From contig JAJGST010000022.1 in NCBI GenBank assembly GCA_020746105.1, positions 1,456,276 through 1,520,275 on the forward strand: a stretch of 64,000 bases of DNA, given 5' to 3'. Made by a program: the position numbers and the translations under genes. This DNA is from Trogon surrucura. Lineage: Eukaryota; Chordata; Aves; Trogoniformes; Trogonidae. Within the stretch, counting starts at the first letter, position 1, and each line of letters starts with the position of its first letter. Of the stretch, positions 1-64,000 are shown piece by piece. Under the pieces are notes generated by a model. It worked only from the letters and a program-made list of their open reading frames with translations, did not search any database and had not been told where the DNA came from.

Positions 1-340
1 GTCCAGGGAAGTGGTGGAGTCACCATCTCTGGAGATATTTAAAAGATGTGTATATGTAGTGCTTAGGGACATGAACTGGTGAGGGACTTTTTAGGACTTT
101 GTAGAATGGCAGATAGTGGTAGGACTAGAGAGAATGGATGGAAGCTAGAGATGGATCGGTTTAGATAGGATGTTAGGAAGAAGTTCTTCACCATGAGGGT
201 GGTGAGACACTGGCACAGGTTGCCCAGAGAGATGGTGGAAGCCCCATCCCTGGAAGTTTTTAAGGCCACGCTGGATGGGGCTCTGAGCAGCCTGATCTAG
301 TGGGATATGTCCCTGCCCATGGTGAGGGGGTTGAAATTCT
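1..340 (+). mobile_element. CR1 LINE 3'-end fragments (two joined)
   Basis: Two CR1 3' ends sit head to tail. Bases 1 to about 74 match the 3' end of one CR1 subfamily. Bases 75 to 340 match the end of another, the one also seen at 45.5-45.77 kb, and cover the last reverse-transcriptase codons and the 3' UTR. Neither keeps a usable reading frame. The second ends against an ERVL fragment, the same neighbour combination as near 54.4 kb. Confidence 0.8.
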
Positions 341-690
341 ATAATTGGATGACATTAGGGTGTACTGTGCACTGGTGTCTACTTTTGAGGTTGTAACGTT
401 CCAGGTTATCAAATGCACACAGTCCAATAAACTCAGTTGTCCCTCTCCTTCACCTGGCTGGAGGCAGGACCCCTGTAATTTCGAGGGTAGCACTAATTGT
501 TGGCAGTTGGGTAGGTGTAGTTCATGGGGTTTACATAGTTTACAGGAATAGCATAGTTCACAGGAGTTGTGTGAACGACATTTACATTCCCCCTACGCAC
601 ATTTGGATCAGTGAATCATCTACTTGGACCAGAGAACTGCTCATAATAGACCGGAGCCGCCCTCCTCCTGGGAAAACTATGTTTTCTTTT
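338..690 (-). pseudogene. ERVL gag-pro fragment
   Basis: On the minus strand this stretch parallels the protease region of the ERVL provirus at 8.4-8.7 kb. It holds a degraded version of the segment around the aspartic-protease active site: the intact copy reads VDTGAQCTL, while this one reads VDTSAQYTL, so the catalytic-loop glycine is gone. It is a remnant of a third ERVL copy, bounded by CR1 on both sides, with no LTR attached. Confidence 0.6.
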
Positions 691-717
691 TGTTTTGTGT
701 TATAACTTATGTACTGA

Positions 718-2352
718 TGGGACATCTTATCCTTGGCGTTGTCTCTAGGCATATCAAGGATAAGAAGGTTATTAGGAGCAGTCAGCATGGCTTTGCCAAG
801 GGGAAGTCATGTTTGACCAACCTGATAGCCTTTTATGAAGACATAACCAGGTGGATGGATGAGGGCCGTGCAGTGGATGTGGTCTATCTGGATATCAGCA
901 AGGTCTTTGACACCGTCTCCCACAGCATCCTCATAGGTAAACTGAGGAAGTGTGGTCTGGATGATGGAGTAGTGAGGTGTGTCGCTAATTGGTTGAAGGG
1001 CAGAAGTCAGAAAATTGTAGTCCATGGGGCAGAGTCTAGTTGGAGGCCTGTGTCTAGTGGGGTCCCTCAGGGGTCAGTGCTCAGGCCGGCGCTTTTCAAT
1101 ATATTCATCAATGACCTGGATGAGGGATTAGAGAGCGTTGTCAGCAAGTTTGCTGATGACACGAAACTGGGAGGAGTGGTCGACTGTCGTTGTAGAGACG
1201 GACACGACACATCTGAGTGGTGATCAAAGTGGCTCAAAAATGGCTCCTTTATTATACAAAGGGTGTGCCTTTTATACATAGCCGTAGGTAGTAGAAGAAG
1301 GTAGCGTGGCCTTTGCCTATATGTTAAACACTTGTTGTTCAAGTTCTAATTGGTTAATACTGAGCAGCTTCCAGCTGGGCTCATCCCTCCGGATCTTGAG
1401 GGAGAAGGTTCCGCAAACGTGTCCAAACTCAGTACACACAACTTCCCATCTCAAGGGTACACTGGGAATTTGTCAAGTTCAATGTCTTCAACCCATGCCA
1501 GGTTTTCAGCAGTCCAGCTGCCATCCCCCACAATCAACACGCCAGAAGGCTGTGCTGCCATTCAGAGAGACCTGGACAGGCTGGAGGGCTGGGGAGGGAG
1601 AAATCTGATGAAGTTTAACGAGGGCAAGTGTAGAGTTTTGCACTTGGGAAAGAATAACCCCATGTGCCAGTATAGGCTGGGGACTCCCCTGCTGGAGAGC
1701 AACGCAGGGGAAAGGGACCTGGGGGTTCTAGTGGACAGCAGGATGACCATGAGCCAGCAATGTGCCCTCGTGGCCAAGAAGGCCAATGGCATCCTGGGGT
1801 GTATTAGAAGGGGAGTAGCAAGTAGGTCGAGAGAGGTCTTCCTGCCCCTCTACTCTGCCCTGGTGAGGCTCCATCTGGAATATTGTGTCCAGTTCTGGGC
1901 CCCTCAGCTCAAGAGGGACAGGGAGCTGCTTGAGAGAGTCCAGCATAGAGCCACAAAGATGGTGAAGGGAGTGGAGCATCTCCATTATGAGGAAAGGCTG
2001 AAGGAGCTGGGTCTCTTTAGCTTGGAGAAGAGGAGACTGAGGGGTGATCTCATTAATGTTTATAAATATGTCAAGGGGGAGTGTCAGGAGGACGGTGCCA
2101 GGCTCTTCTCAGTGATGTCCAATGACAGGACAAGGGGCAATGGATACAAGCTGGAATAAAATATTAGAAAAAACTCTTTCATTGTGAGCAGTGGAACAGG
2201 TTGCCTAGGGAGGTTGTGGAATCTCCTTCTCTGGAGATATTCAAAACCCACCTGGACGCGTTCCTGTGCGATCTACTGTAGGTGATCCTGGTCTGGCAGG
2301 TGGTTGGACTAGATGATTATTTGAGGTCCCTTCCAACCCCTAACATTCTGTG
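718..2352 (+). pseudogene. CR1 ORF2 reverse transcriptase, split by LTR C
   Basis: A 5'-truncated CR1 starting inside the RT domain. Readable motifs include the [12 protein letters not shown] block, the [10 protein letters not shown] block ([10 protein letters not shown] in better copies), [10 protein letters not shown] and FADDTKLGG, the RT active-site box. A 348-bp solo LTR (1185-1532) is inserted just after that box. The RT thumb and C-terminal region resume at about 1539 and run to a frame break near 2157. The 3' UTR ends at about 2352. The subfamily matches the copies at 35.3 and 47.5 kb rather than the younger copy at 15 kb. Confidence 0.9.
1185..1532 (-). mobile_element. Solo LTR, family C (348 bp)
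   Basis: The element begins TGTCGTTG and ends CCCCCACA on the plus strand. It is flanked by GTCGAC (1179-1184) and ATCAAC (1533-1538), a six-base target duplication with two differences. On the minus strand it carries TATAAAAGGC followed by AATAAAGG, so transcription would run leftward. A second copy of exactly the same length lies at 61337-61684 with a perfect six-base duplication, which fixes the ends. Six-base duplications fit alpha/beta-like (ERVK-type) integrases. Confidence 0.85.
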
Positions 2353-2355
2353 ATA

Positions 2356-3319
2356 CTTGTGCCTCTAAGGCAGAGGTAGGTTTTCCATCGCACTACTCAT
2401 GCCATCTCTATGCTCACACAAAAAATACCACAGGGTACCTCCTGACATGTTCTGTTTGTCTTTAGCTAGTCTTGCTGTTTTTCCAGTTGATGGCGTCAAC
2501 AGAAAGGACACAGACACCACCAACAGAGTAGGCTTATTTTACTGTTTGTTTCAAGATATTACTAAAATAAGGCAATGCAGTTAGTTAAAACAATAAGCTT
2601 ATCATACTCTAGTTTTGAGCAGCAGGGAGAATAAGCAGGGTAATGCACCTTATCATTACTACATACAGTTAGCTATAGTGATTAAGAAAGATACATCATG
2701 ACTTGCCCTAATACTTTACCATCATCCAGATCCACAGTTGCTGGGGAGCCCCGGTTGCAGTAAGGATTTGGAGAGCCTGTCCTGGTAACTGGGGGGTCCT
2801 ACGCAGTGTGTCCACTCGTAGGTGAGGTCCTCAAAGGCACTGCAAGATAGTCCAGCTTTTTATAGTATTGAATAAACAAGTCTGCATAACTTCAAATGCA
2901 GAAACATATGATATCACCCTCCCTGCTGGATTCCTAGTGAGGGCTAAAGGAGGAATGCAAAGGAATTTCTCTATCTATGTTGGTCCAAGGGCATTTCTTT
3001 ATCTATTTGGGCTTTAAACACATATTTCTCAACAAGACCAGAAATCTGGTCTCACAGACTTGCAACATGCCTCTAAATAAAGAAAGAGACGTCCAGTTTC
3101 ATGTCCTTGCACCTGGCCTCTAAATAAAGAAAGATCATTCTGCTGGTTACACAGCAAAGCTTTTATAAATTGGCATAAATATATATATTCATACTAAAAT
3201 AGTTTAATAATACATTACATATGCAATTAATACTATGTGCAATTAATACTATATATATTAGATATATTGTTGGGTTGTGAGGTTTATCTACAGGTCAGCT
3301 TTAGTTCAGGGCCTACTGT
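2356..3319. repeat. AT-rich interspersed repeat, family X (LTR-like)
   Basis: No coding potential. The part from about 2930 to 3319 recurs at 45.79-46.16 kb in the same orientation and at 14.44-14.67 kb inverted. Shared blocks include the AGCAAAGCTTTTATA segment, an alternating AT stretch with repeated ATTAATACTAT, and the TTCAGGGCCTA end. A shorter related block sits inside the LTR-A provirus at 12.24-12.35 kb. Bases near 2850-2870 give TATAAAAAGC on the minus strand, so this could be an LTR or ERV 3' region. Ends are not resolved. ERVL1 is inserted into its right end. Confidence 0.5.
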
Positions 3320-3927
3320 TGTGGTGGTTTGGTCCTGGCTGGAGGCCAGGAGCTCACCAAAGCCACTCTGCCACTCCCCTTTTTAGATGGACAGGGGAGA
3401 GGTAAGATGTAACAAGAGGCCCATGGGTAAAGATAAAAAGCAGTTTAATGCAGGAATAGCAAGTGCTGCTAGCGGAAGCAAAGCAGAACAGAACAAAGAT
3501 TATTCTCTACTTCCCATTGGCGGGCAATGTCCGGCCGCTTTCCCAGGAAGCGGCGCTCCAACACGCGTAACGGTTGCTCCGGAGGACAAACACAAAGAGC
3601 GAATGCCCCTCCACTTCCCTCTGCCTTCTCGCTTTTATATCTGAGCTGATGTCATATGGTATGGAATACCCCTTTGGTCAGTTTGGGTCAGCTGGCCCGG
3701 CTGTATCCCCTCCCAAGATGTTGCTCACGCCCAAACTACTGTTGGGAGAACGTTGGAAAAAAAAAACCAAAAAAAACCCGCACAGCCTCGGTGCTGTGTG
3801 AGCACTGCTTAGCAGTAGCCAAAACACTGGGATGCTATCAACACCCTTCTAGCTACCGCTCCAAGAAACACAGTGCTGAGGGAGCTTCTGTGGGAAGATT
3901 AACTCCAACTCAGTCTGACCCAATACA
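3320..3927 (-). repeat. ERVL1 3' LTR
   Basis: 608 bp, running TGTATTGG to ACCACCACA on the minus strand. A TATATAAAAGC-type promoter lies on the minus strand at 3631-3640, and a degraded CRE (TGATGTCA) at 3647-3654. It matches the 5' LTR at 13014-13610 along its length, with several small indels. Confidence 0.9.
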
Positions 3928-3945
3928 ATCTCCACCCCTTATTCC
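3928..3945 (-). promoter_or_regulatory. ERVL1 polypurine tract
   Basis: Immediately upstream of the 3' LTR in element sense, the minus strand reads AATAAGGGGTGGAGAT. This is a purine-rich run at the place where plus-strand DNA priming occurs. Position and composition are the only evidence. Confidence 0.65.
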
Positions 3946-4246
3946 ATACCATTTGAGTCATGCTCAGGTCTCACATGTTTAGATCATCTTAATATTTAAC
4001 GTGCATATTTCTCCAGTCCCTCAACAGAGAGATGCTTCTCTTCCACTCTATGCTTTTCTTTCACTACTTTAGATCTTACTTGGGCCGCATCCATAGCATG
4101 CAGGTCAGGAAAAGCAGCACATCCAACCGTTGGGCACCAACACCAGTTTGGTTTGGGTCGCCACTGCGTTCTTCTTGTTCCTTCTGAAACTCACTCTTCA
4201 TCAGTTCAGGTCGTCACTTCTTACAAGACACAACTCACATACCAGA

Positions 4247-5135
4247 TTACTTTTCCCCCAAGGTTAAATCACCTTGAGGCACACATCGGGTTTCCCCATC
4301 TTCCCGCATTACCCACCAAGTACACCCAGGTCCTTGAGCAAAGACAATCCCACGAATGGGTTTGCCTTTTCCCATGGGAGGAGCAACCCACACTGCCTTC
4401 CCCAGCCACCTTCCCATGTGCACTACGGGGACCTTATCTCCTCCTACAGTATGTAGAGGTTCTGTTTGGGCAGAACCTGGACGGTTAGCAGATCCTCTAG
4501 AGTTAACCAGCCAAGTGGCTTCTGCTAAATTTGCATCCCAGTGCTTCCATGTCCCATGACCCAATGCCCTCAGCATAGTCTTTAACAGTCCATTGTATCT
4601 TTCAATCTTTCCAGATGCTTCTGGATGATAGGGGATGTGATACACCCACTCAATGCCGTGTTTCTTGGCCCAGGAATTGATGAGATTATTTCGGAAATGA
4701 GTCCCATTGTCTGATTCAATTCTTTCTGGAGTACCACAAAATTTGCCTTTCCAGGTCTAAGATGGTTTTTTGGACAGTGGCATGGTTTACAGGATATGTC
4801 TCAAGCCAACCAGTCATTCCTTCTACAATGGTGAGTATGTAGCGCTTGTTTTGGCGTGTTCGTGGCAGCAGTCCCATTTAGTCAATTTGCCAGGCCTCAC
4901 CATAGTGAAAACCCAGCCACCGCCCTCTGCTCCAGGGAGACTTTTCTCTTGTGGCTCGCTTGATTGAAGCACATATCTCACATTCATGAGTGACCTGTTC
5001 AATGGCCTCCATGGTCAGGTCCACCCCTCGATCACGAGCCCATCTGTATGTAGCGTCTCTCCCTAGATGTCCTGATGTTTCATGGGCCCATCGAGCTACA
5101 AACAGCTCACCCTTACGTTCCCAGTCCAGGTCCAA
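4247..5135 (-). pseudogene. ERVL1 integrase
   Basis: The integrase inserts retroviral DNA into host DNA. The N-terminal zinc-binding module is visible at about 5135-4960: an H-x3-H pair in WAHETSGHLG and a C-x2-C pair in CEICASIK. The core starts at GEAWQID, whose D is the likely first catalytic acid, near 4880. A broken stretch follows (about 4880-4650). The last part (4645-4247) has YHPEASGKIERYN, with the expected catalytic glutamate in IERYN, and a C-terminal end rich in W and G. A frame change or stop separates the two pieces, so no active enzyme is encoded. Nothing env-like follows before the purine tract. Confidence 0.85.
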
Positions 5136-5329
5136 CTGAGCTATTTTGATTTTTGCAGCCTTGTCTACTTGGTCATTATTTCAATGTTCTTCGGTGACGC
5201 GGCTTTTGGGCACATGAGCATCTACATGATGCACCTTCAGAGTCATGTTTTCTATTCGAGTAGCAATATCTTGCCACAATGCAGCCGCCCAGATGGGTTT
5301 ACCCCTGCGCTACCAGTTGGTCTTCTTCC

Positions 5330-5597
5330 ACTGCTGTAACCACCCCCACAGGGCATTAGCCACCATCCAGGAATCAATATAGAGTACTGGTCACTTTTCT
5401 CATTCAGCAATCATCAGGGCTAGTTGGATGGCTTTCACCTCTGCAAATTGACTTGACTCGCCTTTTCCTTCAGTGACCTCCACAACTTGTCGTGTGGGAC
5501 TCCACACAGCAGTTTTCCACCTCCGATGGTTCCCTATCACACGGCAGGATCCATCAGTAAACAAAGCATAGCATCGTTCATTCTCTGGTAGTTCATT
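5330..5597 (-). pseudogene. ERVL1 RNase H domain
   Basis: The frame of the RT ORF continues past a TAG stop (5598-5600) into an RNase H domain. All three expected acidic blocks are readable: LFTDGS, SQFAEVKAIQLAL and VLYIDSW. Two further in-frame stops lie between the second and third blocks. RNase H removes the RNA strand during reverse transcription. The stops make this copy defective. Confidence 0.8.
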
Positions 5598-7154
5598 CTA
5601 TGGTGGTGCCTCTTGGGCACGAACCACCTTCACAGGCACTGCACCAAAATCTCTGCCGTCTGGCCAGTCCATGATCTCTTCCAGGATTCCTGGGTGATTG
5701 GATTTTCCCAGTCGAGCTCGTTGTGTGATCAATGCTACCCACTTACTCCATGTAGCACTAGTTGCATGATGGGTAGAGGGGATATTCCCCCTGAACATCC
5801 AGTGCAACACAGGCAGCCGGGGTGCCAAGAGGAGGGATGCCTCTGTACCAACCACTTCTGAAGCAGCTCGAACTCCCTCGTATGCTGCCAGAATCTCCTT
5901 CTCGGTTGGGGTATAGTTGGCTTCTGAACCTCTGTATCCCCTGCTCCAAAATCCTAAAGGTCGACCTCGGGTTTCTCCTGATGTCCTTTGCCAGAGACTC
6001 CAAGTGAGACCATACTCCCCAGCTGCACTGTAAAGTATATTTTGCACTGATGGTCCTGTCCGGATAGGCCCAAGTGCCACTGCACGAGTTGTTTTCTGTT
6101 TCATCTGCTTGAAGGCTTGTTGTTGTTCAGGGCCCCACTCAAAATCATTCTTCTTTTGAGTCACTCGGAAAAGAGGTCTCACAAGCTGACTGTAACCTGG
6201 AATGTGCATCCTCCAAAACCCCACAAGGCCTAAGAAAGCTTGTGTTTCTTTCTTGCTAGCTGATGGGGACATAGTCGCAATTTTATCAACTACATCCATA
6301 GGCATGTGACGGCGTCCATCCTGCCATTTTATTCCTAAAAACTCAATCTCTTGTGCAGGTCCCTTGACCTTGCTTTTCTTTATAGCGAAGTCAGCCTTCA
6401 GAAGAATTTCAATTATTCTTTTTCTCTTTTCAAACACCTCTTCCGCCGTACTGCCCCACACAATGATGTCATTAATGTATTGTAGATGTTCAGGAGCATC
6501 ACCTTTTTCCAGTGCAGTTTGGATCAGTCCATGACAGATGGTGGAGCTATGCTTCCACCCCTGGGGTAGTCGATTCCACGTGTATTGAACACCCCTCCAG
6601 GTGAAAGCAAACTGTGGCCTGCACTCTACTGCCAAAAGAATGGAGAAAACCGCATCGGCAATGTCAATTGTAGCATACCACCTGACTGTCTTTGACTCCA
6701 GTTCATACTGGAGCTCCAACATATCTGGTACAGCAGCATTCAATGGTGGTGTCACTTCATTCAGGTCACCATAGTCCATGGTTAGCCTCCACCCTCCATC
6801 AGACATTTGCACCGGCCATATGGGACTATTAAAAGGTGAGTGTGTCTTGCTGATCACTCCCTGGGTTTCCAGCTGATGAATCAGCTCATGGATGGGAGCT
6901 AGGGAGTCTCGATTTGTGCGATACTGCTGCTGGGGTACTGTCCTGGTAGCAACTGGCACCTGCTGTTCTTCAACTTGCATCAGTCCTACAATGAAGGGAT
7001 CTTCTGAGAGGCCAGGCAGGGTAGACAGTTGTTTGATCTTCTCTGTAGTCACGGTAGCCACACCAAAAGCCCATCGGTAGCCCTTTGGGTCCTTGAAATA
7101 CCCTCTCCTGAGGAAGTCTATGCCAAGAATACAAGGGGCCTCTGGGCCAGTCAC
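5598..7154 (-). pseudogene. ERVL1 pol: protease C-terminus and reverse transcriptase
   Basis: A 518-codon open frame. Residues 1 to about 35 are the end of the aspartic protease, with the ILGIDFL block. After a linker comes the RT: LETQGVISKTHSPFNSPIWP, LTMDYGDLNEV, WYATIDIADAVFSI, FAFTWRGVQYTWNRLPQGW, then the active-site box, then thumb and connection with FLGLVGFWRMHIPGYS. In the active-site box the expected Y-x-D-D reads YIND: the first aspartate codon (6471-6473) is AAT, so catalysis should be lost even though the frame is open. The homologous fragment near 46.8 kb keeps YIDD. The N-terminal half of the protease is cut off by the CR1 at 7170-8321. Confidence 0.9.
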
Positions 7155-7169
7155 AACAGGGTGCTTTTC

Positions 7170-8321
7170 ATAGAATCATAGAATCATAGAATGTTAGGGA
7201 TTGGAAGGGACCTCGAAAGATCATCAAGTCCAATCCCCCTGCCAGAGCAGGAATGCCTAGACTATGCCACACAGGAACGTGTCCAGGCAGGTCTTGAATG
7301 TCTCCAGAGAAGGAGACTCCACAGCCTCTCTGGGCAGCCTGTTCCAGGGCTCCGTCACCCTCACTGAGAAGAAGTTTCTTCTCGAGTTTAAGCGGAACCT
7401 CTTATGTTCCAGTTTCAGCCCATTACCCCTTGTCCTATCAGTGGTTGTCACCGAGAAGAGCCTGGCTCCATCCTCGTGACACTCACCCTTGATATATTTG
7501 TAAACATTAATGAGGTCACCCCTCAGCCTCCTCTTCTCCAAACTAAAGAGCCCCAGCTCCTTCAGCCTTTTCTCATAAGGGAGATGCTCCACTCCCTTAA
7601 TCATCCTAGTTGCCCTGTGCTGGACTCTCTCCAGCAGTTCCCTGTCTTTCTTGAGCTGAGGGGCCCAGAACTGGACACAGTATTCCAGATGGGGTCTCAC
7701 CAGGGCAGAGTAGAGGGGAAGGAGAACCTCTCTCGACCTACTAACCACCCCCCTTCTAATACACCCCAGGATGCCATTGGCCTTCCTGGTCACAAGGGCA
7801 CACTGCTGGCTCATGGTCATCCTGCTGTCCACCAAGACTCCCAGGTCCCTTTCCCCTACACTACTCTCTAATAAGTCATTCCCCAACTTATACTGGAACC
7901 TGGGGTTGTTCCTACCCAGATGCAAGACCCTACATTTACCCTTGTTATATTTCATTAAATTTTTCCCCGCCCAACGCTCCAGCCTGTCCAGGTCTCGCTG
8001 GATGGCAGCACAGCCTTCTGGTGTGTCAGCCACTCCTCCCAGCTTGGTGTCATCAGCAAATTTGCTGATAGTACTCTCTAGTCCCTCATCCAAGTCATCG
8101 ATGAATATATTGAATAATACTGGTCCCAGTACCGACCCTTGAGGGACTCCACTGGATACAGGCCTCCAACCAGACTCTGCCCCATTGACCAAAACTCTTT
8201 GGCTTCTTCCCCTCAGCCAGTTCACAGTCCACCTCACTACCCGAGAGTCTAGACCACACTTCTGCAATTTAGCAGCAAGGATGCTGTGGGAGACTGTGTC
8301 AAATGCTTTACTGAAGTCAAG
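7170..8321 (-). mobile_element. CR1 LINE nested in ERVL1 protease
   Basis: A 5'-truncated CR1 of the young subfamily, with three ATTCTATG-type tail units at its 3' end (7170-7190). TTTTC occurs on both sides (7165-7169 and 8322-8326), a likely five-base target duplication. It carries the second half of ORF2 without a stop, from the [10 protein letters not shown] block through [15 protein letters not shown] and FADDTKLGG to the C-terminus at 7257. The EN domain and the first RT blocks are missing, so it cannot move itself. It separates the ERVL1 protease active site from its C-terminal part. Confidence 0.93.
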
Positions 8322-8326
8322 TTTTC

Positions 8327-8740
8327 CCACTTGTCCCCTGTTAAACTCACATCAGCCTCCAGCACAGATAATTCTTGGCATCCTCCTGTTACTCCTGAAA
8401 TCCAAACAGGTTTTGAGCCTCTATGTCTTGATGGTACTAATGTACACTGCGCACCGGTGTCCACCAACGCTTTATACTTCTGTGGGTCCGATGTGCCAGG
8501 CCATCGAATCCACACAGTCCAGTATACTTGGTCATCCCTGTCCTTCTCCTGGCCGAAAGCAGGGACCCTCTATTCCTGATCCTCATTAGAACATTCACTG
8601 GGTAATCTTTGCCGTGACAGACCAGAAGTCCCCTCATCAGGATCAAGGGACATGACTTCAATTCTTCTTTGTCTGGGAGATCACTGATTATCTTCCTGAG
8701 TCCCCACAGCAACTACACTGACTGCCTTCTTGTATGTCAC
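8327..8740 (-). pseudogene. ERVL1 protease, N-terminal part
   Basis: The aspartic protease cleaves the Gag-Pol precursor. The active-site loop is intact: YKALVDTGAQCTLVPS at about 8470-8430. It is preceded by VWIRWPGTSD and followed by ISGVTGG. The coding run ends at the CR1 insertion and its continuation is the start of the ORF at 7154. A stop lies upstream near 8580. Similar but more decayed copies are at 338-690 and 50.7-51.1 kb. Confidence 0.8.
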
Positions 8741-10025
8741 CTTCTTAAGTGCTGTCTTTCAGTTCATGCACACTGGCTTCCAGCTTAGAAGTAGATTCAC
8801 CATCCCACTTCCTCATGTCCTCCCCTTGATCATGCAGGAAAAAACAGAGTACTCCACATGACATATGCCTGGGGCTTCCTTTTCCTCTGACTGATACAGG
8901 AAAAAACTGGTTTCTTGGAGTACTCCTGGCAGTTGATGCCTTGGCCCGCAGGGATGAGGAGATGCGGAGATTGTCTTCAAAGTTTTGTAGTCAAGAAGAC
9001 ACTTTTTCCACAGTTGCTATATCCTTATCTGTGCAATATATCATTGCCAAGTTGTTGGAATATGACTCTGGAGCGCCCTGAATCACCTTTCTCCACATGG
9101 CCCGTGTGCACAAGACATCCTCTGGATCTTTAGGGGCTTCTTCACCATCTAGATCACTGTAGATGACTTCCAACACTCCTAGTTCTCTTAGGTACTGGAT
9201 GCCTTCATCTGCAGTAGTCCATTTTCCTTGGAAATTTGAAAGATCTTCCTTGAATGGATATCTTGCCCTTACACTTGAGAGGAGCCGTTTCCAAAGATTG
9301 CAAATATCTGCTTCCTTTCCAATTCCTTTTTCAATTCCCCGATCCCTAGCAAGGGATCCCAGTTGCTGGGCTTCTCCACCATCTAGTTGCTGACTGTCAG
9401 CCCCGCTATGCCAGCATCGGAGCAGCCAGGCAGAAATCCGCTCACCAGGCTGGCGGCTGTAATCTTTCCTCATATCTCAGAGTTCTGATGAGGTCAGGGA
9501 CCGGGTAGTTTCTGCTTCTTGTTTGATTTCTTTCACTCTTCCCGATTCCCCAGTCAGAGGTTTAATTTCTTGATCAGGCTGCTCCTCTTCTTCCTCCCTT
9601 ACTAATCGGCCATATGGAGCTGTTGACTTTCTTGTCCACTTTTTTGTCTTCACTACTGGGTCAATTACTGTAGTCGTTGTTTGAGTTCCTGTCTCAACCA
9701 TGGTGTCTTCAGCTGAAGTTTGGGTGCCTGCCTCAACCACTGCCCTTTAAGAATACTGAACTGTGGCTCGATAGGCACAGGCTAAGCCCCAGTACAACGC
9801 TAGGAGTTGCTGGTTTTCATTGGGGTAGGTGAGGCACCCTTCTATCAGGTGGCGTGTCAATTTAGTAGGGTCTCTTGCCTGTTCGGGGGTGATATCCCAG
9901 GCTATGGGAGGTGATAAGCGTCCTAGGAATCTGCCCAAGTCCTTCCACGTACCCTGCCACCCAGGGACCGGCCGTTTCAAGGCACACTTCAGTACGTCCT
10001 CACACAAAGATTGTCTCCTCTTATA
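8741..10025 (-). pseudogene. ERVL1 gag
   Basis: Gag would build the particle. From about 10025 leftward one reading frame runs with in-frame stops at 9747-9749 (TAA), 9477-9479 (TGA) and near 8990. The first part has PVPGWQGTWKDLGRFL and YWGLACAYRA. The middle is acidic and carries two GTQT motifs (near 9730 and 9690). The third has a PGERISAWLLRCW block and a capsid-like helical stretch to 8991. The end near 8850 is poor in cysteine and shows no clean zinc knuckle. The copy at 53.6-54.4 kb preserves the same order, which supports calling this gag although it resembles well-known gags weakly. Confidence 0.7.
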
Positions 10026-10338
10026 TCAGGATGAAAACAGATTCCACAAAGCCCATAGTATACTAATAACATTAACTAGTAATGTCATAGAGCTTATGCA
10101 AGGATGAACAAGGACCCTGGGAGCCTCCATAATAAAGCCATTTACATCAATCTCATGTAGGCAGAGGGGAATATATTCCTTTACTCTATCCAAAAGATAG
10201 CTCCAGCCCTGCAGCAGGGCTGTAACCACTAGAACAAAACACATATTCATTGTTTGTCTTAACATGTTCTTAAGCAAAGCTAAACCAAATGATAAGCAAG
10301 TGCTACAAGAAAACTCCGTGTCCCGCACAGGAGCTTGC
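10026..10338 (-). pseudogene. ERVL1 hydrophobic leader ORF upstream of gag (interrupted)
   Basis: Between the PBS and gag the minus strand carries an open frame of roughly 110 codons when the nested provirus is disregarded. It starts just inside the PBS (about 12987-12929) and resumes at 10338, ending with TGA at 10026. The visible part has two hydrophobic segments, one around MCFVLVVTALLQGW and one around MTLLVNVISILWALW. I do not recognise the product. It could be a genuine pre-gag reading frame or chance openness. The second ERVL here does not extend far enough to compare. Confidence 0.4.
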
Positions 10339-10739
10339 TGTAGAGGAATTTCTTGTGGAGCAGAGGTGCGGTATAACTTTAAAAGTGTGGACAACCCAGC
10401 GTAGGCCTAAACAAAGGCTCTGTCCTTGAAGCTGCCTTGGAACACAGGGAGGAGGAGGTTTTATCTGTTTTGTGAGAGCTTTGCGAGATGCTTGGCGGGA
10501 GGTGCTGGCCCCGGGGGGAGAAGAGGGGGCGAGAGCCGCCTGCATAGTGGAATGGCACTACCCAATAAAATGCTGGCGCGTGTAAACCTGTAACTGACCA
10601 ACTCGGTTAAGGGGCAGGCGCGGGGACACTGCTGAACTGTATATATTGAGCTGTCCGGAGCAATAAAGGGAGGATGATCTGTAGCCATATTGGTGTGATG
10701 ATCGTTAACTTGGCCGGCTCTCCGAAGGGACCCTCTTCA
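10339..10739 (+). repeat. LTR-A provirus 5' LTR
   Basis: 401 bp, TGTAGAGG to CCTCTTCA. A TGTATATATT promoter element lies at about 10638-10647 and AATAAA at 10662-10667, only about 20 bases downstream. The transcript start and poly(A) signal are thus close together and R should be short. Confidence 0.93.
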
Positions 10740-10741
10740 TC

Positions 10742-10759
10742 TGGCGCCTGAACAAGGGA
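10742..10759 (+). promoter_or_regulatory. LTR-A provirus primer binding site (Lys-type)
   Basis: Two bases after the LTR the sequence is TGGCGCCTGAACAAGGGA. The TGGCGCC start and GAAC core resemble sites complementary to a lysine tRNA 3' end, so tRNA-Lys priming is likely. Confidence 0.8.
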
Positions 10760-10921
10760 CCCTCTATGGACACTTAAATGCGGATTGCTTAAATGCGGGA
10801 AGACTCCGAAGCATCGGACGTGAGCCGATTTGGGAGCCGGAGAGCTGGAGGCAGGAGAGTTCCGAGTGTGACCAAAAGGGCACCGGAGACCAGAGCTTGA
10901 GCAACCGATCAAGCCCCTGCC

Positions 10922-10930
10922 AAGGTAAGA
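10922..10930 (+). promoter_or_regulatory. Candidate splice donor before gag
   Basis: CAAGGTAAGA just upstream of the gag ATG (10936) is a close match to the 5' splice-site consensus and lies where a retroviral leader donor for env mRNA is expected. Confidence 0.5.
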
Positions 10931-10935
10931 CCGCG

Positions 10936-11300
10936 ATGGAAACGGACGCGGCAACTCGCCTCCTTAGTATACTCTCTAAGAGAGGAGGAAAAGTAAAGGA
11001 GCGAGACGTATTAGCCCCATGGGCTCGGAAACGGGAGAAAATGAACGACCCGCCATTAATCTTTAGTTCCACGGAATGGCGTGAAGTAGGAGACTTTTTG
11101 TGGAACTGTACTCTAGAGAGAGGAACAGAAGGAAAGGAAGCGAAAGAACTAGGAACGGTTTGGAAAACTGTAATATGCACTCTAGAAATCATGCAAGCAG
11201 AAAAGAAAGTTGCTGCGGCAGCGATCGAAGCGTTGGGGGGAGGGCAGGAAAGGAAAAAGGCAAAGGAAGAAACTCCCTGCTCGTCCCGACTGGGTGGAAG
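10936..11300 (+). pseudogene. LTR-A provirus gag, matrix region
   Basis: An open frame from ATG 10936 encodes about 120 residues beginning METDAATRLLSILSKRGGK, rich in basic residues with a tryptophan-containing middle, in the position of a retroviral matrix domain. It runs into an A tract (11301-11326) and an unrelated LTR-B piece, so the natural continuation is lost. After the second A tract (11606-11629) a further gag-like frame (about 11640-11790, EDQDEPLKEILNKLAEL) ends at a TAA. Confidence 0.7.
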
Positions 11301-11330
11301 AAAAAAAAAAAAAAAAAAAAAAAAAAGGAG

Positions 11331-11605
11331 AAACTGCACTGCATTGCCGAATTAAGACTTTTGTCCTTGAGCTGAGCTCTTTTCTAAACAAGTGCATAAC
11401 TCTTGCTTGTTAATTATGAAAAGAGACCCTGACCAGCCAGGTACAGCTCATGTTGAGAGCTTGTCCGTGAGAATGAAGATAAGACGCTTCTTGTACACCA
11501 GATGTGCATGGGAGTGAACGGGAGAGTACGATCAAAACAGACCTGGGAAATTCTGCTCTCCCTGTGTGATAACAGCGTGATCGAAGTAATACTTGAGCTA
11601 ATAAG
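11331..11605 (+). repeat. LTR-B fragment between two poly(A) tracts
   Basis: This segment matches the inner part of LTR B at 63.02-63.30 kb (plus) and 23.7-24.05 kb (minus), but lacks both LTR ends. It is bounded by 26 A (11301-11326) and 24 A (11606-11629). The flanking gag-like sequence is interrupted exactly here, so the segment was added to the provirus. Confidence 0.8.
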
Positions 11606-11799
11606 AAAAAAAAAAAAAAAAAAAAAAAAGAGAGAGGGGGAAGAAGGAAGATCAGGATGAACCCCTGAAAGAGATCCTGAACAAACTCGCTGAATTATCA
11701 ACTGGACAGCGAGAAATAGAAGAAACCCTTAAACCAGTTCAGCTCCCCCACTACCATCAGCTCCCTCACTCAAGCCTGATTTTCAAGCTTGAACCATAA

Positions 11800-11950
11800 A
11801 GGATCCTTTGCAACAGCGATGGAGCAGTGTCATCAGAGACGTTATAATAGAGGGAGATTGGGAAGCAGCCAGTTCGATTGAGTGTCCTGTTATTATTAAT
11901 AACGGACAAGGGACTTGAGAACCCCATGATCCCGCATGATGTGGCTGTGC
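11800..11950 (+). pseudogene. LTR-A provirus gag, capsid-start remnant
   Basis: One frame reads a short block resembling the start of a retroviral capsid: a PVIINNGQ motif followed after one stop by EPHD. It is only about 50 codons long and is joined directly to env-like sequence, so the rest of gag and all of pol are deleted. Confidence 0.5.
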
Positions 11951-12059
11951 AGCATCCTGTCACTTCAACAGCGCAGCAGCAACACGACCGTGCACTGGGC
12001 CTGCCTGTTGAATCCCTTTGTTTCGCCCAGTGACGTGATGGGACCCTGAAGTACCGATT

Positions 12060-12230
12060 ACCAACGATGATATGGACTGGACTGGCAGAAGATGCTTACG
12101 GCTGATGGCAGAGCAATTGTGGGAAAATGTGACTGTTCTCAATGTTACCTGTTGTATTAATATGTATCCTCTTTGTGTGACTAACAATGAAGCTTATATT
12201 GGTTGTGTAATCAAAGCCACATAGTAGGTG
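12060..12230 (+). pseudogene. LTR-A provirus env surface remnant
   Basis: A frame ending at the TAG of ACATAG (about 12222) contains two adjacent N-glycosylation sites in WENVTVLNVTC and several cysteines (CCINMYPLCV). This pattern is typical of a retroviral surface glycoprotein. Only a short internal piece survives. Confidence 0.5.
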
Positions 12231-12237
12231 TTAAGGT

Positions 12238-12350
12238 TTATGTACTAACCAGCAGAGTGATCTTTCTTTAGCTAAAAGCAAGGCAGGGAAACCAGCTGCC
12301 TTTTGCTTTGTTAGAAGTGTGTGATTAAGGATCAAAGTATGATTTAGGGC
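12238..12350 (+). repeat. Family-X segment inside the provirus
   Basis: The run around CTGCCTTTTGCTTTGTTAG and the following GTGTGATTAAGGA match the reverse complement of family X at 45.85-45.95 kb. Either X derives from the 3' interior of related proviruses or the provirus picked this piece up. Confidence 0.6.
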
Positions 12351-12375
12351 GATGGGTGTGAGAACTTTGACAGGA

Positions 12376-12530
12376 TGAATTAAGAGTTTAGTTAAGGCAT
12401 TTTTGGTTATTGCAGTTTTAATTGTTATAGGCTTACTTATGTTTAGTTGTTTGATAAGTATAATCAAGAAAATTATAAGCAAGCTAGCGGATGAAGCCTG
12501 GGTTGTCCAAAAAGAAAAAGGGGGATATGT
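12376..12530 (+). pseudogene. LTR-A provirus env transmembrane anchor and tail
   Basis: After a TGA at about 12375 the frame reads a basic residue, about 20 strongly hydrophobic residues (VIAVLIVIGLLMFSCLI), then a lysine-rich tail that ends across the 3' LTR start. A membrane anchor with a short tail directly before the purine tract is where the end of retroviral env lies. The ectodomain is missing. Confidence 0.65.
12511..12524 (+). promoter_or_regulatory. LTR-A provirus polypurine tract
   Basis: AAAGAAAAAGGGGG lies three bases before the 3' LTR, a textbook plus-strand primer tract. Confidence 0.85.
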
Positions 12531-12928
12531 AGAGGAATTTCTTGTGGAGCAGAGGTGCGGTATAACTTTAAAAGTGTGGACAACCCAGCGTAGGCCTAAA
12601 CAAAGGCTCTGTCCTTGAAGCTGCCTTGGAACACAGGGAGGAGGAGGTTTTATCTGTTTTGTGAGAGCTTTGCGAGATGCTTGGCGGGAGGTGCTGGCCC
12701 CGGGGGGAGAAGAGGGGGCGAGAGCCGCCTGCATAGTGGAATGGCACTACCCAATAAAATGCTGGCGCGTGTAAACCTGTAACTGACCAACTCGGTTAAG
12801 GGGCAGGCGCGGGGACACTGCTGAACTGTATATATTGAGCTGTCCGGAGCAATAAAGGGAGGATGATCTGTAGCCATATTGGTGTGATGATCGTTAACTT
12901 GGCCGGCTCTCCGAAGGGACCCTCTTCA
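12528..12928 (+). repeat. LTR-A provirus 3' LTR
   Basis: 401 bp, reading identically to the 5' LTR when compared base by base by eye. Confidence 0.95.
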
Positions 12929-12987
12929 GCTTGCTGCTTAATAACTACTCTAACTATAGCAAGCTTGAGCAAAACTTCTGTTATCCT

Positions 12988-13005
12988 GCCCCACGTTGGG
13001 CACCA
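12988..13005 (-). promoter_or_regulatory. ERVL1 primer binding site (Lys-type)
   Basis: On the minus strand TGGTGCCCAACGTGGGGC lies a few bases inside the 5' LTR. It differs at one base from the lysine tRNA (Lys1,2) type site TGGCGCCCAACGTGGGGC. The name ERV-L comes from leucine-primed relatives, so a lysine-type PBS on an ERV-L-like pol is notable. Confidence 0.75.
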
Positions 13006-13013
13006 AAAAAGAC

Positions 13014-13610
13014 TGTGGTGGTTTGGCCCTGGCTGGAGGCCAGGAGCTCACCAAAGCTGCTCTATCACTCCCCTTTTTAGATGGACAGGGGAGAGGTGAG
13101 ATGTAACAAGAGGCCCGTGGGTAAAGATAAAAAGCAGTTTAATGTAGGAATAGCAAAAAAAGCAAAGCAGAACAGTACAAAGATTATTCTCTACTTCCCA
13201 TTGGCGGGCAATGTCCGGCCGCTTTCCCAGGAAGCGGCGCTCCAACACGCGTAGCGGTTGCTCCGGAGGACAAACACAAAGAGCGAATGCCCCTCCACTT
13301 CCCTCTGCTTTCTCGCTTTCTGAGCTGACGTCATATGGTATGGAATACCCCTTTGGTCAGTTTGGGTCAGCTGGCCCGGCTGTATCCCCTCCCAAGATGT
13401 TGCTCACGCCCAAACTACTGTTGGGAGAACGTTGGAAAAAGAAACAAAAAAAAAAACAAACTGCACAGCCTTGGTGCTGTGTGAGCACCGCTTAGCAGTA
13501 GCCAAAACACTGGGATGCTATCAACACCCTTCTAGTTACTGCTCCAAGAAACACAGCACTGAGGGAGTTGCTGTGGGAAGATTAACTCCACCTCAGTCTG
13601 ACCCAATACA
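13014..13610 (-). repeat. ERVL1 5' LTR
   Basis: 597 bp. Compared with the 3' LTR it lacks five bases at 13319/13320 that form the TATA element, and it has a perfect CRE palindrome TGACGTCA at 13326-13333. A shorter A/AG stretch near 13157 is another indel. Confidence 0.9.
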
Positions 13611-13615
13611 ACTGT

Positions 13616-13975
13616 TCAGGCACTTCACTTACATGGAAGCTTTTTCTCTTTATGTCTTCAATGCTGGTCTATTCAGGTCTGTTCTCCTTCTCGGACAGTT
13701 TATCAAAGAGTTTTTCAAATGGTTTCTTGGATTCCTCTGTCAATTTTTCCATGTCTGTGATGCAAGCCTGTAGGGGATGAGAGAGACTGTCTTCATACTG
13801 CCCCACTTTGTTAGCCACTTCATTCACAGTTGATGTTGTGCCATCTGCTCCCCACACTATTCTTGACAAGGTGTGCCTGCACAAACTTTTGCAGCATATG
13901 TCGATGGCATGGCATTTCATCAGGGTTTACAATTGCTCGCAGATCACTGTAAATCACTTGTCACACAGCTAATTT
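13616..13975 (-). other. Unassigned stretch, possibly retroviral gag-like
   Basis: The left end (TCAGGCACTTC) continues the family-X sequence interrupted by ERVL1. Beyond it the minus strand has an 83-codon open frame (13669-13920), hydrophilic and rich in E and K, without recognisable motifs. No call is possible beyond a suspicion that it belongs to an ERV interior. Confidence 0.3.
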
Positions 13976-14074
13976 TCACATGTGCAGCCTTTTACTTCCT
14001 TGCGACCCCTTTTACTTCTCAGCACCCCCAACGTGTTACTCAAGATCCAGCAGTGACCTTGGTCGCTATAGGAG

Positions 14075-14790
14075 TGTGGTGGCTTGGCCCTGGCTGGAGA
14101 CCAGTTCTCACCAAAGCCACTCTATCATTCCCCCTTCTTAGATGGACTGGTGAGAGGGAAAACATAACAAGAGGCTCATGGGTCAAGATAAGGACAGCTT
14201 AATAAAGCAAAAGCAAAGGCCATGCAAAGAAGAAAAGGCAAATAAAAATAAGATTATTTTCTACCTGCTATCAGCACTCCATGTTCAGCCACTTCCCAGA
14301 AAGCAAGACTTCAGTAAGCGTAGCAGTTGCTCTGGAGGACAAATGCAAATAACAAATGCCCCCCCCCCCCCCCCCCCCCCCCCCCGCTTCCTTCTTTCTC
14401 TTGACTTTTATATCTGAGCTGAGATCATATGGTATTGAAGTGCTGGAGCCTGAACAATAGGCCCTGAACTGAAGTTGACCTATAGATGAACCTCACAACC
14501 CCACAATATATAATATTATTCCACATAGTATTAATCACATATGTAATGTATTACTAATCTTTAGTATGTGTGTATATATATATTCTGATGACAATCTATA
14601 AAAGCTTTGCTGTAATGCTTATTATGTAGTGGTAACAAGCAGAATGCTATTTCTTTATTCAGAGGCATGTTACAAGTGCTGCACAAGCACTGTTCAGCAC
14701 TAGTCAAAACACTGGTGTGTTATTAATACCTTTCTAGCTATCACTACTGCTATGGGGAAAATTAACTCCATCTCAGATAAAACAAATACA
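14075..14790 (-). mobile_element. ERVL solo LTR, with family-X sequence inside
   Basis: Same family as the ERVL1 LTRs (TGTGGTGG to AATACA). Flanked by AGGAG (14070-14074) and AGGAT (14791-14795), a five-base duplication with one change. From about 14441 to 14672 the usual LTR middle is replaced by inverted family-X sequence, with roughly 180 bp of LTR missing, so the insertion was accompanied by a deletion or this is a recombinant LTR. Confidence 0.75.
14359..14385 (+). repeat. Poly(C) tract, 27 bases
   Basis: An uninterrupted C run inside the ERVL solo LTR where the paralogues have short C-rich text. It is liable to slippage and its length may be a sequencing artefact. Confidence 0.9.
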
Positions 14791-15193
14791 AGGATCAAGT
14801 ATAAGCAAGAGCCTTTCTACATACCAGTCCTTGGTAATAACTACAAACATCAGGTGTTATCACTTCTAGTAGGAGACACTATCTGCAAAAACATGCTGTT
14901 AACTTGAGAAAGTGCAGCCTCTTAGAAGAGACTGAGCTAAAAAGTTAAATCACTGAACAGAATTGGTTCTGTTTAGCTCAAACCAGAACAGTGTCACAGG
15001 TGAGACAGATTAAATGAGAACCCATAGTGTATCTGGGTAGTGTGGTTTATTTAAGAACCAACAAGATTAAAGATCTTACCCTAATTGATTATCTCACACA
15101 CATTTCATTGAATCATAATATCATAGAATGTTAGGGATTGGAAGGGACCTCGAAAGATTATCAAGTCCAATCCCCCTGCCAGAGCAGGAATAC

Positions 15194-16714
15194 CTAGACT
15201 ATGCCACACAGGAACGTGTCCAGGCAGGTCTTGAATGTCTCCAGAGAAGGAGACTCCACAGCCTCTCTGGGCAGCCTGTTCCAGGGCTCCGTCACCCTCA
15301 CTGAGAAGAGGTTTCTTCTCGAGTTTAAGCGGAACCTCTTATGTTCCAGTTTCAGCCCATTACCCCTTGTCCTATCAGTGGTTGTCACCGAGAAGAGCCT
15401 GGCTCCATCCTCATGACACTCACCCTTGATATATTTGTAAACATTAATGAGGTCACCCCTCAGCCTCCTCTTCTCCAAACTAAAGAGCCCCAGCTCCCTC
15501 AGTCTTTTCTCATAAGGGAGATGCTCCACTCCCTTAATCATCCTAGTTGCCCTGTGCTGGACTCTCTCCAGCAGTTCCCTGTCTTTCTTGAACTGAGGGG
15601 CCCAGAACTGGACACAGTATTCCAGATGGGGTCTCACCAGGGCAGAGTAGAGGGGAAGGAGAACCTCTCTTGACCTACTAACCACTCCCCTTCTAATACA
15701 CCCCAGGATGCCATTGGCCTTCCTGGTCACAAGGGCACACTGCTGGCTCATGGTCATCCTGCTGTCCACCAAGACTCCCAGGTCCCTTTCCCCTACACTA
15801 CTCTCTAATAAGTCATTCCCCAACTTATACTGGAACCTGGGGTTGTTCCTACCCAGATGCAAGACCCTACATTTACCCTTGTTATATTTCATTAAATTTT
15901 TCCCTGCCCAACCCTCCAGCCTGTCCAGGTCTCGCTGAATGGCAGCACAGCCTTCTGGCGTGTCAGCCACTCCTCCCAGCTTGGTGTCATCAGCAAACTT
16001 GCTGACAGTACTCTCTAGTCCCTCATCCAAGTCATTGATGAATATATTGAATAATACTGGTCCCAGTACCGACCCTTGAGGGACTCCACTGGATACAGGC
16101 CTCCAACCAGACTCCGCCCCATTGACCACAACTCTTTGGCTTCTTCCCCTCAGCCAGTTCACAGTCCACCTCACTACCCGAGAGTCTAGACCACACTTCC
16201 TCAGTTTAGCAGCAAGGATGCTGTGGGAGACTGTGTCAAATGCTTTACTGAAGTCAAGGTAGACCACATCCACCGCTCTGCCATCATCTCTCCACCTTGT
16301 TATGTCCTCATAAAAGGCTATGAGGTTAGTCAAGCACGACTTCCCTTTGGTGAAGCCCTGTTGACTGTCTCTAATGACCCTCTTATCCCTGATATGCCTT
16401 GAGATGGCACCAAGGATAAGTCGTTCCATCACTTTCCCAGGGATGGAGGTGAGGCTGACCGGTCTATAGTTACCCGGGTCCTCCTTCTTGCCCTTTCTGA
16501 AGACTGGAGTGACATTTGCTTCCCTCCAGTCCTCAGGCACCTCTCCCGTCTCCCAAGACTTGGTAAAGATGATGGAGAGTGGTCTAGCAATGACATCAGC
16601 CAGCTCTCTCAGCACCCGTGGATGCATCCCGTCTGGACCCATGTATTTATGGATGTCCAGATTGCTTAATTGGTCCCTAACCCCGTCCTCATCGACTAAA
16701 GCAAACTCCTCCAC
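15194..16714 (-). pseudogene. CR1 ORF2, reverse transcriptase part
   Basis: 506 open codons covering the whole RT core and C-terminal region. In order: [67 protein letters not shown] (first catalytic aspartate in YLDF), [30 protein letters not shown] (the catalytic aspartate pair), [12 protein letters not shown], then the conserved [21 protein letters not shown] and [21 protein letters not shown] blocks. The RT primes on nicked target DNA. The frame is cut off from the upstream part by two extra bases near 16771. Confidence 0.93.
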
Positions 16715-17226
16715 TGCCCTGACTTCCTCTGGGGCCTCAGGGGAACGGGGCTCCTCAGGACAGCCTCCGGAGCAGAGTAGACAGAGGCAAAGAAGGCATT
16801 CAGTAACTCTGCCTTCTCTGTATCTTCTGTCACCAAGGCACCCACCTCATTCATCAGTGGGCCTACATTGCCTCTGGTGTTAGTTTTATCTGCCACGTAT
16901 TTGAAAAAACTCTTCCTGTTGTCCTTGACCCCTCTCGCCAGGTTCAATTCTAGGGAGGCCTTTGCTTTCCTAGTTGCCTCCCTACATCCTCGGACAACAG
17001 CCTTATATTCTTCCCAAGTGGCCAGCCCCGCCTTCCAAGATCTGTAAATTCTCCTCTTGCACTTGAGCTTACCCAGCAGATCCCTGTTTAGCCACGCAGG
17101 TCTCCTGGTTCCGTTATTTGACTTCCTACGTGTTGGGATGCTCTGATCTTGAGCACGGTAGAAGCAGTCCCTGAACGCTAACCAACTATCTTGGGCCCCT
17201 TTACCTTCAAACAGCCTTGCGCCCAT
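16696..17226 (-). pseudogene. CR1 ORF2, linker between endonuclease and RT
   Basis: An ORF starting at ATG 17226 with a CCCATGG context. It covers the linker ([51 protein letters not shown]) and then runs out of frame because of two extra bases (AG at about 16771-16772) relative to the copy at 57.55 kb. It overlaps the endonuclease ORF by 49 bases in the -1 frame. The same arrangement is present at 57.9-58.0 kb. Confidence 0.85.
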
Positions 17227-18083
17227 GGGATTTTCTCAAGTAATTGCTTGAAAAATCCAAAGTTTGCCTTGGCCAAGTCCAGGGTTGCAATTCTGCTTGC
17301 TATTTTGTTTCTGCTACATGAGATCCTGAACTCCACCATTTCATGGTCACTGCAGCCAAGGCAGCCCTCAACCTTTACTGCTTCAACCAGATCCTCCTTG
17401 TTAGCGAGGATGAGGTCCAGCAGTGCTCCTCTCCTAGTCGGCTCCTCCACCATTTGCATCAGAAAATTATCATCGATGCACTGGAGGAACCTCCTGGACT
17501 GTGGCTGGCTGGCTGAGTTGTCCTTCCAGCAAATATCAGGGAAGTTAAAATCCCCCACAACAACCAGGGCCTGTGATTGTGAGACCGCTCTCAGCTGCCT
17601 GTAGCAGGCCTCATCAACTTCCTCACCCTGATCTGGTGGCCTGTAATAGACACCCACAACAGTATCTCTCCTGCCAGCCTGCCCCTTAATTCTAACCCAT
17701 ACACTCTCAACTTGCTCCTCATCCATGCCTGGATGGTATTCAAGACATTGCAGTTGCTCTTTCACGTAAAGAGCGACTCCACCACCTCGCCTGGCTGGCC
17801 TGTCTTTCCTGAAAAGGACATAGCCACCCATGACCACATTCCAGTCATGTGAGCTGTCCCACCATGTCTCTGTAATTGCCACCAGATCATAATCTCCTGC
17901 CCGAACCCAGGTTTCTAGCTCCTCCTGCTTATTCCCCATGCTGCGTGCATTGGTGTATAAGCATTTCAGGGAGCAAGCTGAGCACACTGATCTCACCCTA
18001 GGGGGATGGGAGGCCACCCGGTCCTCATAATTTCTAGAGCACTGCCCTGCTGCAATCCCAGCTATAACCCCATCCCCCTTCAT
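17178..18083 (-). pseudogene. CR1 ORF2, APE-type endonuclease domain
   Basis: 301 open codons starting at ATG 18083, two bases after the ORF1 stop. APE-endonuclease motifs are in order: LKCLYTNARSM, AITETWWDSS (catalytic E), YYRPPDQ, VVGDFNFPDICW (catalytic D and N) and GCSDHEMVEF (catalytic D-H). The enzyme nicks the target strand. All catalytic residues I can identify are intact. The frame ends 49 bases into the linker because of the -1 offset. Confidence 0.92.
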
Positions 18084-18085
18084 AT

Positions 18086-19195
18086 CTAGTTTAAAGAACG
18101 CTCTATGAGTCCCGCCAGCTCATGACCAAGGATCCTTTTTTCCCTTTGTGTCATTTGAACCCCATCTGGTTTCAGTAGACCAGGTGCCCTGTAGATCTCC
18201 CCATGGTTAAAAAATCCAAAGCTAGACCGCTGGCACCACCCCTTTAGCCAAGTATTAATCTGCTGCACTTTGTCAAACCTACCACTATTTTTCCTCATAA
18301 TTGAAGGAATAGAGGCAAACACAACCTGTGCGCCTGACCCTTCTAGCATCCGCCCCAGTGCCCTAAAGTCCCTTTTGATTGCTTCTGGCCATCTCTCTAC
18401 TATCTCATCATTACCGATCTGCATAACCAAAAGCGGGTAATAGTCCGTGGGTTTGACCAGACCAGGAAGCTTCTTGATAACATCCTTAACTCGGGCCCCA
18501 GGGAGGCAGCAGACTTCCCTGGGGGTCGGATCAGGGCGGCAGACAGGGCCCTCTGTTCCCCTCAGGAGGGAGTCTCCAATTACAATTACCCTCATTTTTT
18601 TCTTAAATGAAGAAGCCCTAATGCGTGTATCCGAGCGACTCACCCTAGACAACCCTATGGGTGAACCCTCCACTGACTCTTCCTTTGCCTGGCTCTCATT
18701 GTCTAGAGCCCCATACCTGTTTTGCAGGGGCAACCGGGCAGGTGAGGGAGGCCGGGCAGGGATTTTCCTTCCTCTCCTGGCAGGCACCTGCTTCCACTCC
18801 TCCCTATCCTTTAGGTCCCCCCCTTTTGCCTGATGGCCAGAGGTGGGGGGATATTCAGCTCTTTGCAGAGCTTGCTGCTCGCCATTCAGGACGTGATTCC
18901 ACCGATCTGTCTCTCTCTCTGACTCCCTAATGCTCCTCAGCCTTTCTACTTCCTCCTTCAGCTCAGCCACGAGGCTGAGCAGATCGCTCACCTGGTCACA
19001 TCGGACACAAGTGTCACTTCCACTACCCTCCATGGCCAGTGCCAGGCTCCGGCATTCTCTACAGCCCGAGGCCTGAACACCCACATGCTTACGTGGGGCC
19101 TCTGTCTGGGTGCCCACAGTTTTTCTAACAACCATTGACCTGGTGGCAACCATAGTTGGCTCTACAATACAAAGACTCTCCGGAAAGCTATACAT
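18086..19195 (-). CDS. CR1 ORF1 (nucleic-acid binding, esterase domain), intact
   Basis: 369 codons without a stop. N-terminus: a basic segment with VGTQTE (residues 27-32) and VGVQAS (38-43), then two C-x2-C pairs (CREC, CVRC), followed by a leucine/glutamate-rich helix (DLLSLVAELKEEVERLRSI) that looks like a coiled coil for multimerisation. The middle is charged and basic. The C-terminal half is an SGNH/GDSL-type esterase: VIVIGDSLLRG block with the nucleophile serine, MQIGNDEIVE, and a late DGVQMT block where CR1 relatives place the catalytic D-x-x-H. Here Q replaces the usual H, so esterase activity is doubtful. ORF1 proteins coat the LINE RNA. The start at 19195 is the first ATG; ATG at about 19153 is an alternative. 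Confidence 0.85.
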   Translation of the reverse strand: MYSFPESLCIVEPTMVATRSMVVRKTVGTQTEAPRKHVGVQASGCRECRSLALAMEGSGSDTCVRCDQVSDLLSLVAELKEEVERLRSIRESERETDRWNHVLNGEQQALQRAEYPPTSGHQAKGGDLKDREEWKQVPARRGRKIPARPPSPARLPLQNRYGALDNESQAKEESVEGSPIGLSRVSRSDTRIRASSFKKKMRVIVIGDSLLRGTEGPVCRPDPTPREVCCLPGARVKDVIKKLPGLVKPTDYYPLLVMQIGNDEIVERWPEAIKRDFRALGRMLEGSGAQVVFASIPSIMRKNSGRFDKVQQINTWLKGWCQRSSFGFFNHGEIYRAPGLLKPDGVQMTQREKRILGHELAGLIERSLN

Positions 19196-19560
19196 GGAAT
19201 AGTTTACAGGCCTTTTAAGTACTTGCCTTTTAACAAAGACTTACCCTTTTGTTCGGTGAACAGGAACTAGTCCCTGCCCTCCCCAAGGCTTCTTATACCC
19301 TGAGGACACAGTTAACAGCTGATCACCGTGTTTAAAATCGCCTCGCCGCTGAGGGTGGCTCCGCCCACGCTCTCTCGGGTGTCCGCCCTGGAGCTGCCGG
19401 TGCGGCCTCAGGTGTGGTTGCTGTAGCCGGCTTAGAAAAAGCCCCCCAAAAGCTTTTTGCCAGCCTTTTTTTTTGCTTAGGTTCCTTCCCCAGTGCAGTC
19501 TTACCTGCTCTGAAGCTGGGCTCGACAGCAAAATTTGGTCAGTTCCTCCCCCTAGTGTTA
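19196..19560 (-). promoter_or_regulatory. CR1 5' UTR, probable internal promoter
   Basis: GC-rich and CpG-rich sequence (especially 19320-19400) upstream of ORF1, found in neither of the truncated copies. CR1 transcription is expected to start at the element's own 5' end. No TATA box is evident. Confidence 0.6.
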
Positions 19561-19699
19561 CATTCACTACATCAGATCTTAACTTCCCTTCCCATCTGGG
19601 ATATTACTGCTGGTCAGGAAGACAGAGAAGAAATTTGGATCAATTCCTGCTGTGCTGCTACAGTTATCTGTCTCAGGCATTACTTTATAAGGTCTCTGG

Positions 19700-20122
19700 A
19701 CATTTGGGGACTGGAGCATCTCACATATGAGGAAAGGCTGAAAGAGCTGAGGTTGTTCAGCCTAGAGAAGAGAAAGCTTGGGGGGGATCTCATGAATGTA
19801 TACAAATATCAGAAGGGAGAACACAGAGTAGACAGAACTACATTCTTTTCAGTGGTGTCCAGTGGCAGGACCAGAGACAGTGGGTGCAAAGTAAAACACA
19901 GGAGGTTCCGCCTGGACATCAGGAAACACTTTACTGTGAGAGTGACCAAGCACTGGGACAGGTTGTCCAGAAAGGTTTTGGAGTCTCCCTTCTTAGAGAT
20001 AATGCAAAGGCCATCTGGACATAGTCCTGGGCAACTGTCTCTTAAGTGTCCCTGCTTGAGTAGGGGAGTTGGACCAGAAGACCTCCAGAGGTGCCTTCAA
20101 CCCCTAACCATTCTGTGATCCC
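19700..20122 (+). mobile_element. Old CR1 3' fragment
   Basis: RT C-terminal region ([26 protein letters not shown]) through the 3' UTR end near CCATTCTGTGATCC. It is more diverged than the neighbouring CR1 and on the opposite strand. One frame stays open for about 230 codons but carries no full domain. Confidence 0.85.
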
Positions 20123-20436
20123 CACAGCATTTGTCTCCACACATCACTCTGATATCCAGGATCTTTCCCCACTTTCAGTATGTTCACTCATCTTCCCCCC
20201 TACATTCCCCCCTCCCCTCAACACCACTTTGTCTTTTTGAGAACCTTTCTTTTTGGCACCAGCTTGTCTTTCCTGAACTCCAAGGCCCTGTTCTTCCCAA
20301 TCTAAATAGTCTGGGTGCAGAAGCACAATATGTGATCAGCCTCCTAATCAGTGGTTCTTTCTCATGTCTATTAATCGGAGGATGCAGGGTATGTCACTGA
20401 TGATGAGTCCGGGTGTCATCAAAGTTTCTGATCACC
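20123..20436. other. No feature seen
   Basis: C/T-rich sequence between a CR1 end and LTR D. I see no coding, RNA or repeat signature. Confidence 0.5.
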
Positions 20437-20637
20437 TGTGGTAATTCAAGCCGACTGGGACAAAGAACCACATGGTCTCCAACTCACTCCTTCCCCCATC
20501 ACTATTTTCACAGTGATGTGGAGAGAGACGATTTCAACTAAAAAGGCTCAAGGGTTTGAGATTAAGGATAGGGAAGGTAAGAATCTACCATTTAAGATGA
20601 CAGGTAAAGAACCAGAGCGACTTGGGGAGAAAAACTG

Positions 20638-21451
20638 TGGCGGGTTAGGGCTGGGCCAGCCACTAACACGGACAGATGGTCTCTAACCCCCTCTTCCCCC
20701 CCCCAAACGGGAAGAGAAAAGGGAATGAGGCAGAGAGACTTACGGATTAGAGGAGAAAAAAAAATAGAACAGCTTTAATGAAAATAATAGGAATAATGGT
20801 AAAAAGATAAAAGTAAAGAATTATATACAACTATAGATAGTAGCCCGATATCAAACCCGACTCCCTCCCCCAATAGAAATCACCACTGGTGCTGCAGAGC
20901 AGGAGGCACTGGGGAAGCCCCAGGCTCAGTGGAGGCGGGGAGCTGGATACAGGGAGCTGGATTCGGGAACTCAGGATCCGGATCAAAATCAGGAGGTCAG
21001 ATGGAGTCCTCTCTGGACACCAACCATTGCAGAAAAAGGGCGAACAAAAGGCAAAAGGGACGAAACTCTCGTGATCACTCAATTTATACTAGATATGACA
21101 TATATGGAATGGAATACTCTCGTTGGTCACCTGTCCTGTCTATTACCCCCCGGAGGTGCAACCTTTTACTTCCTTGTGCCCCCTCTTACTACCCAGCACC
21201 TCCAGCGTGGCACACAAGAGCCAGCAGTGGCCTTGGTCACTAGAGGAATAAGTATCAGCCAGAGCCTTTCTGCATCCCAGTCCCAGGCAGTAACTGTAAA
21301 CATCAGGTGTTATCACTGCCAGTAGCAGACACTGTCTGCAAAAAACATGCTACTGACTTCAGAACATGCAGCCCTTTTAGAAGACACTAAACTGGAAAGT
21401 AAAAATCACTAAACAGGACTGGGTTTTTAGCTAAACCCAGGATAAAAACAT
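20638..21451 (-). mobile_element. Solo LTR, family E (about 0.81 kb), inside LTR D
   Basis: Plus strand starts TGTGGCGGGTTAGG. On the minus strand there is TAGTATAAATTGAG (about 21083-21097, TATA) and CATTAAAGCTG (poly(A) signal variant near 20775), so it reads leftward. AAAAAC occurs on both sides, a possible six-base duplication, but the left end of the sense strand is then not TG. Related pieces are at 13.98-15.0, 36.9-37.27, 39.33-39.69 and 62.4-62.6 kb. Confidence 0.75.
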
Positions 21452-21844
21452 AGATTTAGATTTAATTCACCACCATTTATGAAGTAGGAAAGTAGGAATG
21501 CATCAACAAATATGACTTGATCTTAAATACCCTTCGCCCCCCCTCACCCCTCCCATCTTCCTGGCTACCTTCTTCCCCCTATCAGTGCAAGGGGGGTAGG
21601 GGGTGGAGGGTGCGGTCCATCTGGCCACTACTCATTTTCCATGGCAGCTCCTCCTTGAGAAAGAGGGCTCCTCGAAGTCTCTCCTTCCTGCCACGTGGTG
21701 TCCACCTCACAGGAAGCAATCCTCTTTCGCCTCGTGAGTGTGAGTCCATCGGGGCCACAGGTTGCTTCGGGCACATCCCCCACTGATTCTCGGTCTCTCT
21801 TCCCTCCCACATGAGGTTCTGCACCGATGCATGCTGAATGTTCT

Positions 21845-22276
21845 TGTCGCGGAGCGCTGGGAGAAACGAGCAAGTAGTTTGCTTTTAAGTCTCATTTATT
21901 GCTTTGTTTTTGCGTCTTTTATAGTCTGTGGTTAAAACTTTAAGCAACATTAGCTATAACTGATTGGTTAAAACAAACAAAGAAATCATATATGATTGGT
22001 GAATACAATTCTGGCGAACATAGAAACAGAAAACAGGATACAGAGCGTGATAAAAAACAGGATCTGGTACATCTCACAAAGCCGCAGACAGATGTCAAGA
22101 TAAGGCGCAAACATCCTTAAAGCAGAGCTTTTCCTTCCTTCTTTTGTTTCTTCTAACGCCAAGACAACTTCATCTTGTTCCCTTGTGCTTTTCCATCTGT
22201 GAGCTGTATCACTTGCAGCGTGTCAGCCGACTCATGATCTCGGTCATGTAACCACTCTTTTGCAAGACTCTCCACA
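21845..22276 (-). mobile_element. Solo LTR, family F (432 bp), inside LTR D
   Basis: TGTCGCGG to CTCTCCACA, flanked by TGTTCT at 21839-21844 and 22277-22282, a perfect six-base target duplication. Minus strand has TATAAAAGACGC (near 21920) and then AATAAA (21895-21900). No other copy is present in this window. Confidence 0.9.
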
Positions 22277-22730
22277 TGTTCTCATCACCATCAGTCCCCC
22301 CAACTGTCAGGCAATCACCTTCCTTCCATCTCAACCACCATGGACTTCAGGGAAAGGTTCTGCTCCAGCAGCCTACTCCCTCTCCTTCTCCTCAGGGACT
22401 CTTCTCCCCCTCTCTCTTCTCAGGGACTCTTCTCCACCTCTTTCTTCTTAGGGCTATGTTCCTTTGTTGTCCTCTCACCTCCCCCTCCTCCAGCAGAAAA
22501 ACTCCCCAACATTAAAGACAGGATAGCTCAAAACAAGACAAAACCAAAAGAGAGAAAGAAAGAACAATGGGGTCACCTCTTAAATACCTTGATCAGAGAG
22601 GCACTGATTGGCCTGGCCCCAGCCAGAGGCAGGTCTAACTCTACCTGGGGATGGGAGAGGCTCTCGAAGTTTTGCATGAGTCTATCCCCACTTTTTTACA
22701 AAAAAATCCATCAGACTCAAATCCATGACA

Positions 22731-23184
22731 CCAGCCTATACTAGTTGCAGCTAGCAAGTAGCAAGCTTCCACTTGAGAGTCCAAAAGTTTAATTTCAGAC
22801 ATTCATCCACATATACACCCAATTATCTGCTGCCTTTTAGCATTCACAACTTGAACTACAACAGGGTGGTAAGGGAGGTAGAGAAAAGCATGGCTGAGCT
22901 CCCCCAAGAATCTGGACATCCTTTCTCTGGTATGCCATCTGACACCTCTCTAGGGTGATAGTCAGGTCTGAGAGCTACCCCAGCCTCTGGGGTGTGTCCA
23001 CCCTGGCCATCTCATCTTTGAGGGCCTCAGTCAGCCCTATCCTCTAGCAAGCCATGAGGATTCACTCTTCCCACACAGTTTCCATGGCCAACTTCATAAA
23101 CTATATAGTCAGCAGCCAGTTGGCTCCCCTGCCAGCTCCAGAAGAGCAACTAGGTCATTAGGATTCTGGAGCATGGGGTGACTG
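22731..23184. other. No feature seen
   Basis: About 450 bp of mixed sequence between LTR D and an old CR1. No open frame of note and no repeat recognised. Confidence 0.5.
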
Positions 23185-26100
23185 TGCTTCAAATGAGGGG
23201 TGAACCAGTCTAGGGCCATTCCTGAAAGCTGGAAGATAATTGAAAGGGCTTTAAACTAGGTTCAAAGGGGGAAGGAAATAAAACCAGGCTCACAACAGAT
23301 GAGCCAAGGGGAAGCATCCCAGTGTTGGGGTTGAAACTGATAACCCAGCTCAAATGCATCTACACCAATGCATGCAATAAGGGCAATAAGCAGAAGGAGC
23401 AGGAAGCCACTGTGCAAGATATCTATGACATAGTCACCACTGCGCTCAGTGGGCAAATAGACCAAACCAACCAGAACGGTAACAGATGGTCCTCAACTAA
23501 GTCTCTGAAGTGTCTGTGTATCAATGCAAAGAAGCAAGGGGAATAAGCGGGATCAACTAGAAATTTGGGCACAGTCGCAGAGCTACAAACTCATTGTAAT
23601 TACAGAGACATGGTGGGATAGCTCACATGACTGGAATGTGGTAATGGATGACTATGTACTTTTTAGTGTGGTGAGCTGAAAGGCATGGACTCAGCTCTTG
23701 AGAGAAGCTAAGACAAAGTTTATCAGCAAGAAGCAGTATTTATGGATTACAAACAGGAGTTCAGACTATGCAGCCAGGATTGTTATTCGCTCATGTACTA
23801 CTTCAGTCATTCTCTCATCACACAGGGAGAACAGATGTTCCCAGGTCTGTTTTGATCATACTCTCCCATTTACTCCCATGCACATCTTGTGTACAAGAAG
23901 GGTCTTATCTGAGCGTTCTCACAAGCAAACTCCCAACATGAGCTGTACTCAGCTGGTCAGGGTCTCTTTTCATTATTAGCAAGAGTTATGTACTTGTTTA
24001 GAAAAGAGCTCAAGGATGAAAGTCTTAATTCTGCAACGCAGTGCTGCCGGCACAGCTAGATGTGAAATGTAGGGTATCCGCATTTCAGGAAGGATAGACT
24101 GACAAGGCGAGGTGATGGAGTTGCTCTTTATGTGGGTAAGCAACTAGAATGCATTGAGCTAAACCCAGGGAAGATAATGAAAGTGTTAAAAGCTTAAGGG
24201 TAAGAATTAAGGGACATACAAACACTGGAGATACTGTTGTGGGTGTATACTACAGACCACCAAACCAAGAAGTTGTTGACAAGGCCTTCTACAGGCAACT
24301 GAAAGTAGCCTCAAGATTACATGCCCTGATGCTCATGGGTGACTTCAGTGACCCTGATATTAGTTGGAAAGATGACACAGCCAAGCATAAGCACTAAAAA
24401 GGTTCCTGCAGAGCATTAATGACAACTTTCTGCTGGAAGTGGTTGAAGAACCAACGAGGAGAGGGGCAGTGCTGGACCTTGTATTAACAAAGAAGTTAAG
24501 GTTGGGGGCAGTCTTGGCTATAGTGACCACGACATGTTAGAGTTTAATATTGTTAGGGAAAGAAGAAGGGTAATAAGTAAAATTTCTATCCTGACTTTAA
24601 GAGGGTTGACTTTGTCCTCTTCAAAGATCTAGAAGGTAGGGGGGCACAAGAGAGCTGGTCAATATTCAAAGTATACTTCCACCAAGTGCAAGATAAATGT
24701 ATTCCCTTGAAAAAAAACATCAAGTAGAGGAGGCAGAAGACCTGCATGGATAAGCAAGGAGCTCCTGGAAAAACTCAAATGGAAGAGGAAAATTTACAAT
24801 ATGTGGAAAAAGGGTCTGGTTAATTGGGAGGATTATAGAAATGTGGCCAGAGTATATAGAGACTCAACAAGAAAGGCCAAGGCTCTCTTGGAATTTAGTC
24901 TGGCTAGGGAAGTGAAAGAAAACAAGAAAAATTTCTTCAAGTACATCAATGAGGAAAGGAAGAGTAAGGAAAAAGTGGGTCCCTGCTAAATGAGGTGGGA
25001 GATATGGTAACAGAGGAAGCAGAGATGGCAGAACTACTGAATGCCTTCTTTGCCTCAGTCTTTACTCCTAAGGCCAGCCCTCAGGAATTCCAGTCCCTAG
25101 AAGTAAGGGAGCAAAACCGGAGCGAGGATGATTCTCCACTGGTCAGTGAGGACTGGGTTAGAGAACTATTACAAAAGCTGAAAATACACAAACCCATGGG
25201 CCCCTAGAGGGTGCATCCATGTGTGCTGAGAGAGTTGGCTGATGTTGTGGCTGAGCCACTCTCCATCATCTCTGAAAAATCATGGGAAACGGGAGAGGTG
25301 CCTGAGGACTGGAAGAAAGCCAATGTCACTTCAGTCTTCAGAAAGGGCAAGAAGGAGGACCCTGGCAACTACCAGGCCAGTCAGCTTCACCTCCATCCCT
25401 GGGAAGGTGATGGAGCAGCTCATTTTGAAGGCCATCTGTAATCAATTGGAAGAAAAGAAGATTATGAGGAGTAGCCAGCATGGATTTACCAAGGGGAAAT
25501 CTTGCCTGACTGATGTGATATCCTTCTATGAAGGTGTGACCAAATGGGTAGATGAAGGGAGAGCAGTGGATGTCATATACCCTGACTTCTGTAAGGCTTT
25601 TGACACTGTCCCCCATAACATCCTCGTAGGAAAACTCAAGAAATGTGGGATAGATGATTGGACTGTGAGGTGGATGGTTAAATGGCTCAGCAACAGAGTT
25701 CAGAGGGTTGTAATCAGCAGCACAGAGTCAAGTCTACACCACGTGTGGTCAGTGGTGTTTCCCAGGGATAAGTGTTGGGTCCAGTTTTGTTCAATATTTT
25801 CATCAACGACCTGGATGAGGGGATAGAGTGCACCCTCAGCAAGTTCGCTGGGAGGGGTGGCTGACACACAGGAAGCCTGTGCTGCTATCCAACGAGATCT
25901 GGACAGGCTGGAGAGCTGGGCAAAGGGGAACCTCATGAAGTTCAATAAGGACAAGTGTAGAGTCCTGCATCTGGGGAGGAATAACACCAGGCACCAGCAC
26001 AGATTAGGGGATGTCCTGCTGGAAAACAGCCCCATGGAGAAAGACCTTGGAGTTCTAGTGGACAGGAAGTTGTCCATGGGTCAGCAATATGCCCTTGTGG

Positions 26101-26235
26101 CCAAGAGGGCCAATGGGATCCTGGGGTGCATTAAGAAAAGTGTGTCCAGCAGGTCTAGGGAGGTTCTCCTCTCCCTCTACTCTGCCCTGGTGAGATCGCA
26201 CCTGGAATCCTGTGTCCAGTTTTGGGCTCACCAGG
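23185..26235 (+). pseudogene. Old CR1 ORF2, endonuclease to RT, interrupted by LTR B
   Basis: A decayed CR1. The EN start appears twice in slightly different form (LKCIYTNACNKGNKQ near 23350 and LKCLCINAKKQG near 23510), suggesting a local duplication or two CR1 pieces. After LTR B (23667-24082) the EN continues (YYRPPNQ and MGDFSDPDIS regions near 24250-24360), then the linker (24801-25207), RT ([32 protein letters not shown]) and thumb ([15 protein letters not shown]). It ends at about 26235 inside VQFWAHQV. Many stops and frameshifts; the FADD box is deleted near 25850. Confidence 0.88.
23667..24082 (-). mobile_element. Solo LTR, family B (416 bp)
   Basis: TGTGGTGAG to TATCCGCA on the plus strand, flanked by TTTTAG (23661-23666) and TTTCAG (24083-24088), a six-base duplication with one change. 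Its reverse complement matches the LTR at 62997-63439 and the fragment inside the LTR-A provirus. Confidence 0.9.
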
Positions 26236-28573
26236 TCTAGAGAGACAGGGATCTACCGGACCTGCTGTTTACAAACAGGGAATGTCCGATAGGAGATGTG
26301 ATGGTTGGAGGGTGTCTTGGGCACAGCGACCATGAACTGATAAAGTTTTCTATACTTGGAGATGCCAGGAAGGGGTGCAGCAAAGGTACTATTTTGGACT
26401 TCAGTAGGGCTGATTTTAACTTGTTTAGCACTCTTATTGCCAGAGTTCCTTGAGAATCGATACTGAGGGGTTTGGGAGTCCAGGAAGGCTGCACGCTCCT
26501 GAAGGCTGCACGCTCCTGAAGTCTCAGGAGCAGGTCATCCCCATTAGCCATAAATCCAGCTGGAGGCATAGACGACTCGCCTGGCTTAACAGGGAGCTTT
26601 GGCTGGCACTCAGGGAGAAAAAGAGGTTTTATGGCCTTTGGAAAAAAGGGCAGGCAACTCACAATGACTACAAAAATGTTGTGAGGCTATGTAGGAAAAA
26701 AATTAGAAGCTCCAAAGCCCAGCTTGAAGTTCATCTGGCCTCTATGGGTAAGGATAATAAGAAAAGTTTCTATAAATGTATTAACAACAAAACAAAGGTC
26801 AAGGAGATCCTCCATCCCCTGTTAGATGCGAGAGGAGGAATAGTGACATCAGACGAGGAAAAGGCTGAAGTACTTAATGACTTCTTTGCCTCAGTCTTTA
26901 TCAACAGGGACAGTTATATAGAGGGAATCTAACTCCCTAAGCTAGGAGACTGGGACTGGGAGCAGGAAGACCCCCCCCCCATTCCAGCAGGAAACGATCG
27001 GTGACCTGCTGTAACATTTAAATGTACACAAGTCTATGGGGCCAGATGGAATGCACCCAAGAGTGCTGAAGGAGCTGGCAGCAGTGATCACCAAGCCACT
27101 CTCCATCATTTATCAGCAGTCCTGGCTGACTGGACAGGTCCCACCAGATTGGAAGTCAGCTGATGTTACCCCCATATATAAGAAGGGACGGAAGGACGAT
27201 CCAGGGAATTACAGGCCTATCAGGCCTTTGGTCCCCGGAAAGCTGATGCAGCAGATCATCCTGAGCTGTATTATGAGGCACATGCAGGACAATCAGGTTA
27301 TCAGGCCCAGTCAGCACAGGTTCATGAAGGGCAGGTCCTGTTTGACTAATCTGATCTCCTTCTAGGACAGGGTAACCTGCTTACTGGATGAAGGAAAGGC
27401 TGTGGATGTTGTCTACCTTGACTTTAGCAAGGCATTTGACACAGTTTCCCACAGCATTCTCCTAGAAAAGCTGGCTGCCCATGGCCTGGATGGGCATATT
27501 CTTGCCTGGATTAGGAACTGGTTAGACGGCCGGGTCCAAAGAGTTGTGGTTAATGGAGTTAAATGCAGCTGGCGGCTGGTCACGAGTGATGTCCCCCAGG
27601 GCTCAGTCCTGGGACCACTCCTGTTTAACAACTTTATCAATGACCTGGATGAGGGGATGGAGCACACCCTCAGTAAGTTTGCAGATGACACAAAACTGGG
27701 AGGAAATGTCGATCTGCTGGAAGGTAGAGAGGTTCTTCAGAGAGATTTGGACAGGCTGGATCGCTGAGCCAAGGCCAATCACATGAGTTTCAATAAGACC
27801 AAATGTCGGGTCCTGCACCTTGGCCACAACAACCCCCAGCAGCGCTACAGGCTTGGACAGGAGTGGCTGGAGAGTTGCCAGGCAGACAGGGACCTGGGGG
27901 TGTTGATGGACAGACGGCTGAACATGAGGCAGCAGTGTGCCCAGGTGACCAAGAAGACCAACGGCATCCTGGCTTGTATTAGGAATAGTGTGGCCAGTAG
28001 GACCAGGGAAGTGATTGTGCCCCTGTACTGGGCACTGGTGAGGCTGCACCTCAAGCACTGTGTGCAGTTCTGGGCTCCACAATACAGGAAGGACATTGAG
28101 GTGCTGGAGAAGGTACAGAGAAGGGCAACCAGAATGATTAGGGGACTAGAGGGTAAGTCTTCTGAAGAGAGGCTTCGGTAGCTGGGGCTGTTCAGCCTGG
28201 AGAAGAGGAAACTGAAGGGAGACCTTATGACTCTCTGCAGCTACCCGAAAGGCAGCTGTAGTGAGATGAGTGTTGGCCTCTTCTCCCTAGTGAATAGCGA
28301 TAGGATAGGACAAGAGGGAACAGGTTCAAGTTGCACCAGGGGAAGTTTAGATTGGATATTAAGAAAAACTTCTTTACCGAAAGGGTAGTGAAGCATTGGG
28401 ATGGGTTACTGAGGGAGGTGGGGAGGTGGTGGAGTCACCATTCCTATATGTGTTTAAGAAACGGCTGGATGTGGCACTTGAGGAGATGGTTTAGTGTTAG
28501 GGTGGTGTAGGGCTGTAGGTTGGACTTGATGATCTTAAGGTCCTTTCCAACCTTGATGTTTCTATGATTCTAC
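26236..28573 (+). pseudogene. CR1 ORF2 of another subfamily
   Basis: It begins in the EN end (a GHSDHE-like block near 26320), continues with the linker (26560-26930), RT ([70 protein letters not shown]) and C-terminal blocks ([14 protein letters not shown]). The 3' UTR ends in TTTCTATGATTCTA at 28573. Stops at 27363 and elsewhere break it. Distinct wording such as [16 protein letters not shown] marks a different subfamily from the 15-kb copy. A short duplicated phrase (AGGCTGCACGCTCCTGA, twice near 26485-26520) is a local tandem duplication. Confidence 0.9.
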
Positions 28574-29395
28574 GGAGAGAGTCCAAGAGAGAGCTATGAG
28601 GATGATTAAGGGACGTGAACATCTCTCCTATGAGGAAAGAGTGGGAGAAATGGGGCTGTTGAGTCTTGAGAAGAGAAGGCTCAGAGAGGATCTTATTAAT
28701 GTGTATAAATATCTGAGGGGTGAGTGTTAAGAGGAAGGAGCCAGTCTATTTTTGGTGGTGCCTGGTAATAGGATGTAGAGGAATTTCTTGTGGAGCAGAG
28801 GTGCGGTATAACTTTAAAAGTGTGGACAACCCAGCGTAGGCCTAAACAGAGGCTCTGTCCTTGAAGCTGCCTTGGAACACAGGGAGGAGGAGGTTTTATC
28901 TGTTTTGTGAGAGCTTTGCGAGATGCTTGGCGGGAGGTGCTGGCCCCGGGGGGAGAAGAGGGGGTGATAGCCGCCTGCATAGTGGAATGGCACTGCCCAA
29001 TAAAACGCTGGCGCGTGTAAACCTGTAACCGACCAACTCTGTGAAGGGGCAGGCGCGGGGACACTGCTGAACTGTATATATTGAGCTGTCCGGAGCAATA
29101 AAGGGAGGACGATCTGTAGCCATATTGGTGTGATGATCGTTAACTTGGCCGGCTCGCCGAAGGGACCCTCTTCAATAGGACAAGGAATAATGGGTATAAC
29201 CTAGAACATAGGAAGTTCCACCTCAACATGAGGAGAAATTTATTTACCATGAGGATGATGGAGCACTGGAAAAGGCTGCCCAGAGAGATTTTGGAGTCTC
29301 CTTTTCTGTAGACTTTCAAAATCTACCTGGATGCTTTCCTGTGTGGCCTGCCCTAGGTGATCCTGCTCTGGCAGGGAGGTTGGACCAGATGATTA
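28574..29395 (+). mobile_element. CR1 3' fragment split by LTR A
   Basis: RT C-terminal blocks from the ERVQERAMRMIKG region, then LTR A (28774-29174), then the terminal codons and 3' UTR up to the GGTTGGACCAGATGA end. Heavily mutated. Confidence 0.85.
28774..29174 (+). mobile_element. Solo LTR, family A (401 bp)
   Basis: TGTAGAGG to CCTCTTCA, flanked by ATAGGA at 28768-28773 and 29175-29180, a perfect six-base duplication. It differs from the LTRs of the 10.3-kb provirus at roughly ten positions by eye. Formed by recombination between the two LTRs of a lost provirus. Confidence 0.94.
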
Positions 29396-30150
29396 AAGGA
29401 GAATTCACCCAAGAGGGTGACACAGCCAGCCCAGCTGAAGTGCCTCTATGCAAATGCACACAACTTGGGCAATAAACAGGATGAATTAAGGGCCACTGTG
29501 CTGCTGGAAAGGCATGACAGAGTGGCTATAACTGAGACTTGGTGGGATGATTCCCATGACTGGAATGTAACAATAGATGGATACAAGCTGTTTAGGAAGG
29601 ACAGGCAGGGTAGGAGGGGAGGAGGTGTTGCCCTCTGCATCCGTGACCAGCTGGAATCGATGGAGCTCCATATGGGGAAGGACAGTGAGCTGGTTGAGAG
29701 TGTATGGGTTAAGATTAAAGGGAAGACAGAGGAAGGTGATGTTACAGTAGGGGTCTGCTACAGGCCACCTGACCAGCAGAGCCAAGCTGATGAGGCCCTC
29801 CATAGGCAGATAGAAGTGGCTTTGGATTCACAGGCTCTGGTCCTTGTGAGGGATTTCAACCACCCTGACATCTGCTGGAGGGACAACAAAGCAAAGCATC
29901 AGCAATCTAGGATGTTCCTAGAATGCATTTTGATGACAACTTCCTCCTCCAAATGGTAGAGGAACCAACAAGAAAAGATGCTATGCTGGACCTTGTTCTC
30001 ACCAACAGGGAAGGGCTGATGAGCAACGTGAGGCTCAAGGATAGCCTTGGCTGCAGTGACCATGAAGCAATAGAATTGACGATACTCAGGGCAACTAGGA
30101 GGGTGTACTCCAAGCTTATGACCCTGGACTTAGGACCCTCCTGAAGTCAC
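29396..30150 (+). pseudogene. CR1 endonuclease fragment
   Basis: An open frame of 180 codons (29417-29959) with LKCLYANAHNLGNKQ, AITETWWDDSHDW, VGVCYRPPDQ and VRDFNHPDICW. The usual G of the GDFN catalytic motif is R here. After a frameshift the sequence continues with EEPTRKDAMLDLVLTNREGL and GCSDHEAIEL to about 30140. The RT part is absent; the next CR1 begins directly after. Confidence 0.88.
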
Positions 30151-30165
30151 AGAAGAGAATGGCAG

Positions 30166-31648
30166 GGGACCACTCTCCATCATCTTTACCAAGTCTTGGG
30201 AGACGGGAGAGGTGCCTGAGGACTGGAGGGAAGCAAATGTCACTCCAGTCTTCAAAAAGGGCAAGAAGGAGGACCCGGGAAACTATAGACCGGTCAGCCT
30301 CACCTCCATCCCTGGGAAAGTGATGGAACAACTTATCCTTGGTGCCATCTCAAGGCATATCAAGGATAAGAGGGTCATTAGAGACAGTCAACATGGCTTC
30401 ACCAAGGGGAAGTCATGCTTGACTAACCTCATAGCCTTTTATGAGGACATAACAAGGTGGATGGATGATGGCAGAGCGGTGGATGTGGTCTACCTTGACT
30501 TCAGTAAAGCATTTGACACAGTCTCCCACAGCATCCTTGCTGCTAAACTGAGGAAGTGTGGTCTAGACTCTCGGGTAGTGAGGTGGACTGTGAACTGGCT
30601 AAGGGGAAGAAGCCAAAGAGTTGTGGTCAATGGGGCGGAGTCTGGTTGGAGGCCTGTATCCAGTGGAGTCCCTCAAGGGTCGGTACTGGGACCAGTATTA
30701 TTCAATATATTCATCGATGACTTGGATGAGGGACTAGAGAGTACTATCAGCAAATTTGCTGATGACACCAAGCTGGGAGGAGTGGCTGACACGCCAGAAG
30801 GCTGTGCTGCCATCCAGCGAGATCTGGACAGGCTGGAGAGTCGGGCGGGGAAAAATTTAATGAACTATAAGAAGGGTGAGTGTAGAGTCTTGCATCTGGG
30901 TAGGAACAACCCCAGGTTCCAGTATAAGTTGGGGAATGACTTACTAGAGAGTAATGTAGGGGAAAGGGACCTGGGAGTCTTGGTGGACAGCAGGATGACC
31001 ATGAGCCAGCAGTGTGCCCTTGTGTCCAAGAAGGCCAATGGCATCCTGGGGTGTATTAGAAGGGGGGTGGTTAGTAGGTCGAGAGAGGTTCTCCTTCCCC
31101 TCTACTCTGCCCTGGTGAGACCCCATCTGGAATACTGTGTCCAGTTCTGGACCCCTCAGTTCAAGAAAGACAGGGAACTGCTGGAGAGAGTCCAGCACAG
31201 GGCAACTAGGATGATTAAGGGAGTGGAGCATCTCCCTTATGAGAAAAGACTGAAGGAGCTGGGGCTCTTTAGTTTGGAGAAGAGGAGACTGAGGGGTGAC
31301 CTCATTAATGTTTACAAATATATCAAGGGTGAGTGTCACGAGGATGGAGCCAGGCTCTTCTCGGTGACAACCACTGATAGGACAAGGGGTAATGGGCTGA
31401 AACTGGAACATAAGAGGTTCCGCTTAAACTCGAGAAGAAACTTCTTCTCAGTGAGGGTGACGGAACACTGGAACAGGCTGCCCAGAGAGGTTGTGGAGTC
31501 TCCTTCTCTGGAGACATTCAAGACCTGCCTGGACACGTTCCTGTGTGGCATAGTCTAGGCATTCCTGCTCTGGCAGGGGGATTGGACTTGATGATCTTTC
31601 GGGGTCCCTTCCAATCCCTAACATTGTGTGATTCTGTGATTCTGTGAA
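30166..31648 (+). pseudogene. CR1 ORF2 reverse transcriptase, young subfamily, 5'-truncated
   Basis: 448 codons (30212-31558) without a stop, from [21 protein letters not shown] through [35 protein letters not shown] and the complete C-terminal region to TFLCGIV, followed by a 3' UTR that ends in three ATTCTGTG units. The RT core is intact but the endonuclease is missing. Very similar to the copies at 7.2, 15.1 and 55.9 kb, so a recent insertion. Confidence 0.93.
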
Positions 31649-32311
31649 CTGCCTGTTGTACGTGAAGATCAGGTTCGTGACCATCTGATGAAGCTGAAAG
31701 TGCACAAGTCCATGGGACACGATGGGATACACCCACGGGTGCTGAGGGAACTGGCGGACGAGGTTGCTATATTCCTCTCTATTATATTCCAAAAGTCATG
31801 ACAGTCTGGTGAAGTCCCCACTGACTGGAAAAGGGGAAATGTAATCCCCATTTTCAAAAAGGGAAAGAAGAATGAACCGGGGAACTATATGCCAGTCAGT
31901 CTCACCTCTGTGCCTGGTAAGATCATGGAGCAGATCCTCCTGGAGGCACTGCTGAGGCAGAAGAATAATGAAGAGGTGATTGGGTACAGTCAACATGGCT
32001 TCACCAAGGGCAAATCGTGCCTGGCAAACCTGGTGGCCTTCTGTGAGAAGGTCACAACATCAACAGACAAGGGAAGAGCAATTGACGTCATTTACTTGGA
32101 CCTGAACAAAGCCTTTGACACTGTCCTGCATGACATCCTGGTCTCCAAGCTGATAAAATATGGGATTGATGGATGGACAATTCAGTGGGTAAAGAACTGG
32201 CTTGATGGCCGCACCGAAAGAGTGGCTGTCAATGGATCCATGCCCAAGTGGAAGCCAGTTACAAGTGGAGTCCCTCAAGGATCAGTACTGGGATTAGTCT
32301 TGTTTAACATT
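31649..32311 (+). pseudogene. CR1 RT fragment, truncated by LTR G
   Basis: From the [21 protein letters not shown] region to [16 protein letters not shown], where LTR G begins. The RT palm half with FADD is not found on the other side of LTR G, so the right part has been lost. Closest in wording to the CR1 at 51.8-52.7 kb. Confidence 0.88.
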
Positions 32312-33499
32312 TGTCATGGTTTGACCCTGGCCGGCCAGGTACCCACACAGCCGCTCTCTCACTCCCCCTTCACTAATGAGCAGGGGGAGAAAATATTTCC
32401 AAGGGCTCAGGGTTTGAGATAAGGACAGGGAGATCACTTTCATTTACCGTCCCGGGCAAAACAGACTCGATTTTTGGGGAAATTAATTACATTTATTAAA
32501 AGAACTAATCAGAGAGGAGTAATGAGAAGTAAGAAAGAGCAAACAGATCTTAAAAACAGAATACCTTCCCCCCATCCCTCCCTTCTTCCCAGGCTTAACA
32601 TCAATCCCAGTTTCTCCACCTCCTCCCCCCGAGCGGCCCAGGGGGACAGGGAATGGGGGTTACGGTCAGTTCATCCGACGTTGGTTCCACCGCTTCTTCA
32701 CCCCGGGGAGGACTCTTCACTCTTCCCCAGGGCCATTGTGGGGTCCCTCTCACGGGAGACAAGCTTCACATTCTCTTCTCTGGCATGAGTCATCCCACGA
32801 AGGGCAATTCATCCCAAACTGCCCAACGGGAGACACCTCACGAGGTGCAGCCCACCCCTCGTGAGTCTGAGACGCAGTCCTTCAGGGGAAACTGCTCCAG
32901 CGTGAGTCCCCCGCAGCATCACAAGAGTCCCACCAGGCAACCTGCCTCCAGTGTGGGCATTCCTCTCTTCCACAGGCTACAGGTTCCGGCAGAGACTTGC
33001 TCTGATGCAGGCTTCCCATGGGCTACAGTCCCCTTTCAGGCATCCACCCACATGGCGTGGAGTCCTCGGTGGACATCTACGCGGTGATCCTCACGGTGGA
33101 CATCTGCACCCCGCCCATGGGCTGTAGGGGGACAACCCGCTTCACCATGGTCTTCACCACGACCCGGGGGACTCTCTGCTCCGGCACCTGGAGCTCATCC
33201 TCCCCCCCCCCTCCTTCTTCACTGACTTTGTTATCTTCCCATGTTCTTACTCCTCCACCTCTGTGCCAGCTGTTATGGCGTAGTTCTTTTCCCCGTTCTT
33301 AAATATGTTTTTCACAGAGGTGTTCCTCTGCTATCACCTTATTGATAGGCTCAGCCTTGGCCAGTGGCGGGTCCCTCTTTGGAGACGGCTGGCATTGACT
33401 CTATCAAACTTGGGGAGCTTCTAGCAGCTTCTTGTAGAAGCCACACTGCAGCTCCCCCCCCCACCCGCCACCAAAATCTGGCCAGGCCAAACCAAAACA
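32312..33499 (-). mobile_element. LTR G copy (about 1.19 kb)
   Basis: TGTCATGGTTTGACCC to ACCAAAACA on the plus strand. The same element lies inverted at 39895-41052 and, with CR1 inserts, at 41404-43942. Its middle (32740-33200) consists of degenerate units of roughly 40-50 bp built around the phrases GGGCTGCAG, CTCCAGCGTGAGTCC and TTCACCATGG. A TTTATT word near 32492 gives AATAAA on the minus strand. The flanks CATT and CCCT do not match. Confidence 0.8.
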
Positions 33500-33504
33500 C
33501 CCTC

Positions 33505-35208
33505 CTGAAGTCTAGAAGCATGGAGGCCAAGCACTCCATGCTAAATTTCACGAGCTCATTGTGCGTTGCTGGGAAAAAGGAGAACTACCACCAGATCTCC
33601 GTGATGCAGTCATCATCACCCTGTACAAGAAGAAAGGAGAAAAATCAGACTGTTCAAATTACCGAGGTATTGCTTTGCTCTCTATTGCTGGTAAAATCCT
33701 TGCAAGAATACTTTTGAACAGACTAGTACCAGCTCTCTCAGAAGAACTTCTACCTGAAAACCAATGTGGTTTCAGAGCCAACAGGACTACCACAGACATG
33801 GTATTTGTTCTCAGACAACTGCAAGAGAAGTGAAGGAAACAGAACAAAGGACTCTCTGTAACTTCCGTTGACCTCACCAAAACTTTTGACACCGTGAGCA
33901 GAAAAGGCCTGTGGCAGATCTTGGAATGATTAGGATGTCCTCCCAAGTTCCTCAGAATGATTATCCTGTTACACGAGGATCAGCGCGGCCAAGTCAGATA
34001 TGGCCATGCACTCTCCGAACCCTTCCCAGTAACCAATGGTGTGAAACAAGGTTGTGTTCTCGCACCAACTCTATTCACAGTCTTCTTCAGCATGATGCTC
34101 CAAAGGACCATGGCAGACCTCGATGAAGATAACAGGATTTACATCCGTTATCGTACCGATGGTAACCTATTCAACCTAAGGCAACTGAAGGCCCACACTA
34201 AGACCCTAAATCACCTTGTCCGCGAGCTGCTTTTTGCTGACGATGCCGCCCTCGTTGCTCACACAGAAGCAGCTCTGCAGTGCTTAACATCCTGCTTTGC
34301 AGAGGCTGCTGAGCTCTTTGGGCTGGAAGTCAGCTTGAAGAAGACAAAAGTTCTTTACCAACCTGCACCTCAGGCAGTCTCCCATCATCCCCACATCACC
34401 ATAGGCAAATCAGAGCTTAAGTCAGTCCAGTAGTTCACCTATCTAGGAAATACCATTTCCTCGGATGGTAAGATTGACAAAGAGATAGACAACAGGTTAG
34501 CAAAGGCATACAGAGCTTTTGGAAGACTCCATAAAAGAATCTGGTGCAATAAACACCTGAAGAAAAGTACAAAGATTAGTATCTAAAGAGCCATTGTACT
34601 GTCTACTCTTTTGTATGGGTCTGAATCATGGGTCATCTACCGCCACCACCTGCGACTCCTCGAACGCTTCCATCAGTGCTGCCTCCGTACAATCCTAAAC
34701 ATCCACTGGACTGACTACGTGACTAATGTTACTGTCCTTGAACAGGCAGGGGTCACCAGTATTGAGGCCATGCTGCTGAGGATGCAGCTGCGCTGGGCAG
34801 GGCACGTCTCCAGGATGGAGGATCACTGCCTCCCTAAGGTTGTGCTGCTGCAACAGAGGAGCCCCAAAGAGGAGATACAAGGACTCTCTGAAACAATACC
34901 TCGGTCTTGGCCATACTGACTACCATCAGTGGTCCACTCTGGCCTCCAATCAGGAGACATGGAGACACACCATCCATAACGCTGCTACCTCCTTTGAGAA
35001 TGCATGTAGAATTAGTCTCGAGGAGAAAAGACAACGCAGAAAGAACCATGCCTTGCCAATACTGCCTAAGGAGACTTTCCGCTGTGCCTTTTGCAACCGG
35101 ACTTGCCTATCCCACATCGGCCTTTTTAGCCATCAGCGCGCTTGTAGCAAGTGTGGGTAGAGCCCTTCTCATATCTTCTTTCACAAAGCCTAGCCATGAT
35201 GATGATGA
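33505..35208 (+). pseudogene. Non-CR1 LINE, RTE-like reverse transcriptase
   Basis: A different non-LTR retrotransposon. In order: ELIVRCWEKGELPPDLRDA, NYRGIALLSIAGKILARILL, NQCGFRANRTTTDMV, VDLTKTFDTVSRKGLW (KAFDTV changed to KTFDTV), NGVKQGCVLAPTLF, ELLFADDAALVAHTE (catalytic pair intact), LFGLEVSLKKTKVLYQP, YLGNTISSDG, LLYGSESWVIYRHHLRLLERF and LRWAGHVSRMED. At the end is a zinc-finger-like FRCAFCNRTCLSHIGLFSHQRAC, followed by an ATGATGATGATG tail (35196-35208). Stops at about 33831, 33929 and 34431 and a frameshift near 34860 break it. The endonuclease is missing. Layout and short tandem tail suit the RTE clade; in birds the known case is AviRTE. Clade assignment is from memory. Confidence 0.8.
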
Positions 35209-35263
35209 GCTTGTATGGGACTGTGATTTGGATTTGTCCTGAAAATAGTGTTGATAATACAGT

Positions 35264-36131
35264 CATGGGAGGAGTGGTTGATACACTAGAAGGCTGTGCT
35301 GCCTTTCAGAGAGACTTAGACAGACTGGAGGGCTGAGCAGGAAGAAATCTTATGAAGTTCAACAAAGGCAAGTGTAGAGTTTTGCACTTGGGAAAGAATA
35401 ACCCCATGTGCCAGTATAGGTTGGGGACTGCCCTGATGGAGAGCAGCACAGGGGAAAGGGACCTGGGAGTTCTAGTGGACAGCAGGATGACCATGAGCCA
35501 GCACTGTGCCCTCGTGGCCAAGAAGGCCAATGGCATCCTGGGGTGTATTAGAAGGGGAGTATCAAGTAGGTCAAGAGAGGTCCTCCTGCCCCTCTACTCT
35601 GCCCTGGTGAGGCCGCATCTGGGATATTGTGTCCAGTTCTGGACCCCTCAGCTCAAGAGAGAAAGGGAACTGCTGGAGAGAGTCCAGCATAGAGCCACAG
35701 AGATGATGAAGGGAGTGGAGCATCTCCCTTATGAGGAAAGGCTGAAGGAGCTGGGTCTCTTTAGCTTGGAGAAGAGGAGGCTGAGGGGTGACCTCATTAA
35801 TGTTTACAAATATATCAAGGGTGAGTGTCAGGAGGACGGAGCCAGGCTCTTCTCAGTGATGTCCAATGACAGGACATGGGACAATGGGTACAAGCTGGAA
35901 CATAGGAGGTTCCACAAAAATATTAGAAAAAACTTTTTCACTGTGAGGGTGACCGAGCACTGGAACAGACTGCCCAGGGAGGTTGTGGAGTCTCCTTCTC
36001 TGGAGACATTCAAGACCTGCCTGGACGCATTCCTGTGTGATCTACTGTAGGTGATCCTGCTCTGGCAGGGGGGCTGGACTAGATGATATTTTGAGGTCCC
36101 ATCCAACCCCTGACGTTCTGTTATTCTGTGA
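35264..36131 (+). pseudogene. CR1 ORF2 C-terminal part and 3' UTR
   Basis: Starts at the [22 protein letters not shown] block and has one stop (about 35334). An open run of 232 codons (35352-36050) then ends at LDAFLCDLL. The 3' UTR ends in TTCTGTTATTCTGTGATG. Same subfamily as 718-2352. Bases 35209-35263 are unassigned. Confidence 0.9.
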
Positions 36132-36905
36132 TGTTTTAGTTATTCCTGAACATTGTCAAGGCCTTTTCTCCTTCTTGTACTGCCCTACCAGTGAGTAGGC
36201 TGGGGGTGTTCAAGAAGTTGGGAGGAGACACAGATGTGACAGCAGAACCCAAAAGACCAAAGGCATATTACTAACTGTATGACATCGTCCTTAGAAATAA
36301 AATCTGGGGGAATGAAGAGGGTCCCTTTGGAGAGCCGGCCAAGATAACGACACTCTCACCGATACGGCTACATGTCGTCCTCACTTTATTGCTCCGGACA
36401 GCTCAATATATGCAGTTAAGCAATGTGTACGTGCCTGCCCCTTAACAGAGTTGGTCAGTCACAGGTTTACACGCGCCAGTCTTTTATTGGATAGTGCCAT
36501 TCACCTATGCAGGCGGCTCTCGCTCCCCCCTCTCTCTCCCCAGCAAGGCTCTCACAAACAGCTGCACCTCCTCCTCTCTGTGCTCCAAGGCAGCTCCAAG
36601 GACAGAGCCTTTGTTTTGGCCTAAGCTGGGTTGTCCAAACCTTTAAAGGGATACCGGGTTCCTGCTCCACAAGAAATTCCTCTACAGGGGAAGAAGAAGG
36701 AAGTGGGGGACTTTCAGAATTATGGCATTTACCTTCCCAAGTAACTGTGATGCATGATGGAACCCTGTTTTCCTGGAGATAAACACCTGCCTGCCAGTGG
36801 GAAGTAGTGACCAAATACCTGATTTTGCTTTACTTGCATGTGCAGCTTTTGCTTTACTTATTAAACTGTCTTTATCTCAACCCACAAGTTTTCTCACTGT
36901 CCTTA
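36132..36905 (+). mobile_element. LTR H copy, interrupted by LTR A
   Basis: Sequence around GTGAGTAGGCTGGGGGTG before the LTR-A insert, and after it CCTGTTTTCCTGGAGATAA and TTATTAAACTGTCTTTATCTCAACCCA. This resembles a common avian ERVL-type LTR, with a poly(A) signal variant ATTAAA and a degraded TATA-like stretch (AGAAATAAAATC) just before the insert. No target duplication identified. Family recognition is from memory. Confidence 0.55.
36314..36686 (-). mobile_element. Solo LTR, family A, older copy (373 bp)
   Basis: TGAAGAGGGTCCC to CCTCTACA on the plus strand, flanked by GGGGAA at 36308-36313 and 36687-36692, a perfect six-base duplication. It is 28 bp shorter than the young LTRs and visibly diverged (for example in the promoter-proximal GC stretch), so the family has been active over a long period. 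Confidence 0.93.
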
Positions 36906-37275
36906 TTTGTGCTAAACAGAACCAATTCTGTTCAGTGATTTTACTTTTCATCTCAGTCTCTTCTACAAGACTGCACTTTCTCAAGTTAGCAGCATGTTTT
37001 TGCAGACAGTGCCTGCTACTATAAGTGATAACACCTCATGTTTATAGTTATTACCGAGGACTGGTAAGCAGAGAGGCTCTTGCTTATATTTGCTCCTGTA
37101 GAAACCAGGGTCACTGCTAAATCTTGTGTGCCATGTGGGGAGTGCTGGGAAGTAAAAGGGTCGCAAGGAAGTAAAAGATTGTACCTCCGGGGAGGAATCG
37201 ACAGGACAAGTGACCAACAGGAGTATTACGTTCCATATATGTCAAAGCTGAGGGATCATGGGGGTTAAGCCCGCT
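36906..37275 (+). mobile_element. LTR E fragment
   Basis: Matches the sense strand of LTR E from the TTCAGTGATTTTAC block through GCAGCATGTTTTTGCAGACAG and ACCTCCGGGGAGGAAT to the CTGAGGGATCATG region. The R and U5 part is missing. Confidence 0.7.
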
Positions 37276-38777
37276 TGCTCTAATGGCTTTTATATTAAGT
37301 AACAGTACAGTTAACAGTTGTATCATAAAGAGTTGTTTGCATTTAAAGGAGTACTGTAAATGGAGTTGTATTCCTGCCTCTCCTATGACCTCTACTTTCC
37401 AACTTCTCTGTTTTTTGATTGATGAAGTGCAGAAGGAAATGTGGACTGTTTTTACCCTTAGAGGTATAGGGAATGTTGAGTCCAATCTGAGTTGTCTTAT
37501 GTACATGAAGGGCTCTTTCAAGAGGTATCCAGAGAAATTGAGAGTTCTGTTGTCCAGTAACTGAAGTTCTGCATTTGTCAGATGCATGATTAATGTAAAA
37601 TAAACACACAAAAAATAGGAGCTGTTCAATAAAAGTTTACTCTGTGTCAGCTTTTACCTAATCAATACTTACATTCTAGTAGGTTTATCACATTGTGGAT
37701 CATTATAGAGGAGTTTTTTAAGGAAAATTGATGCAAACAAGACATGGATTGAGAATGCGAAATATAAGAAAGACAGAAAGTAGGCCTGTCTTGTATGTCA
37801 GAGAGAAACAAAGAACTACTGCATGTGACCAAATCATTTTGGCTTTTGAATTAAATTTGAAGTTGGCATTCTTGCTCTTTTGATCCTATTCTTCTGTTAG
37901 TAACTTCTAAGCCCTTTGGGAAAGGTAGCAGATAAATTAGTGTCCTGCCTGAAGGAAACTCTATGATGTGAGTTGATGCTGTTTTGTTTGGCCTGCTGGC
38001 ATGCATATATATGTTGGTCAGATCGCACACATGCTACTTAGAAACAGTTGCAGTGTATGCTCCCTCTTTCTGGGCATGGGAAGGAATGCAAGGTATTGAG
38101 GGGTAGGGAAAAAAATGAAATTGCAAAGAATGGGAACTCTAGGGATTTGGGAAGGGGGAACATGGGAGGATGACAACTGGGTTATTGTGGGGAAAAAAAG
38201 CACAACAACATAGAACAAAAATCCCTGGCAACCAAGATTCATTAATTCTGTTGCTCATGTGACTACATGTTTTTCTTGACTATTACTCATAGTGATAAGA
38301 TTTCATGTTATGATAAAGGAGAATTTTCAAAACAAGAGTTGCAAAAATTTATATGTATGTTTAATGTGAATTAACTACAATATGTCATCTATATCTTTAG
38401 TTAAGCAGCTGTGTGGAGGCTCTGTGGAAAGGAGTCAGCTGAAAGTGGAGCTAAAGGGGTGACCTTGAGTGGTTATGGGCCTCTGAGGATCAAGTTAAAG
38501 GGCATGGGAGGTCAGGTGTGTCGCAGGAAGGATGAATTTGACAAAAGTTAAGATTAGTGTTTACTCAGAATTTATTAATGATATACAGAGTGAGATTTTA
38601 GCAACAATCATTAATCAATGGCAGAATAGGTTATAGTGAGTTGATTACAGATTCTTTAGATGACAAGATTCACACTAACTTACTACAAGGTAATTCAGTC
38701 AAAGATTATATGTGTGTGTATATATATATATGTGTATCTGCATGCATAAATACAGAGTGTACACCTATAAAATTAGA
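37276..38777. other. Mostly unique, non-coding sequence; microsatellite at the end
   Basis: No reading frame, RNA gene or repeat recognised over about 1.5 kb. Composition is AT-rich. A (TG)n/(TA)n microsatellite (TGTGTGTGTATATATATATA) lies at about 38709-38732. This is the best candidate for original host sequence in the first half of the window. Confidence 0.5.
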
Positions 38778-38995
38778 TATACAGTTGCAAGAAAAAGTAT
38801 GTAAACCTTATGGAATTTCATGGTGTTCTGCATTAATTTTTCATAAAATGTGATCTAACCGTCATCTAAGTCAAGAGTACTGACAAATAAAATGTGCCTA
38901 AAATAATAACACAAAGCCAATTCTGATCCTCCATGTCTTTACTGAGCACATTCATTCAATATTCAATATGCTAGTGGAAAAAGTAAGTGTAGAGT
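38778..38995 (+). mobile_element. Tc1/mariner-like DNA transposon end fragment
   Basis: TACAGTTGCAAGAAAAAGTATG followed by an AAACCTTATGGAATT stretch looks like the terminal inverted repeat and subterminal region of a widespread Tc1-like family. Later blocks include CATAAAATGTGATCTAACC, TAATAACACAAAG, CATGTCTTTACTGAGCAC and GTGGAAAAAGTAAG. It starts next to a TA. There is no transposase code and no second terminus, so it is a truncated remnant. Recognition is from memory. Confidence 0.55.
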
Positions 38996-39164
38996 TTCAG
39001 TGGGAGATACTCATCATTTCTTTCCCAGCTGGCCACTGGGGAAGACTTTCCCTTTTCCTTTGTCTCTCCTTTCTCCCCTGCTCCCAAAAGGTATTTTTAC
39101 CACTAGAGTCAATGTATATCATCACCTAAAGACCCTGGAAACAATTCCTTGTGTATGGAAGTCT

Positions 39165-39330
39165 GTATCATAATCCCTTGTGCAACAGGGGAAGCAGCTG
39201 ATGTGCTGGTGAGCAGGTCTGTTATTTTGAGGGGCTTTGACAGACTAGAGAAATGGCCTGACAGGAACCTCGTGAAATCCAACAAAGGCAAAAGCAAGGT
39301 GCTGCATCTGGCACGGCATGGGGTCCTATA
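39165..39330 (+). mobile_element. Small old CR1 fragment
   Basis: One frame reads the CR1 block after the RT active site: a FDRLEKWPDRNLVKSNKG stretch then SKVLHLARHG. About 55 codons only. Confidence 0.7.
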
Positions 39331-39690
39331 GTAACCAAGGTCACTGCTAAATCCTGTGTACCACTTTGGGGTGCCAGGAAGTAAAAGGTTCAAAAGGAAG
39401 TAGAAAAGTCACACCTTCAGGGAGGAGCAAACAGGACAGGTGACCCCAAATTGACCAACAAAGTATTCCGTTACATGTACATCATATTCAGTATAAAGCT
39501 GAGGGTTCACAAGGGTCTAGCACTCTTCTTCAATGGCCGCCATACGAGGAGGACTCCATCTGTTCTTCTGCCCTCCATCCCAATACGATTCTGTATGAGC
39601 AAGTATAAGCAAGAGCCTTTCTGCATACCAGTTTCTGGTAGCAACTATATACATCAAGCTTTATCACTTCTAGAAGCAGACTCTGCCAGA
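39331..39690. repeat. LTR E fragments in inverted arrangement
   Basis: Bases 39335-39600 carry LTR E in sense (CTGCTAAATCCTGTGTACCAC to the TATA-like CAGTATAAAGCTGAGG and beyond). Bases 39601-39690 carry an antisense piece (AAGCAAGAGCCTTTCTGCAT, CATCAAGCTTTATCACTTC) that in an intact LTR lies just upstream of the first part. A fold-back or inversion has occurred. Confidence 0.65.
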
Positions 39691-39894
39691 GGGACTATAG
39701 GGTCTGGGGATCTCTAAGGATGAGATCCACTCTAAAGGGCAAGATTACAAGGTTTGGCTGCCAGAGGGACATGGGGAGTCCCAGCCAGCTCTGCATGTGT
39801 GCATATGTGTCTGTGCATGAGGAGATCTGTACCAGCAAGTGGAGTGAGGCTGCAGGTCTTGTGGGCTCATATGTACACATGCAAGCAACTGGGA
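39691..39894. other. No feature seen
   Basis: About 200 bp of ordinary sequence before LTR G. Confidence 0.4.
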
Positions 39895-41052
39895 TGTATT
39901 GGGTTGGCCTGGTTGGATTTTGGCGGTGGCGGGGAGATGCAGGGTGGCTTCTGCAAGAAGCTGCTAGAAGCTCCCCAAGTTTGATAGAACCAATGCCAGT
40001 CGGTTCGAAAGAGGGACCCGCCGCTGGCCCAGGCTGAGCCTATCAGTAAAGTGATAGCAGAGGAACGCCTCTGGGAAAAACATATTTAAGAACGGGGAAA
40101 AAGAACCGTGCCACAACAGCTGGCACAGAGATGGAGGAGTGAGAATCTGTGAAGAAACCAAGGTCAGTGAAGGAGAGGGGGGAGGATGAGCTCCAGGCAC
40201 CGGAGCAGAGAGAGTCCCCCGGGTCATGGTGAAGACCATGGTGAAGTGGGTTGTCCCCCTGCAGCTCATGGACTGGGTGTAGATATCCACCATGGGGCGA
40301 GGACCCCATGTGGGTGGACACCTGAAGGGGGCTCTGTAGCCTGTGGGAAGCTCGCATCGGAGCAGGTTGATGCTGGAACCTGTAGACCGTGGAAGAGAGG
40401 AATGCCCACACTGGAGCAGGTTGACTGGTGGCACTCTTGTGACGCTGCGGGGGACTCACGCTGGAGCAGTTTCCCCTGAAGGACTGCACCTCAGACTCAC
40501 GAAGGGTGAGCTGACCCTCGTGAGGTGTCTCAAGTTGGACAGTTTGTGATGAATTGCCCTTCATGGGACAACTCACGCCGGAGAAGAGAGCGTGAAGCTT
40601 GTCTCCCATGAGAGGGACCCCACAATGGCCCTGGGGAAGAGTGAAGAGTCCTCCCTTGGAGTGAAGAAGCGGTGGAACCAACGTCGGATGAACTGACCAT
40701 AACCCCCATTCCCTGTCCCCCTGCACCGCTCAGGGAGAGGAGGTGGAGAAACCGGGATTGATGTTAAGCCTGGGAAGAAGGGAGGGATGGGGGGAAGGTG
40801 TCTTGCTTGTAAGATCTCTTTGTCTTTCTTATTTCTCACTATTCCTCTCTGATTTTTTCTCTTAATAAATGTAATTAATTTCCCCAAAATCGAGTCTGTT
40901 TTGCCCGGGACGGTAAATGAGAGTGATCTCCCTGTCCTTATCTCAAACCTTGAGCCCTTTGAAATATTTTCTCCTCCCTGTCTAACAGAGAAAGAGGAGT
41001 GAGAGAGCAGCTATGTGGATACCTGGCTGCCGGCCTTGGTCAAACCACGACA
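39895..41052 (+). mobile_element. LTR G copy (about 1.16 kb)
   Basis: TGTATTGGGTTGGCC to CCACGACA. ACATATTTAAGAACGGGG near 40080 is a likely TATA-region motif, and TTAATAAATGTAATTAATT near 40861 holds AATAAA. It aligns end to end with the reverse complement of 32312-33499. Flanks GGGA and CTCA do not match. The long antisense frame at 40043-40726 is a by-product of the internal repeat units. Confidence 0.8.
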
Positions 41053-41403
41053 CTCACCTCTGTCACGCTGCTGGATTTGTCCTTCTCTAACATTCATCCT
41101 TGGGTGAACAGTATATAGTGAAGAGGTAGCATTGTGGGACTCATCCATTCTCTTTCAAGTCACACATTGTCATGGCACATTTGCTCTCAGAACCCTGGCA
41201 GATGGTAATTAAATTTAATCCAGTTTCATAAGTAAATACCACATAAAAAGGAGACTCTGTATTCTGGATCTTCAAGAGGTTACAGTGAGGTTGATAAGCA
41301 AGAGAAGAGTTAACCTCCACAGGCAATAAGTACTGTAATATGGAGTTCATTTATGTCACAGATTAAGATAATACATTCCTGGATCTCCTATTCTTAGGTC
41401 TGA
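41053..41403. other. No feature seen
   Basis: About 350 bp between two LTR-G copies; nothing recognised. Confidence 0.4.
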
Positions 41404-41955
41404 TGTAATGGTTTGACCCTGGCTGGCGGCCAGGTGCCCACCACAGCTGCTGTATCACTCCCCCTTCTCAGCTAGACAGAGGAGAGAAAATATAACAAAG
41501 GGCTCAAGAGTTGAGATAAGGACAGGGAGATCACTCGCAATTACCTTCTGGGTCAAAACAGACTCGACTTGGGGAAATTAACTAAATTTATTGGCAATCA
41601 AATTAGAGAAGGACAATGAGAAATAAAACCAAATCTTAAAAATAATACCTTCCCCCCACCCCTCCTTTCTTCCCGGGCTTCACTTTACTCCCAATTTATT
41701 TACATCCTCCCCTCAAGTGGCGCAGGGGGACAGGGAATGGGGGTTGTGTCAGTTCATTAGATGTTGTCTCTACTGCTCCTTCTTCCTCAGGGGGAGGACT
41801 TGTCACTCTTCCCCCTCTCCATTGTGGGATCCCTCTCACGGGAGAACATTCTTCACAAACTTTCTCCAGCATGATTCCTTCTCACAAGAGACAGTTCTTG
41901 ACAAACTGCCCCAACGTGAGTCCTCTCAATGGGGTGCAGTCCTTCAGGAGCAGAC

Positions 41956-42676
41956 CTGTTGGAAAGCAACCCTGAGGAGAAGGATCTTGGAGTCCTGGTA
42001 GACAATAAGTTAACCGTGATCCAGCAACGTGCCCTCATGGCCAAGAAGGCCAATAGCATCCTGGGCTGCAGGTCAAGTAGGTGGTCAGTAGGTCAAGTGT
42101 GTGGTCAGTAGGTCAAGGGAGATCATCCTCCCCCTCTACTCTGCACTGGTGAGGCCACATCTGGAACATTGTGTCCAGTTCTGGACCCCCCAGTTCAAGA
42201 GAGACAGGGAACTACTGGAGAGAGTCCAACAGAGGGCAACAAAGATGATAGGGGGACTGGAGCATCTCTTTTATGAGGAAAGGTTGAGAGAACTGGGACT
42301 GTTTAGCCTGGAGAAGACTGAGAGGAGACCTTATCAATGGCTATAAATATCTAAAGGGTGGATGTAAGGAGGATGGAGCCAGACTCTTTTCAGTAGTGCC
42401 CAGTGATAGGACAAGGGGCAATGGGCTCAAGCTGGAACATAGAAAGTTCCATCTAAACATGAGGAAGAATTTCTTTACTGTGAGGCTGACAAAGCACTGG
42501 AACAGGCTGCCCAGGGAGGTTGTGGATTCTCCATCTTTGGAGACTTTCAAAACCCGCCTGGATGTGTTCCTGTGCAATGTGCTCTAGGTGATCCTGCTTT
42601 AGCGGAAAGGTTGGACTAGGTGATCTCTGGAGGTCCCTTCCAACTCCAAGCATTCCGAGATTCAGTGATTCTATGA
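41956..42676 (+). mobile_element. CR1 3' fragment in LTR G
   Basis: Starts within the [21 protein letters not shown] block and continues through [17 protein letters not shown] and LGLFSLEKT to the C-terminus and 3' UTR, ending GATTCTATGA. CAGAC lies on both sides (41951-41955 and 42677-42681), a five-base duplication. A 20-bp phrase around GGTCAGTAGGTCAAGTGTG is partly duplicated near 42080-42115. One frameshift near 42330. Confidence 0.88.
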
Positions 42677-43029
42677 CAGACAGTCCTCCACAAACTGCTT
42701 CAGCGTTGAGTCCCTTCCACGGAGTGCAATCCTTCAGGAACAGACTGCCCAAGCATGGGCCCCCCACAGGGTCACACATCCTGCCAGTAAACTTGCTCTG
42801 GCGTGGGCTCCTCTCTCCATGGGTCCACAGGTCCTGTTAAGAGCCTGCTCCAGTGCAGACTTCCCACAGGATCTCAGCCTTATTCGGGCACGCACCTGCT
42901 CCAGCACAGGGTCCTCCTGGGCTGCAGCAGGTGGACATCTGCTCCACTGTTAACCTCCGTGGGCTGCAGGGGGACAGCCTGCATCACCATTGTATTCACC
43001 CCAGGCTACAGGCAAATCTCTGGCACACG

Positions 43030-43645
43030 AGTCAACCACGCACGCTCACAGCCCAGAAGGCCATTCGTATCCTGGGCTGCATCCAAAGAAGCATGGCCAG
43101 CAGATCGAGAGGGGTGATTCTGCCCCTCTGCTCTGCTCTGGTGAGACCTCACCTGGAGTACTGTGTCCAGCTCTGCAGCCCTCAACACAAGGATATGGAC
43201 CTGTTGGAGCGGATCCAAGGGAGGGCCACAGAAATTATTAAAGGGTTGGAGCATCTCTCCTACGAAGATAGGCTGAGAGCTGGGGTTGTTCAGCCTGGAG
43301 AAGAGAAGCCTCCGGGGAGACGCTATTGCAGCCTTTCAGTACTTAAACGAAACCTATAAGAAAGATGGGGGCAATCTTTTTAGTAAGGCCGGTTGCGACA
43401 GGACAAGGGGTAATGGTTTTAAACTGAAAGAGAGTAGATTCAGACTGGATATAGGGAAGAAGTTTTGTACAATGAGGGTGGTGAAACACTGGAACAGGTT
43501 GCCCAGGGAGGTGGTGGAGGCCCCATCCCTGGAGACGTTCAAGGTCAGGCTTGGTGGGGCTCTGAGCAACCTGATCTAGTTAAAGATGTCCCTGCCCATT
43601 CCAGGGAGTCCCTTCCAACCCAATGCATTGCATTCTATGATTCTG
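43030..43645 (+). mobile_element. CR1 3' fragment in LTR G (second)
   Basis: From the QKAIRILGCIQRSMASRSRGVI block to the 3' UTR end at TTCTATGATTCTG. The two frames (42853-43359 and 43286-43579) are offset by an indel near 43280. TCTGG occurs on both sides, a likely short duplication. Confidence 0.85.
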
Positions 43646-43997
43646 TTCTGGTGTCTGGAGCACGTCCTCCCCCTCCTTCTTCACTGACCTTGAGTTGTTT
43701 CTCTCACATATTCTCACTCCTCTCCCCGGCTGCAATTTCTGTTGTGCAGTAACTTTTTTCTGCTTCTTAAACATGCTATCCCACAGGCACTACCACCATC
43801 ACTGACTGGCTCAGCCTTGGCCAGCGGTGGGTCCGTCTTGGAGCTGGCTGGCATTGTCTCTACCGGACATAGGGGAAGCTTCTAGCAACTTCTCACAGAA
43901 ACCATCCCTGCTACCAAAACCTTTTCTCGCCATCCCAATACACCACTAAAGGAAAGATGCACTGGAGCATATATGTTCTCAACCGTAACTGACTTCT

Positions 43998-44562
43998 TGT
44001 GGTGGTTTGACCCAGGCTGGAGGCCAGGTGCCCACCAATGCCGCTCTATCACTCCCCCTTCTTAGATGGACAGAGGAGAGGAAAAATAGAATGAGAGGCT
44101 CAGGGGTCAAGATAAGGACAGTTTAATAAAGTAAAAGCAAAGGCTGCACACGGAAGCAAAGGCAATCAAAAAGATTGTTCTCAACAATTCGTGATTCTGT
44201 GATTCCCTGGAAGCAGGGCTTCAGTACATGTGACAGTTGCTCTGGAGGACAAATGCAAATTACGAATGTCCCTTCCGCTTCCTTCTTTCTCTTAGTTTTT
44301 ATTGCTGTCATATGGTATAGAATATCCCTTTGGTCAGTTTGGGTCGGCTGGCCTGGCTATGTCCCCTCCCAAGGTCTTGCCTGCCCCCAGCCTACTGTTG
44401 GGGGGAATGTTGGAAAGACAGCCTTGGTGCTGTGCAAGCTCTGCTCAGCAGTAGCCAAAACACTGGGGTGTTATCAACACCCTTCTAGCTACCACTACAA
44501 AAACACAGCACTATGGAGCTGCTATGGGGAAAATTAACTCCATCTCAGCCAGATCCAATGCA
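43998..44562 (-). mobile_element. ERVL solo LTR (565 bp)
   Basis: TGTGGTGG to CCAATGCA, flanked by CTTCT (43993-43997) and CTTCC (44563-44567), a five-base duplication with one change. Same family as the ERVL1 LTRs but more diverged. Confidence 0.88.
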
Positions 44563-44567
44563 CTTCC

Positions 44568-44878
44568 TTATTAAAAACCAATGTTTTATGGAAAAAGTGT
44601 ATAAGTGTAACCAGTGATGGAATGGCTGCTTTGTCTGGAACAAAAAAAATAAAAAAGGATTCCAGGGTAAAATTATAGAGATAGCACCACACATGAAACT
44701 CATCCACCACCTCATTCATAGGCAATCTATTGCAGCAAAGATGTTGGAAAAGATGTTGGAGTTAGAACTGCACGAAGTGCTACGCAGTGTCATCTCATCG
44801 TATGGCTAATTTTATAAAAACAAGACCTGTAAATAATAGAATCTTTACAATACTTTCTAATGAGATGGAGAGTGACAA
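44568..44878 (+). pseudogene. hAT transposase-like pseudogene, left part
   Basis: Two adjoining frames give a stretch around IHRQSIAAKMLEK and LELHEVLRSVI, then NFIKTRPVNNRIFTILSNEM up to the CR1 junction. This order matches the part of the hAT-type (ZBED/SCAND3-like) transposase fold just before the conserved TEVRWLS block, which is found at 54.6 kb. Frameshifts and a stop are present. I infer that this and 54586-55615 were one gene. Confidence 0.7.
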
Positions 44879-44880
44879 TG

Positions 44881-45790
44881 GAACATCTTCGTCAGCGATA
44901 TGGACAGTGGCATCGAGTGCACCCTCGGCAAGTTTGCTGATGACACCAAGCTGTGTGGGGCAGCTGACACGCTGGAGGGTAGGGATGCCATCCAGAGGGA
45001 CCTCGACAAGCTGGAGAGGTGGGCCCAGGCCAACCTCATGAAGTTCAACAAGACCAAGTGCAAGGTCCTCCATCTGGGTCGGGGCAATCCCAAGCATCGA
45101 TATAGGCTGGGCAGTGACTGGCTTGAGAGCAGCCCTGAAGAAAAGGACTGGTGGATGAGAAGCTCAACATGAGCCGTCAGTGTGCACCTGCAGCCCAGAA
45201 AGCCAATCGTGTCCTGGGCTGCATCAAGAGGTGCGTGGCCAGCAGGTTGAGGGAGGTCATTCTCCCCCTCTATTCCGCTCTCGTGAGACCCCACCTGGAG
45301 TACTGCGTCCAGTTCCGGAGCCCACAGTACAAGAAAGATCTGGACGTGCTGAAGCATGTCCAGAGAAGGGCCACGAGGATGATGAGAGGGCCGGAGCACC
45401 TCTCCTATGAAGACAGACTGAGAGAGTTGGGGTTGTTCAGTCTGCAGAAAAGAAGGCTCCAAGGAGACCTTATTGTGGCCTTCCAGTATCTCAAGGGGGC
45501 CTACAAGAAAGCTGGTGAGGGGCTTTTTAGGATGTCGGATAATGATAGGACTAGGGGGAGTGGACTGAAGCTAGAGATGGATCGGTTCAGATTGGGCGTT
45601 AGGAAGAAGTTCTTCACCATGAGGGTGGTGAGACACTGGCACAGGTTGCCCAGAGAGGTGGCGGAAGCCCCATCCCTGGAAGTTTTTAAGGCCAGACCGG
45701 ATGGGGCTCTGGGCAACCTGGTCTAGTGGGGGATGTCCCTGTCCATGGCAGGGGGGTTGGAACTAAATGACCTTAAGGATTCCTCCCACA
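44881..45790 (+). pseudogene. CR1 ORF2 C-terminal half
   Basis: Starts at the [10 protein letters not shown]-type block, with [29 protein letters not shown] and the C-terminal region, including [18 protein letters not shown] and [24 protein letters not shown], ending LGNLV at 45726. A small deletion near 45150 shifts the frame in the DLGVLVDEKL block. The 3' UTR stops short of the usual tail at about 45790. Its 5' junction lies exactly where the hAT sequence breaks off. Confidence 0.9.
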
Positions 45791-46160
45791 GCTTGGCTAG
45801 GGCTAAAGAAAGAATACAAGGGAGCCTCCCGATCTATTTCAGTCCTTAATCACATATTTCTCACCCAAGCCAGGCCTCTGGTCTCTCGGTCTTGTAACAT
45901 ACTTCTAACAAAGCAAGAGGCAGCTAGTTTCCCAGCCTTGCACTTGGCCTTTTGATAAAAAAAAAAAAAAGATTGCTCTGCTAGTTCTCACTGCACATTT
46001 AGTGTTACAGCAAAGCTTTTACAGATTTGCATTGGAATATATATGCTAAAATAGATTATCGGTACATTGCATATGTGATTAATACTGTGTAGTGTGGGGT
46101 TGTGAGGTTCATCTATAGGTCAACTTCAGTTCAGGACCTACGATTCAGGCCCTAGCACTA
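45791..46160. repeat. Family X copy
   Basis: Matches 2930-3319 in the same orientation. Contains an A14 tract (about 45957-45970), GCAAAGCTTTTACAG and the TTCAGTTCAGGACCTA end, and adjoins ERVL2. Confidence 0.6.
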
Positions 46161-46164
46161 CAAC

Positions 46165-47047
46165 ATGGCAGCTGGGGTGCTAAGAGGAACTGTGCATCAA
46201 TACCAATTACTTCCGAAGCAGTTCAAATTACTTCATATGCTGCCAATATTTCTTTCTCAGTGGGAGTGTAGCTGTCCTAGGATCCTTTGTATCCCCGACT
46301 CCAAAACCCCAGGGGATGGCTTTGGGTCTCCCCAGATACTTTCTGCCAGAGACTTCCGGTAGGGCCATTCTCCTCAGCTGTGGTGTAGAGCACATTTTTA
46401 ACATCTTGTCCTGCCTGGACTGCCCTAAGGGATACTGCATGAACAATCTCCCGTTTAATTTATTCAAAGGCTTGTTGTTGTTCAGGGCCCCATCTGACAT
46501 CATTCTTCTTTCAGATCACTTGGTAGAGTGGGCTTACAATCTGAGTGTAATTTGGAATATGCTTCCTCCAAAAATCCACAACATCTAAAAAAAATTGTGT
46601 TTCCTTTTTGCCAGGTTGTGGAGACATATCTGCTATCTAATTAATCACATCCATTGGCACCTGGTGACATCCATCTTGCCATTTTATTTCTAAAAGATGA
46701 ATCTCCTGTGCAGGTCCCTTGACCTTACTTTGTTTTATGGCAAAGCCAGCCTTCACAAGGTTTTGAACTATTTTCTTCCCTTTCTCAAAAACTTCTTCCA
46801 CTATGTTGCCCCATATGATCATGTCATCAATGTATTGCAGGTGTTCTGGAGCTTCCCCTGTTCTAGTGCAGTCTCTATCAATCCATGGCAAACGGTGGAG
46901 CTGTGTTTCCACTCTTGGGGCAGTCGATTCCAGGTGTACTGGATGCCTCCCCAGGTGAAAGCAAACTGTGGCCTGCACTCTGCTGCCAAAGGGAATGAGA
47001 AAAATGCATTAGCGATATCAATGGTGGTATACCATTTGGCAGCCTTT
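46165..47047 (-). pseudogene. ERVL2 reverse transcriptase, C-terminal portion
   Basis: Blocks of the RT core: FAFTWGGIQYTWNRLPQEWKH, then LQYIDDMIIWGN with an intact YIDD active site (near 46825), KSKVKGPAQEI, and the connection region with the TPQLRRMALPEVSGRKYLG stretch. At least four frame breaks. It ends at 47047 against LTR D, where the WYATIDIA-type block is cut. Confidence 0.85.
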
Positions 47048-47426
47048 GACTTGTTGTGGTTCAAGCCACCTGCCCAGGCCAGCAACGAAGAACCACATGG
47101 TCACTTGCTCACTCCTCCCCCCAACCCTATCCCCACAGGGACGTGGAGAGAGAAAATTCAACTAAAAAGGCTCAAGGACTGAGATTAGGACAGAGAGGGT
47201 TCATTCACTACTTATGGTCACAGGCAAAAACCAGAGTAGACTTGGGGAGAGAACATAAATTTAATTTACCACCACCAGTCATCAACTAGATCAGAGTAGG
47301 ATAGCGAGAGGAATACATAAATGAATACAACCTAATCTTAAATGCAGTTCCTCCCCACCCCTCCCATCTTCCCATTTGCCTTCTCACCCCCATCAATGCA
47401 AGGGGGTGCAGGGGGTGGGGAGCGCA

Positions 47427-49588
47427 GTCACAGAATCACAGAATCACAGAATCACAGAATGTTAGAGGTTGGAAGGGACCTTAAAGATCATCTAGTCCAA
47501 CCCCCCTGCCAGAGCAGGACCACCTACAGCAGAGCGCACAGGAACGCATCCAGGCGGGTTTTGAATGTCTCCAAAGAAGAAGATTCCACAACCTCCCTGG
47601 GCAGCCTGTTCCAGTGCTCGGTCACCCTCACAGTGAAAAAGTTTTTCCTCATATTTTTATGGAACCTCCTGTGTTCCAGCTTACATCCATTGCCCCTTGT
47701 CTTGTCAGTGGATGCCGCTGAAAAGAGCCTGGCTCCATCTTCCTGACATTCCCCCTTGACATATTTATAAACATTAATGAGGTCATCCCTTAGCCTCCTC
47801 TTCTCCAAGCTAAAGAGACCCAGCTCCTTCAGCCTTTCCTCATAAGGGAGATGCTCCACTCCCTTCACCATCTTTGTGGCTCTGCGCTGGACTCTCTCAA
47901 GCAGCTCCCTGTCCTTCTTGAACTGAGGGGCCCAGAACTGGACACAATATTCCAGATGCGGCCTTACCAGGGCAGAGTAGAGGGGCAGGAGGACCTCTCT
48001 TGACCTACTTGCGACTCCCCTTCTAATACACCCCAGGATGCCATTGGCCTTCTTGGCCACGAGGGCACACTGCTGGCTCATGGTCATCCTGCTGTCCACT
48101 AGAACCCCCAGGTCCCTTTCCCCTGCGCTGCTCTCCAGCAGGGCAGTCCCCAACCTATATTGGCACATGGGGTTATTTTTTCCCAAGTGCAAAACTCTAC
48201 ACTTGCCCTTGTTAAACTTCATAAGATTTCTCCCCGCCCAGCCCTCCAGCCTGTCTAGGTCTCTCTGAATGGCTGCACAGCCTTCTGGTGTGTCAACCAC
48301 TCCTCCCAATTTCGTATCATCAGCAAACTTGCTGACAACATTCTCTAATCCCTCATCCAGATCATTGATGAATATATTAAACAGCACCGGCCTGAGCACT
48401 GACCCCTGAGGGACCCCACTAGACACAGGCATCCAGCCAGATTCAGCCCCATTGAGCACAACTCTCTGGCTTCTTCCCTTCAACCATTTCTTGACCCACC
48501 TCACTACTTGGTCATCCAGACCACACTTCCTCAGTTTACCTATGAGGATGCTGTCCGAGACGGTGTCAAAGGCCTTGCTGATGTCCAGGTAGACCACGTC
48601 CACTGCATGGCCACCATCCATCCACCTGGTTATGTCTTCGTATAAGGCTATCAGGTTGGTCAAACATGACTTCCCCTTGGCAAAGCCATGTTGACTGCTC
48701 CTAATAACCTTCTTATCCTTGATATGCCTAGAGACAGCGTCAAGGATAAGATGTTCCATCACCTTTCCATGAATGGAGATGAGGCTGACCGGTCTGTAGT
48801 TACTCGGGTCATCCTTCCTGCCCTTCTTATAGACTGGAGTGACATTCGCTTTCCTCCAGTCTTCAGGCACCTCACCTGTTACCCACGACTTACCAAAGAT
48901 GATGGAGAGTGGCCTAGCAATGACTCCCGCCAGCTCCCTCAGCACCCGTGGGTGCATCCCATTAGGGCCCATGGATTTATGGATATTTAAGTGTTCAAAC
49001 TGATCCTTAACCCAGTCCTCATCAATCAGGGCAGACTCCTCCTTTATCATGACTTCCTCTGGGGCCTCAGGGGACTGAGGCTCCTGAGGACGGTCTCCAA
49101 CAGTGTAGACAGAGGCAAAGAAGGCATTCAGCAACTCTGCCTTCTTTCTGTCCTCTGTCTCCAGGGCACCCACCTCATTCAACAGAGGGCCTACATTGCC
49201 TCTAGTGTTAGTTTTGTCAGCAATGTATTTGAAGAAACCCTTTCTGTTGTCCTTGACCTCCCTTGCAAGTTTTAACTCCAAGGAGGCCTTAGCTTTTCTG
49301 ATTGCCTCCCTACACTCCCTGACAGCTGTCCTGTACTCCACCCAAGGGGCCAGCCCTCCCTTTCCACCTGAGTCTGCCCAGCAGATCCCTGGTTAACCAT
49401 GCAGGTCTCCTGGATCTCTTTCTTGATTTCCTACCTTATGGGATGCACTGATCCTGAGCCTCGAAGAAGTGGTCTTTGAATGCCAACCAACTCTCTTGGG
49501 CCCCTTTACCTTTCAGCTCCCTGTCCCAAGGGGTTTCCCCTAGCAATTGCCTGAATAGGCCAAAGTTGGCCCTTCTGAAGTCTAGAGT
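47427..49588 (-). mobile_element. CR1 LINE in LTR D
   Basis: 5'-truncated CR1 with four CACAGAAT-type tail units at 47427-47460. It includes a 605-codon ORF2 run (49341-47524) covering the linker, complete RT ([56 protein letters not shown]) and C-terminus. Upstream, up to 49588, is the end of the EN region, read in frame across PW-RELKGKGAQESWLAF. Frames break near 49360-49400. AGTC at both ends is a possible short duplication. It belongs to the subfamily at 718-2352. Confidence 0.93.
47524..49341 (-). pseudogene. CR1 ORF2 RT, 605 open codons
   Basis: The longest open frame in the window. All RT motifs including FADD are intact. KAFDTVSDS replaces the usual KAFDTVSHS. The endonuclease is absent, so it is non-autonomous. 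Confidence 0.92.
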
Positions 49589-50238
49589 CCATCTGGCCAT
49601 TACTCATTGTCCATGGCAGTCCTTCCTTTTAGGAAAAAGGGCTCCTCGCAGTCTTCCCCTGCTGCCACGCGGTGTCCATCTCACAGGAGGCAGCCCTCTC
49701 CCTCCCTCTTCACCCTAACTGGGGCTGTGGTTCGCTTTGAGGGTGTCCTCTGCACCTATGCAGTCTCTCTCCACTTTGGCATGGGGTCCTCTACGTACCA
49801 CCACATACTGGATGTTCTTGCCACTGTCGATTCCCTCAGTTCACTGGCAATCGTCTCCCTGCCATATCGCTCACCACAGAACTCCAGGGAAACAATCTGC
49901 TCCGGTGCCTTTCTCCCCCACTTTCCTCACTGACCAGGTTCCTTTGCTTTCCTCTCACCTCCCCCTCCTCCCAACAGGAAAAAAATCCCCAACACAGAGA
50001 CAGGACAGACAGAGAATAATGAGAGAAGACAAAAAGAGATAATGAAACAAAGAGGAAGTGATTCAAAAGGTTCCCCTCTTAAATATATTGATTGCAGAGA
50101 TGCTGATTGGCCTGGCTTTGGCCAGAGTCAGGTCCGACTTTTACCTGGGGCTGGGGGGAGGCTCTTGAAGTTTTGCAAGTCATCTTCCACAGCCCTCCCC
50201 CCAATACCAAAAACCCTGCCAGACTCAAACCCATGACA

Positions 50239-51158
50239 GTCTCCAGTTCATACTGAGTTTCTAGCATGTCCAGCACAGCGGCACTCAGAGGTGGCATGAC
50301 TTCATTCAGGTCACGATAATCTACTGTTAGTTTCCATTCTCTTTAAACTTTTGCACTGGCCATATGGGGCTGTTAAAGGGTGAGCGAGTCCTGCTGATCA
50401 CTCCTTGGCTCTGCTGCTGATGAATCAGCTTATGGATGGGAATCAGGGAGCCTCAGTTGGTGTGATATTGCCACCGGTGCACCATTGTGGTAGCAATTGG
50501 CACCTGCTGTTCGTCAACCCTCAGGCAAACCCACCACAGAAGGGTCCTCTGAGAGATCGGGCAAGGTGGACAACTGTTCAATTTATTCTGTCTCCAAGAC
50601 AGCTATGCCAAAGGTCCACCTGTACCCTTTCAGGTCCTTGAAATATCCTCTCCTGAGGTAGTCTATTCCAGAGATGCACAGGACCTCTGGGCCAGTCACA
50701 ATGGGGTGTTTATGTTACTCGTTCCCAGTTAGACTCAATTCAGTTTCCAATACAGTTAGCTGTTGGGATCCCCCTGTCACATCAGAAATACAGATGGGTT
50801 CTGTTCCGTTATAGCCTGATGGCATTAGGGTACACTGTCCTTTCAAGAGGGTCAGAGGTAGGACTGGCCCTTCTGTTTTGTCTGGGGAATTTCCTGCTGG
50901 AAAATGGAGGAGCATTTTTCTTGGAAGAATCCCTCTTTCTGATTGTTTTCCTTCGCAACTCATGTACCCATGCATCTAGGACCAAAGTGGGTTTGTGGGT
51001 TTTCCATCTCACTTTCTCATGTCCTCTCCACGGTCACATAAGTAAAACCACAGGTTACCCTGCAGTGTGTACCTTCCATATTCTCTCTCTTGAGCAGAGG
51101 AGTGCCTAGTCCTAACAGATGAGATATGGGACTCTACAGATGGGATGTAGAACACAGA
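50239..51158 (-). pseudogene. ERVL2 RT start, protease and gag end
   Basis: 50239-50640 carries the beginning of RT (ELQYELET-like and HQLIHQQ-type blocks) with stops. 50640-50710 has the protease end. 50720-50975 resembles the ISGVTGG region of ERVL1 (here ISDVTGGSQQL). The DTGA loop itself cannot be read, so the active site is lost. 50980-51158 should be the gag-pro junction. Confidence 0.7.
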
Positions 51159-51160
51159 AG

Positions 51161-53600
51161 CATAGAATCACAGAATCACACAGAATCACAAAATGGCTTA
51201 GGTTGGAAGGGACCTTAGAGATCATCTAATCCAATCTCCCTGCTGTGGGCAGGGATGCCTCTCAACTAGACTGGGTTGCTCAAGGCCTTATCCAACCTGG
51301 CTTTGAACATCTCCAGGGAGGGGGCATCCACAAGTCCTCTTCAGGGCTATTCTCAACCCACTCTGTGCCCAGTTTGTATTTGTGCCTGAGATTGGCCCAA
51401 CCCAGGTGAAGGACCTTGCATTTAGACTTGTTGAACCTCATGCAGTTTGCACTGGCCCATTTCTTAAGCCTGTCAAGGTCCCTCTGGATGGCCTCCCTTC
51501 TCTCGAGTCCACCACGTCTCACAGCTTGGTGTAGTCGGCAAACTTGCTGAGGGTGCACTCAATGCCATTGTCCATGTCACTGACAAAGATGTTGAACAGC
51601 ACTGGACCCAGTACTGATCCCTGAGGAACTCCACTTGTCACTGGTCTCCACGTGGACATCAAGCCATTGATCATAACTCTTTGAGTGCGACCTTCTAGCC
51701 AGTTCCTTATCCATTTATCAAGTCCACATCTATCTTAGAGACAAGGATGTCATGGGACAGTGTCAAATGTCTTGCACAAGTCCAGGTAGATGATGTCAGT
51801 TGCTCTTCCCATATCACCCAGAGCTGTAACTGTTGTAGAAGGCCACTAAATTAGTCAGGCACAATTTTCCCTTAGTGAAGCCATGTTGGCTGTCACTGAT
51901 CACCTTGCTATTTATGTGCCTTAGTATTGTTACCAGGAGAATCTGCTCCATGATTTTGCCTGGCACGGAGGTGAGGCTGACTGGTCTATAGTTCCCTGGG
52001 TTTTCTTTGCTTCCCTTTTTAAAAATGGGGGTTATGTTTCCCCTTTTCCAATCTGTGGGAACCTCACCAGACTGCCACGACTTCTCAAATATGATAGATA
52101 GTGGTCTAGCAACTTCAGCTGCCAGTTCTTTCAGGACCCGTGGATGTATCTCATCAGGTCCCACAGACTTGTACACCTTCAGGTTCTCTAGGTGTTCCCG
52201 GACCTGCTCTGCTCCTACCCTGGATGGTTCTTCATTCTCCCAACCAACGCTCTCTGTGACTTGGGTGGTGTGGCTCAAGTGGTTACCAGTGAAGACTGAA
52301 TCAAAATAGTCATTGAGTACTTCAGCCTTCTTCATGTCCTTGGTAACCAGATCACCTATATCCCTCCAGAGAGGCCCTACATTCTCTCTTATTTTTCTTT
52401 TTTCTCTGGCGTACCCGTAGAATCTTTTTCTGTTATTTTTAGTGTCCCTAGCCAGATATGATTCTGTCAGGGCTTTAGCTTTTCTAACCTGGTTTCTGAT
52501 TTCATGAGCAATCTCCTTGTAATCGTCCCAGGTTACCAGTCCTCGCTTCCACCCTTTGTGTATTCCCCTTTTGTATTTGATTTTGGCCAGGAGTTCCTTG
52601 TTCATCCATATAGGTCTCCTGGAATTTTTACCAGATTTCTTCTTTTTAGGGATGCAGTGCCTTTGAACTTGGAGGAGATGATCCTTGAAAGTCAATCAGC
52701 TTTCCTGGGCTCCCAATCCCTCCAGGGCTTTGTCCCAAGGTACACTACCAAGAAGATTCCTGAATAAGCCAAAGTGAGCTCTTCTGAAGTCGAAGGTTTC
52801 AAGCTTGTTGAGCGTCCTCTTCTTTGCTGCCCTTAGGATCTTAAACTCCACCATCTCATGGTCACTGCAGCCAAGCTTGCTCATGAGCTTAACATTGCCC
52901 ACCAGCCCCTCTCTGTTGGTGAGAACGAGGTCTAGCATAGCACCTCTCCTCGTTGGTTCCACTATCGTTTGGAGAAGGAAGTTATCAGCAATGCATTCCA
53001 GGAATCTCCTGGATTGCTTGTGCCCTGCTGTGTTGTCTTTCCAACTGATATTGGGGTGCTTAAAGTCCCCCATGAAGACCAGGGCTTGTCAACGAGCAGC
53101 GACCCCTATCTGTCTATGAAGGGCCTTGTTCACTTGGTCCTCCTGGTCAGGTGGTCTGTAGCAGACCCCCACTGTAATGTCTCCTTCCCTTCCTTTCACC
53201 CTGGTCCATAAGCACTCGGTCTTTTCATCATCACTTGCCAGGTGGAGCTCCGTGCATTCTAGCTGTTCATTAACATACATTGACAACATCCCTTCTTGTC
53301 CTCCCTTCTAATCCAACACACCAATTCGAGGAGTCATTCCACCATGTCTCTGGGATACCGATCGGATCGTAGCGCTGCAGGCACGCAAACATCTCCATCT
53401 CCTCTTGTTTATTGCCCATGCTGTGGGTGTTTGCATAAAGGCATATTTGCTTTGAATTGCTGGAACTCCCCGAGGCAGTTCCTCCACAGCCAAAACACAG
53501 GCCCATAGGGAGGGAGAGACTTCCTTTGCATTGCCGGAGCTGGCCAGCCAATTCATCCACAGTTTGTCCCTTGTCTTCTCTCCGGGACATTGCTGCCAAT
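51161..53600 (-). pseudogene. CR1 ORF2, older subfamily, in ERVL2
   Basis: 3' UTR and tail at 51161-51340, then an internal deletion of several hundred bases removing most of the RT C-terminal region. The RT core follows (51814-52695: [57 protein letters not shown]). A TGA replaces the TGG tryptophan codon at the junction (52696). EN pieces lie at 52696-53289 (MGDFKHPNISWKDN, LGCSDHEMVEF) and 53300-53599 (ICLYANTHSMGNKQ, IPETWWNDSS). Same wording as 31649-32311. Confidence 0.88.
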
Positions 53601-53604
53601 GAGT

Positions 53605-54375
53605 TTGCATATGATGGTGGTGCACTTCACAGGAACTTCCCTCACACGGGTTGTGTGCATCAGACTTCATCTGGATCTGTAGGTGATTGCTCATTATCCA
53701 GTTTATTATAAATCACCTCCAGCGTGACTAATTCCCTCAGGTACTGGATATCTCTCTCCATGGAGGTCCACTTGCCTGGGTGACATGTGACATCTTCCTT
53801 GAAGAGGTACCTTTCCTTCACACCTGGCAGAAGTCACCTCCAGAGCCTGAGAGCTTTTGCCTTTTTTCCAATTACCTTGTCAATGCCCCCTTCCCTAGAG
53901 AGGGATCCCAGCTATTTGGCTTCTCTACCCTCTCCTCTACCCCAGGATACTGGCCCCATTATCCCAGCATCAGAGCAGCCAGGTGATAATGCGCTCACCT
54001 GGATGGCAGCCAAAATCCTTTTGTATATCTCACAGCTCACTCAGGGACAGGGATCAGGTGATTATCTCTGGTTCTGCCTTTTCCTCTTGTTCTCGTGATG
54101 ACGGTGGTTCACTTTCATCACTCACTAAATGAACTGATTTCTTTGTGCGTTTCTTCTGTATAGGGGTGACTGATACTAGAACAGATTGGTTCTGTGATTC
54201 AGCTGCAATGCCTGTCATGGGGGTTGGAGTAACCACAGTGCCTGTCAGTCTGGTTTTAGGTCCAGAGACTTTCTCTTCCCCTTGAAGATACTGAATGACA
54301 TTGAAAATAGCTTGGTAGGCATGGGCCAGGCCCCAGCACACTGCAGTGATTTGTGTCTCTCTGGGACTGTCGGGT
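53605..54375 (-). pseudogene. ERVL2 gag
   Basis: One frame at 54375-54054 reads CWGLAHAYQA and an acidic serine-rich tract, matching the order of ERVL1 gag (YWGLACAYRA followed by an acidic region). Here the two GTQT motifs are absent. Continuing to 53605 the capsid-like part is broken by several stops. The N-terminal third is missing. Confidence 0.7.
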
Positions 54376-54385
54376 TAACAGCATA

Positions 54386-54585
54386 CAGTGGTGAGACACT
54401 GGCACAGGTTGCCCAGAGAGGTGGTGGAAGCCCCATCCCTGGAAGTTTTTGAGGCCAGGCTGGATGGGGCTCTGGGCAACCTGGTCTAGTGGGGGATGTC
54501 CCTGCCCGTGGCAGGGGGGTTGGAACTAGATGACCTTTAAGGTCCCTTCCAACCCTGAAAATTCTATGATTCTATGATTCTATGA
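54386..54585 (+). mobile_element. CR1 3' end
   Basis: Last ORF2 codons and the 3' UTR ending in three ATTCTATG units at 54561-54584. It overlaps in content with 45625-45775, so it is not simply the missing tail of that copy. The hAT sequence resumes immediately after it. Confidence 0.88.
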
Positions 54586-55615
<1,030 letters not shown>

Positions 55616-55619
55616 GCAT

Positions 55620-55660
55620 TGCTCTCACTGAAAAACATTATTATTTTTTTAGTGAGAGCA
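55620..55660 (+). repeat. Inverted repeat downstream of the hAT pseudogene
   Basis: TGCTCTCACT (55620-55629) and AGTGAGAGCA (55651-55660) are perfect 10-base arms around a 21-base AT-rich loop, ending in T-rich sequence. Confidence 0.75.
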
Positions 55661-55756
55661 GAAAGATAGTGGGTTTTTTATCTTTATCTCATCCTTTTTT
55701 AATTTCTATTTTGGAGTATGGTTTATAATGTACATAATATATTAGTACATGTATAA

Positions 55757-55882
55757 ATCACAGAATCACAGAATCACAGAATGTTAGGGATTGGAAGGCA
55801 CCTCGAAAGATCAAGTCCAATCCCCCTGCCAGAGCAGGAACGCCTAGATTATGCTACATAGGAACGTGTCCAGGCAGGTCTT
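55757..55882 (-). mobile_element. CR1 3' stub
   Basis: 126 bases of CR1 3' UTR and last codons with three tail units, immediately followed by the tail of the next CR1 in the same orientation. Confidence 0.9.
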
Positions 55883-55970
55883 CATAGAATCATAGAATCA
55901 TAGAATGTTAGGGATTGGAAGGGAACTCGAAAGATCATCAAGTCCCATCCCCCTGCCAGAGCAGGAATGC

Positions 55971-58001
55971 CTAGACTATGCTACACAGGAACGTGTCCAG
56001 GCAGGTCTTGAATGCCTCCAGAGAAGGAGACTCCACAACCTCTCTGGGCAGCCTGTTCCAGTTCTCCGTCACCCTCACTGAGAAGAAGTTTCTTCTCGAG
56101 TTTAAGCGGAACCTCTTATGTTCCAGTTTCAGCCCATTACCCCTTGTCCTATCAGTGGTTGTCACCGAGAAGAGCCTGGCTCCATCCTTGTGACACTCCC
56201 CCTTGATATATTTGTAAACATTAATGAGGTCACCCCTCAGCCTCCTCTTCTCCAAACTAAAGAGCCCCAGCTCCCTCAGCCTTTTCTCATAAGGGAGATG
56301 CTCCACTCCCTTAATCATCCTAGTTGCCCTGTGCTGGACTCTCTCCAGCAGTTCCCTGTCTTTCTTGAACTGAGGGGCCCAGAACTGGACACAGTATTCC
56401 AGATGGGGTCTCACCAGGGCAGAGTAGAGGGGAAGGAGAACCTCTCTTGACCTACTAACCACCCCCCTTCTAATACACCCCAGGATGCCATTGGCCTTCC
56501 TGGCCACAAGGGCACAGTGCTGGCTCATGGTCATCCTGCTGTCCACCAAGACTCCCAGGTCCCTTTCCCCTACACTGCTCTCTAGTAAGTCATTCCCCAA
56601 CTTATACCGGAACCTGGGGTTGTTCCTACCCAGATGCAAGACTCCGCATTTACCCTTGTTATATTTCATTAAATTTTTCCCCGCCCAACCCTCCAGCCTG
56701 TCCAGGTCTCGCTGAATGGCAGCACAGCCTTCTGGTGTGTCAGCCACTCCTCCCAGCTTGGTGTCATCAGCAAACTTGCTGATAGTACTCTCTAGTCCCT
56801 CATCCAAGTCATCGATGAATATATTGAATAATACTGGTCCCAGTACCGACCCTTGAGGGACTCCACTGGATACAGGCCTCCAACCAGACTCCGCCCCATT
56901 GACCACAACTCTCTGGCTTCTTCCCCTTAGCCAGTTCACAGTCCACCTCACTACCCGAGAGTCTAGACCACACTTCCTCAGTTTAGCAGCAAGGATGCTG
57001 TGGGAGACTGTGTCAAATGCTTTACTGAAGTCAAGGTAGACCACATCCACCGCTCTGCCATCATCCATCCACCTTGTTATATCCTCGTAAAAGGCTATGA
57101 GGTTAGTCAAGCATGACTTCCCCTTGGTGAAGCCATGTTGACTGTCTCTAATGACCCTCTTATCCCTGATATGCCTTGAGATGGCACCAAGGATAAGTCG
57201 TTCCATCACTTTCCCAGGGATGGAGGTGAGGCTGACCGGTCTATAGTTACCCAGGTCCTCCTTCTTGCCCTTTCTGAAGACTGGAGTGATATTTGCTTCC
57301 CTCCAGTTCTCAGGCACCTATCCCTTCTCCCAAGACTTGGTAAAGATGATGGAGAGTGGTCTAGCAATGACATCAGCCAGCTCTCTCAGCACCCGTGGAT
57401 GCATCCCGTCTGGACCCATGGATTTATGGATGTCCAGATTGCTTAATTGGTCCCTAACCCCGTCCTCATCGACTAAAGCAAACTCCTCCACTGCCCTGAC
57501 TTCCTCTGGGGCCTCAGGGGAACGGGGCTCCTCAGGACAGCCTCCGGCAGAGTAGACAGAGGCAAAGAAGGCATTCAGTAACTCTGCCTTCTCTGTATCT
57601 TCTGTCACCAAGGCACCCACCTCATTCATCAGTGGGCCTACATTGCCTCTGGTGTTAGTTTTATCTGCCACGTATTTGAAAAAGCTCTTCCTGTTGTCCT
57701 TGACCCCTCTCGCCAGGTTCAATTCAAGGGAGGCCTTTGCTTTCCTAGTTGCCTCCCTACATCCTCGGACAACAGCCTTATATTCTTCCCAAGTGGCCAG
57801 CCCCGCCTTCCAAGATCTGTAAATTCTCCTCTTGCCCTTGAGCTTACCCAGCAGATCCCTGTTTAGCCACGCAGGTCTCCTGGCTCCCTTCCTTGACTTC
57901 CTACGTGTCGGGATGCTCTGATCTTGAGCACGGTAGAAGCAGTCCCTGAACGACAACCAACTATCTTGGGCCCCTTTACCTTCAAACAGCCTTGCGCCCA
58001 T
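55971..58001 (-). pseudogene. CR1 ORF2 linker and RT with one nonsense codon
   Basis: One frame from ATG 58001 to 55971, interrupted only by a TAG at 57318-57320 where the 15-kb copy has GAG (context GEVPED). It has all linker and RT motifs including [10 protein letters not shown] and FADDTKLGG. Unlike the 15-kb copy it lacks the two-base insertion near the SVYSA block. Confidence 0.93.
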
Positions 58002-58735
58002 GGGATTTTCTCGAGTAATTGCTTGAAAAATCCAAAGTTTGCCTTGGCCAAGTCCAGGGTTGCAATTCTGCTTGCTATTTTGTTTCTGCTACATGAGATC
58101 CTGAACTCCACCATTTCATGGTCACTGCAGCCAAGGCAGCCCTCAACCTTTACTGCTTCAACCAGATCCTCCTTGTTAGTGAGGATGAGGTCCAGCAGTG
58201 CTCCTCTCCTAGTCGGCTCCTCCACCATTTGCATCAGAAAATTATCATCAATGCACTGGAGGAACCTCCTGGACTGTGGCTGGCTGGCTGAGTTGTCCTT
58301 CCAGCAAATATCAGGGAAGTTAAAATCCCCCACAACAACCAGGGCCTGTGATTGTGAGACCGCTCTCAGCTGCCTGTAGAAGCCTCATCAACTTCCTCAC
58401 CCTGATCTGGTGGCCTGTAATAGACACCCACAACAGTATCTCTCCTGCCAGCCTGCCCCTTAATTCTAACCCATACACTCTCAACTTGCTCCTCATCCAT
58501 GTCTGGATGGTATTCAAGACATTGCAGTTGCTCTTTCACGTAAAGAGTGACTCCACCACCTCGCCTGGCTGGCCTGTCTTTCCTGAAAAGGACATAGCCA
58601 CCCATGACCACATTCCAGTCATGTGAGCTGTCCCACCATGTCTCTGTAATTGCCACCAGATCATAATCTCCTGCCCGAACCCATGCTGCGCGCATTGGTG
58701 TATAAGCATTTCAGGGAGCAAGCTGAGCACACTGA
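57955..58735 (-). pseudogene. CR1 ORF2 endonuclease
   Basis: EN motifs AITETWWDSSHDW, YYRPPDQGEEVDEA, VVGDFNFPDICW and LGCSDHEMVEF are present. A one-base loss near 58378 and a deletion near 58681 (removing the GNKQEELETW part) break the frame relative to the 15-kb copy. Confidence 0.9.
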
Positions 58736-58847
58736 TCTCACCCTAGGGGGATGGGAGGCCACCCGGTCCTCATAATTTCTAGAGCACTGCCCTGCTGCAA
58801 TCCCAGCTATAAGCCCATCCCCCTTCATATCTAGTTTAAAGAATGCT

Positions 58848-59852
58848 CTATGAGTCCCGCCAGCTCGTGACCAAGGATCCTTTTTTCCCTTGTGTAATTT
58901 GAACCCCAGCTTGTTTCAGTAGATCAGGTGCCCTGTAGATCTCCCCATGGTTAAAAAATCCAAAGCTAGACCGCTGGCTCCACCCCTTTAGCCAAGTATT
59001 AATCTGCTGCACTTTGTCAAACCTACCACTATTTTTCCTCATAATTGAAGGAATAGAGGCAAACACAACCTGTGCGCCTGATCCTTCTAGCATCCGCCCC
59101 AGTGCCCTAAAGTCCCTTTTGATTGCTTCTGGCCGTCTCTCTACTATCTCATCATTACCGATCTGCATAACCAAAAGCGGGTAATAGTCCGTGGGTTTGA
59201 CCAGACCAGGAAGCTTCTTGATAACATCCTTAACTCGGGCCCCAGGGAGGCAGCAGACTTCCCTGTGGGTCGGATCTGGGCGGCAGATAGGGCCCTCTGT
59301 TCCCCTCAAGAGGGAGTCTCCAATTACAATTACCCTCCTTTTTTTCTTAGATGAAGAAGTCCTAACGCGTGTATCCGAGCGACTTACCCTAGACAGCCCT
59401 ATGGGTGAACCCTCCACTGACTCTTCCTTTGCCTGGCTCTCATTGTCTAGAGCCCCATATCTGTTTTGCAGGGGCAACCGGGCAGGTGAGGGAGACCGGG
59501 CAAGGATTTTCCTTCCTCTCCTGGCAGGCACCTGCTTCCACTCCTCCCTATCCTTTAGGTCCCCCCCCTTTTGCCTGATGGCCAGAGGTGAGGGTATATT
59601 CTGCTCTTTGCGGAGCTTGCTGCTTGCCATTCAGGAAGTGACTCCACCGATCTATCTCTCTCTCCGACTCCCTAATGCCTTTCTACTTCCTCCTTCAGCT
59701 CAGCCACCAGGCTGAGCAGATCGCTCACCTGGTCACATCGGATACAAGTGTCGCCTCCACTACCCTCCATGGCAAGTGCCAGGCTCCGGCATTCTCTGCA
59801 GCCCGAGGCCTGAACACCCACATGCTTACGTGGGGCCTCTGTCTGGGTGCCA
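58848..59852 (-). pseudogene. CR1 ORF1, broken
   Basis: Readable esterase domain VIVIGDSLLRG and MQIGNDEIVE. The run 59630-58848 is open (260 codons) but its C-terminus is altered by an indel near 58895. Upstream, a deletion near 59670 separates it from the cysteine and coiled-coil part. Confidence 0.88.
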
Positions 59853-61055
59853 AATTATAAATAAATACATATACACATATATTGAGGGTGCATGCTCATA
59901 AATTTTTTATTCATAGGAGCGTGTGATCAAAAAAGCTTCGAGACCACTGCCCACAGGGATCCCCACAGGGATCCAAGCATGATAACAAGGCTGGGAGGAC
60001 AGCTAGGGCCCTGTCCCACAGTACCAAAGAAAGGCAAGCCTGGGGATGGGAACTGGGCTTAACTGAGAGTACATATCATCAGAGAAGTTTGTGGTGATGA
60101 GCGAGGTCCAAAGTCAAGCTGGGAAATCAGTCTATAGGGCAAAGTTCATAGACAGGCACTGCTATAGCAAAACTGGAAATAGGTAGTCCCTCAACGTAGC
60201 TCAAACAGGAAGTAAAGGCCCAGGTCTGAGTTTAAAAGGAACTCCTGGGGCCATGGGCAGGGGTTGTAGGGCAGAGGTCCCAGGTGAGGCTGATCAGGGC
60301 AAATAAGGTCTATCGATACACTTAGGACCCTGATACCATGTGTTATTTGTTGGTTGGGGTTTTTTTTACATATATTTATATACATATATACACACACATG
60401 GTCCATGTTCTCCTGAATTAGTTTAGTTTAATTTTGTATCTTATGTAACAGGCAGAAAGCCTACAACCTTGGGGCAGGCAAGATATAAGGATGGTAAGTG
60501 ATTAACAATGTCAGTCCCTTATCCATAATGCTCTCTTTTTCATTATTTTTTTAGCTTGAATTCTGAGCTTGAATTGGTTGCAAGTTTCAAACAAGTATAT
60601 GAAGTGTACTTACTAGTAGTTATGTGTATTCCCTAAGCCTAAATGAAGCGGGAACAGGAAACTTCAACTATTTTCCAAATGTTAATTATTTTTCACCTAC
60701 CTTGAAACTTTTATTTCTTGCAGGGCAGAGTTAGAAAGGGGAAGGGGAATGCAAATGCAGAAGTACAAAGTTCTTGGACAAATGTGTGTGTGTGATAGAC
60801 TGGCATGCTCAATTAGAACTGTTATAGCCTTTTAAGCCGCTACAGACTTACTAACTTCTGCACCCAAGCATTGCCTTTTTAATGTGTCGAATCAGAAAAA
60901 AATTCATTTTGTGGAACTCATGTGTTTGGCGAATGAATTTTCAAATGAATAATCCTCCAAAAATGTACATTTTGATGCAAATTGTAAATCTTCTCTCTAA
61001 ACTAAACCTGGCAAAGGAAATCCCACCTTTAAAGTACTCAGGGATCAGTTTGGCA
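59853..61055. other. Non-coding sequence, nothing firmly assigned
   Basis: About 1.2 kb. Near 59900-59970 the sequence TCAAAAAAGCTTCGAGACCACTGCC resembles the end of some ancient DNA-transposon remnants, but I cannot name it. A short tandem CCACAGGGATCC occurs twice at 59950-59975, and AT-rich microsatellite text at 60360-60400 (ACATATATTTATATACATATATACACACAC). No coding frame. Confidence 0.45.
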
Positions 61056-61059
61056 GGAT

Positions 61060-61985
61060 CCAATGGGGACTGCCCTGAAGGACGTAGGGGCCCAGTAAAG
61101 CTGGCTAATCTTCAGGGACGGCTTCCTCAAAATACCAAAACAGTCCATTCTGATGAGCATAAAGTTGCACAAGTGTGGTAGAAAGCCAATATGGATGGAC
61201 AGGTAACTCCTGAATGAGCTCACACACAAAAACGGAAGGAAGTACAGGGAAGTGAGGATGGGCTAACCAAGACAAATATAGGGACATTGCCAAAATGTGC
61301 AGAGATGGAATTTGGAAAGCCAAAGCTCAGCTGGAATGTCGTTGTAGAGACGGACATGACACATCTGAGTGGTGATCAAAGTGGCTCAAAAATGGCTCCT
61401 TTATTATACAAAGGGTGTGCCTTTTATACATAGTCGAAGGTAGTAGCAGAAGGTAGCGTGACCTTTGCTTATAGGTTAAACACTTGTTGTTCAAGTTCTA
61501 ATTGGTTAACACTGAGCAGCTTCCAGCTGGGCTCATCCCTCCGGATCCTGAGGGAGAAGGTTCCGCACACGTGTCCAAACTCAGTACACGCAACTTCCCA
61601 TCTCAAGGGTACACTGGGAATTTGTCAAGGTCAATGTCTTCAACCCATGCCAGGTTTTCAGCAGTCCAGTTTCTGTCCCCCACACTGGAATTTGAGCTAT
61701 GAAGGGATGTGAAAGGCATCGAGAAGGGTTTCTTCAGGTATGTGGGCAGCAAAAGGGAAGGAAAATGTGGTCCCAAGGTTCACTGGGACAGGGAACCTAG
61801 TGATCAAGGACATGGAAAAGGCTGTGGTACTCATTACCTTTTTTTCTCTCTGTTTTCACTGATAAACTTTGCCCTCAGCTCTCTCAGGTCCCTGAGCCTA
61901 GTGGCAGAATCTTGAAATGTGAAGTATTACGTAGAGGAAGATCAAGTTAAAAGAGCACTTAAGCCAAGTGGACGTTTTCATGATT
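61060..61985 (+). mobile_element. Ancient CR1 ORF2 linker fragment, split by LTR C
   Basis: Broken frames recall the EN-RT linker of CR1 (a K-G-F-F-R-Y-V run followed by S-K-R near 61720, and the FFFSLFS run near 61850). It is interrupted by LTR C. Far more diverged than any other CR1 here. Confidence 0.55.
61337..61684 (-). mobile_element. Solo LTR, family C (348 bp)
   Basis: TGTCGTTG to CCCCCACA with a perfect six-base duplication CTGGAA (61331-61336 and 61685-61690). Same length and orientation as 1185-1532 and only slightly different in sequence. Confidence 0.93.
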
Positions 61986-62287
61986 TAGGTCAAGATAGAC
62001 TAAATGCACACTTTAGTTACAGCACAGTAATTGGATCCATATGAAGGAGTTTGGATACTTAATGCCTCTATAAAAGAGTGATTAATGATGTGAAGAACAC
62101 CACAAAGTTAGAGAAAACTGGTTATCTCTACTTCCCTTTAACTTGCTGACAGGATCGGCAGTTGTCAGTAGTCAGGAGGAGTAGGGTGTTGAGTGTGATG
62201 GTTCCAGCTATGTGAGCTTGGTTCCAGCCATCCCTGAGGTCCTCTGCAATCATATGTCCCTAAAGGTTCCCCTTTGTGCTGAGATGG
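61986..62287. other. No feature seen
   Basis: About 300 bp of unassigned sequence. Confidence 0.4.
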
Positions 62288-62374
62288 ATGAGTTCTATGA
62301 GGTGGAGAGCATCTTGCAGGTTGTTTGATTTTTACTGGTTGGTGGATCATTCTGAACTGTTAATTTTTGACTGG
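62288..62374 (+). repeat. 87-bp direct repeat, copy 1
   Basis: Begins ATGAGTTCTATGAGGTGGA and ends TTTTTGACTGG. Repeated at 62612-62698 with four differences that I can see. Confidence 0.9.
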
Positions 62375-62611
62375 TGTAGCAAGTCACCAAGCAAATATTG
62401 TTGTATAAGTTTAGTATCCAGCTCCCCACTGCTGCCAAGCCTGGGGCTTCGCCGGTGCCTGCTGGGGGGGGAGGGGGGAAGCTGGGTTCGAAATCGATTT
62501 TGTATATATTTGTATATAGTTCATTATTTTTATTATTTCCTTATTAGTACTATTATTGGTTTATTAAAGCAGTTTTAGTTTTCTTTTTCAATCTGTAAGT
62601 CTCTCTGCTTT
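62375..62611 (+). mobile_element. LTR E fragment (R/U5-like part)
   Basis: CCAGCTCCCCACTGCTGCC, the G-rich stretch, TTATTAAAGCAG (poly(A) signal variant) and CTGTAAGTCTCTCTGC match the sense strand of LTR E at 20.68-20.95 kb. The U3 part is missing. Confidence 0.7.
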
Positions 62612-62698
62612 ATGAGTTCTATGAGGTGGAGACCATCTTGCAGGTTGTTTGATCTTTACTGGTTGGTGGATCGTTCTGAACTGTTAATTTTTGATTGG
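62612..62698 (+). repeat. 87-bp direct repeat, copy 2
   Basis: Second copy of 62288-62374, ending directly at the start of LTR D. Confidence 0.9.
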
Positions 62699-62996
62699 TT
62701 GTCATGGTTCAAGCCGACCACCTAGGCCGACAACAAAGAACCACGTGGTCTCCTGCTCACTCCTTTCCCCACCCCCATCTCCACAGGGATGTGGAGGGAG
62801 AAAACTCAACCAAAAGGGCTCAAGGATTGAGATTAAGGACAGAGAGGATAGTAATCTACCACTTAAGATGACGGGTAAAAAACAGACAGACTTGGGCAGA
62901 AAACATAAATTTAATTTACCACCACCATTTACGGAGCAGGATAGTGAGAGGAATACATGAATAAATACAACCCGATCTTAAATACACTCCCCCCCC

Positions 62997-63439
62997 CGTG
63001 GATATCCTACATTTTAGTTAGCTGTGCTGGCAGCACTGCGTTGCAGAGTTAAGACTTTTGTCCCTGAGCTCTTTTCTAAACAAGTACATAACTCTTGCTT
63101 GCTAATAATCAAAAGAGACCCTGACCAGCCAAGTACAGCTCATGTTGGGAGTTTGTCCATGAGAATGAACAGATAAGACACTTCTTGTACACCCGATGTG
63201 CATGGGAGTGAATGGGAGAGTGTGATCAAAACAGACCTGGGAAAGTCTGTTTTCTCTGTGTGATAAGAGAGTGATTGAGGGAGTACATGAGCTAATAACA
63301 ACCCTGGCGGTGTAGTCTGATCTCTTGTTTGTAACCCAAAAATAGTGCTTCTTGAAAGTAAGTATAAATATGTGTGCCTGCTTGCAGTAAAGCGAATTCC
63401 GTTTTCCACCATCTCGGAGTTCGTGCGTGCTTCTCAACA
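62997..63439 (+). mobile_element. Solo LTR, family B (443 bp), inside LTR D
   Basis: Begins CGTGGATATCC (TG mutated to CG) and ends TTCTCAACA. C runs on both sides are compatible with a CCCCCC target duplication. The other D copies are continuous across this point. Confidence 0.82.
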
Positions 63440-63474
63440 CCCCCCACCCCTCCCATCTTCCCGGCTACCTCCTT

Positions 63475-63503
63475 CCCCCCCCCCCCCCCCCCCCCCCCCC
63501 CCC
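63475..63503 (+). repeat. Poly(C) tract, 29 bases
   Basis: Pure C run inside LTR D; the other D copies have C-rich text of ordinary length here. Confidence 0.9.
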
Positions 63504-64000
63504 GCATCGATGCAAGAGGGGGCAGGTGGGGGAGAGGTGTGGTCCACCTGGCCATCATTCATCGTTCGTGACAGCTCCTCCTTGAGAAAGAGGGCTCCTC
63601 GCAGTCTCTCCTTCATGCCACCTCACAGTAGGCAATCCTCTTCCTCCTCCTGAGTCCATCGGAGCCACGGTTCACTTCGGGCTCATCCTCTACTGATGCT
63701 CGGTCTCTTCCCCCTCTCGCATGGGGCTCTTCATGTACCACTGCACCCTGGACCTTCTTGCCATCGTCAATCCCCTCAGCTTGCAGGCAATCATCTTCCA
63801 GCCATCTCACTCACCACAGGACTCCAGGGAAAGGTTCTGCTCCCGCACACTTCTCCCCCTCTTTCTGCTCCTGCACCCTTCCTCCTCCTCTCTTTCTTCT
63901 CAGGACCGTGTTCCTTTGTTTTCCTCTCACCTCCCCTCCTCCAGCAGAAAAGCTCCCAAACACAAAAGACAGAACAGCTCAAGACAAGAACCAAAAGGGA

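What the first reader, a model, noticed from the sequence alone, without database searches (positions are those of the whole stretch)
10339..12928. Very young, pol-less, chimeric provirus with identical LTRs
Both 401-bp LTRs read the same and the six-base duplication is perfect, so insertion is recent, yet the interior has no protease, RT or integrase. It keeps only what is needed in cis (LTRs, lysine-type PBS, splice-donor-like site, 5' gag, purine tract) plus an env anchor. It looks like a parasitic retrovirus-derived family mobilised in trans, with two older relatives at 28.77 and 36.31 kb.
Basis: partly seen in the sequence, partly recalled or inferred. Interest (0 to 1): 0.85.

Follow-up and report, generated by a model that had tools for sequence, protein, structure and literature searches.

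The report
Pol-less avian provirus family, trans-mobilised
A small retrovirus remnant in a bird genome, too short to encode the enzymes that copy or insert it, is one of several hundred similar copies that kept spreading until recently, most likely by borrowing the proteins of related, longer elements in the same genome.

Summary
The two 401-bp LTRs (10339-10739, 12528-12928) are identical, flanked by GCTTGC, and the 1.8-kb interior has no protease, RT or integrase. It is not a one-off deletion: an exact 25-base leader string of this form occurs 576 times in the window's genome (reversed control 0). Of 60 fetched copies, 57 have the same chimeric interior and 60 join gag to env without pol. 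Of 59 two-LTR copies (window included), 23 have no LTR substitution and 55 an exact 6-bp duplication. Longer relatives exist: 139 gag-bearing matches; 19 of 20 sampled share LTR and leader. 16 of 20 sampled are pol-deleted too; one, 7.1 kb, shows RT, RNase H and integrase, with LTRs 94% identical to these. Some short copies carry the longer elements' LTR, as expected from co-packaging. Trans-mobilisation is strongly supported, not shown. It works like mouse ETn/MusD and cattle D-type ERVK: a new member of a known kind.

The parts
10333..10338 (.). left copy of the 6-bp target-site duplication, GCTTGC
10339..10739 (+). 5' LTR, 401 bp, TG...CA
   Evidence: identical to 12528-12928
10742..10759 (+). 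primer binding site, tRNA-Lys type (TGGCGCCTGAACAAGGGA)
   Evidence: of 41 copies 32 have this form, 8 TGGCGCCCGAACAGGGAC, 1 a form in between; the Lys assignment is recalled
10740..10935 (+). leader, with splice-donor-like AAG|GTAAG at about 10922-10929
   Evidence: positions 34-196 at 82-93% in 19 of 20 gag-bearing relatives
10936..11300 (+). 5' part of gag (matrix region), ATG at 10936; frame stays open to 11355 through the A-run
   Evidence: relatives in bird proteins; 86-89% in the 19 gag-bearing relatives where the whole piece is present
11301..11326 (+). A-run of 26
11336..11607 (+). fragment of an unrelated repeat, probably an LTR of another family, sitting where longer relatives have more gag
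   Evidence: 87% to 63000-63354 and 84% to 24044-23785, neither beside this family's LTR; its LTR nature was not tested
11606..11629 (+). A-run of 24
11640..11930 (+). gag continued, to the start of capsid, frames broken; about 90 bp missing at about 11739 compared with longer relatives
   Evidence: 87-95% colinear pieces in 8 of 8 sampled gag-bearing relatives (L085-L092)
11931..12241 (+). piece joined directly to gag (pol absent); holds an env-like open stretch at 12039-12221; donor not found
   Evidence: no match in the sampled pieces of longer relatives, except L113, which has it too
12242..12527 (+). end of env (membrane anchor and tail), lacking about 255 bp at 12339; purine tract at 12509-12527
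   Evidence: 88-98% to the 3' end of longer relatives
12528..12928 (+). 3' LTR, 401 bp
12929..12934 (.). right copy of the 6-bp target-site duplication
28774..29174 (+). solo LTR of the same young family, duplication ATAGGA
   Evidence: 97.5%; read; 0.5% from nearest short-copy LTR
36313..36686 (-). solo LTR of a more distant branch, duplication GGGGAA
   Evidence: 81%; read; at least 13.6% from 39 short-copy LTRs

Best explanation
The element is one copy of a non-autonomous family of a class II (betaretrovirus-like) bird ERV. An ancestral copy lost everything between the start of capsid and env, and in another event a stretch of gag was replaced by a fragment of an unrelated repeat between A-rich tracts, probably by template switching of reverse transcriptase (inferred). 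What remained is what is needed in cis: LTRs, primer site, leader with the start of gag, purine tract. Its RNA is packaged, copied and integrated by Gag and Pol proteins made by longer relatives in the same genome that share its LTR and leader. Shown: shared structure, copy number, hallmarks of retroviral integration, longer relatives, LTR exchange between forms. Inferred: which copies supply the proteins, and that transfer is within the germ cell.
For: 576 exact matches of a short-form leader string, reversed control 0. 60 of 60 fetched copies have the gag-env junction without pol, 57 of 60 the full standard order. Exact 6-bp duplications in 55 of 59 two-LTR copies and zero LTR substitutions in 23 of 59, window included: integration by a retroviral integrase that the copies do not encode. 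In the first 21 copies the LTR pairs differ by 20 substitutions in total, while LTRs of different copies differ by 2.2% on average: each pair was made in one round of reverse transcription. The gag start shows no protein-level selection: synonymous fraction 0.294 against 0.26-0.30 expected. 19 of 20 gag-bearing relatives share LTR, leader and gag; across sampled copies they carry capsid, zinc knuckle, dUTPase, protease, RT, RNase H and integrase. A 7121-bp copy with RT and integrase has LTRs differing at 2 of 403 positions, a GGGCAG duplication, and is the sampled long copy nearest to the short LTRs. L106 and L023 have short-type interiors but LTRs 1.1% and 2.9% from long relatives, against 9.3% and 7.7% from the nearest short LTR.
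Against: No expression, packaging or new insertion was observed. Only 1 of 20 sampled gag-bearing loci showed integrase; its LTR is still 4.5% from the nearest short LTR, so the actual helper may be unsampled, lost or exogenous. The first two sets of 20 copies were chosen by similarity; the third was chosen by position among exact leader matches and covers one contig only. One copy of 20 in that set (L113) is a different arrangement and two more (L095, L106) deviate. The LTR tree is unstable: the group of short plus pol-bearing LTRs had support 99, but with 20 more LTRs, recombinants among them, nine gag-bearing LTRs fell into the same group. The trees are midpoint-rooted.
Confidence: 0.88

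Rival explanations
1. A single internal deletion of one provirus, with no family behind it.
For: Seen alone, the window copy would look like this.
Against: 57 of 60 fetched copies share the full chimera, at different places and mostly with their own exact duplications; 576 exact leader matches.
Confidence: 0.01
2. The same short family, carried between germ cells or animals in particles of an infectious retrovirus (now absent or not in this assembly) rather than by endogenous helpers inside the cell.
For: The nearest sampled pol-bearing LTR is 4.5% from the short LTRs. The env-like piece at 12039-12221 matches no sampled piece of the gag-bearing relatives, so its donor is missing.
Against: A young 7.1-kb endogenous relative with RT and integrase exists and has only 174 bp between its integrase frame and the env tail, which fits intracellular spread; the LTR of the recombinant L106 matches an endogenous gag-bearing copy to 1.1%.
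Confidence: 0.2
3. The copies spread by duplication of host DNA segments, or were kept alike by gene conversion.
For: Copies are alike: pieces differ on average by 1.8-3.3%. Identical LTR pairs could in part come from conversion.
Against: 55 of 59 two-LTR copies have an exact 6-bp duplication, at different places. 5' and 3' LTRs of a copy match each other far better than they match other copies.
Confidence: 0.02

Closest known systems
Bovine ERVK[2-1-LTR] D-type elements and their C-type helpers (PMC10924933; passages and section 20 seen)
   Same: Family of defective copies outnumbering coding ones, sharing LTRs and parts of gag and env with them, containing an old piece of another retroelement; recombination between the two forms.
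   Different: D-type is about 6.8 kb; here 2.6 kb. There the central segment was swapped; here gag joins env directly and the foreign piece replaces part of gag. Mobilisation was measured in cattle, not here.
Mouse ETn and its helper MusD (PMC6466679, PMC10089650, PMC10924933; passages seen)
   Same: Non-autonomous class II elements mobilised by a coding relative sharing sequence with them.
   Different: ETn keeps parts of gag and pol (as stated in PMC10924933), this keeps parts of gag and env. For ETn/MusD trans-mobilisation is cited there as established.
Koala recKoRV (PMC5696478; passages seen)
   Same: LTR, leader and 5' gag at one end, end of env at the other, with another retroelement's piece inside; not autonomous.
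   Different: KoRV is a gammaretrovirus; 15 insertions in one koala assembly, main form 6.9 kb, foreign segment 4.9 kb.
Chicken EAV-HP and ART-CH (PMC4607243; passages seen)
   Same: Bird proviruses; [quoted passage not shown]

Membership tests
Trans-mobilised non-autonomous ERV (ETn/MusD type) | LTRs, primer site and purine tract kept | tested here: met
   both LTRs found in 58 of 60 fetched copies (L029 and L113 show one in the stretch; both LTRs of L040 are shortened); primer site found in 41 of 41 copies looked at
Trans-mobilised non-autonomous ERV (ETn/MusD type) | No own reverse transcriptase or integrase | tested here: met
   gag-env junction without pol in 60 of 60 copies
Trans-mobilised non-autonomous ERV (ETn/MusD type) | Many copies of one defective structure, each retrovirally integrated | tested here: met
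   57 of 60 standard order; 55 of 59 exact 6-bp duplications; 576 leader matches
Trans-mobilised non-autonomous ERV (ETn/MusD type) | Coding relative with shared LTR/leader in the same genome | tested here: met
   integrase seen in 1 of 20 sampled loci; frames not judged for function
Trans-mobilised non-autonomous ERV (ETn/MusD type) | Helper proteins shown to mobilise it | not testable with these tools
   needs an assay; referred
Class II (betaretrovirus-like, ERVK) ERV | Lys-type primer site, 6-bp duplication, dUTPase beside protease in relatives | tested here: met
   (L070: dUTPase then RVP); that these mark class II is recalled
Class II (betaretrovirus-like, ERVK) ERV | RT places inside class II in a tree | not tested
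   no reference RT set was used
Class II (betaretrovirus-like, ERVK) ERV | Gag matrix fold like known retroviral matrix | tested here: inconclusive
Central segment swapped with an old retroelement (recKoRV / bovine D pattern) | Foreign retroelement piece in place of the pol region | tested here: not met
   a foreign repeat piece is present but inside gag; the pol gap itself is a gag-to-env-like join; where the piece 11931-12241 comes from is unknown
EAV-HP / ART-CH | Sequence identity to the chicken elements | not tested
   no reference sequence held

The most novel reading that the evidence does not exclude
A three-tier parasite chain inside one ERV family: rare gag-pro-pol copies with little or no env, young gag-bearing but pol-deleted copies of about 5 kb that may supply Gag and themselves need Pol, and hundreds of 2.6-kb copies that use both. 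Half of the gag-bearing matches sit on four repeat-rich contigs (perhaps the W chromosome; untested) while short copies occur on many large contigs, so the parasite's protein source may be largely female-limited.
Probability: 0.3. Interest if true: 0.72.

Novelty: new member of a known kind. Interest (0 to 1): 0.55.

Why it matters
It adds a bird to the mouse, cattle and koala cases in which a defective chimera depends on the retrovirus it came from, suggesting that this happens repeatedly. Because short, intermediate and pol-bearing forms, and recombinants between them, coexist in one assembly, it allows direct tests of how such parasites arise (deletion and template switching), which cis sequences they must keep, and whether they help to extinguish their helper.

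Tried and rejected
One-off deletion and spread by DNA duplication were rejected on shared junctions and on the duplications. Selection to keep the open gag start was considered because 34 of 41 copies have no stop in it; the synonymous fraction equals the neutral expectation, so it was rejected as a protein-level constraint. Weak Pfam hits such as OAD_gamma, DUF4543, SieB and MelC1 and the Foldseek matches (none with E <= 0.001) are taken as chance. Retro_M was matched by one of 12 members, E 0.16. No relative was found in viral contigs. PDB sequence searches with a capsid-start piece and with the matrix profile gave nothing useful. Rfam (gathering threshold) and tRNA scans of the window were empty.

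The copy count is a lower bound: the window copy itself differs from the 25-base string at one base, so it is not among the 576. A count of the long form's leader string did not complete, so no ratio of long to short copies can be given.
Full report
WHAT IS IN THE WINDOW. The finding is real. The LTRs at 10339-10739 and 12528-12928 are identical over 401 bases, begin TG, end CA, and are flanked by GCTTGC. The interior of 1788 bases has, in order: a Lys-type primer site, a leader with AAG|GTAAG, an ATG at 10936 starting a gag piece, a run of 26 A, an unrelated piece, a run of 24 A, further gag in broken frames, env-like pieces with stops, an open membrane-anchor end, and a purine tract. There is no room for protease, RT or integrase. 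Pfam finds no retroviral domain in the open pieces tried, but the gag start has bird relatives, among them five Zosterops borbonicus proteins at 43-50% identity.

Window 11336-11607 matches two other places in the window, 63000-63354 (87%) and 24044-23785 (84%), neither beside this family's LTR. Those two places match each other over 357 columns (86%), more than the provirus carries, so the provirus holds a fragment of a repeat. It looks like part of an unrelated LTR (a TATA-like string lies downstream in the 63-kb copy, read by eye); its ends and nature were not tested. In longer relatives gag runs through the corresponding place, so this is a replacement, not a simple insertion. The solo LTR at 28774-29174 belongs to the short family (0.5% from its nearest member); that at 36686-36313 is at least 13.6% from 39 short LTRs.

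A FAMILY, NOT A DELETION. The window is C61:1456276-1520275 of a 1.166-Gb assembly in 164 contigs. CR1-like repeats (label recalled; open frames) and the gag relatives indicate a bird. The LTR search had 2694 first-look candidates and the leader search 983, of which 40 each were scored. A 25-base leader string typical of the short form matches exactly 576 times (283 + 293), with no match for the reversed control. I fetched three sets of 20. Set A, LTR hits: 20 of 20 have the standard interior (L014 has an insert of about 217 bp in the SU piece). Set B, leader hits: 20 of 20 have leader, gag, foreign piece, gag and the SU piece, 19 of 20 also the full 3' end; L029 breaks off in the env tail. 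Set C, about every fifth of the first 100 matches listed, all on contig C1, two replaced by neighbours because already fetched: 17 of 20 standard. The exceptions are L095 (foreign piece and part of gag missing), L106 (part of gag missing, the longer relatives' env tail and LTR present) and L113 (below). Gag joins the SU piece directly, within a few bases, in 60 of 60. L029 is counted among the 57 standard copies.

INTEGRATION AND AGE. Exact 6-bp duplications flank 20 of 21 copies (set A and the window), 17 of 19 in set B and 18 of 19 in set C: 55 of 59. Of the four misses, three look like offsets in my LTR ends (L007, L039, L111) and one has a mismatch (L023). LTR pairs without substitution: 10 of 21, 5 of 19 and 8 of 19; four of these 23 have a length difference (L001, L017, L018, L099). 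The largest differences are 16 of 401 (L031) and 14 of 402 (L095). In set A plus the window the pairs differ by 20 substitutions in all, while LTRs of different copies differ by 2.2% on average. With an assumed 2e-9 substitutions per site per year, the range runs from under about 2 My to about 10 My: the short form has been moving for a long time and until recently. The gag start is not kept for its protein: 25 synonymous and 60 other changes, a fraction of 0.294 against 0.26-0.30 expected, and 7 of 41 copies with a stop.

THE LONGER RELATIVES. A gag linker that the short form lacks (P0014) has 139 matches in this genome (150 of 192 candidates scored), 26 of them in open frames of 770-791 residues. 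For the top 20, a piece of 1.2 kb around the gag start was read: 19 of 20 have an LTR 75-92% identical to the short form's, leader positions 34-196 at 82-93%, and gag at 86-89%; L054 shows only part of gag. Their primer site agrees with the short form's over its first part and differs after it. Then 20 loci (19 of these and C10:15530225, next in rank) were read at about 2.7-4.0 kb past the gag match. 16 of 20 already reach the env tail there; of three of these tested by Pfam two show an RNase H piece (L063, L067) and one nothing (L064). They lack integrase and part of pol. In 14 of these 16 part of the 3' LTR could be compared: 13 have 0-5 substitutions in 207-392 bases, one 15 in 230; two of the 14 (L076, L077) gave the same results throughout and may be one duplicated locus. 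The other four loci are longer. L070 shows a zinc knuckle, dUTPase and protease, but the piece taken further down that locus is another short copy (L082). The C7 locus has RT, thumb and RNase H pieces in broken frames and then the env tail, without integrase, and its LTRs differ at 36 of 365. The C60:6088648 locus ends in an env tail and LTR, 7 of 402; two of its open pieces matched no family. The C10 locus shows RT, thumb and RNase H (L080) and all three integrase domains (L081), with 174 bp between the integrase frame and the env tail. That copy is 7121 bp, its LTRs differ at 2 of 403 positions, it has a GGGCAG duplication, and its 5' LTR is 93.8% identical to the window's. Capsid domains were seen in a gag piece of another locus (L088). 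Frames were not judged for function.

LINKS BETWEEN FORMS. In a midpoint-rooted tree of 63 LTRs, 39 short LTRs, the solo at 28.77 kb, the pol-bearing pair and one gag-bearing LTR form a group with support 99. With 20 more LTRs the group takes in nine gag-bearing LTRs (one node of 68 LTRs with support 89), so the short form sits among a subset of the long ones but its exact sister is open. L106 and L023 have short-type interiors and LTRs 1.1% and 2.9% from long relatives, against 9.3% and 7.7% from the nearest short LTR; L106 pairs with L059 at support 100. L102 is intermediate (3.7% and 6.1%) and L107 does not decide (6.4% and 5.6%). Such exchange is expected when both RNAs are in one particle. 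L113 has the gag-env junction but not the foreign piece, and keeps the stretch of gag that short copies lack; it suggests the order deletion first, replacement later. One copy is thin evidence.

MECHANISM. Best reading: transcription from the LTR, packaging through leader and gag start, priming by a Lys tRNA, reverse transcription and integration with 6-bp duplication, with all proteins from longer relatives. Structure, number, integration marks and the presence of relatives are shown; which relative supplies what is inferred. The origin of the A-run-flanked replacement by template switches is inferred. The env-like stretch at 12039-12221 has no match in the sampled pieces of gag-bearing relatives, so part of the history is missing.

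WHERE THE FORMS SIT. 74 of the 139 gag-bearing matches lie on C60-C66; C60-C63 alone, 18.8 Mb or 1.6% of the assembly, hold 70 (sizes). This resembles the ERV-rich W chromosome described for birds (PMC8310711, passages seen), but W linkage was not tested. The lists for the short form are sorted and cut, so no comparison of densities is made.

WHAT IS KNOWN. Cattle D-type ERVK, mouse ETn and koala recKoRV share the pattern of a defective form keeping ends and parts of gag and env or pol, carrying an old retroelement piece, and moved by a related coding form (PMC10924933 section 20; PMC5696478 passages; PMC6466679 and PMC10089650 passages). The present family fits, with two differences: it is much shorter, and the foreign piece lies within gag, not in place of pol. 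For chicken, EAV-HP is said to be believed to spread with a helper (PMC4607243 passages); sequence relation was not tested. A survey of chicken LTR elements (PMC5006616, passages seen) mentions possible mobilisation of non-autonomous elements in general.

Noticed in passing
window 4247-9476, minus strand: Open pieces that look like gag, RT and integrase of another, ERVL-like provirus, with a CR1-like piece between them (labels from memory; seen, no family search run).
   Followed up: no
window 1691-57361, many places: Several copies of a CR1-like LINE (label recalled), some 97% alike over 1.2-1.5 kb on opposite strands: recent LINE activity.
   Followed up: no
L082 (C60:7012400-7013900): A short copy lies about 6 kb downstream of a gag-bearing copy, possibly nested in it.
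   Followed up: no
L040, both LTRs: Both LTRs share a deletion of about 212 bp that takes out most of U3 with the TATA-like string, yet the copy has an exact duplication: the loss arose before or during its last copying.
   Followed up: partly
primer sites of 41 short copies: 32 carry TGGCGCCTGAACAAGGGA and 8 TGGCGCCCGAACAGGGAC; since the site is recopied from the primer, two different Lys-type tRNAs may be in use (inference).
   Followed up: partly
L113 (C1:174203500-174206901): Form with the gag-env junction but without the foreign repeat piece.
   Followed up: partly
window 63000-63354 and 23727-24079: Copies of a second repeat, probably LTRs, the source type of the foreign piece.
   Followed up: partly
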